Source: Phycisphaerae bacterium
GTDB lineage: Bacteria > Planctomycetota > Phycisphaerae > SM23-33
Assembly (NCBI GenBank): GCA_011050235.1
Contig: DRGC01000022.1
Location: 1-64,000 of the forward strand
Length of the DNA stretch: 64,000 nt
Reading direction: 5' to 3'
A program made the translations under genes and the position numbers. Position 1 is the first letter of the stretch. Each line of letters opens with the position of its first letter. The notes under the pieces are model-generated. The model saw only the letters and a list, made by a program, of their open reading frames with translations. It had not been told where the DNA came from and made no database searches. Below, in pieces: positions 1-64,000 of the stretch.

Positions 1-3000
1 CATCAAGACCGCCGATGGGCCGAGCGAATCGTGGACGGCCCGCACCTACACCCAGGCCGGCGGTGGCTCGGCGACGGCCCCCTGGGACGAGCATTTCCAG
101 GGGCGTCGGCGCCTGGTGCGCGTCGCCGATTGTCAGGTCGTCGCCGTCGGGCCCGTCCGGGCCGTGATCGACCTGCACTACGACGACGTCCATTTCGAGA
201 GCAACAACGACGTGCGGCGGCGGCTGATCGTTTACTCCGACTCGCCGCTGATTGAGAAGGTCTCCACCAGCGTGTTGGGCGAGAACACGATCCTCCTGGC
301 CACACTCGTCGGCAAGCTGGGCGAATTGACGCTGGCCGAGGGGACCGTCTGCGGCTTGGGCCGCTCGCTGGCCATCACCTACCCCCGGTCCGTCGCGGCC
401 CGGCCCGACCGGCCGCGCGACCACGAACTGGGCTTCTATAAGAGCCCCTGGCCCGCGCCGCGCGATCTGCTGGGCCGGATCGACGGGGTCACCTGGGGAG
501 CAGTCTGGAACAGCGATTCCAAACTCGGCAAGGGCGAGATCGCCTGCGCCGACGACGTCGCCGACTTCGTGTTCAGTTGGGAGCAGGGCGCGTTTCATCC
601 CGGCGGCTCGCCCGCCTACCATGCGGCGCATCCGGCGACCGACCGGGTGCTGGCGGACTTTGAGTTTCTCTGCACGGCCAACCGGACGTTCCGCCACTAC
701 GCGGTGATGCTGGATCTATCCGCCGACGGCGACGCGGGCGCCCTGATGGACCGGCTGACCAAAGCCATCGCCAACCCGATCTCGGTGACCGTGGACGTCG
801 AAGAGCTCTGCGACGACACCAGCGCGTTGATCGTCGCGCCGTCACAGATCATTTGCGATCTGTCGGCCGGGGCGCACGAGTTCGACGTCGCCCTGCCGCC
901 GGACAAGGCCCCCGACAGCATGGCCCTGTCGGCCACCGGTGAGCTGGACGGGCTTCTCGAACTGCCCGACCTCACCGGCCCGCTGGTCCCGGGCGAGCGA
1001 TGCCTGATCAACGTTCACGACCCCGACGCCGTGCCCGCCGGCGTGCATACAGGCACGGTCGAGCTGACCGTCAACAATCAGCGGACGCTGTCGGTGCCGG
1101 TGACGCTGCTCAAGGCCGACCGTCCGCCGCACGGTGAGATTCGCTACGGGCCCGTGCTGCCGACGGCGTTGGATGCGATCCGCATCGACGTTCGGGCCCA
1201 CGCCGACACGTGGCTGACGCACGTGGCGCTGGACTGGTGGTGCGACGGGCAGCGGTTCACGCAGACCCACACCGTCCCCCCCCACCAAAGCGAAGCCGAG
1301 GCGTCGTTCGAGATCCCGCCCCAACGCCCGGGGGAAGACGTGCGTTACACGATCACCGTCGGCGACGTGCACGGCAAGACGGCCGGGCTGCACCAGACAC
1401 TGACCATCGTGGACGCCGTGCTGGACTGCCCGCCGCAGGTCTATGCCGACGACGATCTCACGGTCGCGGCCGAGCTGACCAACACATGGGCGGGGCCGAT
1501 GACGGCCCACATTCGACTGGTCATCGACGAGCAGGAGATCGCAAGCGAAACGGTGACGATCGAGCCGGGCCAAACAGGCCGCGTTACCGGTCGCCGGCCG
1601 GCCGGGGCCGCCGGGAAGCGGGATGTCCACGCGCTGATCGAGCTGGACGGGCGGTTGGCTGTGCTGATGCGGGCGGTAACGGTCGTCGATCGCCCCGACC
1701 TGCCGCACGAGGATTTCGTCTCGCTGCTGGCCCGGCCGGACAAGCGCACGCTGCACGGCAACCTGGTCCGCTACTGGGGCGGACAGATGTGCCCGGAGTA
1801 CGCCCTGACTGAGCCGGAGACGCTCGGCCTGACGCACCCGTGGTTCTACGACGGCACGTGCTACGGCAGCGACGCCGACCACAACTGGGAGTTCTGGCGA
1901 AACGAGGCCGTCGCCCACGGTATCATCCGCGACCGCGACACGGGCGAGCTTGCGATCTATCCGCCCGTCGACCGCGTCGACTGGCAGCCGGGCCGGATGG
2001 ACTGCCACTATGCGATCGACGGCCTGGCGATCCGGGAGACCAAGTTCATCAACAGCGCCGACGCCGTCGGCGACGTGATCCGCCTGGAAAATACCACCGA
2101 TCAGACAAGACGGCTGACACTGCTGTTCAAGGGCAAAGGCCGCGGCATGAGCGAGGCCGGCTACGACCCGCAGCGCCGCGCCGTCGTGATCGACGAGCAC
2201 GCCTACGCCTACACGGGCCTCAAGAAGATCCTGACCGCCTCCCAGCCGATGGATTGCTGGGCGCTGGAGACCGATGAAGCCGCCATCGACGCCCGCATCC
2301 GCTCGGGCGAGATCGGCCAGAGCGGCCAGACCGGCGAGATGCTCTACGGCAACCCCGTGTGGTACGTGTTCGGCTTCGACATCGAACTGGCCCCCGGCGA
2401 GTCGACCGAGTTGGTGTTGGCGCTGGCCTTCGACCGCGACCTCGACGAAGGCTGTCACAAACTCTACGACCTGATCGCCTCGCCGCAGAGGCACCTCGAG
2501 GCGGTGCGGTTCCAGTGGAACTATTGGTTCAACTACGACGTGCCTCGCTTCGACTGCAGCGACCCGGCCTGGCGAGAGCTGTACTACTACCTGTATTTCT
2601 GCTACCGGGCGAACCTGCTGGATGTCGGCGAGGGCTTCCACGCCGCCCCCTGCGTCGCGCCGACGGCGATCACCAACGTCCACACGCAGTCCGGCTGGGA
2701 CTGCGCGTTTGGCGTGTGGATCGGCCAATGGCTGGCCGACCCGCAGGTCTACACCTACGGCAACCTGACCAACTGGGCGTTGGTCCAGGAGCCGTGCGGC
2801 TTTCTGCCGGAATATTTCGGCAAGGCGTCGCACGCCACGTGGGCCGGCGGGTCGATGTCGCTGCTGGCCGAATCGCTGTACGACCTGCACAAGCACACCG
2901 GCGACGCCGACCTGGTCAAGCAATCGTTCGAGACGTTCGCCGGGTTCGAAGCGTGGCAGGCGTGCGAGATCGATTTCAGCCCGTACTGGACGTTCTACCA

Positions 3001-3967
3001 CAACAACGTGCCCGATTGGCGCGACCGCAAGGCGCTGGCCGAGAAAGGCGAGCCATGGACGGCCGAGACGCTCGATTACTACCGGCGCCTGGCCTCCCTG
3101 GCCGAGGTCGCCGGCGACGAGGATCGACGCGACCACTTCGACCGCAAGGCGACCTTGTGCGAGCGGCGCCTGCGTGAGGCGTATGACGCCGACCCCACGG
3201 GCGGCATCGCGCCGGGCATCGCCGCTGACCGAATGCCGACGAACCACGGCATGCATCTCTACGAAAACCATACGCTCGTGCCGCCTGAGCCGATCGAACG
3301 CTTCCTGGACGTCCTGACCGACCCGCGGCAGATGTGGACGACGCTGCCCATGCCCCAGCAATCGCTCGCCCACCCCCGCCCGGGCGACATCCGGGATGTC
3401 GGCACGTCGGTGACGGTGGATTACTTCATCACCGAGGGGTTGTTCCGCGCCGGGATCGACGCGCCGGCGATGGAGATCGTCACGCGGCTGATCGAGGCGA
3501 GCTTCATGGACGCTGACGGCCGACGTGTGCCGATCGCGCCGGAATACTGGGACCAGCGCGCCGAGCCGTGGGGGTCGATCGAATACGCCTGGAACGGCCT
3601 GATCAACAACTTCCTTCTGGCGCGCATCTGCGGCCTGCTGCCCGACGTCCCGAGCGACACTCTGACGATCCAGCCGCACGTGCCCGAGCATCTCGACAGC
3701 GTCTCCGCCGTTATCCCCCTGGCCGGCGGGTGGACGCACGTGGCCCACCGGATCGACCGCGACCACAAGACCACCATCACCACCGCCGTCAAAGATGCCG
3801 CACTGAAGACCGTCGAACTTCGCTACAAAATCCCCTCCGGCTGCAAGCTCTCATCGGCCAAACTCGACGGCAAGAAACTCGACGTCACCCCCGACGGCGC
3901 CTTCGTCGTCATGACCGTCGAAGGCAAGAAGACCTTCAACGTCGAGGTCCGTTTCGAGAAGGCCTAG
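1..3967 (+). CDS. Large (alpha/alpha)6-toroid glycoside hydrolase, 5' end outside window
   Basis: The reading frame is open from the left edge, so the true start lies upstream and at least 1,321 codons are present. The first half is rich in beta-sandwich-like sequence. The second half resembles the six-hairpin toroid of GH63/GH78/trehalase-like enzymes: QSGWDCAFGVWIGQW at about 2683-2727, GKASHATWAGGSMSLLAESL at about 2821-2880, and YAWNGLINNFLLARICGLLP near 3583-3642. The Asp of the WD pair is the kind of residue that serves as general acid in these clans, but I cannot assign a CAZy family. The C-terminus is a small beta domain (LDGKKLDV). It probably removes terminal sugars from a plant or algal polysaccharide. 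The presence of a signal peptide cannot be judged because the N-terminus is missing. Fold class is fairly sure, substrate unknown. Confidence 0.8.
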   Translation, partial: IKTADGPSESWTARTYTQAGGGSATAPWDEHFQGRRRLVRVADCQVVAVGPVRAVIDLHYDDVHFESNNDVRRRLIVYSDSPLIEKVSTSVLGENTILLATLVGKLGELTLAEGTVCGLGRSLAITYPRSVAARPDRPRDHELGFYKSPWPAPRDLLGRIDGVTWGAVWNSDSKLGKGEIACADDVADFVFSWEQGAFHPGGSPAYHAAHPATDRVLADFEFLCTANRTFRHYAVMLDLSADGDAGALMDRLTKAIANPISVTVDVEELCDDTSALIVAPSQIICDLSAGAHEFDVALPPDKAPDSMALSATGELDGLLELPDLTGPLVPGERCLINVHDPDAVPAGVHTGTVELTVNNQRTLSVPVTLLKADRPPHGEIRYGPVLPTALDAIRIDVRAHADTWLTHVALDWWCDGQRFTQTHTVPPHQSEAEASFEIPPQRPGEDVRYTITVGDVHGKTAGLHQTLTIVDAVLDCPPQVYADDDLTVAAELTNTWAGPMTAHIRLVIDEQEIASETVTIEPGQTGRVTGRRPAGAAGKRDVHALIELDGRLAVLMRAVTVVDRPDLPHEDFVSLLARPDKRTLHGNLVRYWGGQMCPEYALTEPETLGLTHPWFYDGTCYGSDADHNWEFWRNEAVAHGIIRDRDTGELAIYPPVDRVDWQPGRMDCHYAIDGLAIRETKFINSADAVGDVIRLENTTDQTRRLTLLFKGKGRGMSEAGYDPQRRAVVIDEHAYAYTGLKKILTASQPMDCWALETDEAAIDARIRSGEIGQSGQTGEMLYGNPVWYVFGFDIELAPGESTELVLALAFDRDLDEGCHKLYDLIASPQRHLEAVRFQWNYWFNYDVPRFDCSDPAWRELYYYLYFCYRANLLDVGEGFHAAPCVAPTAITNVHTQSGWDCAFGVWIGQWLADPQVYTYGNLTNWALVQEPCGFLPEYFGKASHATWAGGSMSLLAESLYDLHKHTGDADLVKQSFETFAGFEAWQACEIDFSPYWTFYHNNVPDWRDRKALAEKGEPWTAETLDYYRRLASLAEVAGDEDRRDHFDRKATLCERRLREAYDADPTGGIAPGIAADRMPTNHGMHLYENHTLVPPEPIERFLDVLTDPRQMWTTLPMPQQSLAHPRPGDIRDVGTSVTVDYFITEGLFRAGIDAPAMEIVTRLIEASFMDADGRRVPIAPEYWDQRAEPWGSIEYAWNGLINNFLLARICGLLPDVPSDTLTIQPHVPEHLDSVSAVIPLAGGWTHVAHRIDRDHKTTITTAVKDAALKTVELRYKIPSGCKLSSAKLDGKKLDVTPDGAFVVMTVEGKKTFNVEVRFEKA

Positions 3968-3998
3968 ATCCACCATTGCAGCACGCGGCGTTGACGTG

Positions 3999-4625
3999 TC
4001 AGGGAGTGTCGGCGTCGGGCGTTTCGCCCTGTTTGGCCATGCGCTCGTAGTCGGCTTCGATCCACCCGTCGCGGATGTCATCGGTGGGCTCGTACTTTGC
4101 GCCGAATACGAAGCTCTCGACGCGGTCGCACTTGGCGTAGCAGGTGACGGCCGAGACGAGTCGGCCCTTCTCATAGATCGCGATCAGCAGCTTGACGATG
4201 CCCGTCTGCTCACCGCTGCGGTAGGCCGTCATCTCCGGCGTGGCCACCGGCGAGTTCGGCACGGGCAGGGCCGGCATGCCGATAACATGGGACTTGAACT
4301 CCGTGCCCAGCGCGCCGCTGGCGACCTGGGCGACCCAGTCGGCCTGATCGGCGGCATCGACCAGGCGCGCGCCCAACTCGGCGAACCGCACGCGCGACGC
4401 CAGTTGGACGTATTCCTTGTCGTAGCAGGACAGCAACGAGAAGTCGACGTAGACCTTCTTGCCGCGAATCTTGGGCGGATTGAACTTTTCCAACGCCCGA
4501 TCCACCGCGCCGGATAGCAGCAACTGCTCGATGGCCGACCGCGGCGTGTTCGTCACCGGCCGAGACGAACACCCACCTGACAACGCGATTGCGATAACAA
4601 CGAGAACACCAACATATCGATGCAT
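3999..4625 (-). CDS. DUF6655-like lipoprotein
   Basis: This 208-residue protein starts with a short lipoprotein signal (hydrophobic VGVLVVIAIALSGGC, lipobox Cys at about residue 19), so the mature protein should be anchored in a membrane and face the periplasm. The body carries the pattern TPRSAIEQLLLSGAVDRAL followed by GKKVYVD and an alternating hydrophobic strand pattern, which I recognise as similar to planctomycete DUF6655 proteins. That assignment is from memory of the family, not from a search. An AGAGG Shine-Dalgarno sits 6 bases before the ATG. It is convergent with the upstream hydrolase and stands alone in the 4.0-4.8 kb gap before the HEAT genes. Function unknown. Confidence 0.75.
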   Translation of the reverse strand: MHRYVGVLVVIAIALSGGCSSRPVTNTPRSAIEQLLLSGAVDRALEKFNPPKIRGKKVYVDFSLLSCYDKEYVQLASRVRFAELGARLVDAADQADWVAQVASGALGTEFKSHVIGMPALPVPNSPVATPEMTAYRSGEQTGIVKLLIAIYEKGRLVSAVTCYAKCDRVESFVFGAKYEPTDDIRDGWIEADYERMAKQGETPDADTP

Positions 4626-4781
4626 AACGACCTCTCACTTCGCTTCAAGATAATCCTCCGCTGGCCCTGCAGCTGAGGGGAAGCCATTCTCGCGATAACC
4701 GGACGATTTTCAACCCATCCCCAGCCAGGGCGCCGCCGGCCAGATGTGGAGCAATCGGTCATGCTGCATCCTCTTAGTGTG

Positions 4782-7118
4782 CTAGTCAGCATTGCCCGCG
4801 TTGCGGATGCGGTTCAGGGCCAACCGGGCGGGGTGGTTCAAGTGATCGTTGGCGTTGCGCGCGATGTCCTGAAGCGTCGCGACGATCGTTGACCGGGTCG
4901 GCCCGGAGGTATCCGCCCGTCGGCCGAGTTCCCCGAGAAGTTCCACAGTCAGACCGAAGGGCATCGTCAGTGTCACCGGGGTGACGATCTGCAGCAGGCG
5001 CTCCAGGCCGCGGTCGGATGGATCCAGGCAGGCCAGAGCGTAGGAGGCCCAGGCGTGGGCAACCGCGTCATCGCCAGCCAAGACGGCATCAATCGTTGGG
5101 CGGAGGCGTTGGGCTGGATCGGGCATGTGGTCGGTCCCGGCCGTTGTCAGCGCAGCCGCACATGCCGCACGGACGGACTCACGAGAGTCCTCGGCCATGC
5201 GGTCTGTCAGTGCGGCGATTGTGGCCGGTGCGGCGCTGATGTGGCCCAACGCGAATGCGGCGGCGGCGCGCGCCTCGGTCTTGCCGTTCGCGAGAAGGTC
5301 GATCATCGCTTCCGTTGCGTCCTTGGCGGCCGGCCCCAGGTAGCTGAGGGCGTTGGCGAGGTAGGTCTTGCGGCGCTGGGGTTCCTGAAGGCGTTCGATG
5401 AGGATCGGCACGACATTGGCGGCGGCATCACCGATCTTTCCCAGTGCGATCGTGGCGCCGCCTTCGACGAACTCGACCTTGTTCTCGACCGCTTCCATCA
5501 GGGCCGGCACGGCCTGCTCGGCCAGGGCGCCCATCGTTCCAAGGGCCTCGGCTGCGGCCTCGCGGGCGAACAGCGCGAAATTGTCATCGGGGTCCGGTCC
5601 AGCCCGATCATCGCAGAGAGATTCGATCAGCGCCGGGATGGCGTCTACAGCGTCCGGGCCGAACGCCTCCAGAGCGCGGGCAGCGCCCCAACGAGTATCC
5701 GGGTCTTCGTCCTGCAGGCAGGCGATGAACTTGGCGACCACCTGAGGTGTCCCCCGGCAACACCGGGCGACCCCTGTCATGGCGATCGTGCGTATCCACT
5801 CGTCCTCATCATCCATGGCCGTCAGCAGCGCCGCCTGGGTATGCGGCGAGTCGGGCGCGATATTGGCCAGAGCCAGCAGGGCAGCGGACGGGCGTCCGAC
5901 CTGGGGGTCTCTGCGCTGGATAATGTCGAGGAGCTTGGTCGTGGCGGGCGCCGATGCGGGCCCGATCGCGTCCAAGGCCGTGATTACGTCAGAAGGCGAG
6001 CCGTTCTCGCGATCATCGAGGGCTTCGATGAGGGCGTCGACGGCATCGGCGGCCGCCGGGCCGATCCGCATGAGGGTGAAAACGGTTTCGCTGCGGATGG
6101 TGGGCTCCTTGTCCTGCAGCAGGTCGATGAGCTTCCCGACGGCCGGCGCCGCGTCGCCCTTGAGGCGGGACAAGCGCTCGAGGGTCCACCAGCGCGTGTG
6201 CTCATCATCACTGGAGAGCTCTTTGATCAGAGCGGGCAGATCGGCCTTCGTCGGCCACGGGGCCAGGAGAGTGTCATGGTCGGGCAGCAGCGCGCCCAAG
6301 AGCTTGGCGGCGCTTGGCCCCCATGGCCGGGGACCGGGGAACGAGAAAACCATGTTGCACCCGCCGCTTTCAACATGATCAATGATCCATTCAACACTAT
6401 CGGCATATCGTTGCCGGACGGCATCCTGGTCGGCCGGCGGAAGCTCCGAGGTCCCCAATTCGACGGCGGCCATTTGCACGTCGATGCCGCGAAGGAACCA
6501 CATGCCCCGCGATTCGGCCAACTCACAGGCCTTGGCGTAGAGCAATTGCTTGTCGTCGGAAATACGGCCCCGGGCGATTAACGCTTCGGTGGCCACAAAG
6601 CCGTCGTCGGTCAAAAGCTCGTCATGGATCTTCCGCAGATCGTGACCGGCCTCGGCCCACAACGAGGTGCTGACGTTGTTGAAGTCGTGTTGGGCGAAGA
6701 TCTCGGCCAACAGACGCCCACAGGTGATGGTTTCGTCGGTGTTGAAGATGCTGGGTTGGACCTCGCAGGTGTCGCCCTGACATGGCGGCGTGGGCAGCAG
6801 GTTGTGAGCATTCATGAAAAGACCGATCTCCATGTCGTCGAGCGTGGGGATCGGCTCCCCTCCAGGAAGGCCGGAGAACCGCGTTCGCCAGCGCGCCAGT
6901 TCGTCCGACGATATAACAGCCAGCGCCGGCGCCGGCGCTTCGCCTCGTTCGACCGTTCTCAAGGCCGCCCAGAGCACGCCCTCCGGCATGGCGACCCATG
7001 AGCCGCTACGGTAGGACAGCATCAGACCCTCAGAAACCAGCGCCATCGCGTCGGGCGTGATGTTCGCAAACAACGGTCGGTCCATCACCCGCAAGTCCGG
7101 ATGAATCAGTTGTGTCAT
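4782..7118 (-). CDS. HEAT-repeat protein, second of tandem pair
   Basis: The 778-residue product has an N-terminal domain (about 1-285) and a long C-terminal array of HEAT/PBS-lyase-like repeats (from about 290 to the end; repeated pattern of VPxLIExL, IRxxAxxALxxIG). The N-terminal part has HPDLRVMDRPLFANITPD at its start, LPTPPCQGDTCEVQPSIF with Cys113 and Cys118, and FSFPGPRPWGPSAAKLLG before the repeats. I do not recognise that domain. An in-frame ATG also exists at 7133, overlapping the previous stop as ATGA, but AAGGAG lies 6 bases before the ATG at 7118, so I take 7118. It follows its paralog by 11 bases and must be co-transcribed with it. HEAT solenoids usually mediate protein binding. 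No catalytic motif is visible. Confidence 0.85.
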   Translation of the reverse strand: MTQLIHPDLRVMDRPLFANITPDAMALVSEGLMLSYRSGSWVAMPEGVLWAALRTVERGEAPAPALAVISSDELARWRTRFSGLPGGEPIPTLDDMEIGLFMNAHNLLPTPPCQGDTCEVQPSIFNTDETITCGRLLAEIFAQHDFNNVSTSLWAEAGHDLRKIHDELLTDDGFVATEALIARGRISDDKQLLYAKACELAESRGMWFLRGIDVQMAAVELGTSELPPADQDAVRQRYADSVEWIIDHVESGGCNMVFSFPGPRPWGPSAAKLLGALLPDHDTLLAPWPTKADLPALIKELSSDDEHTRWWTLERLSRLKGDAAPAVGKLIDLLQDKEPTIRSETVFTLMRIGPAAADAVDALIEALDDRENGSPSDVITALDAIGPASAPATTKLLDIIQRRDPQVGRPSAALLALANIAPDSPHTQAALLTAMDDEDEWIRTIAMTGVARCCRGTPQVVAKFIACLQDEDPDTRWGAARALEAFGPDAVDAIPALIESLCDDRAGPDPDDNFALFAREAAAEALGTMGALAEQAVPALMEAVENKVEFVEGGATIALGKIGDAAANVVPILIERLQEPQRRKTYLANALSYLGPAAKDATEAMIDLLANGKTEARAAAAFALGHISAAPATIAALTDRMAEDSRESVRAACAAALTTAGTDHMPDPAQRLRPTIDAVLAGDDAVAHAWASYALACLDPSDRGLERLLQIVTPVTLTMPFGLTVELLGELGRRADTSGPTRSTIVATLQDIARNANDHLNHPARLALNRIRNAGNAD

Positions 7119-7129
7119 AGTTGGCTCCT

Positions 7130-9433
7130 TCATCGTTCGGTCATCTGCTCGGCGGCTGTGCGGATGTGGTTCAAAGCAGAACGGGCGCTTTCTTGCAGAC
7201 GAAAGTCCGGGCGTTTGGTTGCTTGGACCAGGGCGGGCTCGGCCGCTCGGGCCGGCGGGCCTAAGTCGCCGAGCAATTCGGCGGCGAGCGATACGGATGA
7301 TGCGGCGGGATCCTCGCCCTGAAGCAGTTCGGTGAGAATGCCGACCCCTTCGTCAATCCGCCCGAGGCGGGCCAGACCGAACGCCCCCAAGGCGCGCCAC
7401 AACGCATACTCATCCTGGGCCGCTTGTTCGAGGATCGGTATGACCGTCTCCGCCAGGTCGGGGATGCTCTCCGGGCCGATCTCCGCCAGTGCGATCGCGG
7501 CGTGAAGGCGGACCTCGGGATCCTTGTCGTGAGCCAGTGTGTCGGCAATGACCTCCAGGCCCGCCGGCGCGCGAGAGATCCGTCCGATGGCGAGAACGGC
7601 TCCGGCGCGTTCGATGTCCTTGCCGCCGGCCAGCAGCTTCAGCAAGGCCGGCAGCGCCGAATCCGCCAAAGGGCCCATGCGGCCGAGGGCTTCGGCGGCA
7701 ATGTCATGACGGACGTTGGGATCGGTTAGCTTCTCAATCAGGTGAGGGATCGCGTCCTTGGCGATCGGACCCATCTCGCCCAGAGCGAGGGCGGACGAGC
7801 CGGCGACGGCGCTGTTGCCGTCCAGGGCCGCGATCAGCGCCGGAATGGCCGCTGCGGCGGGCGGGCCTATCTTGCCCAGCGCGCCGGCTGCCATCCAGCG
7901 TGGATACGCGTCCGACGGCTCGGTTTCGCCCTCCTGGTTGGTCAGCACCTTGACCAGCGCGGGCGTGGCCTCCTTGGCCGCCGGTCCATAGAACGCCACC
8001 GCGCCTGCGGCCGCGGCGGCGAGCAGTCGATCCTCGCCACCCAGGATGCCAATCAGCTTGGGCATCGCCTCGACGGGCAAGGGGTCGCAGTGTCCCAGCG
8101 CCGACATGGCGTACCGTTGGATCGGTTCGTTGGTCTCATCGAGCGCGGCGAGAACGGCGGCGCGCGTGGCGGGAGCGTCCGGGGCGACTCCGGCCAGGGC
8201 GCTCAGGGCTTGGGCCCGTTTGCCAGGTGCGGCATCACCGTCCTGCCAGATGGCCGTCAACTTCGGTGCCGCCGCTGTTGCTGCGGCTGCGAGCGATCTC
8301 ACGGTGTCGATGGCAGCCAGGGCGGCTTCGAGGTCGTCACCGTCCATGGCCGCAATGAGTTCGTCGAGAACCCCTCCGGCGGCCGGGCCGATGTGCCTGA
8401 GAGCCTGGGCAGCCTGGCGGCGAACGACCTCGTCCTCATCAGTCAGCGCCCCCGCCAACGAGCCGACCGCCGGGGCCGCATCGGCCCGGAGTCGCGCCAG
8501 GCGAACGATGGCCCACCATCGCTGATCGCTGTCGTCGTCGCTGAGTTGCTCGATGAGTTGCGGTATGTCCTTCTTGGTCGGCCAGGGCGCCAGGATGGAC
8601 GGATCGGCAAGACCCACGCCCAACAGCTCCGCCGCGCTGGGCCCCCAGGGCTTTGGGCCGGGGAAAGAGAAGACGCCCGAGCATCCGCCGGAGTTCAACA
8701 GGTCGATCACGGCCTGGACTCGCTGTTGGTACTGTTGGCGGACAGCGTCCTGCTGGGGCGGGGAAAGCGTGCTGATCCCCAACTCGATGGCGGCCATATG
8801 CACATCGACACTGCGCAGAAACCACATGCCCCTCGCCTCGCCCAGTTCACATGCCCTTGCGTAAACCGCCCGCTTGTCGTCGGGAATCGTCCCGCGGGCG
8901 TTCAGCGCGTCGGTCGCCACAAAGCCATCATTGGTCAGAAGCGCTTCATGGATCTTTCGAACGTCATGGCCGGCTTCTAGCCACGGGCTGTTGGCGGCGG
9001 TCATGAAATCAAACTCAGCCATGATCTCGGCCATGACTTTGCCGACAGTGACGGTGTCTTCGTCGATAAACACACTGGGTCTGACCTCGCAGGTATCGCC
9101 GCCACAGGGCGGGGTAGGCAGCAGATGCGGGTTGGCCACTTCGTGGCTTTCCACGGACTCGATCGTCAGGTCATCGTCGCCAGAGCCCGAAAAGCCAAGC
9201 ACGCTGCGCTCGACGTCGCGCGAGGCAATGACCGCCAGCGCCGGGCAGTCGGCCTCGCCACGCTCGACGGCGCGAAGGGCCGCCCACAGAACGCCGCCGG
9301 GCATCCCCCCAGCTCCGGTCCGGTACTCCAGCGCCAGTCCCTCGGCGATCAGGGCGAACACCGCCGGGGTGGCATGGGCGAACAGGGGTTTGTCCAGAAC
9401 CGGCAGATCCGGATGTACGCGTTCGACGCTCAT
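7130..9433 (-). CDS. HEAT-repeat protein, first of tandem pair
   Basis: This 767-residue paralog of the downstream gene has the same architecture. The N-terminal domain opens with VHPDLPVLDKPLFAHATP, carries LPTPPCGGDTCEVRPSVF with the same paired Cys, and ends with FSFPGPKPWGPSAAELLG. It is followed by about 14 HEAT-like helical repeats such as AIPALIAALDGNSAVAGSSA. No signal peptide or membrane segment is visible, so it is probably cytoplasmic. GGGAG precedes the ATG by 7 bases. A promoter-like -35/-10 pair lies about 30 bases upstream. The duplication and retention of both copies in one transcript suggests they act together, perhaps as a heteromeric scaffold. That is inference; the function is unknown. 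Confidence 0.85.
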   Translation of the reverse strand: MSVERVHPDLPVLDKPLFAHATPAVFALIAEGLALEYRTGAGGMPGGVLWAALRAVERGEADCPALAVIASRDVERSVLGFSGSGDDDLTIESVESHEVANPHLLPTPPCGGDTCEVRPSVFIDEDTVTVGKVMAEIMAEFDFMTAANSPWLEAGHDVRKIHEALLTNDGFVATDALNARGTIPDDKRAVYARACELGEARGMWFLRSVDVHMAAIELGISTLSPPQQDAVRQQYQQRVQAVIDLLNSGGCSGVFSFPGPKPWGPSAAELLGVGLADPSILAPWPTKKDIPQLIEQLSDDDSDQRWWAIVRLARLRADAAPAVGSLAGALTDEDEVVRRQAAQALRHIGPAAGGVLDELIAAMDGDDLEAALAAIDTVRSLAAAATAAAPKLTAIWQDGDAAPGKRAQALSALAGVAPDAPATRAAVLAALDETNEPIQRYAMSALGHCDPLPVEAMPKLIGILGGEDRLLAAAAAGAVAFYGPAAKEATPALVKVLTNQEGETEPSDAYPRWMAAGALGKIGPPAAAAIPALIAALDGNSAVAGSSALALGEMGPIAKDAIPHLIEKLTDPNVRHDIAAEALGRMGPLADSALPALLKLLAGGKDIERAGAVLAIGRISRAPAGLEVIADTLAHDKDPEVRLHAAIALAEIGPESIPDLAETVIPILEQAAQDEYALWRALGAFGLARLGRIDEGVGILTELLQGEDPAASSVSLAAELLGDLGPPARAAEPALVQATKRPDFRLQESARSALNHIRTAAEQMTER

Positions 9434-9462
9434 GGCGAGCTCCCTTCCGTCCCCAAAGAGAC

Positions 9463-9498
9463 GGCCATTATTATCGCTTTACCAGCGGCGTAGATCAA
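9463..9498 (-). promoter_or_regulatory. Promoter of HEAT-repeat pair
   Basis: On the minus strand TTGATC (9498-9493) and GATAAT (9475-9470) are separated by 17 bases, giving a predicted transcription start near 9463, about 30 bases before the ATG at 9433. The match is to the general sigma-70 consensus only. Confidence 0.45.
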
Positions 9499-9570
9499 CG
9501 CTGGTCGGTTGCGAGTCGGCTAGAGGGAGGTTAGGATCGCGGGTCGGATCGGCATCACAGGAGATGAACA

Positions 9571-10542
9571 ATGATGAGCACGTTCGACGAAATCTTCTCG
9601 ACGTTTCGCATTGGCTCACTTGAGCTGCGGAATCGTATTGTGTGTCCGCCGTTGGTTCAGTGTCGGCCGATTACGTCGGCTGAGGGGGTGGCGTGGTATC
9701 GGCGGTTGGCGGCCGGCGGGGCCAGCGTGGTGATCGTCGAGGCGACCGGCATACCGGGTATCGGCGCGGAGCTGACGGTCGAGACGCTTGGGCCGTTGGT
9801 GGCGGCTATTCATGAACAGGGCGCGGCGGCGGCGATTCAGTTGTTCCCGATTCCCTTCGGCAGCGAGGCTGACCCCAACACGCTGAGCGTGGCCGACATC
9901 GACGGCATCGTCGAGCAGTACGCCCTTGCAGCGACGATCTGTCGCGATGCGGGGTTCGACGGCGTCGAGCCGCACGGCGCGCATGGGTACCTGATCAACC
10001 AGTTCTTCATGCCGGATAAGAACGCGCGCACCGACGAGTATGGCGGTTCGTTGGAAGACCGCTGCCGGTTCGGGGTGCGGATCGTCGAGCGGATCAAAGC
10101 CGCCACCGGCGACGACCTGTTGATCTTCTATCGCCACACGCCGGTGGGCGAGGCCTACGGGATCGACGACAGCCTGGAGATGGCCCGCCGACTGGTTGCG
10201 GCGGGTGTGGGTGTGCTGGATATCTCGCCGGCGATGGGCGAACGAACGGCCGAGCTGGCAGCCCCGTTTAAAGAGGCGCTGGACGTGCCCGTGATCGCCG
10301 TGGGCGGCATGGATGACCCGGCCGCCGCGCGGGAAGCGATCCGCGACGGCCGATGCGACCTGGTCGCCGTCGGCCGGCAGTTGATCGCCGACGCCGAGTG
10401 GCCCGACAAGGTCCGCACCGGCCGCACCGACGAGATCATCACCTGCACCGAGTGTAACGAGTGCTTCGACGACCTTGGCGACTGGAAGCCCGTCGGCTGC
10501 TCACAATGGGACGGCGATCCCGTCGCGCCGTTCGTGCGGTAG
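9571..10542 (+). CDS. Old yellow enzyme-family oxidoreductase, short form with Fe-S motif tail
   Basis: This 323-residue NADH:flavin oxidoreductase/OYE TIM barrel should bind FMN and reduce alkenes or enoyl substrates. The visible motifs are LRNRIVCPPL near residue 20, HGAHGYLINQFFMPDKNART around 135-155 and YGGSLEDRCRF after it, the usual active-site region of the 2,4-dienoyl-CoA reductase branch. The last 32 residues contain CTECNEC...C (Cys292, 295, 298, 310: CX2CX2CX11C), close to the CX2CX3CX11C 4Fe-4S motif that in dienoyl-CoA reductases precedes FAD- and NADPH-binding domains. Here the protein ends right after the motif, so those domains are absent. AGGAG lies upstream of a doubled ATG. 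Divergent from the HEAT operon. Physiological substrate unknown. Confidence 0.85.
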   Translation: MMSTFDEIFSTFRIGSLELRNRIVCPPLVQCRPITSAEGVAWYRRLAAGGASVVIVEATGIPGIGAELTVETLGPLVAAIHEQGAAAAIQLFPIPFGSEADPNTLSVADIDGIVEQYALAATICRDAGFDGVEPHGAHGYLINQFFMPDKNARTDEYGGSLEDRCRFGVRIVERIKAATGDDLLIFYRHTPVGEAYGIDDSLEMARRLVAAGVGVLDISPAMGERTAELAAPFKEALDVPVIAVGGMDDPAAAREAIRDGRCDLVAVGRQLIADAEWPDKVRTGRTDEIITCTECNECFDDLGDWKPVGCSQWDGDPVAPFVR

Positions 10543-10691
10543 ACGTAAGCGGCCACAGACCTGTCGGCCGAGCTCGTCCGGCGTAGCTACAGCGAAGCCG
10601 GAAGCTTCAGCGAAGGAGGGAACCGGGAAGCAGGAGCCTGGAACCGGGGGGCAGCAACAGCAGACGGGGTCTTCTGAGGATTAATCATAGC

Positions 10692-10731
10692 TGTAGGGCG
10701 GGGACCGACGTACGTCGGGAGCCACCCTACA
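10692..10731. terminator. Inverted repeat between convergent genes, possible bidirectional terminator
   Basis: TGTAGGG (10692-10698) pairs with CCCTACA (10725-10731), and the loop contains the perfect 14-base palindrome CCGACGTACGTCGG at 10705-10718. It sits between the ends of the convergent OYE and URO-D-like genes. There is no U tract, so terminator function is only inferred from location. The rest of 10543-10734 shows no gene. Confidence 0.4.
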
Positions 10732-10732
10732 A

Positions 10733-11776
10733 CTACTCGCCGCACGTTTTGCGGAGCATGGCGGCCCAGGTGATGGCTTGGTCTTTGGATTCGGGGGAGA
10801 CGGTGATGACGGCGCGGCAACCGTTGTTGGGCAGGCGTTCCAGCCATTTGTCGGGCTCGTGCCACCAGGCGCCGTCGTGCATCTGGCAGGAGGAGTCGGC
10901 GAAGTAGTCGTACGCGTCGAGCAGTTCCTCGACCGGCTGGACGAGATTCAGGAGCTTGAGGTTGGGGATCTTCTTGAGGCCGGGCCATTGGTGGCGGGCG
11001 TTGGCGCAGCAGTGGATGCCGATCCCGCCGTAGCGCTCGGACAGCTCCGTCAGCGACGGCAGGAAGAACTCATCGAACATCTCGGCGTTGACCGAGCCAA
11101 TCTCATCCTCCGACAGCGTCAGCCCGCCGCTCATGGGATAGAACGGATAGTGGGCGGTGTACTCGCGGCCGTAGCGGGCGAAGAACTCATCGAAGTAGGC
11201 GAACAATAGCAGCTTGGTTTTGGCGGCGAGTTCCTTGACGGCCTCGGGGGCGTCCATGATGCCCAGGTAGAACGCCGTCTTCTCCCAGATCAGCGCGGCG
11301 ATATCCATGGGGCTCTGGATATCGATCAGTTGCATCGGGCCATCGGGGAATCGCCGGTGGAGCGCGTCGTGGTAGTCGAAGTGGCGGGCCATCGTGGACC
11401 CATCGAGCGTGGGCACATCGAGGGTGGCGACCTCGGCCGGTTCGTGGATCAACGGCCGGGCGGCGGGGTTCTGGTCGCCGGTGTGGTAGTAGTGCACCGG
11501 ACAGCCGAACGCCTCGGCGAACACCTCCGTGCCGGTGATGCCGAACAGGAAGGGCACGAAGTCGTCATCCAACCATTCGGCCCGCTCCAGATCGTCCTCG
11601 TACTTGAAGCACGCGTAGTCGATGCGGGCCTGGTGGTTCTCGGGGATCGGCAAGGGGGCGGGCCGGTCGGTTTCCCAGTAGTTGATGTGGAACATGTGGC
11701 GCGGCGGCTGGGCGAAGTCATAGAAGTCGCGCCAGCGCCGCTTGCGCTGCTCGATAGTCTGGGCTACATTGACCAT
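10733..11776 (-). CDS. Uroporphyrinogen decarboxylase (URO-D) superfamily protein
   Basis: This 347-residue protein has the (beta/alpha)8 URO-D fold pattern, with segments such as ALIWEKTAFYLGIMDAPEAV and FYPMSGGLTLSEDEIGSVNAEMF that are typical of the non-haem URO-D-like proteins abundant in Planctomycetota. Near residue 260 it has GIHCCANARHQW, an HxC pair comparable to the zinc ligands of MtaA/MtbA methyltransferases and unlike true HemE. A corrinoid-methyl or demethylation role is therefore possible but unproven. The start at 11776 is preferred over an in-frame codon at 11821 because GAAGGA lies 8 bases before it. Isolated gene, convergent with the OYE gene. Confidence 0.8.
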   Translation of the reverse strand: MVNVAQTIEQRKRRWRDFYDFAQPPRHMFHINYWETDRPAPLPIPENHQARIDYACFKYEDDLERAEWLDDDFVPFLFGITGTEVFAEAFGCPVHYYHTGDQNPAARPLIHEPAEVATLDVPTLDGSTMARHFDYHDALHRRFPDGPMQLIDIQSPMDIAALIWEKTAFYLGIMDAPEAVKELAAKTKLLLFAYFDEFFARYGREYTAHYPFYPMSGGLTLSEDEIGSVNAEMFDEFFLPSLTELSERYGGIGIHCCANARHQWPGLKKIPNLKLLNLVQPVEELLDAYDYFADSSCQMHDGAWWHEPDKWLERLPNNGCRAVITVSPESKDQAITWAAMLRKTCGE

Positions 11777-11947
11777 GGCGGATTCCTTCGCAGGGGAAAT
11801 CGACCTCGACGATCCCTCCAACGAATCGCCGGGACATGCAGCTTACCCTGTGATGATCGGTCGCCGCAAGGGCCCGCGCAAGACAGCGCGACGGGACCGA
11901 AGCCCCGCCGCGCGTCGTATGGCGGTTTCAGCGTCTTGCCGAGCGCG

Positions 11948-13603
11948 TTAGCCCAGCATCGCCTCGAGATCCTCCTGCGGCGTGGAGATCGGGGTCAGGT
12001 TGAACGTGTCGACCAGGACCTGCAGCACGTTGGGCCCGATGAAGGCCGGCAGGGACGGGCCGATCCGGATGTTCTGGATGCCCAGGTGCAGCAGCGACAG
12101 GAGAATGCAGACGGCCTTCTGTTCGTACCAACTGAGCACGAACGATAGCGGCAGGTCGTTGACGCCGCATTCGAAGGCGCCGGCCAGGGCGACGGCGATC
12201 TGGACGGCCGAGTGGGCGTCGTTGCACTGGCCGATATCCAGCAGCCGCGGGATCCCGCCGATGTCGCCGAAATCCAGCTTGTTGAAGCGGTACTTGCCGC
12301 ACGCCAGCGTCAGGATCACGCAGTCGTCGGGGACGAGCTGGGCCAGATCGGTGTAGTAGTTTCGCCCGCTCTTGGCCCCGTCGCAGCCGCCGATCAGGAA
12401 GAAATGGCGGATCTTGCCAGCCTTGACCGCCTCGATGACCTTGTCGGCCACGCTCATGACCGCGTTGCGAGCGAAGCCAATCGTGATCGTCTCGGCGTCG
12501 GCGTCGGCGGTAAAGCCCTCAGCGGCCAGGGCGGCTTCGATCACGGGCGAGAAGTCCTTCGCGCCATTATCGCCGGTGTCGATGTGCGCCACGTCGGCCC
12601 AGCGGACCAAGCCGGTGGTGAACAGTCGGCCCTTGTAGCTGTCGGCGGGCTTCTGCAGGCAGTTGGTCGTCAGTAGGATCGCGCCGGGGAACGCATCGAA
12701 CTCCTTGCGCTGGTCCTGCCACGCCCCGCCATAGTTGCCGGCCAGGTGGGCGTGCTTCTTGAGCTTCGGGTAGGCCAGGGCGGGCAGCATTTCGCCGTGC
12801 GTGAACACGTTGATGCCCTTGCCCTCGGTCTGCTCGAGCAGCTCGGCCAGATCTTTCAGGTCGTGCCCGGAAATCAGGATCGCCTTGCCCGCCACCGGCG
12901 TGACGCGGACCTCGGTGGGCTCGGGATGGCCGAACTCGCCGGTATTGGCCGTGTCCAGCATCTCCATGGCCTTCAGGTTCACCTCGCCGACCTTCAGAGC
13001 CTTGCCCGTCAACTCGCCCACATCGGTCGGCTCGCCGGCGAGGTAGTCCAGCGCCTCGTGGAAGAATGCGTACACACCGTCGTCGGCGACGCCCATGATC
13101 TGCGCGTGGTCGACATACGCCGCCGTGCCCTTCAGCCCGCAGAGCACCAGTTCCTGCAGGCCGGCGACATCCGGCCCAAACCGCTCGATGGCGTTGGTCT
13201 TAGTGACGGCCTGGCCCTGGGCGATGAGTTCCCCTGTCGTGCCGCCCGGCTGCCACTGGGCCGGGCCCGTGAGCGCCTCGGCGTCCTTGCCGGCGGCGCC
13301 TTCGTAGAGCTTCTTCGCCTTATCCTTGATCTCCGCGGCGCGGGTCACCCATTGGGCGACCTGCTCGGCGTCAAAGTTGACATTCGTGACCGTCACGAAC
13401 AACGCCTCGATCACGAACACGTCGATCTCGTTGTCGACGGCGCCGAGTTGACGGGCCCGATGGGCGTATTGCGAAATGCCCTCGGCGGCGTGGACCAGCA
13501 GGTCTTGTAGCGCGGCGGTGTCGGCATCTTTTCCGCAGACGCCGGCCTTCGTGCAGCCGATGCCTTTGGCGGTTTGTTCGCATTGGTAGCAGAACATGGT
13601 CAT
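11948..13603 (-). CDS. hcp: Hydroxylamine reductase (hybrid cluster protein)
   Basis: This 551-residue protein matches Hcp over its length. Cys5, Cys8, Cys17 and Cys23 (CX2CX8CX5C) form the N-terminal Fe-S cluster site with the spacing of the Desulfovibrio-type class. The hybrid-cluster ligands are visible in order: SGHDLKD, THGEMLPA, LLTTNCLQKP, IGGCDGAKSGR, LTLACGKYRF and IGQCNDAHSA, with a later Glu in SWYEQK. Hcp reduces NO or hydroxylamine and acts in nitrosative-stress defence in anaerobes. AAGGAG precedes the ATG by 7 bases. It is last in an operon with a ferredoxin and two desulforedoxin-like proteins that probably deliver its electrons, downstream of a Fnr-type operator. Confidence 0.97.
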   Translation of the reverse strand: MTMFCYQCEQTAKGIGCTKAGVCGKDADTAALQDLLVHAAEGISQYAHRARQLGAVDNEIDVFVIEALFVTVTNVNFDAEQVAQWVTRAAEIKDKAKKLYEGAAGKDAEALTGPAQWQPGGTTGELIAQGQAVTKTNAIERFGPDVAGLQELVLCGLKGTAAYVDHAQIMGVADDGVYAFFHEALDYLAGEPTDVGELTGKALKVGEVNLKAMEMLDTANTGEFGHPEPTEVRVTPVAGKAILISGHDLKDLAELLEQTEGKGINVFTHGEMLPALAYPKLKKHAHLAGNYGGAWQDQRKEFDAFPGAILLTTNCLQKPADSYKGRLFTTGLVRWADVAHIDTGDNGAKDFSPVIEAALAAEGFTADADAETITIGFARNAVMSVADKVIEAVKAGKIRHFFLIGGCDGAKSGRNYYTDLAQLVPDDCVILTLACGKYRFNKLDFGDIGGIPRLLDIGQCNDAHSAVQIAVALAGAFECGVNDLPLSFVLSWYEQKAVCILLSLLHLGIQNIRIGPSLPAFIGPNVLQVLVDTFNLTPISTPQEDLEAMLG

Positions 13604-13634
13604 CGTGAACTCCTTCTTGGTTACAGTCCGCCGG

Positions 13635-13892
13635 TCAGGCGGCTTTGGATATCATGTCGGTTGCACAGCATCGCGGCTGGAAAGTCTCGGCCCCGTCCCT
13701 GCCCGAGCCGATCAAACCGACTTCGGCCCCGCATCGCGGACAGACATAGAACGTTACCCGCCGCAACTGAACGATCATATCGGTATTGCAGCAGCGCGGC
13801 GCGAACACGCCGTGGTGCGACACGAGGAGGGTAATCTCCGCGCCGCAAGCACCACATCGGTAGACCAGCCCGAGGCTGGCCGGCCCGGTCAT
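13635..13892 (-). CDS. Tandem two-domain desulforedoxin-like protein
   Basis: This 85-residue protein contains two copies of a desulforedoxin-type iron site. Copy 1 is YRCGACG...PRCC (Cys13, 16, 34, 35) and copy 2 is YVCPRCG...PRCC (Cys51, 54, 75, 76), each ending in CCxTDMI. In desulforedoxin and the N-terminal domain of desulfoferrodoxin a CX2C pair plus a CC pair bind one Fe(Cys)4 centre. Natural desulforedoxin is a homodimer of about 36 residues, so this looks like a covalent dimer. The start at 13892 overlaps the preceding stop as ATGA and has GAGGAG upstream. It lies 31 bases before hcp. Likely a small cytoplasmic electron carrier; its partner is inferred from the operon. Confidence 0.8.
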   Translation of the reverse strand: MTGPASLGLVYRCGACGAEITLLVSHHGVFAPRCCNTDMIVQLRRVTFYVCPRCGAEVGLIGSGRDGAETFQPRCCATDMISKAA

Positions 13893-14095
13893 GGGTTGGT
13901 CTCCTCGGGCAGTGCGACCTGCTCCATGGGCTTGCCGCAGCATCGCAGGTCCAAAATGCCCACGCCCCCGCGGGTCACCATCACCACGTTGCCGCAGTCG
14001 CGACAGACGTAGCTGACGCCCACGTGAATCGTCAGGGCCTCTTCCCAGTCATCCAGGTCCCATTGAGGGGGGGGCGATTCGGGTTGTGGATTCAT
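13889..14095 (-). CDS. Single-domain desulforedoxin-like protein
   Basis: This 68-residue protein has an acidic, Trp-containing N-terminal extension of about 27 residues followed by one desulforedoxin-like site, YVCRDCGNVV...LRCCGKPM (Cys31, Cys34, Cys52, Cys53). CCGKPM is very close to the end of classical desulforedoxin domains. It should bind one iron and shuttle single electrons. Both ends overlap neighbours by ATGA junctions (with the ferredoxin upstream and the two-domain protein downstream), so the three genes are translationally coupled. Confidence 0.8.
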   Translation of the reverse strand: MNPQPESPPPQWDLDDWEEALTIHVGVSYVCRDCGNVVMVTRGGVGILDLRCCGKPMEQVALPEETNP

Positions 14096-14850
14096 CGGCA
14101 GGCTCCTTTCAGCTCGGCCCGGCCCGCTGCATCGGCCCGCTCACCGGTTGTGCTGATGGTGACGACCGTCACCGGCAGGGGCTTGTCGGCGCGGGTCAGA
14201 GCTTCGCGAACGATGGCATCCAGCCCGCAGCAGGGCACTTCCATCCGTGCGACAGTGATCGATCGAATGTCGTTGGCTGCGAAGATGCGGGCCAGTTTGT
14301 CGACATAGGCTTGGCCGTCATCGAGCTTGGGGCAGGCAATGGCCAGCGTGCGCCCAGCCAGCAGACCGCTGTGGAAATCGGCGGCCGCGTAGGCGACGCA
14401 GTCGGCCGACAGCAGCACGTCGGTGTCATCCCAGATCGGCCCCTGCTCCGGCAACAGCGTTAGCTGCACCGGCCAGTGGGTCAGTTGCGATGTTGCCCCC
14501 TCGCCGGCCGCGGCCGGGTCGGCAGTGGGGCCGCGCTCGCCGAGCTGGCGAAACTTCATGCCGGGGCAGACGTGCGACTGCTCGGTCGGGCCGGTTGGGC
14601 AGCTCTGGATGTGGACGGCCACGGCCTGCTCGTCGAACGCATCGGCCGGACGCTCCGCGATGGTGATGGCATCCTGCGGGCACGTGCCGAGGCAATTGCC
14701 CAGCCCGTCGCAAAGATTGTCCGCCAGCAGGCGGGCCTTGCCGTCGATGATCTCGATGGCGCCCTCGGCGCAACTGGGCACGCACTCGCCGCACCCGTTG
14801 CATTTATCCTCGTCGATCAGAACGATCTGTCGAACAGTCTTGTCGGTCAT
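14092..14850 (-). CDS. 4Fe-4S ferredoxin-domain protein of the hcp operon
   Basis: The 252-residue product starts with a 2[4Fe-4S] ferredoxin domain: CNGCGECVPSC (Cys17, 20, 23, 27) and CDGLGNCLGTCP (Cys47, 53, 57). The remaining 170 residues contain HVCPGMK, a DVLLSADCVAYAAADFHSGL block, LAIACPKLDDGQAYVDKLARI and EVPCCGL, a pattern common to ferredoxins genetically linked to hcp. It probably donates electrons to Hcp. I take the ATG at 14850 because GGGAG lies 7 bases upstream; an in-frame upstream codon at 14895 would fall inside the probable promoter. First gene of the operon. Confidence 0.9.
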   Translation of the reverse strand: MTDKTVRQIVLIDEDKCNGCGECVPSCAEGAIEIIDGKARLLADNLCDGLGNCLGTCPQDAITIAERPADAFDEQAVAVHIQSCPTGPTEQSHVCPGMKFRQLGERGPTADPAAAGEGATSQLTHWPVQLTLLPEQGPIWDDTDVLLSADCVAYAAADFHSGLLAGRTLAIACPKLDDGQAYVDKLARIFAANDIRSITVARMEVPCCGLDAIVREALTRADKPLPVTVVTISTTGERADAAGRAELKGACR

Positions 14851-14886
14851 CGCATAGCTCCCGGCGGGGCGGGTTGTCGCTCCAGC

Positions 14887-14936
14887 CATAAGCATTATCG
14901 CCTTCAGCCGGCCGGGACACCTTGACGCAAGTCAAG
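14887..14936 (-). promoter_or_regulatory. Fnr/Dnr-type operator and promoter of the hcp operon
   Basis: CTTGACGCAAGTCAAG at 14921-14936 is a perfect inverted repeat of the TTGAC-N4-GTCAA type bound by Fnr/Dnr/NnrR-like regulators. GATAAT on the minus strand at 14899-14894 is a good -10. With a start near 14887 the operator is centred at about -41.5, the class II activation position. The motif is seen; regulator identity is inferred. Confidence 0.75.
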
Positions 14937-15004
14937 GTAGTGACAATTTTTCCCAAAACTCTTCGGCAGCCCCGAAATTGACCGAAAACGTTCTTCCCAA
15001 AGAG

Positions 15005-15104
15005 ACAAGATGCAAGACACAAGAAACAAGATACAAAGATTGGTCCGCATCCCCAGCCAACGCCGCAATGAAGACGGCCGTTGTATCTTGTTTCTTGTAT
15101 CTTG
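15005..15104. repeat. Hairpin with heptamer-periodic arms (copy R1)
   Basis: CAAGAAACAAGATACAA (15020-15036) and TTGTATCTTGTTTCTTG (15081-15097) form a perfect 17-base inverted repeat around a 44-base loop. The right arm reads as heptamers TTGTATC, TTGTTTC, TTGTATC, and the left arm continues the same period upstream. The loop contains GGTCCGCATCCCC, similar to the loop of the copy near 36890. It lies between the Crp/Fnr gene and the hcp operon promoter. Confidence 0.75.
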
Positions 15105-15117
15105 ATATTTCGAAGGG

Positions 15118-15798
15118 CTATTGGCCTTCGTAAAGTCCCTGAAGGCCTGGGACGTCCAGAAGGGCGATCTGGCGGCCTGTAACTTCAATCAGACCCGCAG
15201 CTTCCAGCTTTTTGAGTGCCCGGCTGAGCGTTTCGGCTACTGTGCCGATCCGGGCGGCCAGTTGGCGTTTGGTCTGCGTCAGTTCGAACGTGAACGCCCC
15301 GGCGCGCTTGCTCTCAGCCAGCAGCACGCCGGCGAGTCGAGCGGGCACTTCCTTGAGCGACAGGTCGTCGATCAGGGCCGCGAACTCCTGAAGTTTGCCC
15401 GACAGCCCCGCCAGCATCCCGAGCGCCGTTTCGGGATTGCGCGTAATCAATTGTTGGATGACCTGCCGCCGCACCACCAGCAGCTGCCCATCGGTGACGG
15501 CCTCCGCGTTGGCCGGAAACTTCCCGCCGGCCCACACAGCCGCCTCGCCAAACGTCTTGCCCGGGCCGTACAAGTGGAGGATCTGCTCATCGCCCTTGGG
15601 CGAGAGACGAAAGACCTTCACCTGCCCTTGCAGGATCAAATAGAATTGCTCAGCCGGCTGGTCCGCCGAGAGCAGCCTCTCCCCGGCCCGGACAGCCTGA
15701 ACCGCGCACGACCCAGCCAGCTCGTCGGCGGCTGCATCGTCCAACGCAGCGAACACCGGCACCGACTTAATCGCATTCTTCAGGACGGATGTGTTCAT
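15118..15798 (-). CDS. Crp/Fnr-family transcription regulator, Dnr-like
   Basis: This 226-residue protein has a cyclic-nucleotide-binding-like beta roll (about 20-130: LILQGQVKVFRLSPKGDEQI, GPGKTFGEAAVW) and a C-terminal winged helix with recognition helix GTVAETLSRALKKLE. The E-x-x-S-R residues match those with which Fnr reads TTGA half-sites. Only one Cys occurs in the N-terminal region, so the 4Fe-4S cluster of Fnr cannot form; a Dnr/NnrR-type NO-responsive regulator is the better guess. It lies immediately upstream of a TTGAC-N4-GTCAA operator and the hcp operon, so it probably controls them. The start at 15798 is the first ATG; a GTG at 15819 is also possible. Confidence 0.88.
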   Translation of the reverse strand: MNTSVLKNAIKSVPVFAALDDAAADELAGSCAVQAVRAGERLLSADQPAEQFYLILQGQVKVFRLSPKGDEQILHLYGPGKTFGEAAVWAGGKFPANAEAVTDGQLLVVRRQVIQQLITRNPETALGMLAGLSGKLQEFAALIDDLSLKEVPARLAGVLLAESKRAGAFTFELTQTKRQLAARIGTVAETLSRALKKLEAAGLIEVTGRQIALLDVPGLQGLYEGQ

Positions 15799-15900
15799 GG
15801 GTTCACGTGCCTGGCGCACCCCGCCGTCAACAATGTAGGTCGCCGCTGCCGCCGCGACAATTCTTTTCCCGCGTGGGCCCCGCCGAATGGCCGCCAGGTG

Positions 15901-17736
15901 CTACAGGACCACGCTCGCCGAGGCGCGGGTCGTTGGTACGAGCTTGACGCCTTCGGCTAGAGCCTGGATTTGGGGCATGTCGGCTACGGTCAGCAGGTCC
16001 GGGCACAGGAGCGTTTGCAGGGCGAGGTAGTTGACTTCGCGGTCGTAGAGGGTCGTCAGTTGCGGGTAGTTTTCGATGCCGACTTCCAGTTCGCTGAACA
16101 GGCCCGGCTGCAAGGCGGCGGCGACGTTGGCGGCCAAGTCCACGACGGCCCCGTAGGTCAGCACTCGGACCTTGGCAGCGCCGGCGAGTTTCTTGGCCCA
16201 CCGCGCCAGGGCGATGATCTGGGCGGCCTGCTGGCCGAGCAGGCGCTCGCCGACGGTGTGGACGAGCATCTGGTACTGATGGTTCGCCTTGCTGCAGCCA
16301 ATACCGAGCACGTCGGCCAGGATCACCGTTCCCTCGTCGGCCACCATCTCGCGATAGAAGGCGGCCTGCTGATCCCACTCGGACAGCACGAGGACGGCGC
16401 GCTTGGCGTTGGACTTCTTGTCGACGGCTGCGGGGATCGTCCACGGGCCGATGGTCACGCGGTGCAGGGCCGCGCCGTCGAAGTTGCCGGCGGTGGTTGC
16501 ACGGGCGGTGTAGCGCGGCAGGCGGATAACGTCGGCTAGCTTGGCCCGCAGGGCGGCTTTTTGTGCCTTGGTCTTGGGGGTGCGGAGCTTGGCGACGGTT
16601 TCGCGAGCGCGAGTGCGGGCGATCCGCATGGCCGTGGTCTGCTCGACGGGCAGGCCGACCCTCAGGTCGCGCTCGGGGTAGATCTCGGCCTCGGTGTGCA
16701 GGTCGCCGGCCGGCGCGCGGAGCCCGAAATGCTTGGCCAGGAACTGATAGAGCTGTGAGCGGTTGTCGGCGTCATAGTTGTGCAGGCCGGGGTCGATGTT
16801 GTTGTGGAAGGCGAACTCCGCCCCGCAGGCGTCGAAGATTGGGCGGACGGGGTCGACAATCAGCGGCTTGGTGCGGTCGGTTCGGAAGCAGCAATCGTCG
16901 CGGTCGTTGAGGATCAGCAGCGTCGGCCGGGGCGCCAGCATGGCGGTCATGGTGTCGAAGTCCAGCACCGTGCACAGGTCGGCGGGCACCTGTTCGAGGT
17001 CGCCGACCTCGCCCGGTGAGAACAGCCGGCCGCGAACGGTCGTGTACCCGGCCACCGGAACGCTGACGGTGATCCGCTCATCCAGCGCCGAGGCCACTAT
17101 CGTCTGCCACCCCCCGCCGGAGAGGCCCGTCATGGCGACGCGCTTCTTGTCGGCGCTGGCGTGGGCGAGCAGCACGTCGAGGCCCTTGCTCATGGCCAGG
17201 TAGAACAGGCCCACGCCGCCCAACCCGGCCATTTCGAGAAACGCGATCGAGTTGTGGTCGCGGTCGGATTCCAACTCGCTCATGCCGATGAACTCGTAGC
17301 TCAGGGCGATCATGCCGCGGCGGGCGAGGTTGGCGCAGCGGGCCTGCTTGTAGGTGGTGGCCTTGCCGCCGTTGTGATGGCCGTTGGCGTTGAGCACGAC
17401 GGGGACCTTGCCGGCGCCGGTAAGCTTCTTAGGCTCGTACATCAGGGCGGGCACCCAGTAGTCCGGGGCGATCTCGTAGCGCAGCTTGCGGATGACGTAG
17501 GGCGCGCCCTTGGGCCGCAGCACCTCCCCCCACACCACCGGCGGCTTGCGGGTGATGAGCCGGCTGGGCCAGTTCTTCAGGTAGACCTTGGCCAGCGCAT
17601 CACGGCGGAGTCGCTTCGCCTCGCGCGCCCATTTGACGGGGTCTTTGGGGGCGACGAACTTCGGCAGGCGCTTATTGACGAAATCGGCCACTTGCTGGTC
17701 GACCGACGGCAGGTCCACGCGGGTCAACAACTCCAT
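15901..17736 (-). CDS. Twin alpha/beta-hydrolase, acetyl xylan esterase-like
   Basis: This 611-residue protein begins with a helical cap region, then an alpha/beta-hydrolase domain (about 90-340) with LNANGHHNGGK as a likely oxyanion segment, the nucleophile elbow GLSGGGW, NDRDDCCF as the likely acid strand and DPGLHNYDADNR carrying a candidate catalytic His. A second domain (about 400-600; VLVLSEWDQQAAFY, DVLGIGCS, VRVLTYGAVVDLA) looks like a repeat of the fold but has no GxSxG elbow and is probably non-catalytic. Likely an esterase acting on acylated sugars, like other planctomycete acetyl-xylan-esterase-family proteins. No signal peptide is visible. Substrate is inferred. Confidence 0.75.
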   Translation of the reverse strand: MELLTRVDLPSVDQQVADFVNKRLPKFVAPKDPVKWAREAKRLRRDALAKVYLKNWPSRLITRKPPVVWGEVLRPKGAPYVIRKLRYEIAPDYWVPALMYEPKKLTGAGKVPVVLNANGHHNGGKATTYKQARCANLARRGMIALSYEFIGMSELESDRDHNSIAFLEMAGLGGVGLFYLAMSKGLDVLLAHASADKKRVAMTGLSGGGWQTIVASALDERITVSVPVAGYTTVRGRLFSPGEVGDLEQVPADLCTVLDFDTMTAMLAPRPTLLILNDRDDCCFRTDRTKPLIVDPVRPIFDACGAEFAFHNNIDPGLHNYDADNRSQLYQFLAKHFGLRAPAGDLHTEAEIYPERDLRVGLPVEQTTAMRIARTRARETVAKLRTPKTKAQKAALRAKLADVIRLPRYTARATTAGNFDGAALHRVTIGPWTIPAAVDKKSNAKRAVLVLSEWDQQAAFYREMVADEGTVILADVLGIGCSKANHQYQMLVHTVGERLLGQQAAQIIALARWAKKLAGAAKVRVLTYGAVVDLAANVAAALQPGLFSELEVGIENYPQLTTLYDREVNYLALQTLLCPDLLTVADMPQIQALAEGVKLVPTTRASASVVL

Positions 17737-17877
17737 GACGTCGACTCCTTACAAGGTTGATGCGTCTTGGCCGATCGATCGGCCGAGGGGCATGGTACTC
17801 GCGCGGGTCGGTCGGGGGTAGAGGCTTTGCCGGCCGGGGGAGATTTGGGTGTTGATTGAGCCTCGCCCGCCGGAGAC

Positions 17878-19818
17878 TCACTGCCCAACTCTAGCCAGGG
17901 CGGCGGCCAGGCCCTCCGGCGCCTTCCCGCCCAGGGCCTGACATCGGTTGAGGTCGGCGCGAGCCAAGTCGTACTGTTTCCGCTGATGGCGCAGGGCCGC
18001 CCGCCAACCGAACGCCCGCGGATCGTTGGGCGCCAGCCGCGCCGCCCGGGAGAAGTCGGCCTCGGCCCGGTCGTACAGGCCGATCTCCTGAAGGCTCAGG
18101 CCGCGGACGAGATGGCCCTTCAGATGGTCGGGGGCGAGACTGAGCGTGTTGGTGCAGGCCTTGATCGCCTGTCTGTGTTGGTCGAGCTCAAAGTGACACA
18201 GCGCCAGCGCGAACGAGGAGTCGATGCGGCCCGGCCCCAGGCTCACGGCCTGCTTGTAATCGATCAGCGCCGCGCGGAGATGTCCACGGGCGCTGTGGAT
18301 GTCGCCGCGAACGTGGTAGGCGTTGGCGTAATCCTTTTCGAGTGTCATCGCCCGCTCGACGTCCAGCAGGGCCGTCCTGTAGCGATGCAGCTCCTTATAA
18401 GCGACGGCCCGATTGACGTACGCCCTCGCGAGCGTGGGCATCACCTCGATGGCCTGGTCGTAAGCGACGATGCCCTCGCGGACCTGCCCGCCGGTCACCA
18501 GGGCCAGGCCGAGATTGTTGAACGCCTTGGCGTTGCCCGGCTGCTGCTCGGCAACCTGTCGCCACAGGCTGATATCGCTTCGGTAGTCGCGGTTCCGCAG
18601 GTGGGTTCGCACGCCCAGCGCGACGATCAGCAGCATCGCCACAACCGCCGGCGCAGACGCCATCGCGCCGCCCGCCTGGGCGCCTCGCCGCAGCCGGCGC
18701 CACCCCGCCCAGGCAGCGCAGACAGCCATCACCACCAGCGACGCCAGGGGCAGGTACATGCGATGCTCGAAGATCGGATCGTCGATGGGCATGAGCGTTG
18801 ACGTCGGCGCGAGGATCACAAAGAAGCTCGCCGCCAGGAACCCCCACACCGGCCGCCGCCACAGCGCCCAAACGGTCGCCGCCAGCAGCGCGGCGATGAT
18901 GATGCCGGGCCCAACGATATCCGCGGCCGTCCGGGCCAGCGGCCAGGCATAATAGAACACCAGCGGGTCGGGCCAGACCGTCAGGCGAAGGTAGTGCAGG
19001 ACCACGCCCGGCTGGGTGGCCGCGTAGCGAAGCGGGTGCATCTGCCCAGGGGTCTGCGACAACAGCGCCAGCACGATCGCCCACGTAGCCGCCAGGGCTG
19101 CATACAGGAGCCATCGCCGCCGCAGCGCCGCGCGCCACGAGCCGGCCAGGAACGTCCGGTCGTACAGCAGCACGATGACGGGCGCGGTGACCGTGACTTC
19201 CTTGGTGGCCATCCCCGCCGCGCAGGCGACCACAGCCAGCGCGCCCCACAGCTGCGGGCGGCCCGAAGCGGATCGGATCACGCAGTAGAGCGTCAGCAGG
19301 TACAGCAGCGCCATCAGCGACTCGGCCCGCTGGATGACGTAGGTGACGGCGGAGGTCTGCAAGGGGTGGACGGCCCAGATCAGCGCGATGGCCGTCGCCA
19401 GCCACATCGCCTCGGCCTGGCCAAAGCGCAGGCGCGGCAGCAGCAGTGTCCGCCGCACCACCGCCAGCAGTAGCCACGCGGCAGCGAGGTGGATGAGCAG
19501 ATTGACGAGGTGATAGCTCCAGACATCCAACTTGCTGACGGCGTAGTTGACGGCCAGGGACGCATTCACAACGGGCCGGCCGCCAACGGTGAGAGGGGCC
19601 GACGGTGAGAAAACCCTTCCCGGCGCAGCCAGCGAACGGATGGTGGGGTTGTTGGTGATCGAGCCGATGTCGTCCAACACAAAGGGCCCGGCCAAACTGT
19701 TGGCATAGGCCAGCGCCACCGCCAGGGCGATCGCGCCGCCGGCGAGGAGGGTGGGCCATCGGCGAGCGGGCGATGTGCAAGCGTCGGAAGCTCTGGCGTC
19801 GATGTCCGGCAAAGTCAC
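17878..19818 (-). CDS. Polytopic GT-C-like membrane protein with C-terminal TPR repeats
   Basis: The 646-residue product begins with a hydrophobic helix (LLAGGAIALAVALAYANSL) followed by FVLDDIGSITNNPTIR, the loop typical of TMTC/PMT-like GT-C proteins. About ten further membrane segments run to near residue 410, and then six TPR units (for example YANAYHVRGDIHSARGHLRA). TMTC proteins are O-mannosyltransferases in eukaryotes; bacterial relatives are usually uncharacterised. It may glycosylate exported proteins or assemble surface polymers. The start is GTG with a weak ribosome site and no nearby ATG. Upstream 19819-20011 shows no gene. Confidence 0.8.
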   Translation of the reverse strand: MTLPDIDARASDACTSPARRWPTLLAGGAIALAVALAYANSLAGPFVLDDIGSITNNPTIRSLAAPGRVFSPSAPLTVGGRPVVNASLAVNYAVSKLDVWSYHLVNLLIHLAAAWLLLAVVRRTLLLPRLRFGQAEAMWLATAIALIWAVHPLQTSAVTYVIQRAESLMALLYLLTLYCVIRSASGRPQLWGALAVVACAAGMATKEVTVTAPVIVLLYDRTFLAGSWRAALRRRWLLYAALAATWAIVLALLSQTPGQMHPLRYAATQPGVVLHYLRLTVWPDPLVFYYAWPLARTAADIVGPGIIIAALLAATVWALWRRPVWGFLAASFFVILAPTSTLMPIDDPIFEHRMYLPLASLVVMAVCAAWAGWRRLRRGAQAGGAMASAPAVVAMLLIVALGVRTHLRNRDYRSDISLWRQVAEQQPGNAKAFNNLGLALVTGGQVREGIVAYDQAIEVMPTLARAYVNRAVAYKELHRYRTALLDVERAMTLEKDYANAYHVRGDIHSARGHLRAALIDYKQAVSLGPGRIDSSFALALCHFELDQHRQAIKACTNTLSLAPDHLKGHLVRGLSLQEIGLYDRAEADFSRAARLAPNDPRAFGWRAALRHQRKQYDLARADLNRCQALGGKAPEGLAAALARVGQ

Positions 19819-20011
19819 TCCGAAACGGCCCGGTCAATGACTTGAACGGCGCGCGGACCCGGGCCCCGCGCCACGTTGTTGGGTATAGCCTACACAACCG
19901 GCGTCCCCCGTCAACGCTGGGTGGACGTTCGCTAGATCGGCCGTCGCGCGCGGGTGAAGTGGCAGTGCGGAGAAAGGTCTGTCCCCCCCGTCCTGCGGGC
20001 AACGGGCGGCC

Positions 20012-20356
20012 CTAGTCTATACCCAGTGCGGCCAGGGCCTGGTCGAGGTTGTCGGTGATGGGGAACAGGATGTCCATTCGTGAGGTGCGGATCGCCCGGG
20101 CGACCTGGGCGGAGGGGTTCAGCAGGACCATCTTGGCGCCGGTTCTTTTGAGCTGCTTGCGGACCGAGGCCAGCAGACCCAGCCCCGCCGAGGCAAGAAA
20201 CGTCACCTCCGTCAACTCGACAATGGTATCGACCCCCCGCTTGGCGGTGTGGGTGAGGAACTCGCCCATGGCGCGCTCGACGCCTAGCTGCGTAAGTTGC
20301 CCTGATAGCGCCACATGCGAGAGGCGTTCATCTGCTCGCACAACTCTGATAGACAT
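20012..20356 (-). CDS. STAS-domain anti-anti-sigma-factor-like protein
   Basis: This 114-residue single STAS domain has VALSGQLTQLGVERAM near its start and VTFLASAGLGLLASVRKQLK around the conserved Ser that partner kinases phosphorylate in SpoIIAA/RsbV proteins. It likely works in a partner-switch with an anti-sigma factor, which is not encoded in this window. AAGGA lies 8 bases before the ATG; a longer in-frame extension to 20524 lacks such a site. It is followed on the same strand by nothing nearby, and preceded by lpxA. Confidence 0.88.
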   Translation of the reverse strand: MSIRVVRADERLSHVALSGQLTQLGVERAMGEFLTHTAKRGVDTIVELTEVTFLASAGLGLLASVRKQLKRTGAKMVLLNPSAQVARAIRTSRMDILFPITDNLDQALAALGID

Positions 20357-20383
20357 TGGTGTGTCCTTCCAACGCTGCGTACC

Positions 20384-20413
20384 ATTGTAGGGGGCTGTAC
20401 TTGTATTTGTCGG
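20384..20413 (-). promoter_or_regulatory. Possible promoter of the STAS gene
   Basis: Minus-strand TACAAT (20389-20384) with CCGACA 18 bases upstream (20413-20408) would start transcription near 20377, about 21 bases before the ATG. The -35 is weak. Confidence 0.35.
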
Positions 20414-20435
20414 AGTTCGCTGTCTGCAGATCGCC

Positions 20436-21266
20436 CTAGCGGCGGGAATGAGGCACGGCCCGCCCCACCAGGGGCGCCAGGCCTCGCGTGTAAGGAGGCT
20501 CGGCGGTGAGGACCTTGCGGACAAAATCGCGGAAGCGCCCAGCCGCGGCGCCCCACTCGCTGTGCCGGTCCATCTCCTGCAGGGCCTTCTCGGGCGTCAG
20601 CCTGCTGCGGTAGGTCAAGCGGAAGGCTTCTTTGATCTGGGCGCGATCCTCATCGGTCAGGTCCTTCGCGCGCCGCAAGCCCACGGAATTCAGGCCGATC
20701 ACTCTGGAGATCTTCACGATCATTGTGAACGGAGGAATATGCATGCTGCTGGCGGCGTAGCCCTGGAACATCACCCGCTCGCCGACCCACACGAACTGAT
20801 GGATCGCCGCGTTCCCTCCGAGCACGCAGTTGTCCCCCAGCGTGGCGTGGCCGCCGATCATGGCGCTATTGACCATCGTGACGCCGTCGCCGACGGTGGC
20901 GTTGTGGCCGGCGTGGGAGCAGGCCATCCAGTAGCCGTCGTTGCCGATGGTGGTGGCCTGGCCCTCGCCGGTGGCGCGCGAGATCGTCACATTTTCGCGA
21001 AACACGTTGCGGTCGCCGATGGTCAGATAACTCACCTGCGCGGGGTCGAACTTGAGATCCTGCGGCCAGCCGCCCAAGGCCGTGAAACTATCGACGAAGT
21101 TTCCTTCGCCAAGCGTGGTGTAACGCCGCACGATGGTATGGGGTCGCAACACCGTGTGGGCGCCGATGCTGCAATCGGCCTCAACGATGGCGTAAGCGCC
21201 GACCTCCACGTCGTCGGCCAACTCGGCCGATGGATCGACGATGGCGGTAGGATGGATTTGAGACAT
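20436..21266 (-). CDS. lpxA: Acyl-ACP--UDP-N-acetylglucosamine O-acyltransferase
   Basis: This 276-residue protein has a left-handed beta-helix of hexapeptide repeats (IHPTAIVDPSAELADDVEVG through VVLGGN-like turns) and the helical C-terminal domain of LpxA (NSVGLRRAKDL, IKEAFRLTYRS). CSHAGHNATVG matches the active-site His region (H-x2-H) of E. coli LpxA, where the second His is the base. It adds the O-3 acyl chain to UDP-GlcNAc, the first step of lipid A synthesis in the cytoplasm. AGGAG lies 7 bases before the ATG at 21266. Together with the LpxL-type gene at 44.5 kb it indicates an outer membrane with lipid A. Confidence 0.93.
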   Translation of the reverse strand: MSQIHPTAIVDPSAELADDVEVGAYAIVEADCSIGAHTVLRPHTIVRRYTTLGEGNFVDSFTALGGWPQDLKFDPAQVSYLTIGDRNVFRENVTISRATGEGQATTIGNDGYWMACSHAGHNATVGDGVTMVNSAMIGGHATLGDNCVLGGNAAIHQFVWVGERVMFQGYAASSMHIPPFTMIVKISRVIGLNSVGLRRAKDLTDEDRAQIKEAFRLTYRSRLTPEKALQEMDRHSEWGAAAGRFRDFVRKVLTAEPPYTRGLAPLVGRAVPHSRR

Positions 21267-21288
21267 CGCGGTCTCCTGGTCAGCGCTT

Positions 21289-21339
21289 AGGATAATCAAA
21301 CGGCGGGCGTTTGCAAGTTGGGCGTTTGCAAGTTGGGCG
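21289..21339 (-). promoter_or_regulatory. lpxA promoter region with 15-base tandem repeat
   Basis: The unit GGCGTTTGCAAGTTG occurs twice head to tail at 21306-21320 and 21321-21335. On the minus strand the copy nearest the gene supplies a TTGCAA (21316-21311) placed 16 bases before TATCCT (21294-21289), a possible promoter. Confidence 0.4.
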
Positions 21340-21409
21340 GTCGCTTGCGAGCGGGCGGGGGGGCGACTATCCTCTGCCGCAGGTCTGCAGCGGACCGTTG
21401 GAGGTATGT

Positions 21410-22462
21410 GTGACAGGCTCTTTTCAGCGCGTGCGTGCGGTGTTGCGGGGCAAGATGCCCGACCGCGCGCCGATATTTGACCTGCTCCGAAACGATGCGG
21501 TCATCGGCCACTTCACCGGCCAAACGCTCACGACCGACAATGCCCCCGACCTGGTCCACACCGCCTTCGCCCCGGCTATCGATGCGACCCGCTCGGTCCG
21601 TCTGCCGGACACCGAAGGAACGGTCACCCGCGACGACGGGCGACAGCAGCGGGTCTACCGCTGGACGACGTGGACCGACCATGTCCGCTACGAAAGCTCC
21701 GCCGCCTACGCCGCCGCCAAGACCAAGTGGATCGACAGCTTCGACCCGGCCTGGACCCCCGCCGACCAGCAGACCATCGAGGACCACCTGTCGGGCGCCC
21801 GCGACATGCAGGCCAAGCTTGGCGAGTGCTTCTGGATGACCGGCGGCGGCTCGCCGGGGTTCATGAACATCATGGGCGAGGTCGGCCTGGAGGCCTTCAG
21901 CTACTATTTTGTCGATTGCCCCGACATCATCGTCCAGCAGATGGAGTGCTTCACGCAGCAGACGGTGCGATGGCTTGAGCACCTGCCCGACAACCACGGC
22001 ATCGAGGCGGTCATGATGGGCGACGACATCTGCTACAACTCCGGCCCGTTCTTCTCCCCGGCATGGTTCGACGAGCACTACATGCCTCGCCTCGCTCGCA
22101 TCCTGGATATCTACCACGCCAAGGGCATGAAAGTGATGTTCCACACCGACGGCGATTGCATGCCGATCCTCCCGGGTCTGGTCGACGCCGGCATCGACGG
22201 CCTGAATCCCATCGAGGTCAACGCCGGCATGGATGTCGGCGAGATTCACCGCCGCCATCCGCACATCTTCATGTGCGGCGGCATCGACGTGTCGTATCTG
22301 TTGCCGTTCGGCACGCCGGACCAAGTTGCCGACGCGACCAAGAAGGCCATCGACGACGCCGAAGGGCGAATCATGATCGGCTCGTCGACCGAACTGAACG
22401 ACGACGTGCCGTTAGAGAACTTCCTGGCCATGCGCCAGACCGTGTTGGATAACCCGTATTGA
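21410..22462 (+). CDS. URO-D superfamily protein with altered metal motif
   Basis: This 350-residue protein starts at GTG 21410, where GGAGG lies 5 bases upstream; in-frame codons further up lack a site. The URO-D fold is recognised from FQRVRAVLRGKMPDRAPIFD at the N-terminus, MMGDDICYNSGPFFSPAWFD mid-protein and AGIDGLNPIEVNAGMDV in the last third. Where relatives carry HxCG, this one has FHTDGDCM, so the zinc-ligand Cys is replaced by Asp, although a Cys follows three residues later. It may bind metal differently or have lost methyl-transfer chemistry. It sits 5' of a GH20 gene on the same strand, suggesting a role in sugar catabolism. Product function not established. Confidence 0.8.
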   Translation: MTGSFQRVRAVLRGKMPDRAPIFDLLRNDAVIGHFTGQTLTTDNAPDLVHTAFAPAIDATRSVRLPDTEGTVTRDDGRQQRVYRWTTWTDHVRYESSAAYAAAKTKWIDSFDPAWTPADQQTIEDHLSGARDMQAKLGECFWMTGGGSPGFMNIMGEVGLEAFSYYFVDCPDIIVQQMECFTQQTVRWLEHLPDNHGIEAVMMGDDICYNSGPFFSPAWFDEHYMPRLARILDIYHAKGMKVMFHTDGDCMPILPGLVDAGIDGLNPIEVNAGMDVGEIHRRHPHIFMCGGIDVSYLLPFGTPDQVADATKKAIDDAEGRIMIGSSTELNDDVPLENFLAMRQTVLDNPY

Positions 22463-22473
22463 TGATATGGCTG

Positions 22474-22579
22474 GGGTGCCACGCTTTTGCCCTGCCTGCC
22501 GCAGGCAGGTCGCAAAAGCGTGCCCGCCTCGGCGCAAACGTGGGACCAGCACGCTTCTACAAGTAGAAGCGTGGCACCC
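22474..22579. repeat. Compound inverted repeat before the GH20 gene
   Basis: Two hairpins lie here: CACGCTTTTGC/GCAAAAGCGTG (22480-22490 with 22512-22522, closing an inner CCTGCCTGC/GCAGGCAGG stem) and CACGCTTCTAC/GTAGAAGCGTG (22550-22560 with 22563-22573). The outermost 13 bases GGGTGCCACGCTT and AAGCGTGGCACCC can alternatively pair. It lies 22 bases upstream of the next start codon. Confidence 0.7.
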
Positions 22580-22601
22580 AATAGGATAGTAAGGACAAGC
22601 C

Positions 22602-24416
22602 ATGCTCGACTTCATCCCCCAACCGAAGAAGGTAACCGAGGCGACCGGGCTTTACGCCGTGCCGCAAAAGATGACGGTCGGCGTTTGCGGGTGGCAGTTC
22701 CGCCCGGCTGCGGCGGAGTTGCTGACGCTGCTGGGTGTGCGCGGCGAAGTGACGATTTGCGGCAAGGGCCTGGGCGATGACGCGACGATTCAGCTCAACG
22801 CCAAGCTGCAGCCGGAGGGGTATCGGCTGACCGTCAGCCAAACCGGACTGAAGCTGGAGGCCCACGACGCCCGCGCGGCCGCCCACGGCCTGCGGACGCT
22901 GGCGCAGATCGTGCAGCAATCGCCCAAAGGCAAGCTGCCGTGCGTGAAGATCGACGATTGGCCGGACTTTGTCGACCGCGGCGTCTACTACGACGTCGCT
23001 CGCGGGCGCGTGCCGACGCTCGATAGCTTCAAGAAGCAAATCGACATGCTGGCGGCCGCCAAGATCAACCACCTGCAGTATTACATAGAGCACACCTTCC
23101 GCTTCCGGCGGCATCCGGATATCGGCAAAGGCGCCGGCCCTCTGACGGCCGACAACATCCTCGAACTGGACGCCTATGCCCTCGAGCGCCACGTGGAGCT
23201 CGTGCCCAGCCTGTCGAGCTTCGGCCACCTGGCGCCGGTCCTGAGTTTGCCCAAGTATCGTCACCTGGCCGAGTGCGGCGCGGATGGTAACTACTGGTCG
23301 CTGGCCCCGGCGCTGGAGGAGAGCTACCAGTTCCTCAAGGAACTCTACGATGAGTTCCTGCCGTGTTTCTCCTCGAAGAAATTCAACATGTGCTGCGACG
23401 AGGTCTGGGATCTCGGCAACGGCCAAAGTGCCGCCCTGGCCAAGAAGCTCGGCAAGGGCCCGCTCTACCTGCGGCACATCAAGCGCTGTCGGGCTCTGGC
23501 GGCCAAGCACGGCAAAAAGGTCATGATGTGGGGCGACATCGTCCGCGACTATCCGGAACTGGTCCCGGAGATTCCCAAGGACATCACGATGTTGGACTGG
23601 GCCTACGGTCGCGACGTGAAGTTCAACCGCGTGAAGGATTTTTCGGCCACCGGGCTGGATACGTACGTCTGCCCATCGGTCAACGGCTACGGCTGCCTGT
23701 TCCCACGGCTGTGGGAGTCGGCCGTCAACATCGCCGGCTGGGCCAAGGCGGGCAAACGTTACGGCGCCATCGGCGTGCTCAACACCGACTGGGGCGACGG
23801 CGGGCACTTCAACTTCACCGAGTGCGCCTATCCGGGCTATCTGTTCGGAGCCGAGCAATCGTGGAACATCAATGCCGACAGCAAGAGCTTCTGGCGGCGG
23901 TTCTGCAAGCTGATCCTGAACATCGAATCGAAGGAGTTCCTGGATGCGTTCATGGAACTCGGCGATCTGGCCCAGCCGGGCTTCTGGTGCTGGATGCTGC
24001 TCTATATCGATCCCGGCGACACGATGTTCGCCTATCACAAGACCGTCGTCAGTTGGGGCCGCAACGGCAAGATCATCGAGAAGAAGCAATCCATCACGGC
24101 CGCGGACGGCCGACGGTGCGGGCCGCGATTCCGCAACATCAGCCGCGTCTTGGCTAAGTATGCAGCGAAGCCCGGCACAGATCCGCATAAGCTGCTGGCC
24201 TACTGGATCTACTCGGTCGACACCATGGCGGTCGCCGCCGACAAGCTGGCCATGTTCGGCCACCGCGGCAAGGACACCCCGGCCAAGCGCAAAGCTCTCA
24301 AAGCCGACTACCGCAAACTGATGCGGCGCTTCGAGAAGCTCTGGATGGCCCGCAACCGCCGCAGCGAAATCCGCATCACGCTGGACAACCTGCGAAGCCG
24401 CATGAAGGCGCTGTAG
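22602..24416 (+). CDS. GH20 beta-N-acetylhexosaminidase-like enzyme
   Basis: This 604-residue protein has the GH20 order: an N-terminal alpha/beta domain (about 1-115, ending LRTLAQIVQQSPKGKLPCVKI), then a TIM barrel from DWPDFVDRGVYYDVARG. SSKKFNMCCDEVWDLGNG carries the paired Asp-Glu that orients the substrate acetamido group and donates the proton. KVMMWGDIVRDYPELV supplies a conserved Trp strand. It should hydrolyse terminal N-acetyl-hexosamines. No signal peptide is visible, so it may act on imported oligosaccharides. AAGGA lies 6-7 bases before the ATG. It follows a URO-D-like gene and precedes a GH95-type gene on the same strand. Confidence 0.88.
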   Translation: MLDFIPQPKKVTEATGLYAVPQKMTVGVCGWQFRPAAAELLTLLGVRGEVTICGKGLGDDATIQLNAKLQPEGYRLTVSQTGLKLEAHDARAAAHGLRTLAQIVQQSPKGKLPCVKIDDWPDFVDRGVYYDVARGRVPTLDSFKKQIDMLAAAKINHLQYYIEHTFRFRRHPDIGKGAGPLTADNILELDAYALERHVELVPSLSSFGHLAPVLSLPKYRHLAECGADGNYWSLAPALEESYQFLKELYDEFLPCFSSKKFNMCCDEVWDLGNGQSAALAKKLGKGPLYLRHIKRCRALAAKHGKKVMMWGDIVRDYPELVPEIPKDITMLDWAYGRDVKFNRVKDFSATGLDTYVCPSVNGYGCLFPRLWESAVNIAGWAKAGKRYGAIGVLNTDWGDGGHFNFTECAYPGYLFGAEQSWNINADSKSFWRRFCKLILNIESKEFLDAFMELGDLAQPGFWCWMLLYIDPGDTMFAYHKTVVSWGRNGKIIEKKQSITAADGRRCGPRFRNISRVLAKYAAKPGTDPHKLLAYWIYSVDTMAVAADKLAMFGHRGKDTPAKRKALKADYRKLMRRFEKLWMARNRRSEIRITLDNLRSRMKAL

Positions 24417-24427
24417 AGAACAGCTCT

Positions 24428-24516
24428 TCACCACAAAGGTCACAAAGAGCACAAAGCAGTAGAAACAGAAGCTTTATTTGTTTTTCACTTTGTGACCTTT
24501 GTGGTCTTTGTGGTGA
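24428..24516. repeat. Hairpin with nine-base-periodic arms (R2)
   Basis: ACCACAAAGGTCACAAAG (24430-24447) pairs perfectly with CTTTGTGACCTTTGTGGT (24488-24505). The right arm repeats TTTGTGACC, TTTGTGGTC, TTTGTGGTG, a nine-base period. It fills most of the gap between the GH20 and GH95-type genes and is markedly AT-richer than its surroundings. Confidence 0.75.
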
Positions 24517-24531
24517 GATGTTTTTGGAGCG

Positions 24532-26958
24532 ATGAAAGAGCACGTTATGCACACGATTGAAATCAACGACCTTGTCCTGGTCCCTGAAGAGGGGCTGCTG
24601 CTGGGCAATGGCGACTTTTCCGTCAGCGTCTATCAGGCCGCCGAGCGAATCATTTGGCGCTTCGGGAAGACCGACGTTTGGGACCGCCGTCACGCGATCG
24701 ACATCGACCCCAAGCCGATGCACATCGAAGAGCTCGCCCGCGGCATTCGGGATGAAGGCTGGGAATTCGCCGGCGAGCTCGGCGCGGCTGTGGCGACCAA
24801 GGGCACGCCCGACGAGCAGCGCATGAAGGACCTCACCCAGTACGGCCCGCCGAGCTACCGCACGCGAACGTCCCCCTGCCCCAAGCCGGTGGGCGAACTG
24901 TCCCTGCACTTACCGGCCGACCAGCATGGGCTGACCATCTCCCAGCGGCTGATCATCGAACAGGGCACGGTCGACATCGAATGCGCGTGGGTCTCCGGCG
25001 TGACGCTGAAGATTCACTGCTTCGTCGCGCCCCGGCCGAACGTGCTGGCGGTGCGGTGGAAGCTCGAAAATGCCTCTGCCGCCAACGCCACCTGGGGCGA
25101 GCGGGCCGTCTGGTTCAGCCTCTACCGCTGGCCGGACCCCGAGGCGAAGGACTTCGTCACCGGTCTTTGCGCCACCACCACTAACGACATGTTCGACAAG
25201 TACGCGCGGAACGACAACCCGCCCATGGACCCGCCGACCACGCGCCAGCTTGACGGCCGATGGATCGTCGAACAGGCCTTCGCCCCGGACCTCCAGTTCG
25301 CTGAGGGCTTCCGCTACGGTCTGTTGCCGATCGTTCCCGACGGCGAGGTCCTGGACGTGCCGACGTTCGACTCCGGCGAGGCGCGGCTGCGGATGTTGCC
25401 GCCCGGCTGGGGCGAAAGCGGCTGGCTCGCGGTCGCCATCGGCACGAGCAACGACCCCGGCGGCCACGAGGCCGAACTGACGGCCGTGGCTGAGACCATC
25501 ACAGGCAACGATATTTTGGAACAGTGGGGGCTGGACAACCTGGCGGCCGGGACCGAGTTCTGGTCGCGCTCGGCCGTATCGCTTGGCGAGAAATTCTTCG
25601 AACAGCTTTGGTACGAGAACCTCCACACCCGCCGCTGCACCTTCCGCGGCGACGTGGCGGCGCCGGGCCTCTTCCTGCCCAGCACGGTCAACGACTTCTC
25701 GTTGTGGCACGGCGACTATCACACCAACTACAACTACCAGCAGCCGTTCTGGGGCGCGTACGAGGCCAATCAACTCTCGCTGGGCGATTCGTACTTCCCC
25801 GGCTTTGAGCACATGATCGAGCTCGGCCGCAAGCTGGCCAAGGACTATTACGGCTGTCGGGGCACGTTCATCCAACTGACCGGCTATCCCTTCCCCATCG
25901 CCGACGACCCCTACGGCGTCGGCCCGTTCGCGCGGATGACGTACATGACCGGCTGGGCCGTCAACCAATACTGGTTCCGCTACCTGTACACGCAGGATGT
26001 CGAATGGCTGCGAGAGGTCGGCTACCCGCCGATCCGCGATGCGGCGGTGTTCTATCTGGATTTTCTGACCAAGGGCGAGGATGGCGTCTATCACGGTTTT
26101 CCATCGGACCAGGGCGAGAACCAATTCACGCCGGACGAGAGCAAGTACACCGATCGGCCCCAGGTGATGCGCCACGTGCGGTACTGTCTGCAGTCGGCGA
26201 TTCAGGCGGCCGGCGTTCTGGGCGTCGACGCCGACCTGGCTGGGCAGTGGCAGGAGGTGCTCGATCATTTTCCGGTGATCGACGATCTCGAGGCGGCGGG
26301 CTTTTCGGATGAGCAGAAGCGCCAGTATCCGCTGACCCCGCCGGAGTTCCTGGGTTGGGAGGATACGGACCTGGCCCGGTCCGACGATCCGCCCTTTGCG
26401 CTGGCTCGTGAGAAGGACAACGCGCTGTGGAGTTGGTACTTCGGCCATTTTCCGATCCGCTGGATGGTGCTGCTGCGGCGCGGGCTGTTCAGGCCGGAGC
26501 GCGACTTCGAAGCGGCGCGCGACATCATCGCGCGATGGCGCCTACCCAACGGCCTGCTCCGCGCGATGAGTCGCGAGGTCTACGGTTTCGCCGGCGGGTG
26601 GTCGGAGTCGCTGGGCATTCTGGCCCCGGTGCAGGAGATGCTGCTGCAGAGCTGGGACGGCGCGATCCATTTCTTCCCAGCCTGGCCGCGGGATATCGAT
26701 GCGAGCTTCACGACCTTCCGGGCCGAGGGCGCATTCCTGGTCAGCGCCTCGCTGAATAGCGGCGCCATTGAGGACGTCTCTATCCATAGCGAGCGAGGCC
26801 GGCCGTGCTGCGCAGCCAGCCCTTGGCCGGGCGGCTGTCGCGCGACCGATGAGAACGGCAACGATGTGCCTGTCACCATCGAGCCAAAATCCGACGGCGA
26901 CGACTGGGTCTGCTTTGACACCCAGCCGGGCGCGACGTATGAACTGAACCCGGCGTAG
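24532..26958 (+). CDS. GH95-type glycoside hydrolase
   Basis: This 808-residue protein starts with a beta-sandwich domain opening LLLGNGDFSVSVYQAAERI and continues into an (alpha/alpha)6 toroid with WHGDYHTNYNYQQPFWGAYE (about residues 395-415), which aligns with the HxDxNxQ...W region of GH95 fucosidases, then VNQYWFRYLYTQDVEWL. The C-terminal beta domain has AIHFFPAWPRDID and the GAFLVSASLNSGAI pattern of GH95. It probably acts on alpha-L-fucosides or related galactosides; the substrate is inferred. An alternative ATG at 24547 is equally plausible because neither has a strong ribosome site. No signal peptide is visible. Confidence 0.75.
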   Translation: MKEHVMHTIEINDLVLVPEEGLLLGNGDFSVSVYQAAERIIWRFGKTDVWDRRHAIDIDPKPMHIEELARGIRDEGWEFAGELGAAVATKGTPDEQRMKDLTQYGPPSYRTRTSPCPKPVGELSLHLPADQHGLTISQRLIIEQGTVDIECAWVSGVTLKIHCFVAPRPNVLAVRWKLENASAANATWGERAVWFSLYRWPDPEAKDFVTGLCATTTNDMFDKYARNDNPPMDPPTTRQLDGRWIVEQAFAPDLQFAEGFRYGLLPIVPDGEVLDVPTFDSGEARLRMLPPGWGESGWLAVAIGTSNDPGGHEAELTAVAETITGNDILEQWGLDNLAAGTEFWSRSAVSLGEKFFEQLWYENLHTRRCTFRGDVAAPGLFLPSTVNDFSLWHGDYHTNYNYQQPFWGAYEANQLSLGDSYFPGFEHMIELGRKLAKDYYGCRGTFIQLTGYPFPIADDPYGVGPFARMTYMTGWAVNQYWFRYLYTQDVEWLREVGYPPIRDAAVFYLDFLTKGEDGVYHGFPSDQGENQFTPDESKYTDRPQVMRHVRYCLQSAIQAAGVLGVDADLAGQWQEVLDHFPVIDDLEAAGFSDEQKRQYPLTPPEFLGWEDTDLARSDDPPFALAREKDNALWSWYFGHFPIRWMVLLRRGLFRPERDFEAARDIIARWRLPNGLLRAMSREVYGFAGGWSESLGILAPVQEMLLQSWDGAIHFFPAWPRDIDASFTTFRAEGAFLVSASLNSGAIEDVSIHSERGRPCCAASPWPGGCRATDENGNDVPVTIEPKSDGDDWVCFDTQPGATYELNPA

Positions 26959-27026
26959 CGCGCCGCGCGCTAGGCCATACCGCGCGGCCGGTCAGGTCGC
27001 AGGCCCGCTGGACGTTGCTCAGCGCA

Positions 27027-27767
27027 ATGAATCGTCATCAACAACAATCCGCCGCACCCGCCGCATCGGCATCGGACGAGGGCGAGTCGGACCTGGGTTT
27101 TGAGATAGACCCCGGGCCGGTCCTGTCGGCGCACGCCTTCAACCGCAGGAGCAAGCGGATCGCGCAGTCGTCGCTTCATTCCGGTCGGATGGTCGTCGTC
27201 GCAACACCGGCCTGTTATTTCATCTCAGCCTTGTCGCCGGTGGTCGGGCTGGTGGCTCTGTGTGTGGGGTTGTATGGCCTAGCCAGCAGACACGAAGCTG
27301 TGGGCGAATGTATGGCCCTTGCCAGTGCCGGTCTTGCGGTCCTGGCCCTTGGCGTGGGTCTGCTGGCGAAATGGACCACGTCGACGACGTTGGACCGCAC
27401 GGGCGGGCGGTATTGGCAGGGGATATGGCCTGGCCTGAGCCGTCTGACGGGCTGGCCCGCCGGCCAGATCGACGACATCGCGGCCGTGCAGATCTGCCGC
27501 GGCTACCGGGCCGTCACCAGGACGCGCGGCTTTGGGTGGTGGCAAGTGAACCTTGTTCTTTCCCATCGGCCGGGCGAGCGGATCGCGGTGATGACGCATT
27601 CAGCCAAGGACAATATCTTCGAGGACGCCGAACGGTTGGCCCACTTTCTGGACAAGCCCTTGCTCGACCACACCCACAGACTGATAAGGCCAGGCCCGGG
27701 CGGCAAGAGCATCCGCCGTCTCTTCACGCGATCGCAGCGACATTCACAGACGAAAGAGAACACATGA
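27027..27767 (+). CDS. Two-helix membrane protein of unknown function
   Basis: This protein of about 246 residues has a polar N-terminus, two hydrophobic segments (about 55-85, FISALSPVVGLVALCVGLYG, and about 90-113, LASAGLAVLALGVGLLAKW), then a soluble C-terminal part of about 130 residues with strand-like blocks (VQICRGYRAV, WWQVNLVLSH, RIAVMTHS) that resemble a PH-like fold. That resemblance is weak. It overlaps the following CBM9-like gene by four bases (ATGA), so the two are translationally coupled. ATG 27027 is chosen over TTG 27015; neither has a strong ribosome site. I do not recognise a family. Confidence 0.65.
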   Translation: MNRHQQQSAAPAASASDEGESDLGFEIDPGPVLSAHAFNRRSKRIAQSSLHSGRMVVVATPACYFISALSPVVGLVALCVGLYGLASRHEAVGECMALASAGLAVLALGVGLLAKWTTSTTLDRTGGRYWQGIWPGLSRLTGWPAGQIDDIAAVQICRGYRAVTRTRGFGWWQVNLVLSHRPGERIAVMTHSAKDNIFEDAERLAHFLDKPLLDHTHRLIRPGPGGKSIRRLFTRSQRHSQTKENT

Positions 27768-28426
27768 AGACCTATTGCGTGCGGAAAGCAGCGGGACCGG
27801 TAGCATTGGATGGCGGGTGGGATTCGGCGGTGTGGCATCGCGCGGACACCGCCCCGGTCGCTCACTGCGTGGGCGGCGATTTCGAGCATCAGCCCGTCAC
27901 GCAGGCCCGCGTGTTGTATGACGACGAGGCGCTGCAGGTCGCCTTCCGCGTTGAGGACCGGTACGTCCGAGCGGTGGCCGAGACGTGGCATGACAAGGTC
28001 TGTCGCGACAGTTGCGTGGAGCTGTTCTTCACCCCGGGCGCCGATACGTCGGTGGGCTATTTCAATTTCGAGATCAACTGCAGCGGTGTGATGCTGGCGC
28101 ACTTCCAGCCGGCCCCCGGCGAGACCATCCGGCAGATGCCGCTCGAGCTGTGCGAGACCATCGACATCTGGTCGTCCATGCCGCACCAGGTCGAGCCCGA
28201 ACTCCGCGAGCCGACAACGTGGCACGTGGCGTATCGCCTGCCGCTGGATATCCTGGGCCATTTCCTGACCATCACGCCGCCGAAAACGGGCGTGCGATGG
28301 AAGGCCAACTTCTACAAATGCGCCGACAAGACCAGCCACCCGCACTGGCTATCCTGGGCCCCCATCGACACCCCCGGCCCAAACTTCCACCGCCCCGACA
28401 GCTTCGGCGCCCTGCTGTTTGAGTAG
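27764..28426 (+). CDS. CBM9-like carbohydrate-binding/sugar-associated protein
   Basis: The 220-residue protein shows the CBM9-like domain order. VRKAAGPVALDGGWDSAVWH is the N-terminal strand, then DDEALQVAFRVEDRYVRA, DSCVELFFTP and YFNFEINCSGVMLAHF; the C-terminus has RWKANFYKCADKTSHPHWLSW. CBM9 and related DOMON-type sandwiches bind sugar termini or haem. There is no signal peptide, which is common for the stand-alone version found next to carbohydrate genes. It is coupled to the membrane protein upstream by an ATGA overlap. Role in carbohydrate use is inferred from context. Confidence 0.75.
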   Translation: MKTYCVRKAAGPVALDGGWDSAVWHRADTAPVAHCVGGDFEHQPVTQARVLYDDEALQVAFRVEDRYVRAVAETWHDKVCRDSCVELFFTPGADTSVGYFNFEINCSGVMLAHFQPAPGETIRQMPLELCETIDIWSSMPHQVEPELREPTTWHVAYRLPLDILGHFLTITPPKTGVRWKANFYKCADKTSHPHWLSWAPIDTPGPNFHRPDSFGALLFE

Positions 28427-28539
28427 TGCAAAAGGCGTCAGGCGCCTTGTTTCCTTGCGAGGATCTCCAATGGCAATATCCGTAACCCTTGCAGAATATG
28501 CCAGAGGGAGTTTTCAATAGGCGCAAGGGAGATGGGCCT

Positions 28540-29238
28540 ATGAGTTTAGTATTTCGTATTGGCATCGGCGCCGTGCTGCTGTGGACGTCCGTCGGTTGTG
28601 GGCCCTCGACGTCCGTCGGTGGCGGGTTGAAGATTGTTCCCACCTTCACCGACGGCGCCGGGCATACGTGGACCGACCGGCGAAAGGCCGTGGTTCTTCG
28701 GGCTATCGCCGACTACCAGCGCGCGATCGCCGAAAACGAGACCATCGCCGTGGAGTTCAAGTTCTACGACGCCGAGCCCGGCCACTACGCGATGTGGTAT
28801 GCGATCAACTTTCCTCCGAAAGGCACGAGCGTTCGGCCTTGGACGCCGGGGCTCACGCACGTAATCATGATCGACGCCAACAGCGCGGGAGGGCTGGTCT
28901 GGTTCGATCCGACCCCCTCGACGGATGACGACATTCCCGAGAGCGCCTTCGACGCTCTAACCCTCATCCGACACGAGCTAGCCCACATGCTGGGCCATCG
29001 GGCGGGCTATTGCCTCGACTATGACGCCGACGGGCAAGCGATCGATCACTGGCAGGCCCGCATCGACGCCAACAGCGTCTTCGACCCCGAGGGCCTGAAC
29101 GTCGCCCTAGCCGACGACCTCGAACACGCCGCCGACAACGACCTGATGAGCTACTACCTCACCACAGGCCGACGCTACGACATCGACGATGCCCTGCAGC
29201 GACTGATCCTCACCTACGGGTACAAGAGTCGCCCATAA
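28540..29238 (+). CDS. Lipoprotein with HExxH zinc-protease motif
   Basis: This 232-residue protein has a short lipoprotein signal (VFRIGIGAVLLWTSVGC) and a metzincin-like site HELAHMLGHRAG near residue 148, where the two His and Glu would bind zinc and water. A third ligand is less clear; HxxG (HRAG) follows directly. N-terminal part VPTFTDGAGHTWTDRRKAVV and YAMWYAINFPP are compatible with a matrixin-type predicted protease. The start at 28540 is favoured by GGGAG upstream; a longer in-frame start would bury the signal peptide. Likely periplasmic or outer-membrane anchored. Substrate unknown. Confidence 0.75.
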   Translation: MSLVFRIGIGAVLLWTSVGCGPSTSVGGGLKIVPTFTDGAGHTWTDRRKAVVLRAIADYQRAIAENETIAVEFKFYDAEPGHYAMWYAINFPPKGTSVRPWTPGLTHVIMIDANSAGGLVWFDPTPSTDDDIPESAFDALTLIRHELAHMLGHRAGYCLDYDADGQAIDHWQARIDANSVFDPEGLNVALADDLEHAADNDLMSYYLTTGRRYDIDDALQRLILTYGYKSRP

Positions 29239-29286
29239 AGCCCCAGCTACTTTCGAGCAGGTCGGGCATGCCTGCCTGCCGGACAA

Positions 29287-29814
29287 CTATTCCACCGGGG
29301 TCGGATCGATCTTCTGGATCTCGATGGCCCGTTCGCGTTGTTTGTCGGTCGGCGCCAATGCATCTACGAGCGCCATCGTGACGTCCACCCGTTCGGCTGT
29401 CGGGTAGGTCGACAGGGAGGCCTGATCCCACTTGGAGACGATCGTCTCTACGGACGCCCCGGCCTTGATCGCCGGCAGTTGATCGGCGACGTGCGTAAGG
29501 ATGTCATCCACCGGCGCCGCGGCGAATCCCTGCCGGTGAAGGCGTTCTTGTTGGGCCGCCGCCTGGGCTTCGAGCGCCGCCACCCGCTGATCGTCCCCGG
29601 CAGCCTTGGCTTCGGCATGCTGGGCTTCGAGAGCGGCCATGGCCGTCTTGAACTCCTCCGAGCCAACGAAGGCTACGGCGATGGCTCGGGAGTCATACAC
29701 GCCAATTCGAGTTACGGATTCCGTTGGCGCCTCGGCGTTCCGGCCTTCCTGATCGCAACCGACTAAACACGCAACGACCCACACCAGGCCCAACACAATC
29801 GTCCAGTTTGTCAT
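29287..29814 (-). CDS. OmpH/Skp-like lipoprotein
   Basis: The 175-residue protein has a lipoprotein signal (IVLGLVWVVACLVGC, lipobox Cys20) and then RIGVYDSRAIAVAFVGSEEF, the strand that opens OmpH/Skp chaperone domains. A helical, Ala/Gln/Glu-rich stretch (about 55-95; AALEAQHAEAKAAGDDQRV) likely forms a coiled coil. The C-terminal 80 residues do not look Skp-like, so it is not a plain orthologue. It may be an envelope chaperone or a regulator tied to one. It lies downstream of a URO-D-like gene, separated by a hairpin. Confidence 0.65.
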   Translation of the reverse strand: MTNWTIVLGLVWVVACLVGCDQEGRNAEAPTESVTRIGVYDSRAIAVAFVGSEEFKTAMAALEAQHAEAKAAGDDQRVAALEAQAAAQQERLHRQGFAAAPVDDILTHVADQLPAIKAGASVETIVSKWDQASLSTYPTAERVDVTMALVDALAPTDKQRERAIEIQKIDPTPVE

Positions 29815-29851
29815 TCCCAGTCCCTTTCATCGGGATTCCTCAGATAGCCTT

Positions 29852-29871
29852 GCCCGGCTCCGCTGCCGGGC
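29852..29871 (-). terminator. GC-rich hairpin after URO-D-like gene
   Basis: GCCCGGC/GCCGGGC arms (29852-29858 and 29865-29871) with a six-base loop lie after the stop of the URO-D-like gene. No U tract follows, so termination is uncertain. Confidence 0.3.
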
Positions 29872-29915
29872 GGATCTGCATTGTACTACCCGCTGCCGCT
29901 TGCGGCCCTGCTGAA

Positions 29916-30983
29916 TCAATATGTCCCCAGCTCCCGCGCCAGTTCGATGATGTATCGGAAGTTTTCGAAGGAGACCGAGTCCGGGACGGAGTGGTCGGAG
30001 GAGAAGATGTAGCCGCCGGATTTCTTGACCTCGGGGATCACGCGTTTCATCTCGGCTGAGATGGCGTCGATATTGTCCCACAGCATCGCGTTGATCCCGC
30101 CGTGCAGGACGAGCTGGTCGCCGTACTGTTTCTTGAGGGCCACCGGATCGATGCCGGCCTTGACCTCCAACGGGTTCAGCGCGTCGACGCCGGCATCGAT
30201 GAACTCGGGGATCAGTTGGCTGATGTTCCCGCAGGAGTGCAGGTGCGTGTAGACGTCGTGGGCGTGGGCCCAGTCGCACGCTCTCTTGACGACCGGCTTG
30301 AGCAAGTCGCGATACATCTGGGCGGAAAAGAACGTCGTGCCCTTGTAGCCGAGGTCGTCGCACCAGAACAACTCGTCGACGGTGTAGCCTTCCGCGTAGA
30401 GCATGTCCAGCAGCACCAGTTGCACGTCGAGCTGGTGGTTCCACATGTCCACGATCCACTCGGGCTCTTCGATCAGGGCCATCAGCGTGCGCTCCGTGCC
30501 GACCATCCATGCGTGGGTGACGTCGAAGCCGAACCACATATTGCCGGCCAGCCAGCGGCCATCCTCGCGCCAGGTGGCGTAGTGGGTCTTGAGATGGCCC
30601 CAGCCGATGCGGCTGCGGTCGGGCGTGATGAGCTTCTTGACCTTCTTCCAGCTATCGAAGTCGACGATGGTGTGGCCGATGAAATCCGGCGTGCTGGTGG
30701 CATGCTTCCAGACCTTATACGTCGTGCCCCAGTCGTTGGTGCGGGTGATGTACTCCTCGGTCTCCTCGATGGTCTCGCATGGCAGGTGGGGCGAGTTGTC
30801 CAGGTTGATGCCGGCATCGATATCCATGTCGAAGTAATCGCCCCAGTCCACATCCTTCGGCAGCCCTTCCCCCTGCCACCGCTCGATCGTCGTTCCCCAC
30901 GGCGCATCGACCATCGGCACCCGGTCAGCCTCGCGGTGTTCGAACATCCGTTTGAAACGCTCGTGTGACGTCATCTCAGCCAT
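29916..30983 (-). CDS. URO-D superfamily protein with HxCG motif (MtaA-like)
   Basis: This 355-residue protein starts at ATG 30983 with GGAG 7 bases upstream and begins MTSHERFKRMFEHREADRVP, the standard opening of MtaA/CmuA-type URO-D proteins. Late motifs are THLHSCGNISQLIPEFIDAG and DALNPLEVKAGIDP. The HSCGN supplies the His and Cys that bind zinc in methylcobamide:CoM methyltransferases. The usual third Cys near the C-terminus appears to be absent (SSDHSVPDSVSFENF has Ser). A methyl-transfer role is plausible but unproven. No corrinoid protein is encoded nearby. Confidence 0.82.
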   Translation of the reverse strand: MAEMTSHERFKRMFEHREADRVPMVDAPWGTTIERWQGEGLPKDVDWGDYFDMDIDAGINLDNSPHLPCETIEETEEYITRTNDWGTTYKVWKHATSTPDFIGHTIVDFDSWKKVKKLITPDRSRIGWGHLKTHYATWREDGRWLAGNMWFGFDVTHAWMVGTERTLMALIEEPEWIVDMWNHQLDVQLVLLDMLYAEGYTVDELFWCDDLGYKGTTFFSAQMYRDLLKPVVKRACDWAHAHDVYTHLHSCGNISQLIPEFIDAGVDALNPLEVKAGIDPVALKKQYGDQLVLHGGINAMLWDNIDAISAEMKRVIPEVKKSGGYIFSSDHSVPDSVSFENFRYIIELARELGTY

Positions 30984-31184
30984 CGTAATCTCCGAAGACT
31001 GGAACAGGGATGGACCCGCCTTCGCCAAGGCTGCGGCGGGCAGCTACAGATGAACTTAGATAAGCGAGAAGGTCAAAAGAATTGCGTCCCGCTGGAGCGG
31101 CGGATAGGATGGCCCAGACAAGGCGTCGCGACGCCTCCGACACACTCGATGGAACTCGGCACGGTATGGATCAGGGGTACAGCC

Positions 31185-32879
31185 ATGAAGGTTACATGTA
31201 TCGAAAGAACCATTAAAGATGTCCTAGGCAGTGATTACTACAGGATACCTCGGTTTCAACGCCCGTATTCGTGGGAGAAAGAACACGTTGAGGACTTCCT
31301 GACAGACGCCATCGTTGAGAACCCTGGGGATTACTTCATCGGATCAATGGTTGCCTTCAAGTATCCAGATGGTACCTACGGCCTAGTGGACGGGCAGCAG
31401 CGACTCACAACAATCACGATGATGCTCTGCGCCCTTCGCGAGGCCTTCGATCTTCAGGGCGAATCGGAGCTTGCCAAGGGGCTTCACAAGCTGATCGAAA
31501 GGAAAGACCTAGATTACAAGAACCGTTACATCTTGGGAACCGAGACCTCCTATCCATATCTCCAGGAGCATATTCAGAAATACGGTGAACCGGGCACGGG
31601 AGCTGAAATGGGAGATGAGGAAGAATGTTTGCAGGACGCTTTCTTGCAGCTTCAGGAGTACGTGGAGAGCGCATTGGGCAATGTGACGCGCAAGCGCAAG
31701 ACCGAAGCTGCAAAGAAGAAACTCGCCACAAAGAAGCTGACCGAGATGCGGGACAAGATTCTCAGTTTGACACTGATCTTCATTGCACTTGACGACGAGG
31801 ATGAGGCGTACCTGATCTTCGAAACACTCAATACAAGAGGAAGGGATCTCCGTCTTCAGGACTTGGTTAAGAGCCGTCTGACCAGGCTCCTTAAGCCCAC
31901 AAATAGGGGAGTAGATCTTGCGAAGGACAAATGGGTAGGGCTGGTAGAAAGGATAGAGAGTTCCGAGGCAGAGATGAAAGTCGACTCCTTTCTGCACCAT
32001 TTCTGGTTGTCGAAGTATCAATACGTAACGGTCAAGAAGGTCTTCAAGGCGCTGAAGAGAAAGGTAACTGGGAGTAATGCACACGCCTTCTTGACGGGCC
32101 TAGATGAGGATTCGGTGCTCTACAGAGAAATCCACGAGCCGTCATTCCGAAAGTGGACTAAGCAAGACGGAAGGATGAGAGGCGCTTTGAACGCTCTCAA
32201 CCTGTTCAAGGTCCAACAGCAGATTCCTATGGTTCTGTCCGTACTAAGGGAATTCCGTGATGGGGGTCTTGACAGGCGTCACGTGATCGGTGTACTTCAG
32301 GCGATTGAGAAGTTCCACTTTGTGTTCACGGCGGTTACGTCCCAAAGATCATCTGGAGGCATTTCGTTCATGTATGCGTTGCACGCGCGGGAATTGGGAA
32401 GGAAGAGCACAAAAAGGGATAAGGTTGGCGTTCTGAGTGACCTAAAGACCAAGCTGAAAGATCGGATTCCGCCCTACGGTGAGTTTGAGGCGAACTTTCA
32501 AGAGATCACCTATTCAAAATCAGCCACGAAACACAGAAAGCTCGTGCAGTATATTCTAGCCAGACTGCAGGAACATCACACCAAAAGCGCACCAGTTGAC
32601 TATGACTTCCTCACAGTAGAGCACATCTCACCGCAGGGATCCCTACGTAGCGCAACCGCATCAATTGGGCAGATTGGGAACCTGATCGGTGTTAGCGATG
32701 AGCTGAACCAAGAACTTGGAAGTAAGGACTTCAAAGCCAAGAAGGCAATGTTATCCGACGCTGGCGTCTGGCTTGATGATACATTGATGAAGGCGCCTTC
32801 ATGGACGAGTCGACAGATTGAAGCTAGGACCAAAGCACTGGCCAAGATCTGTTACGAGGTTGTCTGGCGAATCCGGTAG
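31185..32879 (+). CDS. DUF262-DUF1524 (GmrSD-like) nuclease, candidate anti-phage defence gene
   Basis: The 564-residue protein joins an N-terminal DUF262 ParB-like domain (IPRFQRPYSW at 21-30; DGQQRLTT at 69-76, the conserved motif) to a C-terminal DUF1524 HNH-type domain with EHISPQ (Glu479, His480) followed by IGQIGNLIGVSDELNQELG. GmrSD-family type IV enzymes restrict modified phage DNA using a nucleotide-dependent DUF262 subunit and a nuclease subunit. The fused arrangement is typical. Its codons are visibly AT-richer than all neighbours, pointing to recent transfer. No modification enzyme, recombinase or other defence gene adjoins it. The start at 31185 has AGGGG 8 bases upstream. Defence role is inferred from the family. 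Confidence 0.85.
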   Translation: MKVTCIERTIKDVLGSDYYRIPRFQRPYSWEKEHVEDFLTDAIVENPGDYFIGSMVAFKYPDGTYGLVDGQQRLTTITMMLCALREAFDLQGESELAKGLHKLIERKDLDYKNRYILGTETSYPYLQEHIQKYGEPGTGAEMGDEEECLQDAFLQLQEYVESALGNVTRKRKTEAAKKKLATKKLTEMRDKILSLTLIFIALDDEDEAYLIFETLNTRGRDLRLQDLVKSRLTRLLKPTNRGVDLAKDKWVGLVERIESSEAEMKVDSFLHHFWLSKYQYVTVKKVFKALKRKVTGSNAHAFLTGLDEDSVLYREIHEPSFRKWTKQDGRMRGALNALNLFKVQQQIPMVLSVLREFRDGGLDRRHVIGVLQAIEKFHFVFTAVTSQRSSGGISFMYALHARELGRKSTKRDKVGVLSDLKTKLKDRIPPYGEFEANFQEITYSKSATKHRKLVQYILARLQEHHTKSAPVDYDFLTVEHISPQGSLRSATASIGQIGNLIGVSDELNQELGSKDFKAKKAMLSDAGVWLDDTLMKAPSWTSRQIEARTKALAKICYEVVWRIR

Positions 32880-33118
32880 TTGTCACTCACTGGCCTCTCT
32901 GTGATTGACCTCCACATGTTCGCTCAGCAGGCCGGGCCTGGAATCTGAGCATCATTGGGACCATGATCGATCCCCACAACATCACGCGATTTGGCCGGAC
33001 CGAGGCGGTGAGCTTGCAATCGTGTGGTGGGGCGGATAGCTTCACTCATAGGCGCAGCGGGCGTTGGGCGGGCGGAGCTGCCGGTTTACGTGCGACCCGA
33101 AAACGACGAGAGAGTGCG

Positions 33119-33922
33119 ATGATCTGTGCAACGAAACGAATCTGGCCTGTGTTGGCGTTGGTGTGCGTGATGGCGGCCGGCTGCGGGCTGACGCAACGGC
33201 AGAAGGGGCGGATGGTGGACCCGGCCGCGAAAGCGAAGGCCGCCTGCTCGAGGTCTCCCTCGATCGCCCAGCGGGCCATAGACGCCATCGGCGGCGAGGG
33301 CGCGTGGCGGCCGGTGATCCGTATCGCCGCAACGGCGGTGGTGACGGTCTACGACGCCGACGGGGCCGCCCACATCACGCGCCAGCAGCAGGTTATCGAT
33401 CTGCGGACCGGCATGCTGACGGCCGACGGCGTTTCGCCGCGCGGCCGATGGTCGGTCATGCTCGATGCCGACGGCCAGGCGCGGTGGCTCGGCGCCGATG
33501 CGATGGCCCAGCCGCAGCAGCGGCAGCTTATCGAACGAGCGCTGAGACGGATTCAACTGCGCTCGGTGGCGACGTGGCGGCTGTGGCGGGCGCCCGAGCG
33601 GCTCGGGGCCAGCACCCCGGCCCGGGTGGACGGGCTGGACATGATTCGGGTCGAAGAAATCGACCCCGCCACCGATGTGACTACCTATTATGTTGATAGC
33701 GGCACGGGCTTGTTGCGCCACGTGGTGGCCGGGGCCGACGCCGACGCAACGGTGACAACGTTCGAGTATCAACCCGTCAGCGGCGCGCTGCTGCACCCAC
33801 GCGCGCTCCGGGTGGTCCGCGTCGGCGAGCACACGCTCGTTGGGCCCACGCCCGTGCTGGAGGTGACGTTCACGGACGTCGTGTTCGGCCGGGCGGAAAC
33901 GGTTAGAGGCTCTGGACGGTGA
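33119..33922 (+). CDS. Lipoprotein of unknown function
   Basis: The 267-residue protein has a lipoprotein signal (VLALVCVMAAGC, Cys near residue 22). The mature part has AQRAIDAIGGEGAWRPVIRI and alternating strands (VTVYDADGAAHITRQQQVID, YVDSGTGLLRHVV), which resembles outer-membrane lipoprotein-sorting (LolA/LolB-like) beta architectures in planctomycetes, though I cannot confirm that. ATG 33119 is chosen because the signal peptide starts there; its ribosome site is weak (GAGAG). It overlaps the next gene by four bases (GTGA), so the two are coupled. Function unknown. Confidence 0.65.
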   Translation: MICATKRIWPVLALVCVMAAGCGLTQRQKGRMVDPAAKAKAACSRSPSIAQRAIDAIGGEGAWRPVIRIAATAVVTVYDADGAAHITRQQQVIDLRTGMLTADGVSPRGRWSVMLDADGQARWLGADAMAQPQQRQLIERALRRIQLRSVATWRLWRAPERLGASTPARVDGLDMIRVEEIDPATDVTTYYVDSGTGLLRHVVAGADADATVTTFEYQPVSGALLHPRALRVVRVGEHTLVGPTPVLEVTFTDVVFGRAETVRGSGR

Positions 33923-34722
33923 GCGAGGATATTGGAGACATCCTGGAGAATTGGCCTCACGAGGGCGGCCATCTGTCGGCCCGGCGGGTCCGGGGCGATG
34001 ACGGGCGCGACAAGCTGCAACTGCGCCTGGAGCTGGGCATCCTGCAGATGGAGATCACCGGCCGCCCTGACGGCAAGAGGCCTTATGGATTCGAAAGCCT
34101 GCTGGGCTACTACCAGAACCAGCTCAAGCAGTATTGCGACAGCGGCCAGGATGAGGACTTCCACCTGGACGAGCGTGCGTGCGAGATGCTCCGGGCCGAA
34201 GCGGCCATGTACTACAACCGGTATCTGACGGCTTTCATCCTGGAAGATTTCGCCCTCGTCGACGCCGACACCCGCCGCAATCTCGACCTGATGGATTTCT
34301 GCTATCAGCACGCTGAAGAAGACACCGACAAGCATCTGCTGGAGCAGCATCGCCCGTACGTTCTGATGATGAACGCCCGCTCCCGCGCCCGGTTGGCGCT
34401 GGCCGACGCCCGCCCCAAGGCCGCCCTGACCATCGTTCACGAGGCCATCGACGACGTGCGCCGCCACTATGAGCGATTCGGCCTCGACGAGGCCAGCGCC
34501 GCCGGAAGTGAACTAGCCTTCCTGGGGGCGCTGGCCTCGGAGATCGAGCAGCGCGTGCCCGTCGACCCGCTCACAAAGATGCGAAAGCAGCTCGACCAGG
34601 CCATCACCGAAGAGCGCTACGAAGACGCCGCCATCCTCCGCGACCAACTGAGTCGCGTAGCCAAAGACCCCGCCCACCACCAGCCCGACCAGCCCGCCCC
34701 CGGCTCCGGCGAGGGGGCCTGA
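33919..34722 (+). CDS. UVR-motif (UvrB/UvrC-like) protein
   Basis: This 267-residue protein starts at GTG in a GTGA overlap with the lipoprotein gene. The C-terminus contains DPLTKMRKQLDQAITEERYE followed by DAAILRDQL, the UVR helix-hairpin shared by UvrB, UvrC, McsA and ClpC adaptors. The N-terminal two thirds (GRDKLQLRLELGILQMEITG; KRPYGFESLLGYYQNQL; AEAAMYYNRYL) is helical and appears in planctomycete UVR-motif proteins without known function. The motif mediates protein interaction rather than catalysis. Likely cytoplasmic. A C-terminal Pro/His-rich tail is low complexity. Confidence 0.75.
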   Translation: MSEDIGDILENWPHEGGHLSARRVRGDDGRDKLQLRLELGILQMEITGRPDGKRPYGFESLLGYYQNQLKQYCDSGQDEDFHLDERACEMLRAEAAMYYNRYLTAFILEDFALVDADTRRNLDLMDFCYQHAEEDTDKHLLEQHRPYVLMMNARSRARLALADARPKAALTIVHEAIDDVRRHYERFGLDEASAAGSELAFLGALASEIEQRVPVDPLTKMRKQLDQAITEERYEDAAILRDQLSRVAKDPAHHQPDQPAPGSGEGA

Positions 34723-34726
34723 GCGC

Positions 34727-34755
34727 TTGTCTGCAGCCGGGGTCGCGGCTAGAAT
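34727..34755 (+). promoter_or_regulatory. Promoter of the TPP-riboswitch operon
   Basis: TTGTCT (34727-34732) and TAGAAT (34750-34755) are 17 bases apart and predict a start near 34762, exactly at the 5' edge of the riboswitch. Confidence 0.55.
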
Positions 34756-34762
34756 ACCAGAC

Positions 34763-34871
34763 GTTCCGCTAGGGGCGCCGTTCGTATGGACGGCTGAGAA
34801 CGACCCTTGGAACCTGATCGGTGAAGGCCCTTCGAGTCCCCTTAGGGTCGAGCCGCGTAGGGAAGCGGACC
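34763..34871 (+). promoter_or_regulatory. TPP riboswitch (THI element)
   Basis: The conserved pieces occur in order: CTGAGA (34794-34799), ACCCTT (34803-34808), GAACCTGATC (34810-34819) and GCGTAGGGAAGC (34855-34866). P1 can form between TCCGCT (34765-34770) and AGCGGA (34864-34869). A stable hairpin CGGCCGC/GCGGCCG (34898-34904 with 34910-34916) downstream may be part of the expression platform. It precedes a GNAT gene and thiC, consistent with thiamine control. Confidence 0.9.
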
Positions 34872-34952
34872 GGACGAGCCAAGGATGGGCAACGTTTCGG
34901 CCGCTTCGGGCGGCCGATTGCTTGCGCCGATGGCATGGACAGAGACAACACA

Positions 34953-35501
34953 ATGGACGTCACCTGCACCATCGAATGCGATCTGAGCGACCGAATGGCC
35001 GAAGACATCCGCCAACTGCAGCAGGCCGCCTTCCCCACGGCCGAGGAGTTCCTGACCCAGCGGTGGTGGCACACGCCGCTGTCGGATAATGAGCGTTGGG
35101 TGGGCGCGCGAACGGGCGACAAGCTAATCGGGTCGGTGCGGCTGTTGTTTCGCACGATTACGACTCCCGCCGGCGAACTGGTGGTCGGCGGGCTGGGCAA
35201 TGTCTGCTCGCATCCGGATTGTCGCGGCCAGGGCGTCGCGTCGGCCTGCATGCGGGCGGCCGCCGAGGTGATCGAGCGCGAGGCGGACTTCGGCTTCCTG
35301 TTCTGCGGCGAGACGGTTCGCGACTTCTACGCCAAGCTCGGCTGGCAGACGGTCAGCAACGTGTTCTGGATGCTCGAGGGCGGTTCCGACGGCCCGCGGG
35401 TCAGCGACACCCCCCACGGCTATGCGATGATCCATCCCGGCCGCCAGTCGATGGACGACTGGCCCAAAGGCGAAATCGACCTCAACGGACCCGACTGGTA
35501 A
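34953..35501 (+). CDS. GNAT-family N-acetyltransferase in thiamine operon
   Basis: This 182-residue GNAT-like protein has LIGSVRLLFRTITTPAGELV as the central strands, GGLGNVCSHPDCRGQGVASA as the acetyl-CoA pyrophosphate loop (QGVA in place of RGxG), and GFLFCGETVRDFYAKLGWQT as the closing strand and helix. It lies between a TPP riboswitch and thiC, 6 bases before thiC, so its expression should follow thiamine status. The substrate is unknown. The start at 34953 is less certain than 34935 because neither has a clear ribosome site. No membrane segment is seen. Confidence 0.8.
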   Translation: MDVTCTIECDLSDRMAEDIRQLQQAAFPTAEEFLTQRWWHTPLSDNERWVGARTGDKLIGSVRLLFRTITTPAGELVVGGLGNVCSHPDCRGQGVASACMRAAAEVIEREADFGFLFCGETVRDFYAKLGWQTVSNVFWMLEGGSDGPRVSDTPHGYAMIHPGRQSMDDWPKGEIDLNGPDW

Positions 35502-35507
35502 CAAACA

Positions 35508-36836
35508 ATGACACAACTACAACAAGCTCAAGCCGGCACGATCACCCCACAGATGGAGCGGGTGGCCCAGCGCGAGAACCTCACCGGCGAGGACATCCGC
35601 CGCGAGGTCGCCGCAGGCCGACTCGTCATCCCGGCCAATCGCCTTCACCTCGCCGCCGGCGAGGCGGGGCGGGCGGCCCTGGACCCGTGCGGCATCGGCC
35701 GGGCCGTGACGACCAAGATCAACGCCAACATCGGCGCCTCGCCCAACAGCAGTTGCGGCGAGATGGAACTCACCAAGCTCCGCTGGGCCGTCCAGTACGG
35801 GACCGACACCGTGATGGACCTGTCCACCGGGGGCGATCTGGACGCCATTCGCGAAACGCTGATCGCCAACGCCTCCGTGCCGGTCGGGACCGTGCCGATG
35901 TACTCGATGATCGTCGACAAGCCCATCGAGGACCTGACCTACGACGACATTCTCGGCGTCATCCGCAAGCAGGCGGCCCAGGGGGTGGACTTCTTCACCA
36001 TCCACGCCGGCATCCTGCGAAAGCACCTGCCGCTGACGGTCAAGCGGAAGATGGGCATCATCTCGCGCGGCGGCAGCCTGCTGGCCAAGTGGATGGTCCA
36101 TCACGGGCGCGAGAACCCCATGTACGACCTGTTCGACGAGATCAGCGCGATCATGGCCGACTACGACGTCGCCTACTCGCTGGGCGACGGGCTTCGGCCC
36201 GGCTGCCTGGCAGATGCGTCCGACGACGCGCAGTTCGCCGAGCTGGAGACGATGGGCGAGCTGGTCGCCCGCGCCCGCGCCGCCGGCGTGCAGACGATCG
36301 TCGAAGGCCCCGGCCACGTGCCGTTCGATCAGATCCAGATGAACATGGAGCGCCAGCAGGCCGTCTGCGACGGCGCGCCGTTCTACGTGCTCGGGCCCAT
36401 CGTCACCGACGCGTTCCCCGGCTACGACCACATCACCTCCGCCATCGGAGCGACGGCTGCCGCGTATCACGGGGCCAGCTTCCTGTGCTACGTCACGCCG
36501 GCCGAGCATCTGTCGCTGCCCACCCCCGATGAGGTCCGCACGGGCTGCGTGGCCTACAAGATCGCCGCCCACGCCGCCGACGTCGCCCGTCGCCTCCCGG
36601 GCGCCCGCGACTGGGACGATGCGATCTCCGACGCCCGCGTCAACTTCGACTGGCCCGCCCACATGGACCTCGCCTTCGACAGCGACCGCGCCAGCGCCAT
36701 CCGCCGCCGCGACCTGGACCTCGACGCCGACTACTGCGCCATGTGCGGCCACGACTGGTGCGCCCTGCGAATCAGCAAAGAAGTCACCGAAGCAATCGCC
36801 AACAACCCCTCCCCACAGCCTAACCAACAACTGTGA
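35508..36836 (+). CDS. thiC: Phosphomethylpyrimidine synthase
   Basis: This 442-residue protein converts aminoimidazole ribotide to HMP-phosphate in thiamine synthesis using radical SAM chemistry. The radical-SAM cluster site at the C-terminus, YCAMCGHDWCA (CX2CX4C), is intact. KINANIGASPNSS, MDLSTGGDL, TIHAGILRK, EGPGHVPFD and the GPIVTDAFPGYDHI block are characteristic of ThiC. It is a short form lacking the long N-terminal domain of plant and proteobacterial ThiC. It is second in the riboswitch-controlled operon. Confidence 0.97.
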   Translation: MTQLQQAQAGTITPQMERVAQRENLTGEDIRREVAAGRLVIPANRLHLAAGEAGRAALDPCGIGRAVTTKINANIGASPNSSCGEMELTKLRWAVQYGTDTVMDLSTGGDLDAIRETLIANASVPVGTVPMYSMIVDKPIEDLTYDDILGVIRKQAAQGVDFFTIHAGILRKHLPLTVKRKMGIISRGGSLLAKWMVHHGRENPMYDLFDEISAIMADYDVAYSLGDGLRPGCLADASDDAQFAELETMGELVARARAAGVQTIVEGPGHVPFDQIQMNMERQQAVCDGAPFYVLGPIVTDAFPGYDHITSAIGATAAAYHGASFLCYVTPAEHLSLPTPDEVRTGCVAYKIAAHAADVARRLPGARDWDDAISDARVNFDWPAHMDLAFDSDRASAIRRRDLDLDADYCAMCGHDWCALRISKEVTEAIANNPSPQPNQQL

Positions 36837-36840
36837 AGCG

Positions 36841-36980
36841 GAAGTTCCAAGCTCCAACTTCCAAGTTCCAAGATGCAAGAAACAAAGGCTGGCCGCATCG
36901 CCGGTAGACGCTCAATAGGGGGGAACTTGTTTCTTGGAATTTGTTTCTTGGAACTTGCTTCTTGGAACTTGGAACTTGCA
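36841..36980. repeat. Hairpin with heptamer-periodic arms (copy R3)
   Basis: Left arm (36841-36886) and right arm (36923-36979) are imperfect inverted repeats. The right arm reads in heptamers CTTGTTT, CTTGGAA, TTTGTTT, CTTGGAA, CTTGCTT, CTTGGAA, CTTGGAA. The loop carries GGCCGCATCGCCGG, similar to the loop of the copy at 15 kb. The gap 36837-37144 holds this hairpin and the next promoter and nothing else I can see. Confidence 0.75.
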
Positions 36981-37017
36981 GTAATTGTATCTTGGCAGTT
37001 AAGTTTCCCTAAAACTC

Positions 37018-37046
37018 TTGACATGCCTGCTGTTGCGCTTTAACAT
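37018..37046 (+). promoter_or_regulatory. Strong promoter of the giant surface protein gene
   Basis: A perfect TTGACA (37018-37023) and TAACAT (37041-37046) are 17 bases apart, giving a start near 37053 and a leader of about 90 bases. Confidence 0.65.
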
Positions 37047-37144
37047 CTATTCGGTTAGCTCGCGATGGGGCCAGTCTGTCTTGGGGCTCGGCACAGATGG
37101 GATTGCCTCAGACAGCGGCCGCCTTGAAACGAGGAAGGCGCCTT

Positions 37145-40100
37145 ATGAGGGACACAGACAGTTGGGGCACCCTCCACCGGCCGGCGTTCGAAACGCTGGA
37201 ACCCCGCCTACTGCTGAGCGGCACAATCGAAGGCCAAGTCTGGGAAGACCTCAACGGCGACGGCATTCGCAGTTCCAATGAACCGGGCGTGGACGGTATC
37301 ACGGTGGAACTAGTGAACCGTGACAGCAGCTTGGTTGTCGGGGCACAGTCTACGGCAAGCGATGATCGTGATGGCAGCGGATCGATTGACCCGGTTACGG
37401 AGGCAGGCTGGTATTCCTTCACAGCCCTGCCGACGGCTCCGTATGAAGTCCGTATCGTCCTCCCTGGCGGCAGCCAGCAGTTCCGGCCAAGCTTCGGAGA
37501 TGATCCGTTCCTTGCACAAGCCGGCTCCTTCCCCAGCGCGATTGCCATCAATGATAGCGGCGCGGCGGTCGTGGTGTATCGCAACGATACCACAGAAATG
37601 TGTGTCAGGGCCTTCCTGCCTGACGGCACGCCCACTGGTCCAGCTACCGAAATTGGTCGTGTGGGCGGCACTCGCGTGGCAATTGACGCGCAGGGCAACT
37701 TCGTCGTCATCTGGCATGACGAGACCCGAATCGGCGACGACACTAGTCGAATAATGGCCCGGACGTTCTTGGCCGATGGCACGCCAAGGGGAGGAGCATT
37801 TCAGGTCAATACCTACGATGTGGGGAACCAGTCAGACGCTTCCGTCGGGATAAGAGACGACGGACAGTTCATTGTCGCGTGGCGAAGCATGGACTTCGTC
37901 GACCCAGCACAGATCCTTGCGCGACGCTATCTCGCTGACGGGACTCCACTGGGGAGTGAGTTCATCGTCAACACCACGGATTCCAACGCCATTGCCTACC
38001 CCAGCGTAGCATCCAACTCCGCCGGCGAGAGCGTGATTGTGTGGGAAAGCCTGGACCAAGGTATCTATGGCCAAATGCTCCATGCCGATGGCTCGGCCTA
38101 CGGCGGCGAGTTCAGGATCGATACTGCTGTCAACAACATGCACCGCCACACGCCCGCGGTTGGCGTCGAGGATGCCGGTGGTTTTGTCGTGACATGGCGA
38201 GAGTCCGGCAACTCCACACCCGTTGGGATCTTTGCACGGAAGTACGCATCTGACGGAACACCTACCGGCGATCCGTTCCAAGTTAACACCACCGAGGAGC
38301 ACAGCAACGACCGCCCGAGCATCGCGATGGGGAAGGCCGGGCGGTTCGTTATTACCTGGCGTCACCGCTACGATGCGCATCCAGATCCGTGGGTACAACT
38401 GGTCCTGGCTCAGCGGTACGACGAGACCGCAACGGCAGTGGGCACGGAGTTCTTACTCGAGGACGAGTCTGGACGCCCTGACATGGACTGGGAAGTGGAG
38501 GTCGCGGCCCTTGGCAACGCCGATCGATTCCTCGGGATGGCCAATGGTCCCGATTACCAGAACGTCTACCTGCACTGGTTCTCGTGGGATTCCGCCAATA
38601 ATGCCTACTGGTTCGATATCGAAGCCGGCGACACAATCACCCCTGCCAATTTCGCCGTCTTCTTTGACGCATCCGTGGCCGGCCAGAGCTTCGAGGACGT
38701 CAATGATAATGGCCAGCATGATCCCGGCGAGCCCGGCCGGGACGGCTGGACCATCGAATTGGTCGACGCAGACACGCAGGAAGTCATCGCCACGACCGTT
38801 ACCGCCAGTGTCGATCTAAACGAAGATGGCGTTATTGATCCGGCAACGGAAGTGGGGCTTTACACGTTCGAGGGCATCCTGGCGGGGGCCTATACCGTCC
38901 GCGAAGTGGTCCCGACCGGATGGCAGGGATCGGCGCCGCAGGCGATCAGCGGCGAGCTGGAGCATGTTGAGACTCTTCAAGATGGCGTCGACGGCAACGA
39001 TTACCTCAATGGATCCTATAAGCCTGTCATCAGCGCCGACGGGCAGTTCGTTTACGTACCGGGGCGTTATGACGCAGCCATTAGCGTCTTCCAGCGCGAC
39101 GCGGCCACCGGCGAGCTGACACTCGCATCGGTCGTGCGTAACGATTACGGCGGCGTCACCGGGCTGATCATTCCCGAGACGCTGGCGATTAGCCCCGACG
39201 GCGGACACGTGTATGCACTCAGCAATCCCTACGGCGCATCGGGCGGGAGCATGGTCGTGTTCTCCCGCGATGCAGTCACGGGGGAATTGGTATTCGTTCA
39301 GGCGATCCTCAGTGAGGTGGATGTACCGTGGATGAACGATCCGCAAGGCATCACCGTCAGCGCTGACGGCACACAGGTCTACGTCACCAGTGTCGACGAC
39401 GACGCTCTGCATGTCTTCACCCGCGACCCGGCCACTGGCCTGCTAGCATTGGCCCAGACGCTCCGAAGCGGCTACGACGGCACCACCCTGAACTATCCGC
39501 GCGACATCGTTGCCAGCGCGGACGGTCAACACGTCTACGTTACCTCAGGAAGTGCGGTAGCGATTTTTCAACGCGATGAGGCCACCGGTCTGCTGAGTTA
39601 CATGCAACACACCGGTACAGGAGGGCCGACAAGCATTTCTCTTGCAGACGGGGACCGGTACCTTTACGTCGCTACCAGGTCCGATCAAGTCATGGTATAC
39701 GAACGCGACCCAAATACTGGCGAGTTGACACAACTGTACACAGCCAGCGCGTATTACGACCCAGTCGATCTGGCGGTCTCCGCCGATGGGCAACTAGCGG
39801 CGGTCGCCCTCCCTCCAGGTGGTGGTACGATCACTGTGTTCCGGCGCGGCCAGGATGGCTACCTCCTCGAACGCGGCGGCATGGCTGAGGACAGCATCGG
39901 AAACGTCTTCGGACTGGGCGGCCTGACAGGCGTGGCGATCAGTCCGGACCTGGCGCATCTCTACGCCACCGGTGGGACGGACGATACGGTTGTCGTCTTC
40001 ACCATTGGCGACTACGTGGTTGACTATTACCTGACACTGATATCCGGCGACGAAGAGACGGGAATCGATTTCGGCAACATCGATCTCGTCAACGTCAGCG

Positions 40101-43100
40101 GGCAAGTTCTTGACGATGCCGACAATAACGGCCTGCACGATGCCGGTGAGCCAGGCCGGGATTGGTGGATTGTCGAACTCGTCGACACAGTGACGGGCGA
40201 GGCCGTTGCCACCGCGACGACGGCCAGTATCGACACAAACCAAGACGGCACGATCGACCCCGAAACCGAAACCGGGCTCTATGGGTTCTATGGCATCACC
40301 CCGGGCAGTTACGAGGTGCGTCTGGTGGTCGAGTCGGGCCATTCGCAGACCTACCCCGCGGGCGTCTACCCCCTGGTTCTCACCTCCGGTGACCCCGACG
40401 TTACGGACATAGACTTCGGCGCGTTTCTTTCCGACTCCGCCGAGATCCACGGCCAGAAGTTCGAAGACCTCAACGCCAACGGCATCCATGATGCCGGCGA
40501 ACCGGGCCTGGACGGGTGGACTATCGAACTGGTCGACATGAACACCGGCCAGATCGTTGCCACGACCACCACAGCCAGCATCGACGTCAATGGAAACGGT
40601 GCAATCGACCCGGAGACCGAAAGCGGCCTGTACAGCTTTGCGGGCCTGGCCCCCGGCCCATACGAAGTGCGGGAAATCCAACAGGTCGGCTGGCGGCAGA
40701 CGACACAGCAGCTCAGCTCCGGCGAACTGGAGTTCCTGCAGATTTTCCGCCAGGATCAAGGCTATTCGAATCTCTACGGTCCATGGGATGTTAAGGTCAG
40801 CCCGGATGGCCGGCATGTCTACGTAGGCGCAGATGCTCTTTTTGTCTTCGCCCGCGATCCCTTCCTGGGAACGTTGACGCTGGTCCAGGAGATCGAGAAC
40901 GATGGGGCGTATACAACCGACAACGTGTGGTCCCTGGCGATCAGTCCCGATGGGCGGGACATGTACTTCTCAGGCGGCTCGCCCGTGCCTCTGTGGTGGT
41001 TCAGGCGTAACACCGTCTCTGGCAAGTTGACTTTTGTTGCCCGGTACATGAACGACGACCCGTTCTTTGAGGACATGGGCGGAGTTGTTTACACCTTCAT
41101 CACGCCCGACGGGCGGAACGTTTATCTAAGAAGCGGGGCAGGCAAGGTCCTCGTTCTTGCACGTGATAAGGCCAGCGGCGAATTATCCCCTGTGCAGAAG
41201 TTGGATGGCGTGAATCCTGGCCCATTCATCTACTCGCCAGACGAGCAGTATTTCCACATTGGCAGCAAGGTCTACCAACGAGACTTGGCCACCGGCGCGT
41301 TGACGTTCTTGACGACGAGGCCGGATTACTTCACGGTCTACAGCCCGGATGGGACGCACGTTTACGGCCCCTGGAACGATTCGATAAACGCTTACACATG
41401 GGATCCCGCCACCGGCGACATGACGTTGTTGGCGACCTACACGGACGGAGAAGGAGGCATCGACGGTCTCTCCGACGTCCAGGAGCTTGCCATCAGCCCC
41501 GATGGTCTCTACCTCCTCGCCTCCAGCTCCGATGGCCCCTACGATGACCGGTCACTCGTCCTGTTCCGCCGCGACCCCCTCAGCGGCGAACTGACGTATC
41601 TCGACGTGCTATTCGACAATGAAGACGGAGTCGATGGACTTCACGAAGTGCGGAAGATCGCGTTCAGCCAAGGCGGCCGGTACATCTATGCAGTCTCGCT
41701 TAGTGCCGACAACTCTGTGGCGGTGTTCAGCTACGACGACGGCCCCCTACCTCTGCAGTTCAATCTGATCCCGGACCAGGTCGTCAGCAATGCTGATTTC
41801 GGTAACGCAAGACTTGGGTCCATCTCTGGCCAAGTGTTTCATGACCTCGATGTCAGCGGCGTAAGAGAACCAGGCGAACAAGGCCTTGATGGACTGACTG
41901 TCGAACTGATCGACACGGCCGACGGCTCGGTCGCTCTGACGGCGATGACCAAAAGCGCGGACCTCAACGGGAACGGTGTGATCGACCCAGAGACAGAGGC
42001 TGGGCTGTACGCCTTCGACACGCTCCTGTCCGGCGCTTTCGAAATCCGTTTGGTGGCGCCCGTCGATTGGGCTCAGAGCTATCCCGTTGGCTCGGGTCAT
42101 CCGATCGCACTGGGCTATGGCGACACGCTGGCGGGCTATGATTTCGGCGCCATCGAATCGGCTACGCTCATCGGCCAGATCTTCGACGATCACAACGCGG
42201 ATGGGATCAAGGACGTAGTCGAGGGCCGCCTGAACGGCTGGACGGTGGAGATTGTTGACGCTGCCACGTCGAACGTGGTCGCAACGGCAGTGACCATGGA
42301 TGTCGATCTGGATGACAGCGGTTCGATCGATCCTGCGACTGAGAGCGGCATCTACGTTGTCGATACGCTCCTGCCTGGTGAGTACGAGATTCGCCAGGTC
42401 GCCCAGACCGGTTGGTCGCAGACTTTTCCTGTGAGTGGGACACATCTGCTGACTGTCGCAGCCGGGCAGACTTACGAGGATCTGGACTTTGGCAACGAGC
42501 CAGCCGACGCGGAGGTCGCCGGGCAGGTCTTTGGTGATCTGGATGGCGATGGCGTGCGGGATGGGGATGAGGTCGGCGTGAACGGCTGGACGGTAGAGTT
42601 GGTCGATCCGGCGACCGGCGGGGTGATGGCCACAGCCACGACCGCAAGCATCGATCTCGATGAGAATGGCCTTATTGACCCGGCCACCGAACGCGGGCGC
42701 TACCGCTTCGCTGGGCTGGTGCAGGATGACTACGAGGTCCGTCAGGTCGTGCCCGCCGGCTGGCAGCAGACGGCCCCGATGTTTTTGGACGAGCGGGCCT
42801 TTGCCGCTGAGGTGGTTGGCGGGGCGATGACGATCCACGAGATCGACCCGACTGACGGCAGCACGCTCAACAGCTTTGCCGCTCCGGCCAATCCAGTCAG
42901 CGTAGGCTATCAGGGCCTGGCCATCGGGCCGGACAGTCTGTTCTATGTCGATGCCAACGACTGGTTGACGCCCACGCTGTGGGAGCTGGACCTTGATACC
43001 GGGGCGGTGATCGACTCCGACCCGCTGACGTTTGGGGCCATCTATGTCATCAAGGGCCTCGCCTACCTCGACGGGCTGCTTTACATCCAGTACATGCCCG

Positions 43101-44365
43101 ACCAGGTGGCTGTGTGGGATCCCGCCAGTGATAGTTTCATCCGGATGCTGACGATATCGGCTGCGGTGATGGGCGGCCTGACCGGCGCGGGTGATCTGGG
43201 TGTGTTGTTCGACAGCAACGCCGCGGGCGAGATTATCGCCATCGACCCGACGGATGGTTCGGTGCTCAGCACCTTCGCCACCGGCCTGGGCGCGCTGGAC
43301 GGTGGGCTGGCCTATGTGGGTGGCGAGTTGCTGGCGATCGGTTCGGGTATCGGCAGTCTGGTCCATCGCATCGACCCGTCGACGGGCGCCGTTGTTGGTA
43401 GCTTTGCCCTCGGCGTAACCGGCAGCGTTGTCGGCCTGGGCGGCGACATGCCGAGCCTGCCGGTCCCTGTGAACTACGCGATGTCCCTGGGCCCAAGTGA
43501 GGTCCTTGACGGGCAAGATTTTGGCAACCTGGCCCCAGCCGTCGCGGGCGACTTCAACGGCGATGGACTGGTCGACAGCCTGGACATTGACCTGCTCTAC
43601 GCGAACCAGGGCGACGCCGCCTACGACCTCGACGGCGACAACGATGCCGACAGCGACGATATCGACGTGCTGGTCCACGATATCCTCAACACCGAATACG
43701 GCGACATCAACCTCGACGGCCTGGTTGATGCGACGGACTTGGCCATCATGAAAGTCAATTTTGGCCGGTCCGGCGTTGGCTGGGCCCAGGCTAACGCTAA
43801 CGGTGATGGCGTTGTCGACGGCATCGACCTGGCGATCCTCAAAACCTACTTCGGCTTCGAAAGCCCGGGCGAGGCATTACCCGTCAGCGCAGCGCCCCTG
43901 CTCGGTGAGAGTGACACCCAGGCCGAACCGATCCTGGCCAGCGCATCAGTCATCCATCAGCTATCCCCGCCCGCAGCGACCAACGAATATGCCATCGACT
44001 CACACCTGCCACTGAGCAGCGGTCAGCAGGCTGGTGTCGAATCGATCGAGGCCGGCCGGCCGGCGCTGTTGTCGCTGACGGCCAACGCGCCATTGTACCT
44101 CCAGCCGGTATCGCGTGGCCGCCAGACGTCCAGTCGGCCCGCGTCGCTGGCTGCGGCAACGCTAAGCACCGTCACCCCGGCCCCTTCCTTGCCCACACCC
44201 AAGCGCCAGGCCAGTGGGGTCCCCTCGCCGTTGCCTATTAGCTTGTCGTCGGCTGCCTCCGCCCGTCTGCCCGTGAGGGTCGACCTAACGGCCGCCACCG
44301 GACTGCTGCAGTCCGGCGCTCCCAGCGTTGCTGATATTCTGGGCGAGGTAGAACCGATCTTCTAA
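37145..44365 (+). CDS. Giant LEPR-XLL surface protein with SdrD-B domains, propeller blades and dockerin repeats
   Basis: The 2,406-residue protein starts TLHRPAFETLEPRLLLSG, the LEPR-XLL motif that marks a class of large exported planctomycete proteins; no ordinary signal peptide is seen. Seven SdrD-B/Cna-B-like domains with DxNxDGI calcium-type loops begin near 37.2, 38.7, 40.1, 40.4, 41.8, 42.2 and 42.5 kb (for example GQVWEDLNGDGI, GQSFEDVNDNGQHD). Between them lie a DG...G.FQVNT repeat region (37.5-38.6 kb), two YVTN/lactonase-like propeller stretches (38.9-40.0 and 40.7-41.8 kb) and one more (42.8-43.5 kb). Dockerin-type pairs (DFNGDGLVDSLDID; DINLDGLVDATDLA; NGDGVVDGIDLAILK) lie at 43.5-43.9 kb. 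A start at 37097 is possible, but GAGGAAGG precedes 37145. Likely structural or adhesive. Confidence 0.88.
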   Translation: MRDTDSWGTLHRPAFETLEPRLLLSGTIEGQVWEDLNGDGIRSSNEPGVDGITVELVNRDSSLVVGAQSTASDDRDGSGSIDPVTEAGWYSFTALPTAPYEVRIVLPGGSQQFRPSFGDDPFLAQAGSFPSAIAINDSGAAVVVYRNDTTEMCVRAFLPDGTPTGPATEIGRVGGTRVAIDAQGNFVVIWHDETRIGDDTSRIMARTFLADGTPRGGAFQVNTYDVGNQSDASVGIRDDGQFIVAWRSMDFVDPAQILARRYLADGTPLGSEFIVNTTDSNAIAYPSVASNSAGESVIVWESLDQGIYGQMLHADGSAYGGEFRIDTAVNNMHRHTPAVGVEDAGGFVVTWRESGNSTPVGIFARKYASDGTPTGDPFQVNTTEEHSNDRPSIAMGKAGRFVITWRHRYDAHPDPWVQLVLAQRYDETATAVGTEFLLEDESGRPDMDWEVEVAALGNADRFLGMANGPDYQNVYLHWFSWDSANNAYWFDIEAGDTITPANFAVFFDASVAGQSFEDVNDNGQHDPGEPGRDGWTIELVDADTQEVIATTVTASVDLNEDGVIDPATEVGLYTFEGILAGAYTVREVVPTGWQGSAPQAISGELEHVETLQDGVDGNDYLNGSYKPVISADGQFVYVPGRYDAAISVFQRDAATGELTLASVVRNDYGGVTGLIIPETLAISPDGGHVYALSNPYGASGGSMVVFSRDAVTGELVFVQAILSEVDVPWMNDPQGITVSADGTQVYVTSVDDDALHVFTRDPATGLLALAQTLRSGYDGTTLNYPRDIVASADGQHVYVTSGSAVAIFQRDEATGLLSYMQHTGTGGPTSISLADGDRYLYVATRSDQVMVYERDPNTGELTQLYTASAYYDPVDLAVSADGQLAAVALPPGGGTITVFRRGQDGYLLERGGMAEDSIGNVFGLGGLTGVAISPDLAHLYATGGTDDTVVVFTIGDYVVDYYLTLISGDEETGIDFGNIDLVNVSGQVLDDADNNGLHDAGEPGRDWWIVELVDTVTGEAVATATTASIDTNQDGTIDPETETGLYGFYGITPGSYEVRLVVESGHSQTYPAGVYPLVLTSGDPDVTDIDFGAFLSDSAEIHGQKFEDLNANGIHDAGEPGLDGWTIELVDMNTGQIVATTTTASIDVNGNGAIDPETESGLYSFAGLAPGPYEVREIQQVGWRQTTQQLSSGELEFLQIFRQDQGYSNLYGPWDVKVSPDGRHVYVGADALFVFARDPFLGTLTLVQEIENDGAYTTDNVWSLAISPDGRDMYFSGGSPVPLWWFRRNTVSGKLTFVARYMNDDPFFEDMGGVVYTFITPDGRNVYLRSGAGKVLVLARDKASGELSPVQKLDGVNPGPFIYSPDEQYFHIGSKVYQRDLATGALTFLTTRPDYFTVYSPDGTHVYGPWNDSINAYTWDPATGDMTLLATYTDGEGGIDGLSDVQELAISPDGLYLLASSSDGPYDDRSLVLFRRDPLSGELTYLDVLFDNEDGVDGLHEVRKIAFSQGGRYIYAVSLSADNSVAVFSYDDGPLPLQFNLIPDQVVSNADFGNARLGSISGQVFHDLDVSGVREPGEQGLDGLTVELIDTADGSVALTAMTKSADLNGNGVIDPETEAGLYAFDTLLSGAFEIRLVAPVDWAQSYPVGSGHPIALGYGDTLAGYDFGAIESATLIGQIFDDHNADGIKDVVEGRLNGWTVEIVDAATSNVVATAVTMDVDLDDSGSIDPATESGIYVVDTLLPGEYEIRQVAQTGWSQTFPVSGTHLLTVAAGQTYEDLDFGNEPADAEVAGQVFGDLDGDGVRDGDEVGVNGWTVELVDPATGGVMATATTASIDLDENGLIDPATERGRYRFAGLVQDDYEVRQVVPAGWQQTAPMFLDERAFAAEVVGGAMTIHEIDPTDGSTLNSFAAPANPVSVGYQGLAIGPDSLFYVDANDWLTPTLWELDLDTGAVIDSDPLTFGAIYVIKGLAYLDGLLYIQYMPDQVAVWDPASDSFIRMLTISAAVMGGLTGAGDLGVLFDSNAAGEIIAIDPTDGSVLSTFATGLGALDGGLAYVGGELLAIGSGIGSLVHRIDPSTGAVVGSFALGVTGSVVGLGGDMPSLPVPVNYAMSLGPSEVLDGQDFGNLAPAVAGDFNGDGLVDSLDIDLLYANQGDAAYDLDGDNDADSDDIDVLVHDILNTEYGDINLDGLVDATDLAIMKVNFGRSGVGWAQANANGDGVVDGIDLAILKTYFGFESPGEALPVSAAPLLGESDTQAEPILASASVIHQLSPPAATNEYAIDSHLPLSSGQQAGVESIEAGRPALLSLTANAPLYLQPVSRGRQTSSRPASLAAATLSTVTPAPSLPTPKRQASGVPSPLPISLSSAASARLPVRVDLTAATGLLQSGAPSVADILGEVEPIF

Positions 44366-44430
44366 CAAGCTGACGCGACGATCAGCCGTTGTTTGTGCGC
44401 GTGTTCAGCTTCCCGCTTCGAAGTGACCAG

Positions 44431-44460
44431 TCTTTGTATCTTGTATCTTGGAATTTGAAG
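44431..44460 (+). repeat. Heptamer-periodic half-repeat (R5)
   Basis: TTTGTATCTTGTATCTTGG at about 44433-44451 is built from the same CTTGTAT/CTTGGAA heptamers as the right arms of R1 and R3, but no opposing arm was seen. Confidence 0.5.
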
Positions 44461-44467
44461 TCTATCT

Positions 44468-45403
44468 TCACGCGATACCGTCTGGGGCGGGGGGTTCATT
44501 TTTGGGGCGGTGTTTCCAGCGGCGGTGGACCCACAGGTACTGCTCGGGCGCGGTGCGGATGATGTTTTCCAGGGCCGTCGTGTACTCCTGCGTGATCCAC
44601 GTCATGGGGTCGTCCTTGTCGGCCCATTCGGTCGGATCGATGATGCGGCAGATGCCGATTTCGAACTGGAAGTCCCGCGACATCCGCCGGCCGAAGCCCA
44701 CCAGGATCGGTACCTCGTGCCGCATGGCGATCAGCGCGATCGACTTGTAGGTGCTGGCCTTTCGCCCGAAAAAGTCCACGAAACACCCCTTGCGCCCGGC
44801 GTCCTGGTCGGCGATGAAGCTGATCGCCCCGTGGGCGTCGAGGATGTCGTCGACCTGCTCGGCGACGCCCTTCTTGTCGAGGATCGTCATCCCCGTCCGC
44901 TCGCGAACGCCGAGGATGTGCTCGTTGAGGTACGGGTTGTCCAGCGGCCGGGCGACGGCGTAGACCGGGAAGCCCACCGTCGCCATCGTGTAACCGGTGA
45001 CTTCCCAGTTGCCGAAATGGCCGGTCACATAGATCGCCCCGCGGCGCTGGCGGAGCAACTGCTTGAGGTTGGCCTCCTGATTGATGAACGTGACGTGCCG
45101 GCGCCACCTGCTGGGCGTCATCAGGTCGGGCGTCAGCAGCACCTCGAGCCCCAGGTACAGCATGCTCCGCATCGACGCCTTGGCCGTGCGTCGCAGCTTC
45201 CGGTCCGACCAGTCGGGGAAGCTCCGCCGCAGGTGTTCGATCCCCCGCTCGCGATGGCGGCGATCGAAATAGAACAGCATGTTGCCGATGAAGGCGGCCG
45301 TTGTGTAGTTGACCCGCGGGGGGAACATGCGAACGAACATCTCGAAGATTCGCAGCCCGAGGTATTGCAGGTAGTCGGAGACCTTGTTGCGCGGCTTAGC
45401 CAT
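44468..45403 (-). CDS. Lipid A biosynthesis acyltransferase (LpxL/HtrB family)
   Basis: This 311-residue protein carries the HX4(D/E) acyltransferase motif in GHFGNWE near residue 129, then FIADQDAGRKGCFVDFFGRK, the acyl-pocket region of LpxL. A hydrophobic N-terminal segment (YTTAAFIGNMLFYF) fits inner-membrane association. It transfers secondary acyl chains onto the lipid A precursor at the cytoplasmic face. It lies 14 bases behind proS on the same strand and is probably co-transcribed. Subfamily (LpxL versus LpxM/LpxP) cannot be told from sequence alone. Confidence 0.9.
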   Translation of the reverse strand: MAKPRNKVSDYLQYLGLRIFEMFVRMFPPRVNYTTAAFIGNMLFYFDRRHRERGIEHLRRSFPDWSDRKLRRTAKASMRSMLYLGLEVLLTPDLMTPSRWRRHVTFINQEANLKQLLRQRRGAIYVTGHFGNWEVTGYTMATVGFPVYAVARPLDNPYLNEHILGVRERTGMTILDKKGVAEQVDDILDAHGAISFIADQDAGRKGCFVDFFGRKASTYKSIALIAMRHEVPILVGFGRRMSRDFQFEIGICRIIDPTEWADKDDPMTWITQEYTTALENIIRTAPEQYLWVHRRWKHRPKNEPPAPDGIA

Positions 45404-45417
45404 GGCGGCGGGGCGGG

Positions 45418-47154
45418 TCAGCAGGCGACGGCCTGTTTGAGTTCGGCCAGGATTCGAAGCGTTTCGGCGACGGCGTCGGCAACGGGCACGGCGGTCGGTT
45501 TGTCATCGGTGCGGCGTTTGACTTCGACGGCGCCTTCCTTGATCCCGCGATCGCCCACAACCACCCGCAGCGGAATGCCCAGCAGGTCGGCGTCCTTGAA
45601 CTTCACGCCGGGGCGGGCGTCCCGGTCGTCCAGCAGGACCTCCGCGCCGGCGGCCGTCAACTCGTCGTAGATGCGGGTCGCCTCAGCGACGACCGGTGGG
45701 CTGTCGGAATTGAGCTGGATGACCTCGATTTCGTACGGGGCGATGCTGACCGGCAGGATGCAGCCGTCCTTGTCGTTGGCCAGTTCGATCGCACCGGCCA
45801 GGATGCGGTTGATGCCGATCCCGTAGCACCCCATCAGCGTCGCCTGCGTGGCGCCGTTTTCGTCCAGGACGGTTGCGCCAAGCGCCTCGCTGTATTTCGT
45901 GCCGAGCTTGAAGACGTGGCCGATCTCGATTCCGCGGCTAAACTGCAACGGCTGACCTTTATGGGTGTCGCCCTCGGTTGCATTGCGGATGTCGGCAACG
46001 ATCACGTTGTCGCCATCGAGCGGGAAATCGCGCCCCGGCGCGACGTTGATCGTGTGGTAGTCGGTCCTGTTCGCGCCGGTCGCCGCGAGCGCCATCGCGG
46101 CCACGCCGTGGTCGACCACGAGCGTGTCGATCTTGTCCGCCAGACCCACTGGCCCGGCGAAGCCCACCGCGGCTCCGGTGACGCGTTGGATCGTCGCCTC
46201 GTCGGCCAGGTCGATATGGTCAGCGTCGACGACATGGGAGAGCTTGGCCTGGTTGGTTTCGTGATCACCGCGAACCAGCGCGACGACCGTTCGCTCGCCG
46301 GCGCTGTAGATGAGCGTCTTGATCATCTCGGCGGGCTTGGTGTGGAGAAACTCGCAGACCGCGTCGATCGTGCCGACGTCGGGCGTGTGGACGTCCTCGG
46401 GCGGGGGGGCGTCGAGGGGGTCGGCTTTGGGGAGGGGGTCGACCTCGGCCTTTTCGATGTTGGCCGCGTACGAGTCGTCGGCGGTGTGGACGATGATGTC
46501 CTCGCCGTTGTCGCAGGGGATCATGAACTCGTGGCTGGCCGAGCCGCCGATCGGGCCGGACTCGGCCTCGACGATCACGTACCGCAGCCCGCAGCGGGTA
46601 AAGATGCGGCAGTAGGCGTCGTACATCTTCCGATAGGTCGCTTCCAGGCCTTCGAGCGAGATGTCGAAGCTGTAGGCGTCCTTCATGATGAACTCGCGGC
46701 TGCGAAGGACGCCGAACCGCGGGCGGAACTCATCGCGAAACTTGGGCGAGATCTGATACAGATTGATGGGCAGCTGTTTGTAGGAGCTGATCTCGGCGGC
46801 GACCAGTGTGGTGACGACCTCCTCAGCCGTGGGGGCCAGGACGTTTTCTCGCCCGTGACGGTCGGTGAAGCGGAACATCGTCTCGCCGTAGTCGACGTCG
46901 CGGCCGGTTCTGGCCCACAGCTCCAGCGGCTGGAGGGCGGGCATCTGGAGCTCCAGGGCGCCGGCGGCGTCCATCTCCTCGCGGACGATGGCCATGATCT
47001 TCCGCAGGCTGCGCCACCCCAGCGGCAGGTAGGTGTAGGCGCCGCTGGCGACCTTGCGCATGAAGCCCGCGCGAATCATCAGCCGATGCGAGGCGATCTC
47101 CGCCTCGGCGGGTACTTCGCGCGTTGTCGGGATAAACGTTTGGCTGTATCGCAT
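45418..47154 (-). CDS. proS: Prolyl-tRNA synthetase
   Basis: This 578-residue class II synthetase is the bacterial type with an inserted editing domain. Motif 2 is RDEFRPRFGVLRSREF; MKDAYSFD, the INS editing region (about 225-390, from IDAVCEFLHTKPAEM), GCYGIGINR as motif 3 and the C-terminal anticodon-binding domain (DDRDARPGVKFKDADLLGIP) follow. Starting at 47154 fits alignment (MRYSQTFIPTTREVP), with GGAG 7 bases upstream; an open frame continues upstream but has no homology. It leads a pair with the LpxL-type gene. Confidence 0.97.
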   Translation of the reverse strand: MRYSQTFIPTTREVPAEAEIASHRLMIRAGFMRKVASGAYTYLPLGWRSLRKIMAIVREEMDAAGALELQMPALQPLELWARTGRDVDYGETMFRFTDRHGRENVLAPTAEEVVTTLVAAEISSYKQLPINLYQISPKFRDEFRPRFGVLRSREFIMKDAYSFDISLEGLEATYRKMYDAYCRIFTRCGLRYVIVEAESGPIGGSASHEFMIPCDNGEDIIVHTADDSYAANIEKAEVDPLPKADPLDAPPPEDVHTPDVGTIDAVCEFLHTKPAEMIKTLIYSAGERTVVALVRGDHETNQAKLSHVVDADHIDLADEATIQRVTGAAVGFAGPVGLADKIDTLVVDHGVAAMALAATGANRTDYHTINVAPGRDFPLDGDNVIVADIRNATEGDTHKGQPLQFSRGIEIGHVFKLGTKYSEALGATVLDENGATQATLMGCYGIGINRILAGAIELANDKDGCILPVSIAPYEIEVIQLNSDSPPVVAEATRIYDELTAAGAEVLLDDRDARPGVKFKDADLLGIPLRVVVGDRGIKEGAVEVKRRTDDKPTAVPVADAVAETLRILAELKQAVAC

Positions 47155-47182
47155 GGGCACTCCGGGGTCGCCTAGTCGGACG

Positions 47183-47211
47183 CTTATACACAGGAAGCGG
47201 CCTGTTTTCAA
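47183..47211 (-). promoter_or_regulatory. proS promoter
   Basis: Minus-strand TTGAAA (47211-47206) and TATAAG (47188-47183) are 17 bases apart. The start would be near 47176, about 22 bases before the ATG. Its -35 overlaps that of the divergent promoter. Confidence 0.6.
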
Positions 47212-47233
47212 TGCCGCCGGCGACGGGTACAAT
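47205..47233 (+). promoter_or_regulatory. Promoter of YhaM-like gene, leaderless start
   Basis: TTTTCA (47205-47210) and TACAAT (47228-47233) are 17 bases apart. The TACAAT ends 6 bases before the ATG at 47240, so the mRNA would begin at the start codon. No Shine-Dalgarno is present. Confidence 0.55.
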
Positions 47234-47239
47234 ACCGCC

Positions 47240-48217
47240 ATGGCCCCCGAACGACGATATATCAGCGAACTGGTTCCCAACGAGAGCATCGACGAGGTCT
47301 TCCTGGTGCGCGACAAGGACCTCCGGACCACCAAGAAGGGCGGCCTTTACGTCGTCGCCACCTTGGCCGATCGGTCGGGGACCGTCACGGCCCGCATGTG
47401 GGACGCCAACGAGGCGATCTTCCAGGGGATCCCCACCGACGGGTTCCTGCGCATCAAAGGCCGAACCGATGAGTACAAGGGCACGCTGCAGATCATCATC
47501 GAGGCCTGCCGGCCCTATCCGGTCGAGAAGGTGGTCATGGCCGACTTCCTGGCCACCACCCAGCGCGACGTGGAGGCGATGTGGTCGGACCTGCTGGAGA
47601 TCATGCGAGATATCCGCGACGAGCCGCTTCGTCTGCTGATCAAGAAGTTCACCGAGGATCAGGCGCTCGTCGCCGCCTACAAGAAGGCGCCCGCGGCGAT
47701 GGTGATGCACCACCCGTTCATGGGCGGGCTGCTGGAGCACACGCTCAACATCGCCAAGCTGGCCAAGGTCATCCTGCCCTTGTACCCGGGCCTCAACGGC
47801 GACCTGCTGTTGGCGGGCGTGTTTGTGCACGACATCGGCAAGACGGCCGAGCTGACCAGCGACCTGGCGATCAAATACACCGACCGCGGCCAACTCATCG
47901 GCCACATCGTGATGGCCTGTATCTGGGTGCAGGAAAAGGCCGACCTGCTCACCGACGAGCTGGGCGATGTGTTCCCGGCCAAGACCGTCATGCTGCTACA
48001 GCACCTGATTCTCTCGCACCACGGCGAGCATGAGTACGGCTCGCCCAAACTGCCGGCGATCCCCGAGGCGTTCGCCCTGCACTACCTGGACAACCTCGAC
48101 GCCAAGATGTTCATGACCTTCAACGCCATCGACACCGACGTCGACCCCAGCAGCGGCTTCACGGCCTACATGCGACAGCTCGAGACGCAGGTTTACAAGC
48201 ATAGCGACAAACTGTAA
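47240..48217 (+). CDS. YhaM-like OB-fold/HD-domain 3'-5' exonuclease
   Basis: This 325-residue protein has an N-terminal OB-fold nucleic-acid-binding domain (VFLVRDKDLRTTKKGGLYVV, GTVTARMWDANE) and an HD phosphohydrolase domain from about 150 (GGLLEHTLNIAKL, FVHDIGKTAEL with the HD pair, HLILSHHGE, YLDNLDAKM). YhaM-family proteins are metal-dependent 3'-5' exonucleases acting on RNA and DNA. It is divergent from proS with 85 bases between the starts. The domain assignment is secure; the exact substrate is inferred. Confidence 0.88.
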   Translation: MAPERRYISELVPNESIDEVFLVRDKDLRTTKKGGLYVVATLADRSGTVTARMWDANEAIFQGIPTDGFLRIKGRTDEYKGTLQIIIEACRPYPVEKVVMADFLATTQRDVEAMWSDLLEIMRDIRDEPLRLLIKKFTEDQALVAAYKKAPAAMVMHHPFMGGLLEHTLNIAKLAKVILPLYPGLNGDLLLAGVFVHDIGKTAELTSDLAIKYTDRGQLIGHIVMACIWVQEKADLLTDELGDVFPAKTVMLLQHLILSHHGEHEYGSPKLPAIPEAFALHYLDNLDAKMFMTFNAIDTDVDPSSGFTAYMRQLETQVYKHSDKL

Positions 48218-48233
48218 GGGAGGGGGATGCGAC

Positions 48234-48749
48234 ATGTCAGGGCTGGAAAGACGAACAGACAGTCGAGTGAAAATGCGTGGGCAACAAGTTGCCCACCTTA
48301 CGAGGCTGGTGCTAATGCTCGTCGTAGCGTGTTTGGTGACCGTCTCCTCGTGCAGGAGATTGACTAAGGCGCTGCCAACAACCAGAGCCAAGCAACGGGA
48401 AGGTCGAACAGTGGAACTGCCGATCGAATACGTAAGATTACTGGAAACGGGGCAATCCCTTGAGGAGAGGGGCCTGTCTGAGATGGGGCTGCTGAAGGAA
48501 GATGCCTTGGCTGCTGTTGAAATCCTGAAAGCGGCGGGGGTGCGGATTCTTGGTGGGGATGTCTGGACGATCAAGGATAGCAACTACGAGGTAACAGGGG
48601 TTTGGTACACGGACCAGCGGCCAGGTGAAACCGACGATGAGTGTACAGCTAGGTCATGGGACGAAAGCAGCCGGTACATTGCCGCATATCCCGACCCGAA
48701 GGAGGAAGAAGGCGTGTGGTTCGTCCTAGTTCCTTCGGATGGGGAATAG
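48234..48749 (+). CDS. Imm40-like immunity-domain lipoprotein
   Basis: This 171-residue protein has an N-terminal lipoprotein-type segment (LVLMLVVACLVTVSSC, Cys about residue 40) and a domain from about 60: LPIEYVRLLETGQSLEERGL, LLKEDALAAVEILKAAGVRI, LGGDVWTIKDSNYEVTGVWY and WDESSRYIAAYPDPKEEEGV. I recognise this as the Imm40 immunity family from polymorphic toxin systems. There is no toxin gene beside it. The codons are less GC-rich than those of neighbours. GGAGGGGG precedes the ATG. It sits 16 bases after the exonuclease gene, and a MITE with its target duplication begins 2 bases after the stop. Confidence 0.7.
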   Translation: MSGLERRTDSRVKMRGQQVAHLTRLVLMLVVACLVTVSSCRRLTKALPTTRAKQREGRTVELPIEYVRLLETGQSLEERGLSEMGLLKEDALAAVEILKAAGVRILGGDVWTIKDSNYEVTGVWYTDQRPGETDDECTARSWDESSRYIAAYPDPKEEEGVWFVLVPSDGE

Positions 48750-48750
48750 C

Positions 48751-49072
48751 ACGTGTGGGTCATGGTCCTAACTTAAGGGGTGGACGCTTCAATCAGGGGC
48801 TTGTCGCTGCTTCAGCCCAACGGGCTGACATGAATCAGCCTAGGGCGAAGCCCTAGGATAGGGGCATTACCGACAGGCAAGCCCCAACGGGGCGCAATGA
48901 GCTATTCGCAATGGGCTACCGACCAATCATATCGCTCCTTCAGAGCTTCCGCGCCGTTGGATGACGCAGTCCCAGGGCTTCGCCCTAGGCTGACGCATAT
49001 GAGGCCGTTGGCCTCGAAAAGAAGCTAATCGAGGCCACCAATCCCTTAACTTGGGGCCATTGACGTGTGGGT
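48751..49072 (-). mobile_element. Complete MITE-like element with TIRs and 10-bp target duplication (copy 1)
   Basis: The element spans 48761-49062 (302 bases) and is flanked by a perfect direct repeat ACGTGTGGGT (48751-48760 and 49063-49072). The ends are inverted: left CATGGTCCTAACTTAAGGG, right CCCTTAACTTGGGGCCATTG, pairing over about 18 bases. Inside are small hairpins built around AGCCCAACGGGCT, CCTAGGGCGAAGCCCTAGG (twice, the second as its complement loop), GCCCCAACGGGGC and GAGGCCGTTGGCCTC. No open frame of note is inside. Orientation is opposite to the copies at 55 and 57 kb, hence '-'. Ends and duplication are seen; non-autonomous transposition is inferred. Confidence 0.85.
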
Positions 49073-49143
49073 AGAATGAGGGTGGTGGCTGTACCTATCC
49101 AACTGTTCCGCCCAGTCGCCCAGGCTGATGGGGAGGATAGTCC

Positions 49144-49172
49144 TTGATTGCCCCGGCCGGGTTAGGTAAACT
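49144..49172 (+). promoter_or_regulatory. Probable tldD-tldE promoter
   Basis: TTGATT (49144-49149) and TAAACT (49167-49172) are 17 bases apart, predicting a start near 49180, about 70 bases before the GTG. It lies outside the mobile element. Confidence 0.4.
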
Positions 49173-49248
49173 ACCCCGTTTCTCGTAATGTCTTCTCCGC
49201 CCTGATGAGTGTCCGGGGCGGCATTGCCCCCAAACTGGGAGTTTTCGT

Positions 49249-50613
49249 GTGAAGGATCGACTGCTGGAGGCAGTCCGGCGAGCCAACGCCGACTATGTGG
49301 ACGTTCGCTTCGAAGAATGCGATCGGACCAACGTGGATTTTCGTCGTGACCACGTTGAGGGCGTGGGTTCGTCTCGGATGACCGGAGGGATTGTGCGCGC
49401 TTGCCACAAGGGCGGCTGGGGGATCACGACGTTCGACCTGCTGGACGACCTGGACAAATCCGTGGCCGAGGCCTGCGATGGGGCCCGCCTGGTCGGGCGG
49501 GGCCAGACCGAACTGGGCGAGGTCGACGGCGCTGCCGACGGCGTGGATATCACCGTCGAGATGACCGAAGACCCGCGCGGCGTCAGCCTCGATGAAAAGA
49601 TCGCCCTCGTCCGCGAGTACAACGATATCCTGCTGGGCCACGACAACATCGAAAGCTCCGACGTGGGGTACCTGGATGCGTTCCGGACGATCACGTTCGC
49701 CTCCAGCCGCGGCGTGAACTTTAGCGAGCAGAGGCCCGGCTGTGCGATCAACATGTCGGCGACGGCCCGGGACGGCAAGCTGCTGCAGCGGGCGTCCGAC
49801 GCGCTCCGATCGCGGGACGATTTCGGCGCGCTGCGCGGCAAGGGCGAGTTGGCCGACATCGTCGGCGGGCGGGCGTCGTCGCTGCTGAAGGCGCCGCCGT
49901 GTCCGGGCGGGACGTCCACCGTCGTGCTCGATGCCGAGATGGCGGGCGTATTCATGCATGAGGCGTTCGGGCACCTGTCCGAGGGCGACCATATCTACGA
50001 AGACAAGAAACTCGCTCGCCTGGTGCACCTGGGGCGCGAGGTCGGCCCCAAAGAGCTGAATGTCGTCGACGACGGCACGATTCCGGGCCTGCCGGGCACG
50101 ACGGCCTTCGATGACGAGGGCACGCCGCCGCAGAAGACCTACCTGATCAAGGATGGCGTGCTGGTGGGATACTTGCACTCGCTGGAGACGGCCGGCAAGA
50201 TGCAGCACCGCCCGACCGGTAACGCTCGCGCCGGCCAGCGGGGTCAGACCCCCCAGGTCCGCATGACCAACACGCTCATCGAGAACGGGCCCAAGACGCG
50301 CGAGGAAGTGTTCGCCGGCATCGACCGCGGCATCTACGCCTGCGGGATGTTCGGCGGCAACACGCAACTGGAGATGTTTTCGTTCTCGGCGGCATACGGG
50401 TATCTGATCGAGAACGGCCAGGTCGGCGAGCTGGTTCGCGACGTCATGCTGGCCGGCAACGTGTTTGAAACGCTGCATTCCATTGACGCGATCGGCAACG
50501 ACCAGCGGATCCCGGCGCGCGGCGGCTCGTGCGGCAAGGGCGGCCAGGGCGTGCCCGTGGCGCTTGGCTCGCCGCATATTCGTATCCGCGACGTTGTGGT
50601 GGGCGGACGATGA
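49249..50613 (+). CDS. tldD: TldD metalloprotease subunit
   Basis: This 454-residue protein is the catalytic TldD half of the TldD/TldE protease. HEAFGHLSEGD near residue 240 (HExxxH) provides the zinc-binding site. GGRASSLLKAPPCPGGTSTV precedes it, and IYACGMFGGNTQLEMFSF and ARGGSCGKGGQGVPVALG lie towards the C-terminus. TldD/E cleaves unfolded peptides, including modified-peptide precursors. The start is GTG with GGGAG about 9 bases upstream. It overlaps tldE by ATGA. Confidence 0.95.
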   Translation: MKDRLLEAVRRANADYVDVRFEECDRTNVDFRRDHVEGVGSSRMTGGIVRACHKGGWGITTFDLLDDLDKSVAEACDGARLVGRGQTELGEVDGAADGVDITVEMTEDPRGVSLDEKIALVREYNDILLGHDNIESSDVGYLDAFRTITFASSRGVNFSEQRPGCAINMSATARDGKLLQRASDALRSRDDFGALRGKGELADIVGGRASSLLKAPPCPGGTSTVVLDAEMAGVFMHEAFGHLSEGDHIYEDKKLARLVHLGREVGPKELNVVDDGTIPGLPGTTAFDDEGTPPQKTYLIKDGVLVGYLHSLETAGKMQHRPTGNARAGQRGQTPQVRMTNTLIENGPKTREEVFAGIDRGIYACGMFGGNTQLEMFSFSAAYGYLIENGQVGELVRDVMLAGNVFETLHSIDAIGNDQRIPARGGSCGKGGQGVPVALGSPHIRIRDVVVGGR

Positions 50614-51950
50614 GGGAACAGGACGCGATGGACGTGATGAACGACTCGATGATCGACGAGATGATCGATCTCTTCGGCCGAGGGATCGACAAGGCCAAGC
50701 TCCTGGGCGCCGCCAGCGTCAAGCTATCGTTCTCCCGCCACGAAAGTCACTCGTGCAGGTTCAGCGGCGGGCGGCTGAAGACCACCAACACCCGGCGCGG
50801 CATGAGCTACCACATCAGCGCGATCGTGGACGGCCGGCTGGGCGGCGTGGGCGGCAACCGCCTGCGCGATTTCGATACGCTGCTCAAACGCGCCGTCAGC
50901 CTCGCGCCGCACGGCAACCGCGTGTATTTCGACGTCTACCCGGCCCCCAGCGAATACGTGCAGGTGCAAACCTATTCGCCGCGGACGGCCGAACTGACCC
51001 GCCAGGAAATGGTGGACGCCTGCCGGACCATCAACGACGCCCTCATCGGCCACGACGACGAGCTGTATGTCGAGACCGGCTCGTCCAAGTCGATCAGTGA
51101 GTCGCTGCTGATGACCAGCGGCGGTGTGGTCAACAAGAACACCGCCACCGGCTGGGGCCTGCACGGCGGGGCGGTCCGCACGACCGGGACCGATATCTTT
51201 CACGCCGGCGCCGGCCGAGGCTGGAAGCACCTTAACGACCTGTGGGACCCGCAGTACATCATCGACCGCACGGTCCGCGACCTGGGGATGTCGGCGACAA
51301 TCGTTCCCGCGCCTTCGGGTAAGATGAAGGCCCTTCTGGACCCCGGCGTCTTCGGGGCGTTCCTCTCGCCGGTGACGATGGGCATCAACGGCCGATCCGT
51401 CGCGCAGGGCAACTCGCCGCTGGCCGGGCGCCTGGGCGAGCAACTCCTCGACGCCGCGATCACGCTGGTGGACAACCCGCACCGCGATTGGGCTGCGGCC
51501 GTCTGCATGGACGGCGACGGTGTGCCGACGAGCGTGCATCATGTCGTCGCCGACGGCGTGCTGAAGATGTTCCTATACGATCTCGATACCGCCGCGATGG
51601 TGGGCCAGCAGGCCACGGGCAACAGCGGCTGCGGCCTGTACGGGCTGGAGATCCCCGGCGGCGGGCGGACCCACGAGCAGATGCTGGCGTCGATCGACGA
51701 GGGAATCTACATCCGCGGCATGCTGGGCTTTGGGCAGGGCAACCTGGCCAGCGGCGATTTCTCGGCCAACCTCTCGCCCGGCTACCTGATCCGAAACGGC
51801 GAGATCGTCGGCCGCATCAAGAACACAATGATCGCGGGCAATCTGTTCGACCTGCTCCAAGACGGCGTCGAGCTGTCCAGCGACTACGAGCGTCCAGGCC
51901 GAGTGCCCTGGGCGCTGATCGACGGCATCAACGTCAGCGCCGCCAGGTAA
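50610..51950 (+). CDS. pmbA: TldE/PmbA metalloprotease subunit
   Basis: This 446-residue partner of TldD starts in the ATGA overlap. It shares the fold but lacks the HExxxH motif, as expected for the TldE half, which completes the active-site chamber. Recognisable blocks are FSGGRLKTTNTRRGMSYHIS, MKALLDPGVFGAFLSPVTMG, QATGNSGCGLYGLEIPGGGR and GSWSANLSPGY-like GDFSANLSPGYLIRNGEIVG. It should form a heterodimer with TldD in the cytoplasm. Confidence 0.93.
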   Translation: MREQDAMDVMNDSMIDEMIDLFGRGIDKAKLLGAASVKLSFSRHESHSCRFSGGRLKTTNTRRGMSYHISAIVDGRLGGVGGNRLRDFDTLLKRAVSLAPHGNRVYFDVYPAPSEYVQVQTYSPRTAELTRQEMVDACRTINDALIGHDDELYVETGSSKSISESLLMTSGGVVNKNTATGWGLHGGAVRTTGTDIFHAGAGRGWKHLNDLWDPQYIIDRTVRDLGMSATIVPAPSGKMKALLDPGVFGAFLSPVTMGINGRSVAQGNSPLAGRLGEQLLDAAITLVDNPHRDWAAAVCMDGDGVPTSVHHVVADGVLKMFLYDLDTAAMVGQQATGNSGCGLYGLEIPGGGRTHEQMLASIDEGIYIRGMLGFGQGNLASGDFSANLSPGYLIRNGEIVGRIKNTMIAGNLFDLLQDGVELSSDYERPGRVPWALIDGINVSAAR

Positions 51951-52115
51951 ACGCCCCATCGGGGCCGGGGAGCCCTGCCTGCCGACCCGTAACCCCGCTG
52001 GGCGGGCTGTCGAGCCTGGCGAATGCGGGCTGGCGTTGGCCGGGGTGGCGCGTGATAATGGGTTGGTATCCGTTGAGCAAGCGGGGCGGGCCATGTCGTA
52101 TTAAGGAATGTAGCG

Positions 52116-52571
52116 ATGAAGATCGAGAAATTCCTCAAGAAGGCCGGGGTGGCGTTCGAGACACACCGGCACCCCAAGGCGTTCACCGCCCAGGAGCTGG
52201 CGCACGAGGAGCACGTCACCGGCCACGCGGTGGCCAAGTCGGTGGCCGTCCATGCCGACGGGCGGAATGTGCTCTGCGTCCTGCCGGCCAGTTGTCGGGT
52301 CGACTTCACCAAGCTGAGCGGCGCGCTGGGCGCGACGAAATGCGGCTTGGTTAGCGAAGACGAACTAACCGAGCTGTTCCCCGACGTGAAGGTCGGCGCC
52401 GAGCCGCCCTTCGGCAGCCTCTACGGCTTGGAGACGGTCGTCGACGAGCGGCTGGCCCAGTGCGAGTGCATCACGTTCTCGGCGGGCACGTATCGCAAGG
52501 CCATCCGCATGTCTTACGCCGAATACGCCCGCCTCGCCGAGCCCAAGGTCTTCGACTTCGCCGCCAGCTAG
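52116..52571 (+). CDS. YbaK/EbsC-type aminoacyl-tRNA deacylase
   Basis: This 151-residue stand-alone editing domain has HPKAFTAQELAHEEHVTGHA near the start, AVHADGRNVLCVLPAS as the central strand, and FGSLYGLETVVDERLAQCEC with the GSLYGL pattern of YbaK/ProX-family enzymes, which clear mischarged tRNA. K45-equivalent Lys is in HAVAKSVAV. It is convergent with the YlbF-like gene, 24 bases apart. Its target amino acid is not predictable; the homologous domain occurs inside the proS of this window. Confidence 0.88.
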   Translation: MKIEKFLKKAGVAFETHRHPKAFTAQELAHEEHVTGHAVAKSVAVHADGRNVLCVLPASCRVDFTKLSGALGATKCGLVSEDELTELFPDVKVGAEPPFGSLYGLETVVDERLAQCECITFSAGTYRKAIRMSYAEYARLAEPKVFDFAAS

Positions 52572-52594
52572 GCCTGGGCCTCTCCGTCCCCTTT

Positions 52595-52954
52595 TTAACG
52601 TTGGGACTGCTCGGACCAGCCTTCGGTGCCCTGCAGGTGGTGCAGGAGCGTCTGGCTGACCTTGCGCATCATGTCGGTGTACTCCACCTGGGCGGCGCTG
52701 AAGGCCTTGAACGTCTCTTGGGCGGCCAGCTTGCTCTGCAGGTCGTTGAGCTTGTGTTTGTCTTCCGGCTCGATGGGCTGCTGCTTCTGGGTCAGTTCGG
52801 TGATCTTGCCGAACTGCTCGGTGAAATCCTTCAGCAACGTCATGGCCTCCGGCTGGGCGTTCATGGCCTCGCGGGCGGTGCGGTAGTCGGCGGCCTGTTT
52901 CGACTGGGCGATCGTCTTGCCGAGTTGATCGGCGAGTTTGAGAATGGCGTCCAT
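52595..52954 (-). CDS. YlbF/YmcA-like protein
   Basis: This 119-residue all-helical protein has LADQLGKTIAQSKQAADYRT near the start, ALLKDFTEQFGKITEL-like heptads and KLNDLQSKLAAQETFKAFSA, matching the Com_YlbF family. Firmicute YlbF and YmcA form a complex that tunes RNase Y and biofilm or competence; role in Planctomycetota is unknown. AAGGA lies before the ATG at 52954. Cytoplasmic. Confidence 0.8.
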   Translation of the reverse strand: MDAILKLADQLGKTIAQSKQAADYRTAREAMNAQPEAMTLLKDFTEQFGKITELTQKQQPIEPEDKHKLNDLQSKLAAQETFKAFSAAQVEYTDMMRKVSQTLLHHLQGTEGWSEQSQR

Positions 52955-53064
52955 GGCGGTTTCCTTCGCGGGGGCGTGTGAGCCGCCCGCAGAATATTGG
53001 CACGTCGATGGCGATGCCACCCATTTTCTCGCGGGAAGACGGCCGCCATTGCTATTTGCGGACG

Positions 53065-53961
53065 TCAGGCGCCCAGGAAATCGGCGATCAGCTTGACGAC
53101 CTTTTTCGCTTCGCTGCCGGTGGGGTCTTTGGCGGTGTCGAAGACCATCACGGCCAGGCCCGCCAGCAGGCCGCTGGCGATCAGTTCGCGGACGGAGGTG
53201 ACGAACTCGTCGCTCGTCAGGCCGTCGGGCACGGGCTGGACGTGGGCCGACATCTCCGACGCGTCCAGGATGTCCAGGTCGATGTGCAGGTAGACGTTTT
53301 CGACGCGCGAGCGCAGATCGGCGACGATCTCCCCCATCGCCGCGGCCGGGCCCGCCTGGCGGATGCGGTCGGCCGTCCATACGCGGACCTTCGAGTTGTC
53401 CAGGGCGATCTGCTCTTGCCCGTCCAGGTCGCGCGTGCCGTAGAGGGTGACATTCTCTTCGGCCAGTTGCGGCTCGTCGCGGAAAAGCTTGGTCAGTTCC
53501 TCCGGCCCGCGGCCGACGAGGATGGCGTTTTCCATCCCGCCGATCAGGCCCGACGGGGAGGTCTCCGGCAGGTTGAAATCGCCGTGGGCGTCCATGAACA
53601 CCTGCCCGATCGGCGGCCCCAGGGCGCGGCGAAACCCCTCGAGGATGCCCAGCATCACGCTGTCTTCCCCGCCGATTATCAGGGGAACGTAGCCGTCACC
53701 GACGACCTGCTCGACGGTGTCGGCAATGACGCGACTTGCGGCCTTGACCTGCTCCGGGTTGCGCAGATTGGGATTGCTGTCGTCATAGGGCGGCAGATCG
53801 ACGTCGATATCGCCGAAGTCGACGACCTCGTCCACGACGCCGCGGACGGCCTCGACCAGGCCGGCGCGCCGAAACGCCACCGCCGAAGCGGCAATGCCCT
53901 CACACTCCCAGCCGACCCAGATCGGATCGCCGATGATGCCCAGTTTCTTGATCGTCGCCAT
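53065..53961 (-). CDS. Ureohydrolase (arginase/agmatinase)-fold protein with altered metal motif
   Basis: This 298-residue protein has the arginase-family blocks VPLIIGGEDSVMLGILEGF, QVFMDAHGDFN and YLHIDLDILDASE. The DAHxD and DxDxxD metal motifs are kept. The first motif, GGDHS in arginases, reads GGEDS, so the His that holds Mn A is replaced by Asp (and the Asp before it by Glu). The catalysed reaction may be altered; agmatinase, formimidoylglutamase and arginase cannot be distinguished. Single gene, start 53961 with a weak ribosome site. Confidence 0.82.
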   Translation of the reverse strand: MATIKKLGIIGDPIWVGWECEGIAASAVAFRRAGLVEAVRGVVDEVVDFGDIDVDLPPYDDSNPNLRNPEQVKAASRVIADTVEQVVGDGYVPLIIGGEDSVMLGILEGFRRALGPPIGQVFMDAHGDFNLPETSPSGLIGGMENAILVGRGPEELTKLFRDEPQLAEENVTLYGTRDLDGQEQIALDNSKVRVWTADRIRQAGPAAAMGEIVADLRSRVENVYLHIDLDILDASEMSAHVQPVPDGLTSDEFVTSVRELIASGLLAGLAVMVFDTAKDPTGSEAKKVVKLIADFLGA

Positions 53962-54020
53962 GCGTGACTCCTGTTTTCCCGGGCCGGTATGTGTGACATA
54001 ACTGCGCCCACAAGAAAACG

Positions 54021-54126
54021 GAAAGCTGAAATCTTAAAGCTTAAAGCTGAAAATCAAAAGCATTGAAACAAAACCGTCCAGGCCCCCTGCCCATTTCAGC
54101 TTTCAGCTTTCAGCTTTCAGCTTTCT
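54021..54126. repeat. Hairpin with heptamer-periodic arms (copy R4)
   Basis: Left arm GAAAGCTGAAATCTTAAAGC (from 54021) and right arm TTTCAGCTTTCAGCTTTCAG (54094-54126) are inverted, the right arm being four perfect copies of the heptamer TTTCAGC. The loop differs from that of R1 and R3, so this is a related design with other sequence. The gap 53962-54245 holds little else. Confidence 0.75.
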
Positions 54127-54245
54127 GTCGCCGTCCTTGCGGTTTGGCACATGGGGTGATTATCATTCCGCGTTTCGGGCCCGCTGTCGGCCGGTTCAGC
54201 CGGGCGAGGCCGGACCAACGCCGCCGAGCAAATAAGGAGTAGATC

Positions 54246-55322
54246 GTGGCCAAGAAGAAGACCCTCAAAGTCGGTATCATCGGTGTGGGCGGCATCTCCC
54301 ACCTGCATCTCAGCGCCTACAAGAAACACAACCGCGTTGAGCTTGTCGCCATCGCGGATATCAACGAGGCCAACCTCGCCAACGCCGGCGACCAGTTCGA
54401 CGTGCCGGAGAATCGACGGTTCACAGACTACAAGAAGATGCTCAAGCTCAAGGACCTCCAGGCCGTCAGCGTCTGCACGCCTAACTGGCTGCACGCCCCG
54501 GTTACCGTCGACGCGCTGAACGCCGGCAAGCACGTGCTGACCGAAAAGCCGATGGCCATGAACGCCGTCGAAGCCAAGAAGATGCTCGACGCCGCCAAGC
54601 GCCACCGCCGCAAGCTGCACGTCGGCCACAACCACCGCTTCGACCACTCCGCCCTCTTCGCCAAGGAGCTGATCGCCGGCGGCAAGCTGGGCGAGATCTA
54701 TTACGCCCGCGTGCAGGCCGTTCGGCGGCGAGGGTGCCCGAGCTGGGGCGTGTTCGGCCAGCTCGACAAGCAAGGTGGCGGGGCCATGAGCGACATCGGC
54801 GTGCATATGGTCGACCTGACGATGCACCTGATGGGCCACCCCAAGCCGGTCGCCGTCAGCGGCGCGTCGTACCGCACCATCGGCGACAAGCCCGGGCACG
54901 TGGGGATGTTCGGCGTGGTCAACCACAAGACCTACACCGTCGAAGACATGGCCGTCGGGTTCGTGCGGTTCGCCAACGGGGCGACGATGAGCATCGAGAC
55001 CAGCTTCAACGCCAACCTCGATGAGGACAAGTTCGGCACGGTCCTGGCCGGCGACAAGGGCGGCCTGAGCCTCTATCCGCTGAAGGTCCAACTGGAACTC
55101 AACGGCCATCTGACCGACTGCACGCCGCAGAACGTCGACGCCCACCCGGCCCCCTACCCCCAGGCTGCCAGCGGCCACGACAGGTCCATCCACGGCTTCG
55201 TCGAGGCCATCCTCAACAACACACCCACGCCCATCCCCGGCTCGGAAGTGATCCTCACGCAAAAGATCATCGACGGCCTATACCTCTCAGCCAAAACCGG
55301 CAAAGAAACGCGCATCAAATAA
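54246..55322 (+). CDS. Gfo/Idh/MocA-family oxidoreductase
   Basis: This 358-residue protein has an N-terminal NAD(P) Rossmann domain starting KVGIIGVGGISHLHLSAYKK (GxGGIS), EKPMAMNAVEAKKMLDAAKR (the EKP motif) and VGHNHRFDHSALF, followed by the beta-sheet sugar-binding domain (SDIGVHMVDLTMHLMGHP with DIGVH). Such enzymes oxidise or epimerise sugars such as inositol or anhydrohexoses. GTG at 54246 is the start; AAGGAGT lies upstream. Followed by a clear intrinsic terminator. Likely sugar catabolism; the substrate is not known. Confidence 0.93.
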   Translation: MAKKKTLKVGIIGVGGISHLHLSAYKKHNRVELVAIADINEANLANAGDQFDVPENRRFTDYKKMLKLKDLQAVSVCTPNWLHAPVTVDALNAGKHVLTEKPMAMNAVEAKKMLDAAKRHRRKLHVGHNHRFDHSALFAKELIAGGKLGEIYYARVQAVRRRGCPSWGVFGQLDKQGGGAMSDIGVHMVDLTMHLMGHPKPVAVSGASYRTIGDKPGHVGMFGVVNHKTYTVEDMAVGFVRFANGATMSIETSFNANLDEDKFGTVLAGDKGGLSLYPLKVQLELNGHLTDCTPQNVDAHPAPYPQAASGHDRSIHGFVEAILNNTPTPIPGSEVILTQKIIDGLYLSAKTGKETRIK

Positions 55323-55343
55323 CACCGCCCGCCCCAACAACAA

Positions 55344-55380
55344 AACGCGGCGTCCCAAGAAGGGCGCCGCGTTCTTCTTT
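55344..55380 (+). terminator. Intrinsic terminator of the Gfo/Idh gene
   Basis: AACGCGGCG (55344-55352) and CGCCGCGTT (55364-55372) form a nine-base stem with an 11-base loop, followed by TTCTTCTTT. It begins about 22 bases after the stop codon. Confidence 0.85.
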
Positions 55381-55436
55381 GCTCCCCTCCAGACACGAAC
55401 TGCCGGCGTGCGTCCCGATGGATCGGGTCGCGCCCT

Positions 55437-55707
55437 ACTAACTTCTTTTCGAGGCCAACGGCCTCATATGCATCAGCCTAGGGCGAAGCCCTAGGACAGC
55501 GTCGTCCAACGGCGCAGAAGCTCTGAAGGAGCGCCATGATCGATCGATAACCCACTGCGAACATTTCATTTCGCCCCGTTGGGGCTTCCCCGTCGGCAAT
55601 GCCAAGATCCTGGGGCTTTGCCCCAGGCTGACACATTCCAGCCCGTTGGGCTGAAGCAGCGACGGGCCCCCTGATTGAAGCGTCCAGCCCTTAACTTAGG
55701 GCCATTG
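55437..55707 (+). mobile_element. MITE-like element, left end truncated (copy 2)
   Basis: This copy has the same internal hairpins as copy 1 in the opposite orientation and an intact right end CCCTTAACTTAGGGCCATTG at 55688-55707. Homology to the other copies begins near 55437, so about 45 bases of the left end are lost. No target duplication can be matched. It ends inside the 3' end of the small lipoprotein gene, whose last codons it supplies. Confidence 0.8.
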
Positions 55708-55963
55708 GGGACACCATATCTATCTCAGTAGTTAAGTATGGTGTCCCTCGATCTCGATCCCTTATTAGCCGCTCGGTAAGGACTGCGTCACCCACGACAG
55801 CAACCCAGTGAAGATCCTGCACATGGCCGCCAGCCTTCTTAGGCGTCATGGTCCTTGCTGGCCTCCTCGACCTTCGACAGCCAACGAAACACAAGGCCGC
55901 TGCAAGCAGAATACAGATAGTTGCTGTCCACAATTGTGTCCGCACGCATCTGTCGCTGCGCAT
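55691..55963 (-). CDS. Small lipoprotein
   Basis: This 90-residue protein starts at 55963 with an excellent GGAAGGAG ribosome site. The signal is TATICILLAAALCFVGC (lipobox Cys near residue 29), followed by a basic RRSRRPARTMTPKKAGG stretch and QDLHWVAVVGDAVLTERLIR. It is an anchored envelope protein with no recognised family. The last four residues (MALS) and the stop codon lie in the right terminal repeat of the mobile element, so the original C-terminus was probably different. It is convergent with the Gfo/Idh gene and follows the URO-D-like gene at 56.0-57.1 kb on the same strand. Confidence 0.6.
   Translation of the reverse strand: MRSDRCVRTQLWTATICILLAAALCFVGCRRSRRPARTMTPKKAGGHVQDLHWVAVVGDAVLTERLIRDRDRGTPYLTTEIDMVSPMALS
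55708..55747. repeat. REP-like palindrome next to MITE copy 2
   Basis: GGGACACCATA (55708-55718) and TATGGTGTCCC (55737-55747) form an 11-base stem with an 18-base loop. The GGGACACCAT sequence is reminiscent of repeats that flank REP-associated transposase genes in other bacteria. No transposase is nearby. Confidence 0.6.
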
Positions 55964-56055
55964 GCTTCTCTCCTTCCGCTGAACCCCGAACAGATGGGAC
56001 AGGACTAATCTAACGCGCATTTTGGATAGCTCAAGACAGATCTTGAGATAGTCCC

Positions 56056-57120
56056 CTACGCGCTCGTGCGATCGCGGCCGATTTTGGGCTGGCGCCGGTG
56101 CGGGGGTTGGATGTCCTCGGCCAGGATTACGCGGTATCCGCCGGTGGCGTCCATGATGCGCTCCAGCGGCAGGACCTTCGTCGGGCCGACGTAGATGACC
56201 TGGTCGGGCCGCAGGCCTTCGACCTGGTGTTCGAGTTCTTCGTTGGCGATTGAGCTGAGTTGGATGCATTTGAGCGATGACATCTGCGCCCATGTCCGGA
56301 TATGGCGAATGTGGTTGCCGCACAGGTGGATCATGCCGCCCTTGGGGTAGAGCGACAGCACGTCCTCATCCAGCGGCGCGATGAAGTCGCGATAGAGCTC
56401 AGCACTGATCAGGTGGGTCGAACAGCCGCCGAGTTGTCCGTAGCCGGGCGGTTGGCAACGCACGCTGGGGGCGCCGCCCTGGAGCTGCTGGGCGGGGATG
56501 TGCTCGATCAGCCATCGGTGCAGTTCGATGATCACATCGGTAATCGTGCGGAGGTCGCGGCGGGCGGCGGCGGGGTTGTCCAGCATCGCCATCAGGAACC
56601 GCTGGCCATACAGGTTCATCGCCTGGTTCAACGGGCTGGACAGGCACGGCCCGGTGAAAACCGGCACGGTCAGGGCCAGCGCCAGATAGGCTTCGGTCGC
56701 CTGACGGATGGCGGCCCAGTCCTGGCAGGTCGCCAGATCGGGCATCGGCAGTTCGCCGACGGGCGTCTGCACGTAGCGCAGGCGCTCTTCGGTCGCCCCA
56801 TACCCATGGCTGCCGAACAGCCGATCGACAAAGTGCACGCCGTGGGCGCCGATGTTGATGATCAGCGGCCGAAAGACGTTCTCATCGCGCAACAGGTCGG
56901 CCTGATCGGCCAGGTTGCAGACGGCCTCTTCGATGTCGGCGGCGCAATCCTTACCGCGCGGGGCATCGATACTCTCGCCCGCGCCATAGAGCACCAGGGC
57001 CCGGTCGCAGTCGTCGCTGCCGGTATCGAAGACGGCCTGGATCCGCGCGAAATACCCGTCGCGGATAGCGACAAGCTCCGGATCCTTTAAGATCGCCTGC
57101 GCATCGGTAAACGAAACCAT
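56056..57120 (-). CDS. URO-D superfamily protein, second of tandem paralogs
   Basis: This 354-residue protein has the URO-D fold with MNLYGQRFLMAMLDNPAAAR, GGCSTHLISAELYRDFIAPL and GMIHLCGNHIRHIRTWAQMS. The last one carries the His-x-Cys zinc pair (HLCGN), like MtaA-type enzymes. It shares most of its C-terminal third with the paralog 370 bases upstream; the N-terminal half is more divergent. GGAG lies 9 bases before the ATG at 57120. A 12-base-pair hairpin sits in the leader. The pair sits in a region carrying two MITE copies. Function unknown. Confidence 0.82.
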   Translation of the reverse strand: MVSFTDAQAILKDPELVAIRDGYFARIQAVFDTGSDDCDRALVLYGAGESIDAPRGKDCAADIEEAVCNLADQADLLRDENVFRPLIINIGAHGVHFVDRLFGSHGYGATEERLRYVQTPVGELPMPDLATCQDWAAIRQATEAYLALALTVPVFTGPCLSSPLNQAMNLYGQRFLMAMLDNPAAARRDLRTITDVIIELHRWLIEHIPAQQLQGGAPSVRCQPPGYGQLGGCSTHLISAELYRDFIAPLDEDVLSLYPKGGMIHLCGNHIRHIRTWAQMSSLKCIQLSSIANEELEHQVEGLRPDQVIYVGPTKVLPLERIMDATGGYRVILAEDIQPPHRRQPKIGRDRTSA

Positions 57121-57136
57121 CTGTCAGATCTCCGCA

Positions 57137-57164
57137 GCGCGGTGGGTTTCCTAACCCACCGCGC
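57137..57164. repeat. Hairpin upstream of URO-D paralog
   Basis: GCGCGGTGGGTT (57137-57148) and AACCCACCGCGC (57153-57164) form a perfect 12-base stem with a four-base loop. It lies 17 bases before the start codon of the downstream gene and after the stop of the upstream gene, so it could be terminator-like or affect translation. No U tract. Confidence 0.6.
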
Positions 57165-57187
57165 AGCTTTAATATGGGGACGCTAAC

Positions 57188-57440
57188 CAATGGCCCTAGA
57201 TTAAGGGATTGGTGGCCTCGATTAGCTTCTTTTCAAGGCCAACGGCCTTATATGTGCCAGCCTAGGGCGAAGCCCTAGGATTGCGTCGGCCCAAAAGGTG
57301 CCAGAAGCTCTGAAGGAGCGCCATGACCGATCGATAACCCATTGCGAACATTTCATTTCGCCCCGTTGGGGCTTCCCTGTCGGTAATGCCAAGGTCCTGG
57401 GGCTTCGCCCCAGGCTGATACATGTCAGGCCGTTGGCCTG
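57188..57440 (+). mobile_element. MITE-like element, right end truncated (copy 3)
   Basis: The left terminal repeat CAATGGCCCTAGATTAAGGG (57188-57207) is intact, and the order of internal hairpins (CAAGGCCAACGGCCTT, CCTAGGGCGAAGCCCTAGG, GCCCCGTTGGGGC, CTGGGGCTTCGCCCCAG, TCAGGCCGTTGGCCTGA) matches copy 2. The right terminal repeat is missing after about 57440. The gap 57121-57491 holds this element, the hairpin at 57137 and nothing else seen. Confidence 0.78.
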
Positions 57441-57491
57441 ACCCATCCGCTACCCGCACGACAAGAGACTTACATAAGACCGCTCAGTTTC

Positions 57492-58556
57492 TTACGCGCT
57501 CGTGCGATCCCGGCCGATTTTGGGCTCGCGCCGCTGCGGCGGCTGGATGTCCGCGGCCAGGATCACGCGGTACCCGCCGGTGGCGTCCATGATCCGCTCC
57601 AGCGGCAGGACGTCGGTCGGGCCGACGTAAATGACCTGGTCGGATCGCAGGCCTTGGACGTGGGCTTCGACTTCTTCGTTGGCGACCGAGCTGAGCTGGA
57701 CGCTCTTGAGCGACGACATCTGCGCCCATGTCCGGATATGGCGGATGTGGTTGCCGCACAGGTGGATCATGCCGCCCTTGGGGTAAAGCGACAGCACTTC
57801 CTCGTCCAGTTCGGCGATGAAGTCGCGGTATTGGCCCGGGCCCAGCAGGTGCGTCGAACAGCCGTCGATCTGCCCGTAGCCCGGGGGCTGGGCGCGGACG
57901 GTCGGGGCCGCTCCCTGAAGCTGCCAGCGCGGCACGGTGTCGAGATACCACTGGTGAAGTTGCTTGATCACGTCGACGATCACACGCAGGTCGCGGCGGG
58001 CGCCCTCGGGCTTATCCAGCAGCCCAAGCAGGAACCGCTCGCTATAAAGGTTCATCGCCTGGTTCAGCGCGCTGGACATGCATGTGCCGACGAACACCGG
58101 CACGGCCAGGTCCATGGCCAGGAAGGCCTTCGTCGCCTCGCGGACAATCCTCCAGCCGGGGTCGTTATCGACGTCGGGGACGGGTAGCTCGCCGATGTCG
58201 TTGTGCACGTAGCGAAGGCTCTCGTCGGCGGCTGCGTAGCCATGGCTGCCGAAGATGCGGTCCACGAAGTGCACGCCGTAAGCGCTGACACTGAAGATCA
58301 GCGGCCGAAAGACCTTCTCATCCCGCAGCAGGTCGGCCTCGGCGGCCAACTCGCACACAGCCGCTTCCAAATCGGCCTGGAAGTCCTTGCCCGGCTCGGC
58401 CTCAACCCCGACTTGTGCACCGAACAGGACGAACGCCTCCTCGCGGTCATCGGCCCCACCATCAAAGACGGCCTGCATCCGTTCGAAATACGTGTCGCGC
58501 CGGGCCGCAAGTTCCGGGTCGCTCAAGATCGCACGAGCTTCATCGAACGAAACCAT
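57492..58556 (-). CDS. URO-D superfamily protein, first of tandem paralogs
   Basis: This 354-residue paralog has the same length, the same metal pair HLCGN and the same C-terminus (GYRVILAADIQPPQRREPKI). About two thirds of residues appear shared overall by eye, with the last 110 residues much closer than the first 240. AGGAG lies 7 bases before the ATG at 58556. It is followed by a MITE copy and then the second paralog. An inverted repeat precedes it. Likely the same fold and cofactor chemistry as its twin; substrate unknown. Confidence 0.82.
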   Translation of the reverse strand: MVSFDEARAILSDPELAARRDTYFERMQAVFDGGADDREEAFVLFGAQVGVEAEPGKDFQADLEAAVCELAAEADLLRDEKVFRPLIFSVSAYGVHFVDRIFGSHGYAAADESLRYVHNDIGELPVPDVDNDPGWRIVREATKAFLAMDLAVPVFVGTCMSSALNQAMNLYSERFLLGLLDKPEGARRDLRVIVDVIKQLHQWYLDTVPRWQLQGAAPTVRAQPPGYGQIDGCSTHLLGPGQYRDFIAELDEEVLSLYPKGGMIHLCGNHIRHIRTWAQMSSLKSVQLSSVANEEVEAHVQGLRSDQVIYVGPTDVLPLERIMDATGGYRVILAADIQPPQRREPKIGRDRTSA

Positions 58557-58580
58557 GTGTCAACTCCTACTGCCTCGGGT

Positions 58581-58644
58581 GGCGGGGCTCCTGTCCCGCC
58601 ACCTCTGTGATCCAGCTTCTGCGCGGCGGGACAGGAGCCCCGCC
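58581..58644. repeat. 20-bp perfect inverted repeat
   Basis: GGCGGGGCTCCTGTCCCGCC (58581-58600) and GGCGGGACAGGAGCCCCGCC (58625-58644) are exact inverse complements with a 24-base loop; each arm can also fold on itself. It lies between the URO-D-like gene and the GH51 gene. Confidence 0.75.
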
Positions 58645-58658
58645 GCGCGACGGTAGCT

Positions 58659-60095
58659 CTAAGTCAGTTCCAGCACCACCACCGACTTCGCCGGCAGTTT
58701 GACCGACAGCGTTTCGCCGGCCAGCGTCGCGCCGGTGAACTCGGTCGGCACGAGGCGGTCGGGTTCGTCGAAGGTGTTGTGTTCATCCATCGCCTCAGCG
58801 GCCAGGATTCGGCCGCTCACGCGCGTCGCCGCGATGCCCCGAAGCTCGCAGGTAATCGCCTGATCGCCGTTGGGGTCGATATTCACCAGCGAGACGTGCA
58901 CCTTGCCGTCGCCGTCGCCGTCGCGGCTGGCCGAGACACTGACCGCCTCGATGCCTTCGCCGCCAACGGCATAGGTCCCGCACGCCGTCTCGGTCGGCAG
59001 GAGCGTGGCGTCCTGGTGGACCTTGAACATCTCGAACACGTGATACGTCGGCGTCCGCAGCATCCGCCGGTTGTCGTCATCGGTGAGGATCAGCGCCTGC
59101 AGGATGTTGACGACCTGCGAGATGTTTGTCATCAGCACGCGGTCGCAGCGGTTGTTGAAAATGTTCAGCGACACGCCCGCCATCACCGCATCTCGCAGCG
59201 TGTTCTGCTGCCACGTGATCGACACGCCCTTGTCGCGATTGTACCACGTGCCCCACTCGTCGATGACGATCTTGACCCGCTTGTCCGGGTCGTAGCGGTC
59301 CATGATAGCCGAGTGATTGGCGATCAGCTCGTCGGTGAACCACGTCTTCTTGAACGTGATGTACCAGTCTTCTTCGGGGAATCCGATCGTCTCGCCCTTG
59401 TCGGCCCAGGGCCCGGGGATCGTGTAGTAGTGCATCGCCAGCGCGTCGGCGCGGTCGCCGGCGAGGGCCATGATGGCGTCGGTCCAGGCGTAGTTCTCGT
59501 GGTTGGGTCCACAGGCGACGACGAACTCGCCGTCGAGGTATCGGCGCCAATGGTTGAACATGTTGGCGAAGTACTCGACCGTCATCACCGTCATGATCTC
59601 GTTGCCGATCACCCACATCGGTACTCGCCACGGCTGGCTGCGCCCGTTCGCGCGGCGAAGCTGCGCCTCCGGGTCGTCGCCATCGGAGGTCATGTAGGCC
59701 AGCCACTCGGCCGCCTCGCGACAACTGCCGGACAGGAAGTTGACGCAGATGTACGGCTCGCAGTCCAGGATATCGCAGTAGTCCATGAACTCGTGCGTGC
59801 CGACTTCGTTGGTCTCGCCGGGCAGCTTCGGCCTCTGGTCGACGGGGCCGACGCCGTTTCGCCAGTGGTAGGCCTCGGCAAAGTTCCCGCCCGGCCAGCG
59901 GATGTTGGGCACGTTGATCGCCTGCATCGCCTCGATCACGTCGTTCCGCCAGCCGCGGGTATTCGGGATGTCCGAATCCAGCCCCACCCACGCGCCGCCG
60001 TAGACGCATCGGCCCGTGTGCTCAAGGAACTGTCCGTAGATGTGGCGGCAGATCGTCAGCTCGCCGCAATCGCCGTGGATGGTGATGCGGTTCAT
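58659..60095 (-). CDS. GH51 alpha-L-arabinofuranosidase-like enzyme
   Basis: This 478-residue protein has the GH51 fold. IYGQFLEHTGRCVYGGAWVG lies near the start; NIRWPGGNFAEAYHWRNGVG, the acid/base in WVIGNEIM and the nucleophile in IVIDEWGTWYNR follow. A C-terminal beta sandwich completes it. It releases arabinose from arabinans, arabinoxylan or smaller arabinosides. No signal peptide is visible, which is normal for intracellular GH51. It overlaps the upstream membrane protein gene by ATGA and must be co-transcribed with it. Confidence 0.92.
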   Translation of the reverse strand: MNRITIHGDCGELTICRHIYGQFLEHTGRCVYGGAWVGLDSDIPNTRGWRNDVIEAMQAINVPNIRWPGGNFAEAYHWRNGVGPVDQRPKLPGETNEVGTHEFMDYCDILDCEPYICVNFLSGSCREAAEWLAYMTSDGDDPEAQLRRANGRSQPWRVPMWVIGNEIMTVMTVEYFANMFNHWRRYLDGEFVVACGPNHENYAWTDAIMALAGDRADALAMHYYTIPGPWADKGETIGFPEEDWYITFKKTWFTDELIANHSAIMDRYDPDKRVKIVIDEWGTWYNRDKGVSITWQQNTLRDAVMAGVSLNIFNNRCDRVLMTNISQVVNILQALILTDDDNRRMLRTPTYHVFEMFKVHQDATLLPTETACGTYAVGGEGIEAVSVSASRDGDGDGKVHVSLVNIDPNGDQAITCELRGIAATRVSGRILAAEAMDEHNTFDEPDRLVPTEFTGATLAGETLSVKLPAKSVVVLELT

Positions 60096-60352
60096 AACCT
60101 CGAGACGCGCCGCTTATGCTCACGGCCATTCCCTTTGAGCAGAGCCCCCAGCAAGGCCAGGACGATCGCCACCTTGGCTGCGGCGAACCAGGTGATATGC
60201 CTGGCGATCAACCCCTGCTCGACCGCCCCGGGGAACAGATCGGGAACGATCCACGCCCACAACCCCTTCAGCAACAGCAACACCAGCACAAACAGAAGGA
60301 CCACCATCGCCAGGGCGGCCGACACCAGGGCTGAGAGTTGTGATTTTCTCAT
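60092..60352 (-). CDS. Small membrane protein upstream of GH51
   Basis: This 86-residue protein has two membrane segments: MVVLLFVLVLLLLKGLWAW and AAAKVAIVLALLGALLK. The C-terminus is basic (GREHKRRVSRL). The start at 60352 has AAGGA 8 bases upstream. It overlaps the GH51 start by ATGA, so it is coupled to it. I do not recognise a family; a transport or anchoring role is only a guess. Confidence 0.6.
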   Translation of the reverse strand: MRKSQLSALVSAALAMVVLLFVLVLLLLKGLWAWIVPDLFPGAVEQGLIARHITWFAAAKVAIVLALLGALLKGNGREHKRRVSRL

Positions 60353-60692
60353 GCGATTCATCCTTCGCCACGCGCAGCGGAAGGCGCCCCTGAGGCACAG
60401 CCATCCCGCCATACTCGGACACAAGCCACGTTGGCCTCCACTACCGGGCCCACCATTGTGCACAGGGCAGGTCGGAAAATCCAGCCCGTGGACCCGCCGG
60501 CTCCGGAGGCGCCGAGGCCGCCAACACCATGACCCTGTGGGTCAAGGCGATAGTGTCACGGGGGCAGACGACCGGGGGCATGGCCCATGACCTGCCCGAG
60601 ATGCTCGACAAGCGCCTGCCGCCCACACACAACTACGGGCACGAGCAGACGTGCCGCGACGGCAACGGCCGGCAATCGAACGTCGGGCGGGC
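60353..60692. other. Gap with no gene seen
   Basis: Reading frames here lack ribosome sites and family resemblance. No RNA gene, repeat or strong terminator was recognised. Confidence 0.5.
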
Positions 60693-60920
60693 TTACGCGT
60701 CGGGCCCGCGGTGGGTGGTCGACGAGTCGAAACTCACCGGCTCGCCCAGGATATCCACGACAGCCTCGGACGCCTGGGCCTTCAGCAACTCGACGTCGCT
60801 CTTGCACTCGGCCGGATGGAGATAGGCTTGCGACGAGACCGCAATAACCCGCCCATCAGCCGCCCGGAACCGCCAGCGATAATCGCCGGCGACGTCCCTG
60901 TACAAATCGAACTTCGCCAT
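60693..60920 (-). CDS. YegP-like DUF1508 protein
   Basis: This 75-residue protein has one DUF1508 unit: FDLYRDVAGDYRWRFRAADG then VIAVSSQAYLHPAECKSDVE. The pattern of an aromatic pair before a Gly turn and SxxYxxxxxC is typical. YegP consists of two such units; here there is one. Function unknown in all members. GGGAG lies 7 bases before the ATG. Upstream is a clear TATAAT. Confidence 0.8.
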   Translation of the reverse strand: MAKFDLYRDVAGDYRWRFRAADGRVIAVSSQAYLHPAECKSDVELLKAQASEAVVDILGEPVSFDSSTTHRGPDA

Positions 60921-60958
60921 AATGTCGCTCCCCGGTTTCGACAATGACCCCGGACCCG

Positions 60959-60998
60959 GCGCCGCGCGGCGCCTGAACCCAGTACCTACGCTATTATA
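60959..60998 (-). promoter_or_regulatory. Extended -10 promoter and palindrome of the YegP-like gene
   Basis: Minus-strand TGCTATAAT ends with a perfect TATAAT (60998-60993). A perfect 16-base palindrome GGCGCCGCGCGGCGCC at 60959-60974 follows in the leader. No strong -35 is seen. Confidence 0.5.
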
Positions 60999-61058
60999 GC
61001 ATCGGCTGCACGTGGGGGACCAACTTTAGCCTGTCACCTAGACCTGCCGGCGGCCGCA

Positions 61059-62897
61059 CTATCGCACGCCATCTTCCAGCGCGGCGTTGAGCACCGCGCC
61101 TTCCATTGTCGCCGGCGCGGGGATGTTCATCAGGTGCGCGATCGTCGGCGCGACGTCGGTCAGCCAGACCGGATGGGTCAGCGTCACGCCCTGCCGCACG
61201 CCCGGGCCGGCCATCACCAGCGTCGCCTGTATGCTGCTTAGGCCGAACGTCTCCGTCGGCAGCACGTTGCCGTGGCCCTCGCCGTAATCGCCGCCGGGCA
61301 AGACGCAGACCATGATGTCGCCCACGCGGTCGCCCCACAGGCCCAGCATGGCCGCATCCTCGCGCCGCATCACTAGCGTGAATGGGCAGCAGCCCAGCCG
61401 CGGATCCTTGTATTCCAGTAGCGCCTGGATGATGTCGTTGCGGACGGCTTCGTAATCCTCCGGCTCGATGCAGCCTTCGGGCTGGCGGCCCTTGACGTTC
61501 ATGTAGATATACATGGTGTCGTGCCAGATCGCCTTGGTCCGCGACCAGTCGATGGCCCCACGCCCGCGAGAGGGTTTGGAACTGACGTGCTCTTCGCGGT
61601 CGTCGCCCTCGTAGACCAGGAAGCCGCCATCTTCCAGAATATCTTTGACCATCTGCGGCCCACTCTGGACATCGTGGTATCCGATACAACCGTGGTCGGA
61701 GACGACCACGATCAGATCGTCGGCCGTCGCCACCTTATCCACGATCCGTCCGACCATGCGGTCGCACGATTCGTAGACGCGGGCGACGTAGCCGAGGTGC
61801 TCTTCGGCGATCTCCGGCGACCCGGCCGTCAGGGGCTCGGACTCGGGCATGATGGCGTCCTGGATGTAGTCCGGGGCGTGGGAATGCAGGAAGAACAACT
61901 CGTGGTCGTAATTCTCGCACAGGTACTTGGCGGCGCTGGCGAACCAGTCGTGCTGGTAGTCGATCTCATCAAGCAAGGTCGCCATGTCGGCCCAGGCGCC
62001 GTAGATCGCCCCGCGCTGGTTGTAGCCCACGCGCTGCAGGAACGGGCCGACGTTCGTAACCAGTTCGTTGGCGACGTTCTCGGGATACGTCCAGCCGCCG
62101 ACGGTGGGCATGATCTGCGTGGCGTAGAGCTCCAACGCTTTCTCGCCGATATCGAGCAGCTTCAGCCGCACCGTGCCCTCGCGGCCGCTGAAGGACAGGG
62201 TCAGCCACGGGGAGTACTCATCGACGGTCATCGTCGCTAACGGCTCGGCGGCGTCGGTGGCGCTGCAGATCAACAGCGTATCCACGTCGCCGCCGGCACC
62301 GATAGCCAGCAGATGCAGGTTGATCTTGTCTTCGTCGTTACCGAGTTCGATCTCGCCGGCCAGCGCCTGCGTCGCCGAATCGGGCACATTGGCCCAGCCG
62401 TCGGCCGGGGCCCACTCGATCGGGTGCGACGTCGGCTGGTCGGACATGCTGAAGCGTTTGGGCCCGGCGATTTCGTGGTCGCAGCATATGCAGAAACAGC
62501 CGTCCACCTGCACGCCTTCGGTGACCGTCACCGGATACGTCGGCCCGCCCCACTTCAGCAGGATGCTCTTCTTGCCGACCTTCTCGGCCGCCTGCCACAG
62601 AAACTCCGCCGTCACCTGGGTGGTATCCGACCCCAGTGCCCAGTTGGTCAGCTCGCGCGTGCGGTCCTTCATCGAAAAGCCTGTGATCCCGTGCGTGCCC
62701 GGCCAGGCGCCCGTGCCGATGGTGGTCCAGTTTACCGGCGTGTGCGTCGGCAGGACCGGCATCGCGTTGGCCTGCACGCCGCGCTCGATCAGCTTGGCGA
62801 TGTTGGGCATTCGGCCTTCGGCGATGAACCGCTCGACCAGTTGCGGCACGAGGGCATCGAGCCCGAGAACAAAGGTGCGTTTGGGGGTCGCCGTCAT
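61059..62897 (-). CDS. Alkaline-phosphatase-superfamily phosphodiesterase/nucleotide pyrophosphatase
   Basis: This 612-residue protein has the type I phosphodiesterase signature. FVLGLDALVPQLVERFIAEG carries a metal Asp and PTHTPVNWTTIGTGAWPGTH carries the nucleophile Thr. HSHAPDYIQDAIM, VVVSDHGCIGYHDV with Asp-His ligands and GNVLPTETFGLSS complete the metal site. It hydrolyses phosphodiester or sulfate esters. No signal peptide is visible. AGGAA lies 6 bases before the ATG. It sits 67 bases upstream of argH in this direction with argH first. Substrate unknown. Confidence 0.85.
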   Translation of the reverse strand: MTATPKRTFVLGLDALVPQLVERFIAEGRMPNIAKLIERGVQANAMPVLPTHTPVNWTTIGTGAWPGTHGITGFSMKDRTRELTNWALGSDTTQVTAEFLWQAAEKVGKKSILLKWGGPTYPVTVTEGVQVDGCFCICCDHEIAGPKRFSMSDQPTSHPIEWAPADGWANVPDSATQALAGEIELGNDEDKINLHLLAIGAGGDVDTLLICSATDAAEPLATMTVDEYSPWLTLSFSGREGTVRLKLLDIGEKALELYATQIMPTVGGWTYPENVANELVTNVGPFLQRVGYNQRGAIYGAWADMATLLDEIDYQHDWFASAAKYLCENYDHELFFLHSHAPDYIQDAIMPESEPLTAGSPEIAEEHLGYVARVYESCDRMVGRIVDKVATADDLIVVVSDHGCIGYHDVQSGPQMVKDILEDGGFLVYEGDDREEHVSSKPSRGRGAIDWSRTKAIWHDTMYIYMNVKGRQPEGCIEPEDYEAVRNDIIQALLEYKDPRLGCCPFTLVMRREDAAMLGLWGDRVGDIMVCVLPGGDYGEGHGNVLPTETFGLSSIQATLVMAGPGVRQGVTLTHPVWLTDVAPTIAHLMNIPAPATMEGAVLNAALEDGVR

Positions 62898-62964
62898 TTG
62901 TGTTCCTCACGTGCGCCGCCGGCGGCAGCCGACAAAGGCCGCCATGGGCTCGGCGCATCCGGCG

Positions 62965-64000
62965 CTATTTGTCCTTCAGGTCACGACCGATCTGCCGGTA
63001 GGCGTCGCGGAAGGGCACGCCCTGGCGGACGAGTTCGTAGACCTTTTCGGTGGCGAATAGTTCATCCGTCATGCCCGCTGCACATCGGTCGGCGTTGACG
63101 GTGAGCTTTTCGAACACCAGGTGCATCATGGTCAGGCACTGGCCCGTCGTGGTCAGCGCTCGCATCGTCGGGCCCTTGGTCAACTGCAGGTCGCGATGGT
63201 AGCCGGAGATCAGCCCGCCGCAGATCGTCTTGATCGTCACGCCGGCGCCGAGCACAACGCCGTAATGGCCGCGAACGAGCTCCAGCACGTCGGGGTTCTT
63301 CTTGTGCGGCATGATCGAGCTGCCCGTGCACAGCTCATCCGGCAGCGAGAAGAACCCGAACGCCTCCATCGAAAACAGGATCAGGTCGTCGGCCATGCGG
63401 GCGAGGTCGGCCATGACCTGGCCCAGGGCGTCGATCAGCATGGCCTCGAACTTGCCGCGGCTGTTCTGGCAGTAAAGGGTCGGCTGAACGCCCGCAAAAC
63501 CCAGCGCCTTGGCCGTCTGCTCGCGGTCGATCTCCAGCGGCAGGCCGAAGCCCGCGCCGCTGCCCAGTGGCGATTGATCGATGATCGTGCCGATGGCTGA
63601 CAGCAGTGTCTTGTCGTCAGCCAAGGCCGCCACGTAGGCCTCGAACCACGCCGCCACCGTCGTCGGCATGGCCTTGCGCGTGTGGGTAAACCCCGGCAGG
63701 GCCACTGAGCCATGTTTCTTGCGCTTGCCGTCTATGGCGGTAATCAACTCGTCCACGGCTGCGGTGATCTCGGCGACCGCATCCTTTTCGTACAGCCGCA
63801 GCGCCGTCAGGACCTGGTCGTTTCGGCTGCGGGTGGTGTGGATCTTCTTGCCCGCTTCGCCGCAGCGCTCGGTGAGGAAGCTCTCGATGGCGGTGTGACA
63901 GTCCTCATCGTCCGGGCGGATCGCAAACTGTCCCGCCTCGTGCAGGCGCACGATCTCATCCAGGCCGCCCAGCAAGTCGGCCAGTTCCGCCTCGGTCAGC
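62965..64000 (-). CDS. argH: Argininosuccinate lyase, N-terminal end outside window
   Basis: At least 345 residues are present; the frame is open to the right edge, so the start lies beyond. HTTRSRNDQVLTALRLYEKD contains the fumarase-superfamily motif and GSSIMPHKKNPDVLELVRGH is the lyase signature loop with the catalytic Ser. It splits argininosuccinate into arginine and fumarate, the last step of arginine synthesis. The C-terminal end has the usual helix (VPFRDAYRQIGRDLKDK). Confidence 0.96.
   Translation of the reverse strand, partial: LTEAELADLLGGLDEIVRLHEAGQFAIRPDDEDCHTAIESFLTERCGEAGKKIHTTRSRNDQVLTALRLYEKDAVAEITAAVDELITAIDGKRKKHGSVALPGFTHTRKAMPTTVAAWFEAYVAALADDKTLLSAIGTIIDQSPLGSGAGFGLPLEIDREQTAKALGFAGVQPTLYCQNSRGKFEAMLIDALGQVMADLARMADDLILFSMEAFGFFSLPDELCTGSSIMPHKKNPDVLELVRGHYGVVLGAGVTIKTICGGLISGYHRDLQLTKGPTMRALTTTGQCLTMMHLVFEKLTVNADRCAAGMTDELFATEKVYELVRQGVPFRDAYRQIGRDLKDK

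Follow-up and report, generated by a model that had tools for sequence, protein, structure and literature searches.

The window, by which we mean the whole 64,000-nucleotide stretch of DNA analysed here, contains three hairpins whose arms are built from tandem heptamers, one heptamer array that stands alone and one hairpin of period 9 (Table 1). The arms of R1 are 24 nt long and 96% complementary around a loop of 44 nt; those of R5 are 35 nt long and 89% complementary around a loop of 41 nt. When folded as single-stranded DNA, R1, R3 and R5 gave z scores of -7.7, -6.1 and -6.6, respectively, relative to 200 dinucleotide shuffles. R1, R3 and the period-9 hairpin obey a rule that we describe below, namely that these elements lie behind stop codons, and R5, which occupies a divergent gap, is an exception to it.

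Table 1. Heptad-repeat elements and the period-9 hairpin in the window, with their neighbouring genes
Feature	Words	Span	Arms	Neighbours
R1 hairpin	CAAGANN heptads	14999..15104	15013-15036/15081-15104	13 nt from the stop of a CRP/FNR-like gene, 15118-15819 (-)
Period-9 hairpin	CACAAAGNN words	24428..24516		12 nt past stop 24416 of a GH20-like gene
R3 hairpin	CAAGTTC/CAAGAAA heptads	36842..36978	36842-36885/36927-36970 (alternative registers overlap)	starts 5 nt downstream of stop 36836 of a ThiC-family gene
Solo array	TTGTATC heptads	44434..44457		between convergent stops 44365 (+) and 44468 (-)
R5 hairpin	AAAGCTN heptads	54018..54128	54018-54052/54094-54128	divergent gap, starts 53961 (-) and 54246 (+)

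The original prediction had named four sites with heptamer units. All four are real and far above chance, and they comprise hairpins at 15.0, 36.9 and 54.1 kb and, at 44.4 kb, a solo array, which has no partner arm nearby in the inverted-repeat listing of the window. The period-9 hairpin had been overlooked; it has the architecture of the heptad hairpins and differs in period. Cyanobacterial STRR are direct, intergenic heptamer arrays, and the proposal that the window sites are organised differently, as hairpins, is correct for three of the four sites; the 44.4-kb site alone fits a direct array. An exact loop core, GGCCGCATC, had also been assigned to both R1 and R3. It is present in R3 only, as R1 reads GGTCCGCATC; what the two loops have in common is the seven-base word CCGCATC, within a local alignment that is weak and spans about 35 columns. 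The R3 loop matches that of its paralogue on another contig (C57, L028), and the R1 loop partly matches a third copy.

Abundance, placement and anatomy of the hairpins

We used a detector script that reports inverted repeats with a minimum arm length of 18 nt, 78% complementarity and a loop of at most 150 nt, and that determines which internal period the two arms fit best. The sample of the own genome (662,426 bases) consisted of the window and 36 stretches picked by contig number or contiguity; L055, one of these stretches, was already known to hold an AAAGCT match. A period of 7 common to sites with different words had been noted, with a genome search for period-7 enrichment as the check. 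This search returned 44 inverted repeats, nine of which had periodic arms, and all nine had period 7 (three in the window and three on one 15.8-kb contig). In five Markov shuffles the script found between 3 and 10 inverted repeats, none of them periodic, and in 100 kb of E. coli K-12 it found two, again without periodic arms. The window's period-9 hairpin was detected as an inverted repeat that fell below the periodicity cut. The enrichment extends to relatives: in a genome of the same family (G007; 396,458 bases in stretches selected by AAAGCTN matches) 42 of 109 inverted repeats were periodic, with period 7 in 37, period 8 in three, period 9 in one and period 4 in one. A class sample of 346,934 bases contained 36 inverted repeats, including five of period 7, four of them in three stretches selected for AATGNCC matches, one of period 9 and one of period 10.

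Genes were called by a codon-usage script; tested on E. coli, it recovered 44 of the 45 annotated stops. All 53 period-7 hairpins (16 from the own genome and 37 from G007) lay outside called genes, the coding fractions being 0.83 and 0.75. Among the 51 hairpins with both neighbours, 37 lay in same-direction gaps, 9 in convergent gaps and 5 in divergent gaps, relative to approximately 31.7, 7.0 and 12.3 expected from the count of gaps large enough. Within same-direction gaps, the upstream stop was closer than the downstream start in 34 of 37 cases, and the median distance to the stop was 0 nt in the own genome and 10 nt in G007; a distance of at most 25 nt separated 30 of the 37 hairpins from the stop and 10 from the start. 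In the 11 same-direction gaps with at least 100 nt free, hairpins stood on average at a relative position of 0.21, measured from the stop. We found the same placement in nine stretches from a scan of named genomes for AATGNCC hairpins, in which 12 of 15 hairpins occupied same-direction gaps and 9 of these 12 were closer to the stop. Some hairpin was present at 28 of 132 junctions (approximately 21%) in the sampled stretches of one genus, which were partly chosen for hairpins. A perfect 25-nt inverted repeat (CGTGGCATGGGC...) lies at 1922-2015 of L026 (own contig C16), within a DinB/ImuB-like reading frame (1034-2347).

Arm length peaked at 31-33 nt (range 17-39 nt; 51 hairpins), which corresponds to four heptads and a partial unit, and the loop measured 22-56 nt in 46 of the 51. 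Across the four words examined for polarity, the word points inward in 61 and outward in one of 62 hairpins. The 33 hairpins of the AAAGCTN family comprise 115 paired units; positions 1-3 were invariant in 230 of 230 units, and position 7 was variable (G 154, A 54, T 22, C 0). The two arms agreed at position 7 in 74 of 115 units, relative to 58.9 in shuffled pairs, although the hairpins had been preselected for pairing, which raises the match counts. Where the word is free to vary, pairing is thus maintained only in part. Loops had a mean similarity score of 12.2 versus 10.2 shuffled for AAAGCTN in G007 (26 loops) and of 19.7 versus 11.4 shuffled for ATTTNCG (5 loops). As the word positions are held and the loops are barely above shuffled ones, the copies look related, with arms held and loops not. 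We also considered whether every word supplies a stop codon, such as TGA or TAA in AAAGCTR; by eye, this fails for the CAAGATA and ATTTTCG words.

Turnover between related species

We compared four species of one genus in the same family as the window genome (G008, G150, G163 and G164). Thirty-four periodic hairpins were entered, and the 21 that had an orthologous junction in another species were grouped by us into 15 sites; the categories that follow overlap, and one site may count in several. The junction was near-empty in at least one congener at 8 of the 15 sites (L237:16429, L238:5046, L238:8398, L240:5619, L241:3374, L261:1370, L296:1336 and L269:2458), a count to be read with the caveat that MAG assemblies may lose or misjoin hairpins. 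At L240:5619, for example, the flanking genes are 6 nt apart in G150 and are separated by a block of approximately 116 nt in G008, and the L241:3374 hairpin is absent from both congeners examined. Gain and loss were told apart by parsimony alone, in the absence of a species tree and using no more than three other species for each site. In G008, the sequence TCAAGA stands at both ends of the hairpin block at L241 3374-3607 and once in the congener, a possible target duplication.

A different hairpin or palindrome occupied the junction in at least one congener at six of the 15 sites (L238:5046, L238:8398, L241:9102, L241:16773, L263:578 and L296:1336), and at L237:11574 the congener has another GC-rich sequence. 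With some hairpin at about 21% of junctions, a hot spot is not required to explain why one site has different occupants. A recognisably related hairpin was common to species at four of the 15 sites (L238:10007, L271:1355, L268:2355 and L269:2458). Even there the arms change: those at L238:10007 differ by units, and the G164 copy, an AATGNCC hairpin, has a period-9 hairpin nested in its loop; at L268:2355, words resembling CGCAGAG make up both arms in G150, and words resembling CACAAAG do so in G008.

A test for slippage had been suggested, and we observed differences in heptad steps both between orthologous copies and between one paralogous pair. The right arm of an orthologous hairpin differs by 7 nt between G008 and G163. 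R3 and its C57 paralogue each lie upstream of a giant gene; their right arms differ by 14 nt, and their left arms contain exchanged units. This pair represents a duplicated locus rather than a separate insertion, because homology continues downstream of the hairpin.

Distribution of the words across genomes

Arrays of AAAGCTN were found in 10 of 35 family genomes, with 212 matches in G007 alone, and arrays of AATGNCC in 22 of 150 class genomes; the control for these counts, a backward pattern, is not clean, because it reads as another heptad word and itself matches several genomes. The relatives hold words of the own genome together with others (AAAGCTN, AATGNCC and ATTTNCG). The strict AAAGCTN hairpin pattern matched one of 150 genomes in a set that does not include G007. 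For the AATGNCC hairpin, a single scan of the GTDB set returned 10 stretches in nine genomes, whose titles name Zavarzinella formosa (twice; two copies on one scaffold of strain DSM 19928), Planctomycetota (two MAGs), Phycisphaerales, Phycisphaeraceae, Opitutus, Verrucomicrobiota, Pyrinomonadaceae and Nostoc. We take these to represent four phyla: Planctomycetota, Verrucomicrobiota, Acidobacteriota and Cyanobacteria. Around the AATGNCC matches we found further period-7 hairpins with quite different words. Long pure heptad arrays were also seen in class relatives, at G087:C34:3-109 (AATGACC) and G063:C10:46036-46107 (AATGCCC).

Among IMG/VR contigs, whose viral status is putative, two carried an AATGNCC hairpin, one an AAAGCTN hairpin and none a CAAGANA hairpin. 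Carriage on plasmids, like that by viruses, was considered and rejected: AATGACC occurs on plasmids of Nostoc, Rhizobium, Serratia and Pantoea (10 records), and the three that we inspected have direct arrays and no heptad hairpin. A plasmid search with the period-9 hairpin gave no match. In these three plasmids (L300, Rhizobium; L301, Pantoea; L302, Nostoc) the AATGACC arrays are direct, without an inverted partner, and their word is the hairpin word of other phyla.

Origin of the hairpins and their relation to known elements

The hairpins are scattered in the genome, and their gain, loss and rewriting between related species is rapid enough to resemble the behaviour of tiny mobile elements. 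Starting from what we observed of their architecture, period, inward polarity, intergenic position behind stops, presence or absence and replacement between species, and whole-unit arm changes, we lean towards the view that the window sites are REPIN-like interspersed DNA hairpins that disperse at the DNA level without duplication and whose arms are edited by 7-nt slippage. An element would have the plan [word]n, variable loop, inverted [word]n, with a word of 7 nt (less often 8-10 nt) and about four units (approximately 30 nt) per arm. Copies would spread as DNA, in the form of a single-stranded hairpin or a cruciform, machinery encoded elsewhere would recognise the word arrays, and insertion would occur without target duplication. 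Copies would survive mainly behind stops, sparing the upstream gene and the next ribosome-binding site. Slippage by 7 nt and copying between arms may then lengthen, shorten and rewrite the arms, and the loop would drift. The evidence for descent by copying is weak, because the loops of a single family show hardly any relationship.

We prefer dispersal at the DNA level without duplication because G-U bias, terminators and flanking duplications were not found and Y1 transposases are not near. Flanking direct repeats of at least 5 nt accompanied 13 of 122 hairpins relative to 10.1 expected, which is no excess and argues against target duplication. Mobilisation by a RAYT was likewise rejected: Y1_Tnp matches number six in the own genome and are present in 9 of 10 relatives, and the 36 Y1-transposase loci (113,884 bases) hold just one period-7 hairpin. 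That neither an excess of flanking duplications nor a mobilising enzyme was found also weighs against mobility. Inspection by eye of the hairpin sequences with their flanks revealed no GTAG tag at the hairpin foot. Palindromes of AAAATAGGGACAGACCCTATTTT, at L067 1138-1197 and L045 17794-17901, one of them adjoining a Y1 transposase gene, are likely to be an ordinary RAYT element in the own genome.

The hairpins could instead be host-functional RNA elements at 3' ends, which end or protect transcripts and are swapped for any equivalent hairpin. The position of 30 of 37 same-direction hairpins within 25 nt behind the stop, the depletion of divergent gaps, the slight surplus in convergent gaps and the occupation of one post-stop spot by different hairpins across species all fit this idea. 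Selection on sense RNA, however, predicts an excess of G-U over A-C, and we saw 17 versus 18 in the 37 same-direction hairpins; the sense strand of same-direction hairpins did not fold better either (15 versus 19), and neither strand was clearly ahead. An intrinsic terminator, modelled as a G+C-containing stem with a small loop and a T run, had no match at R1, R3 or R5, and the single terminator-like match, at 53954-53968, lies outside R5. Given also that junctions are near-empty in congeners and that words are held, not pairing alone, we regard a 3'-end function as unlikely to be the origin of the hairpins. Function-driven turnover would nevertheless give different hairpins at one site, which counts against mobility, and coincidence at about 21% occupancy could do the same. 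The two explanations are compatible, in that a mobile element can be tolerated behind a stop as harmless or useful.

Binding-site arrays, either for putative proteins that tile DNA in 7-bp steps (ribbon-helix-helix, Omega-like) or for nucleoid proteins as suggested for Geobacter metallireducens, would explain why positions 1-6 of the word are nearly fixed and position 7 varies, with pairing there partly kept. The usual four or so units per arm also equals the minimum of four contiguous 7-bp repeats given for Omega in the consulted part of PMC9499535. Yet many unrelated words per genome would require many proteins, binding to an array needs neither the hairpin geometry nor the inward polarity (61 of 62), and a post-stop position is odd for regulation, and we think this explanation rather improbable. 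Least probable of all, to the point of being very doubtful, is a by-product of replication slippage and template switching, in which a chance palindrome grows by 7 nt and arm copying keeps it symmetrical, with neither mobility nor function. Copies do differ in heptad steps, and heptanucleotides are described as the commonest long simple repeats in most repeat-rich genomes, with slippage as the proposed cause (PMC4679880, in part). Such a process does not readily account for one word at dozens of places per genome and in several genera, for variation concentrated at one word position or for block insertions at short junctions.

The hairpins have the inverted doublet, conserved arms and variable spacer of REPs and REPINs, the terminal inverted repeats of MITEs and the tandem 7-9-mers paired on opposite strands of the Geobacter oligomer arrays. 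Paired tandem-oligomer arrays are already known from Geobacter metallireducens, and the heptad hairpin is a variant of that kind of arrangement. The closest printed description that we found is that of its 'global regulator binding sites', classes 1-3, in which tandem units of 7 to 9 nt form opposite-strand pairs with variable spacing; binding of IHF/HU is the authors' guess (PMC2700814, in part). The paired layout is common to both, whereas the words GTTGCTYN, TCTCCGTS[Y] and MTYCTGA differ from those in the window, and the turnover and post-stop position reported here are not among the features described in the consulted text of that paper (PMC2700814). REPINs, as far as the consulted account goes, are extragenic, hairpin-capable REP doublets with inverted arms and a weakly conserved spacer, common spacings being 71 and 110 bp; the heptad hairpins share this arm-and-spacer layout, the dispersal and the hairpin capacity, but in place of the REP 16-mer their arms are tandem 7-mers that vary in length by whole units, and they have no RAYT neighbour (PMC3116915). 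GTAG/CGTC REPs are likewise intergenic palindromes found mostly in same-direction or convergent gaps; they are defined by a terminal tag and the heptad hairpins by a period (PMC3733652, in part). TAACTGA arrays are tandem intergenic 7-mers, as here, but are direct repeats, which lie mostly upstream of starts, whereas ours are inverted post-stop pairs (PMC4679880, in part). For the Omega protein of pSM19035, four contiguous 7-bp repeats (WATCACW) are the minimum, and arrays of this kind can be functional binding sites; by eye, these parS arrays agree with the heptad hairpins in period and unit number and not in word (PMC9499535, in part). Our literature search, which left most subscription journals outside, found no account of heptad-armed hairpins as a class or of their turnover, and a description elsewhere is possible.

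If the hairpins are mobile, they would be an overlooked cause of rapid intergenic variation across several phyla: most compared sites differ between congeners, and around one junction in five of the sampled genus stretches bears a hairpin. Their period of 7 would then point to an undescribed, searchable recognition or copying step. As a speculative extension that we judge improbable, there may be one mobile DNA family across Planctomycetota, Verrucomicrobiota, Acidobacteriota and Cyanobacteria that is defined by geometry (arms of approximately 30 nt, a step of 7 nt or of 8-10 nt, inward polarity and a free loop), with an exchangeable word and an enzyme that reads or writes in 7-nt steps.

The only Rfam family with matches in the window is Acido-Lenti-1, at 48813-48857 (minus strand) and 57396-57440 (plus strand), away from the hairpins. 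Acido-Lenti-1 matches form inverted pairs, with arms of 45-54 nt around 93-114 nt, in the same layout as the heptad hairpins, and a pair at L057 14050-14229 resembles them by eye. Acido-Lenti-1 may itself represent one of the two arms of a hairpin element.
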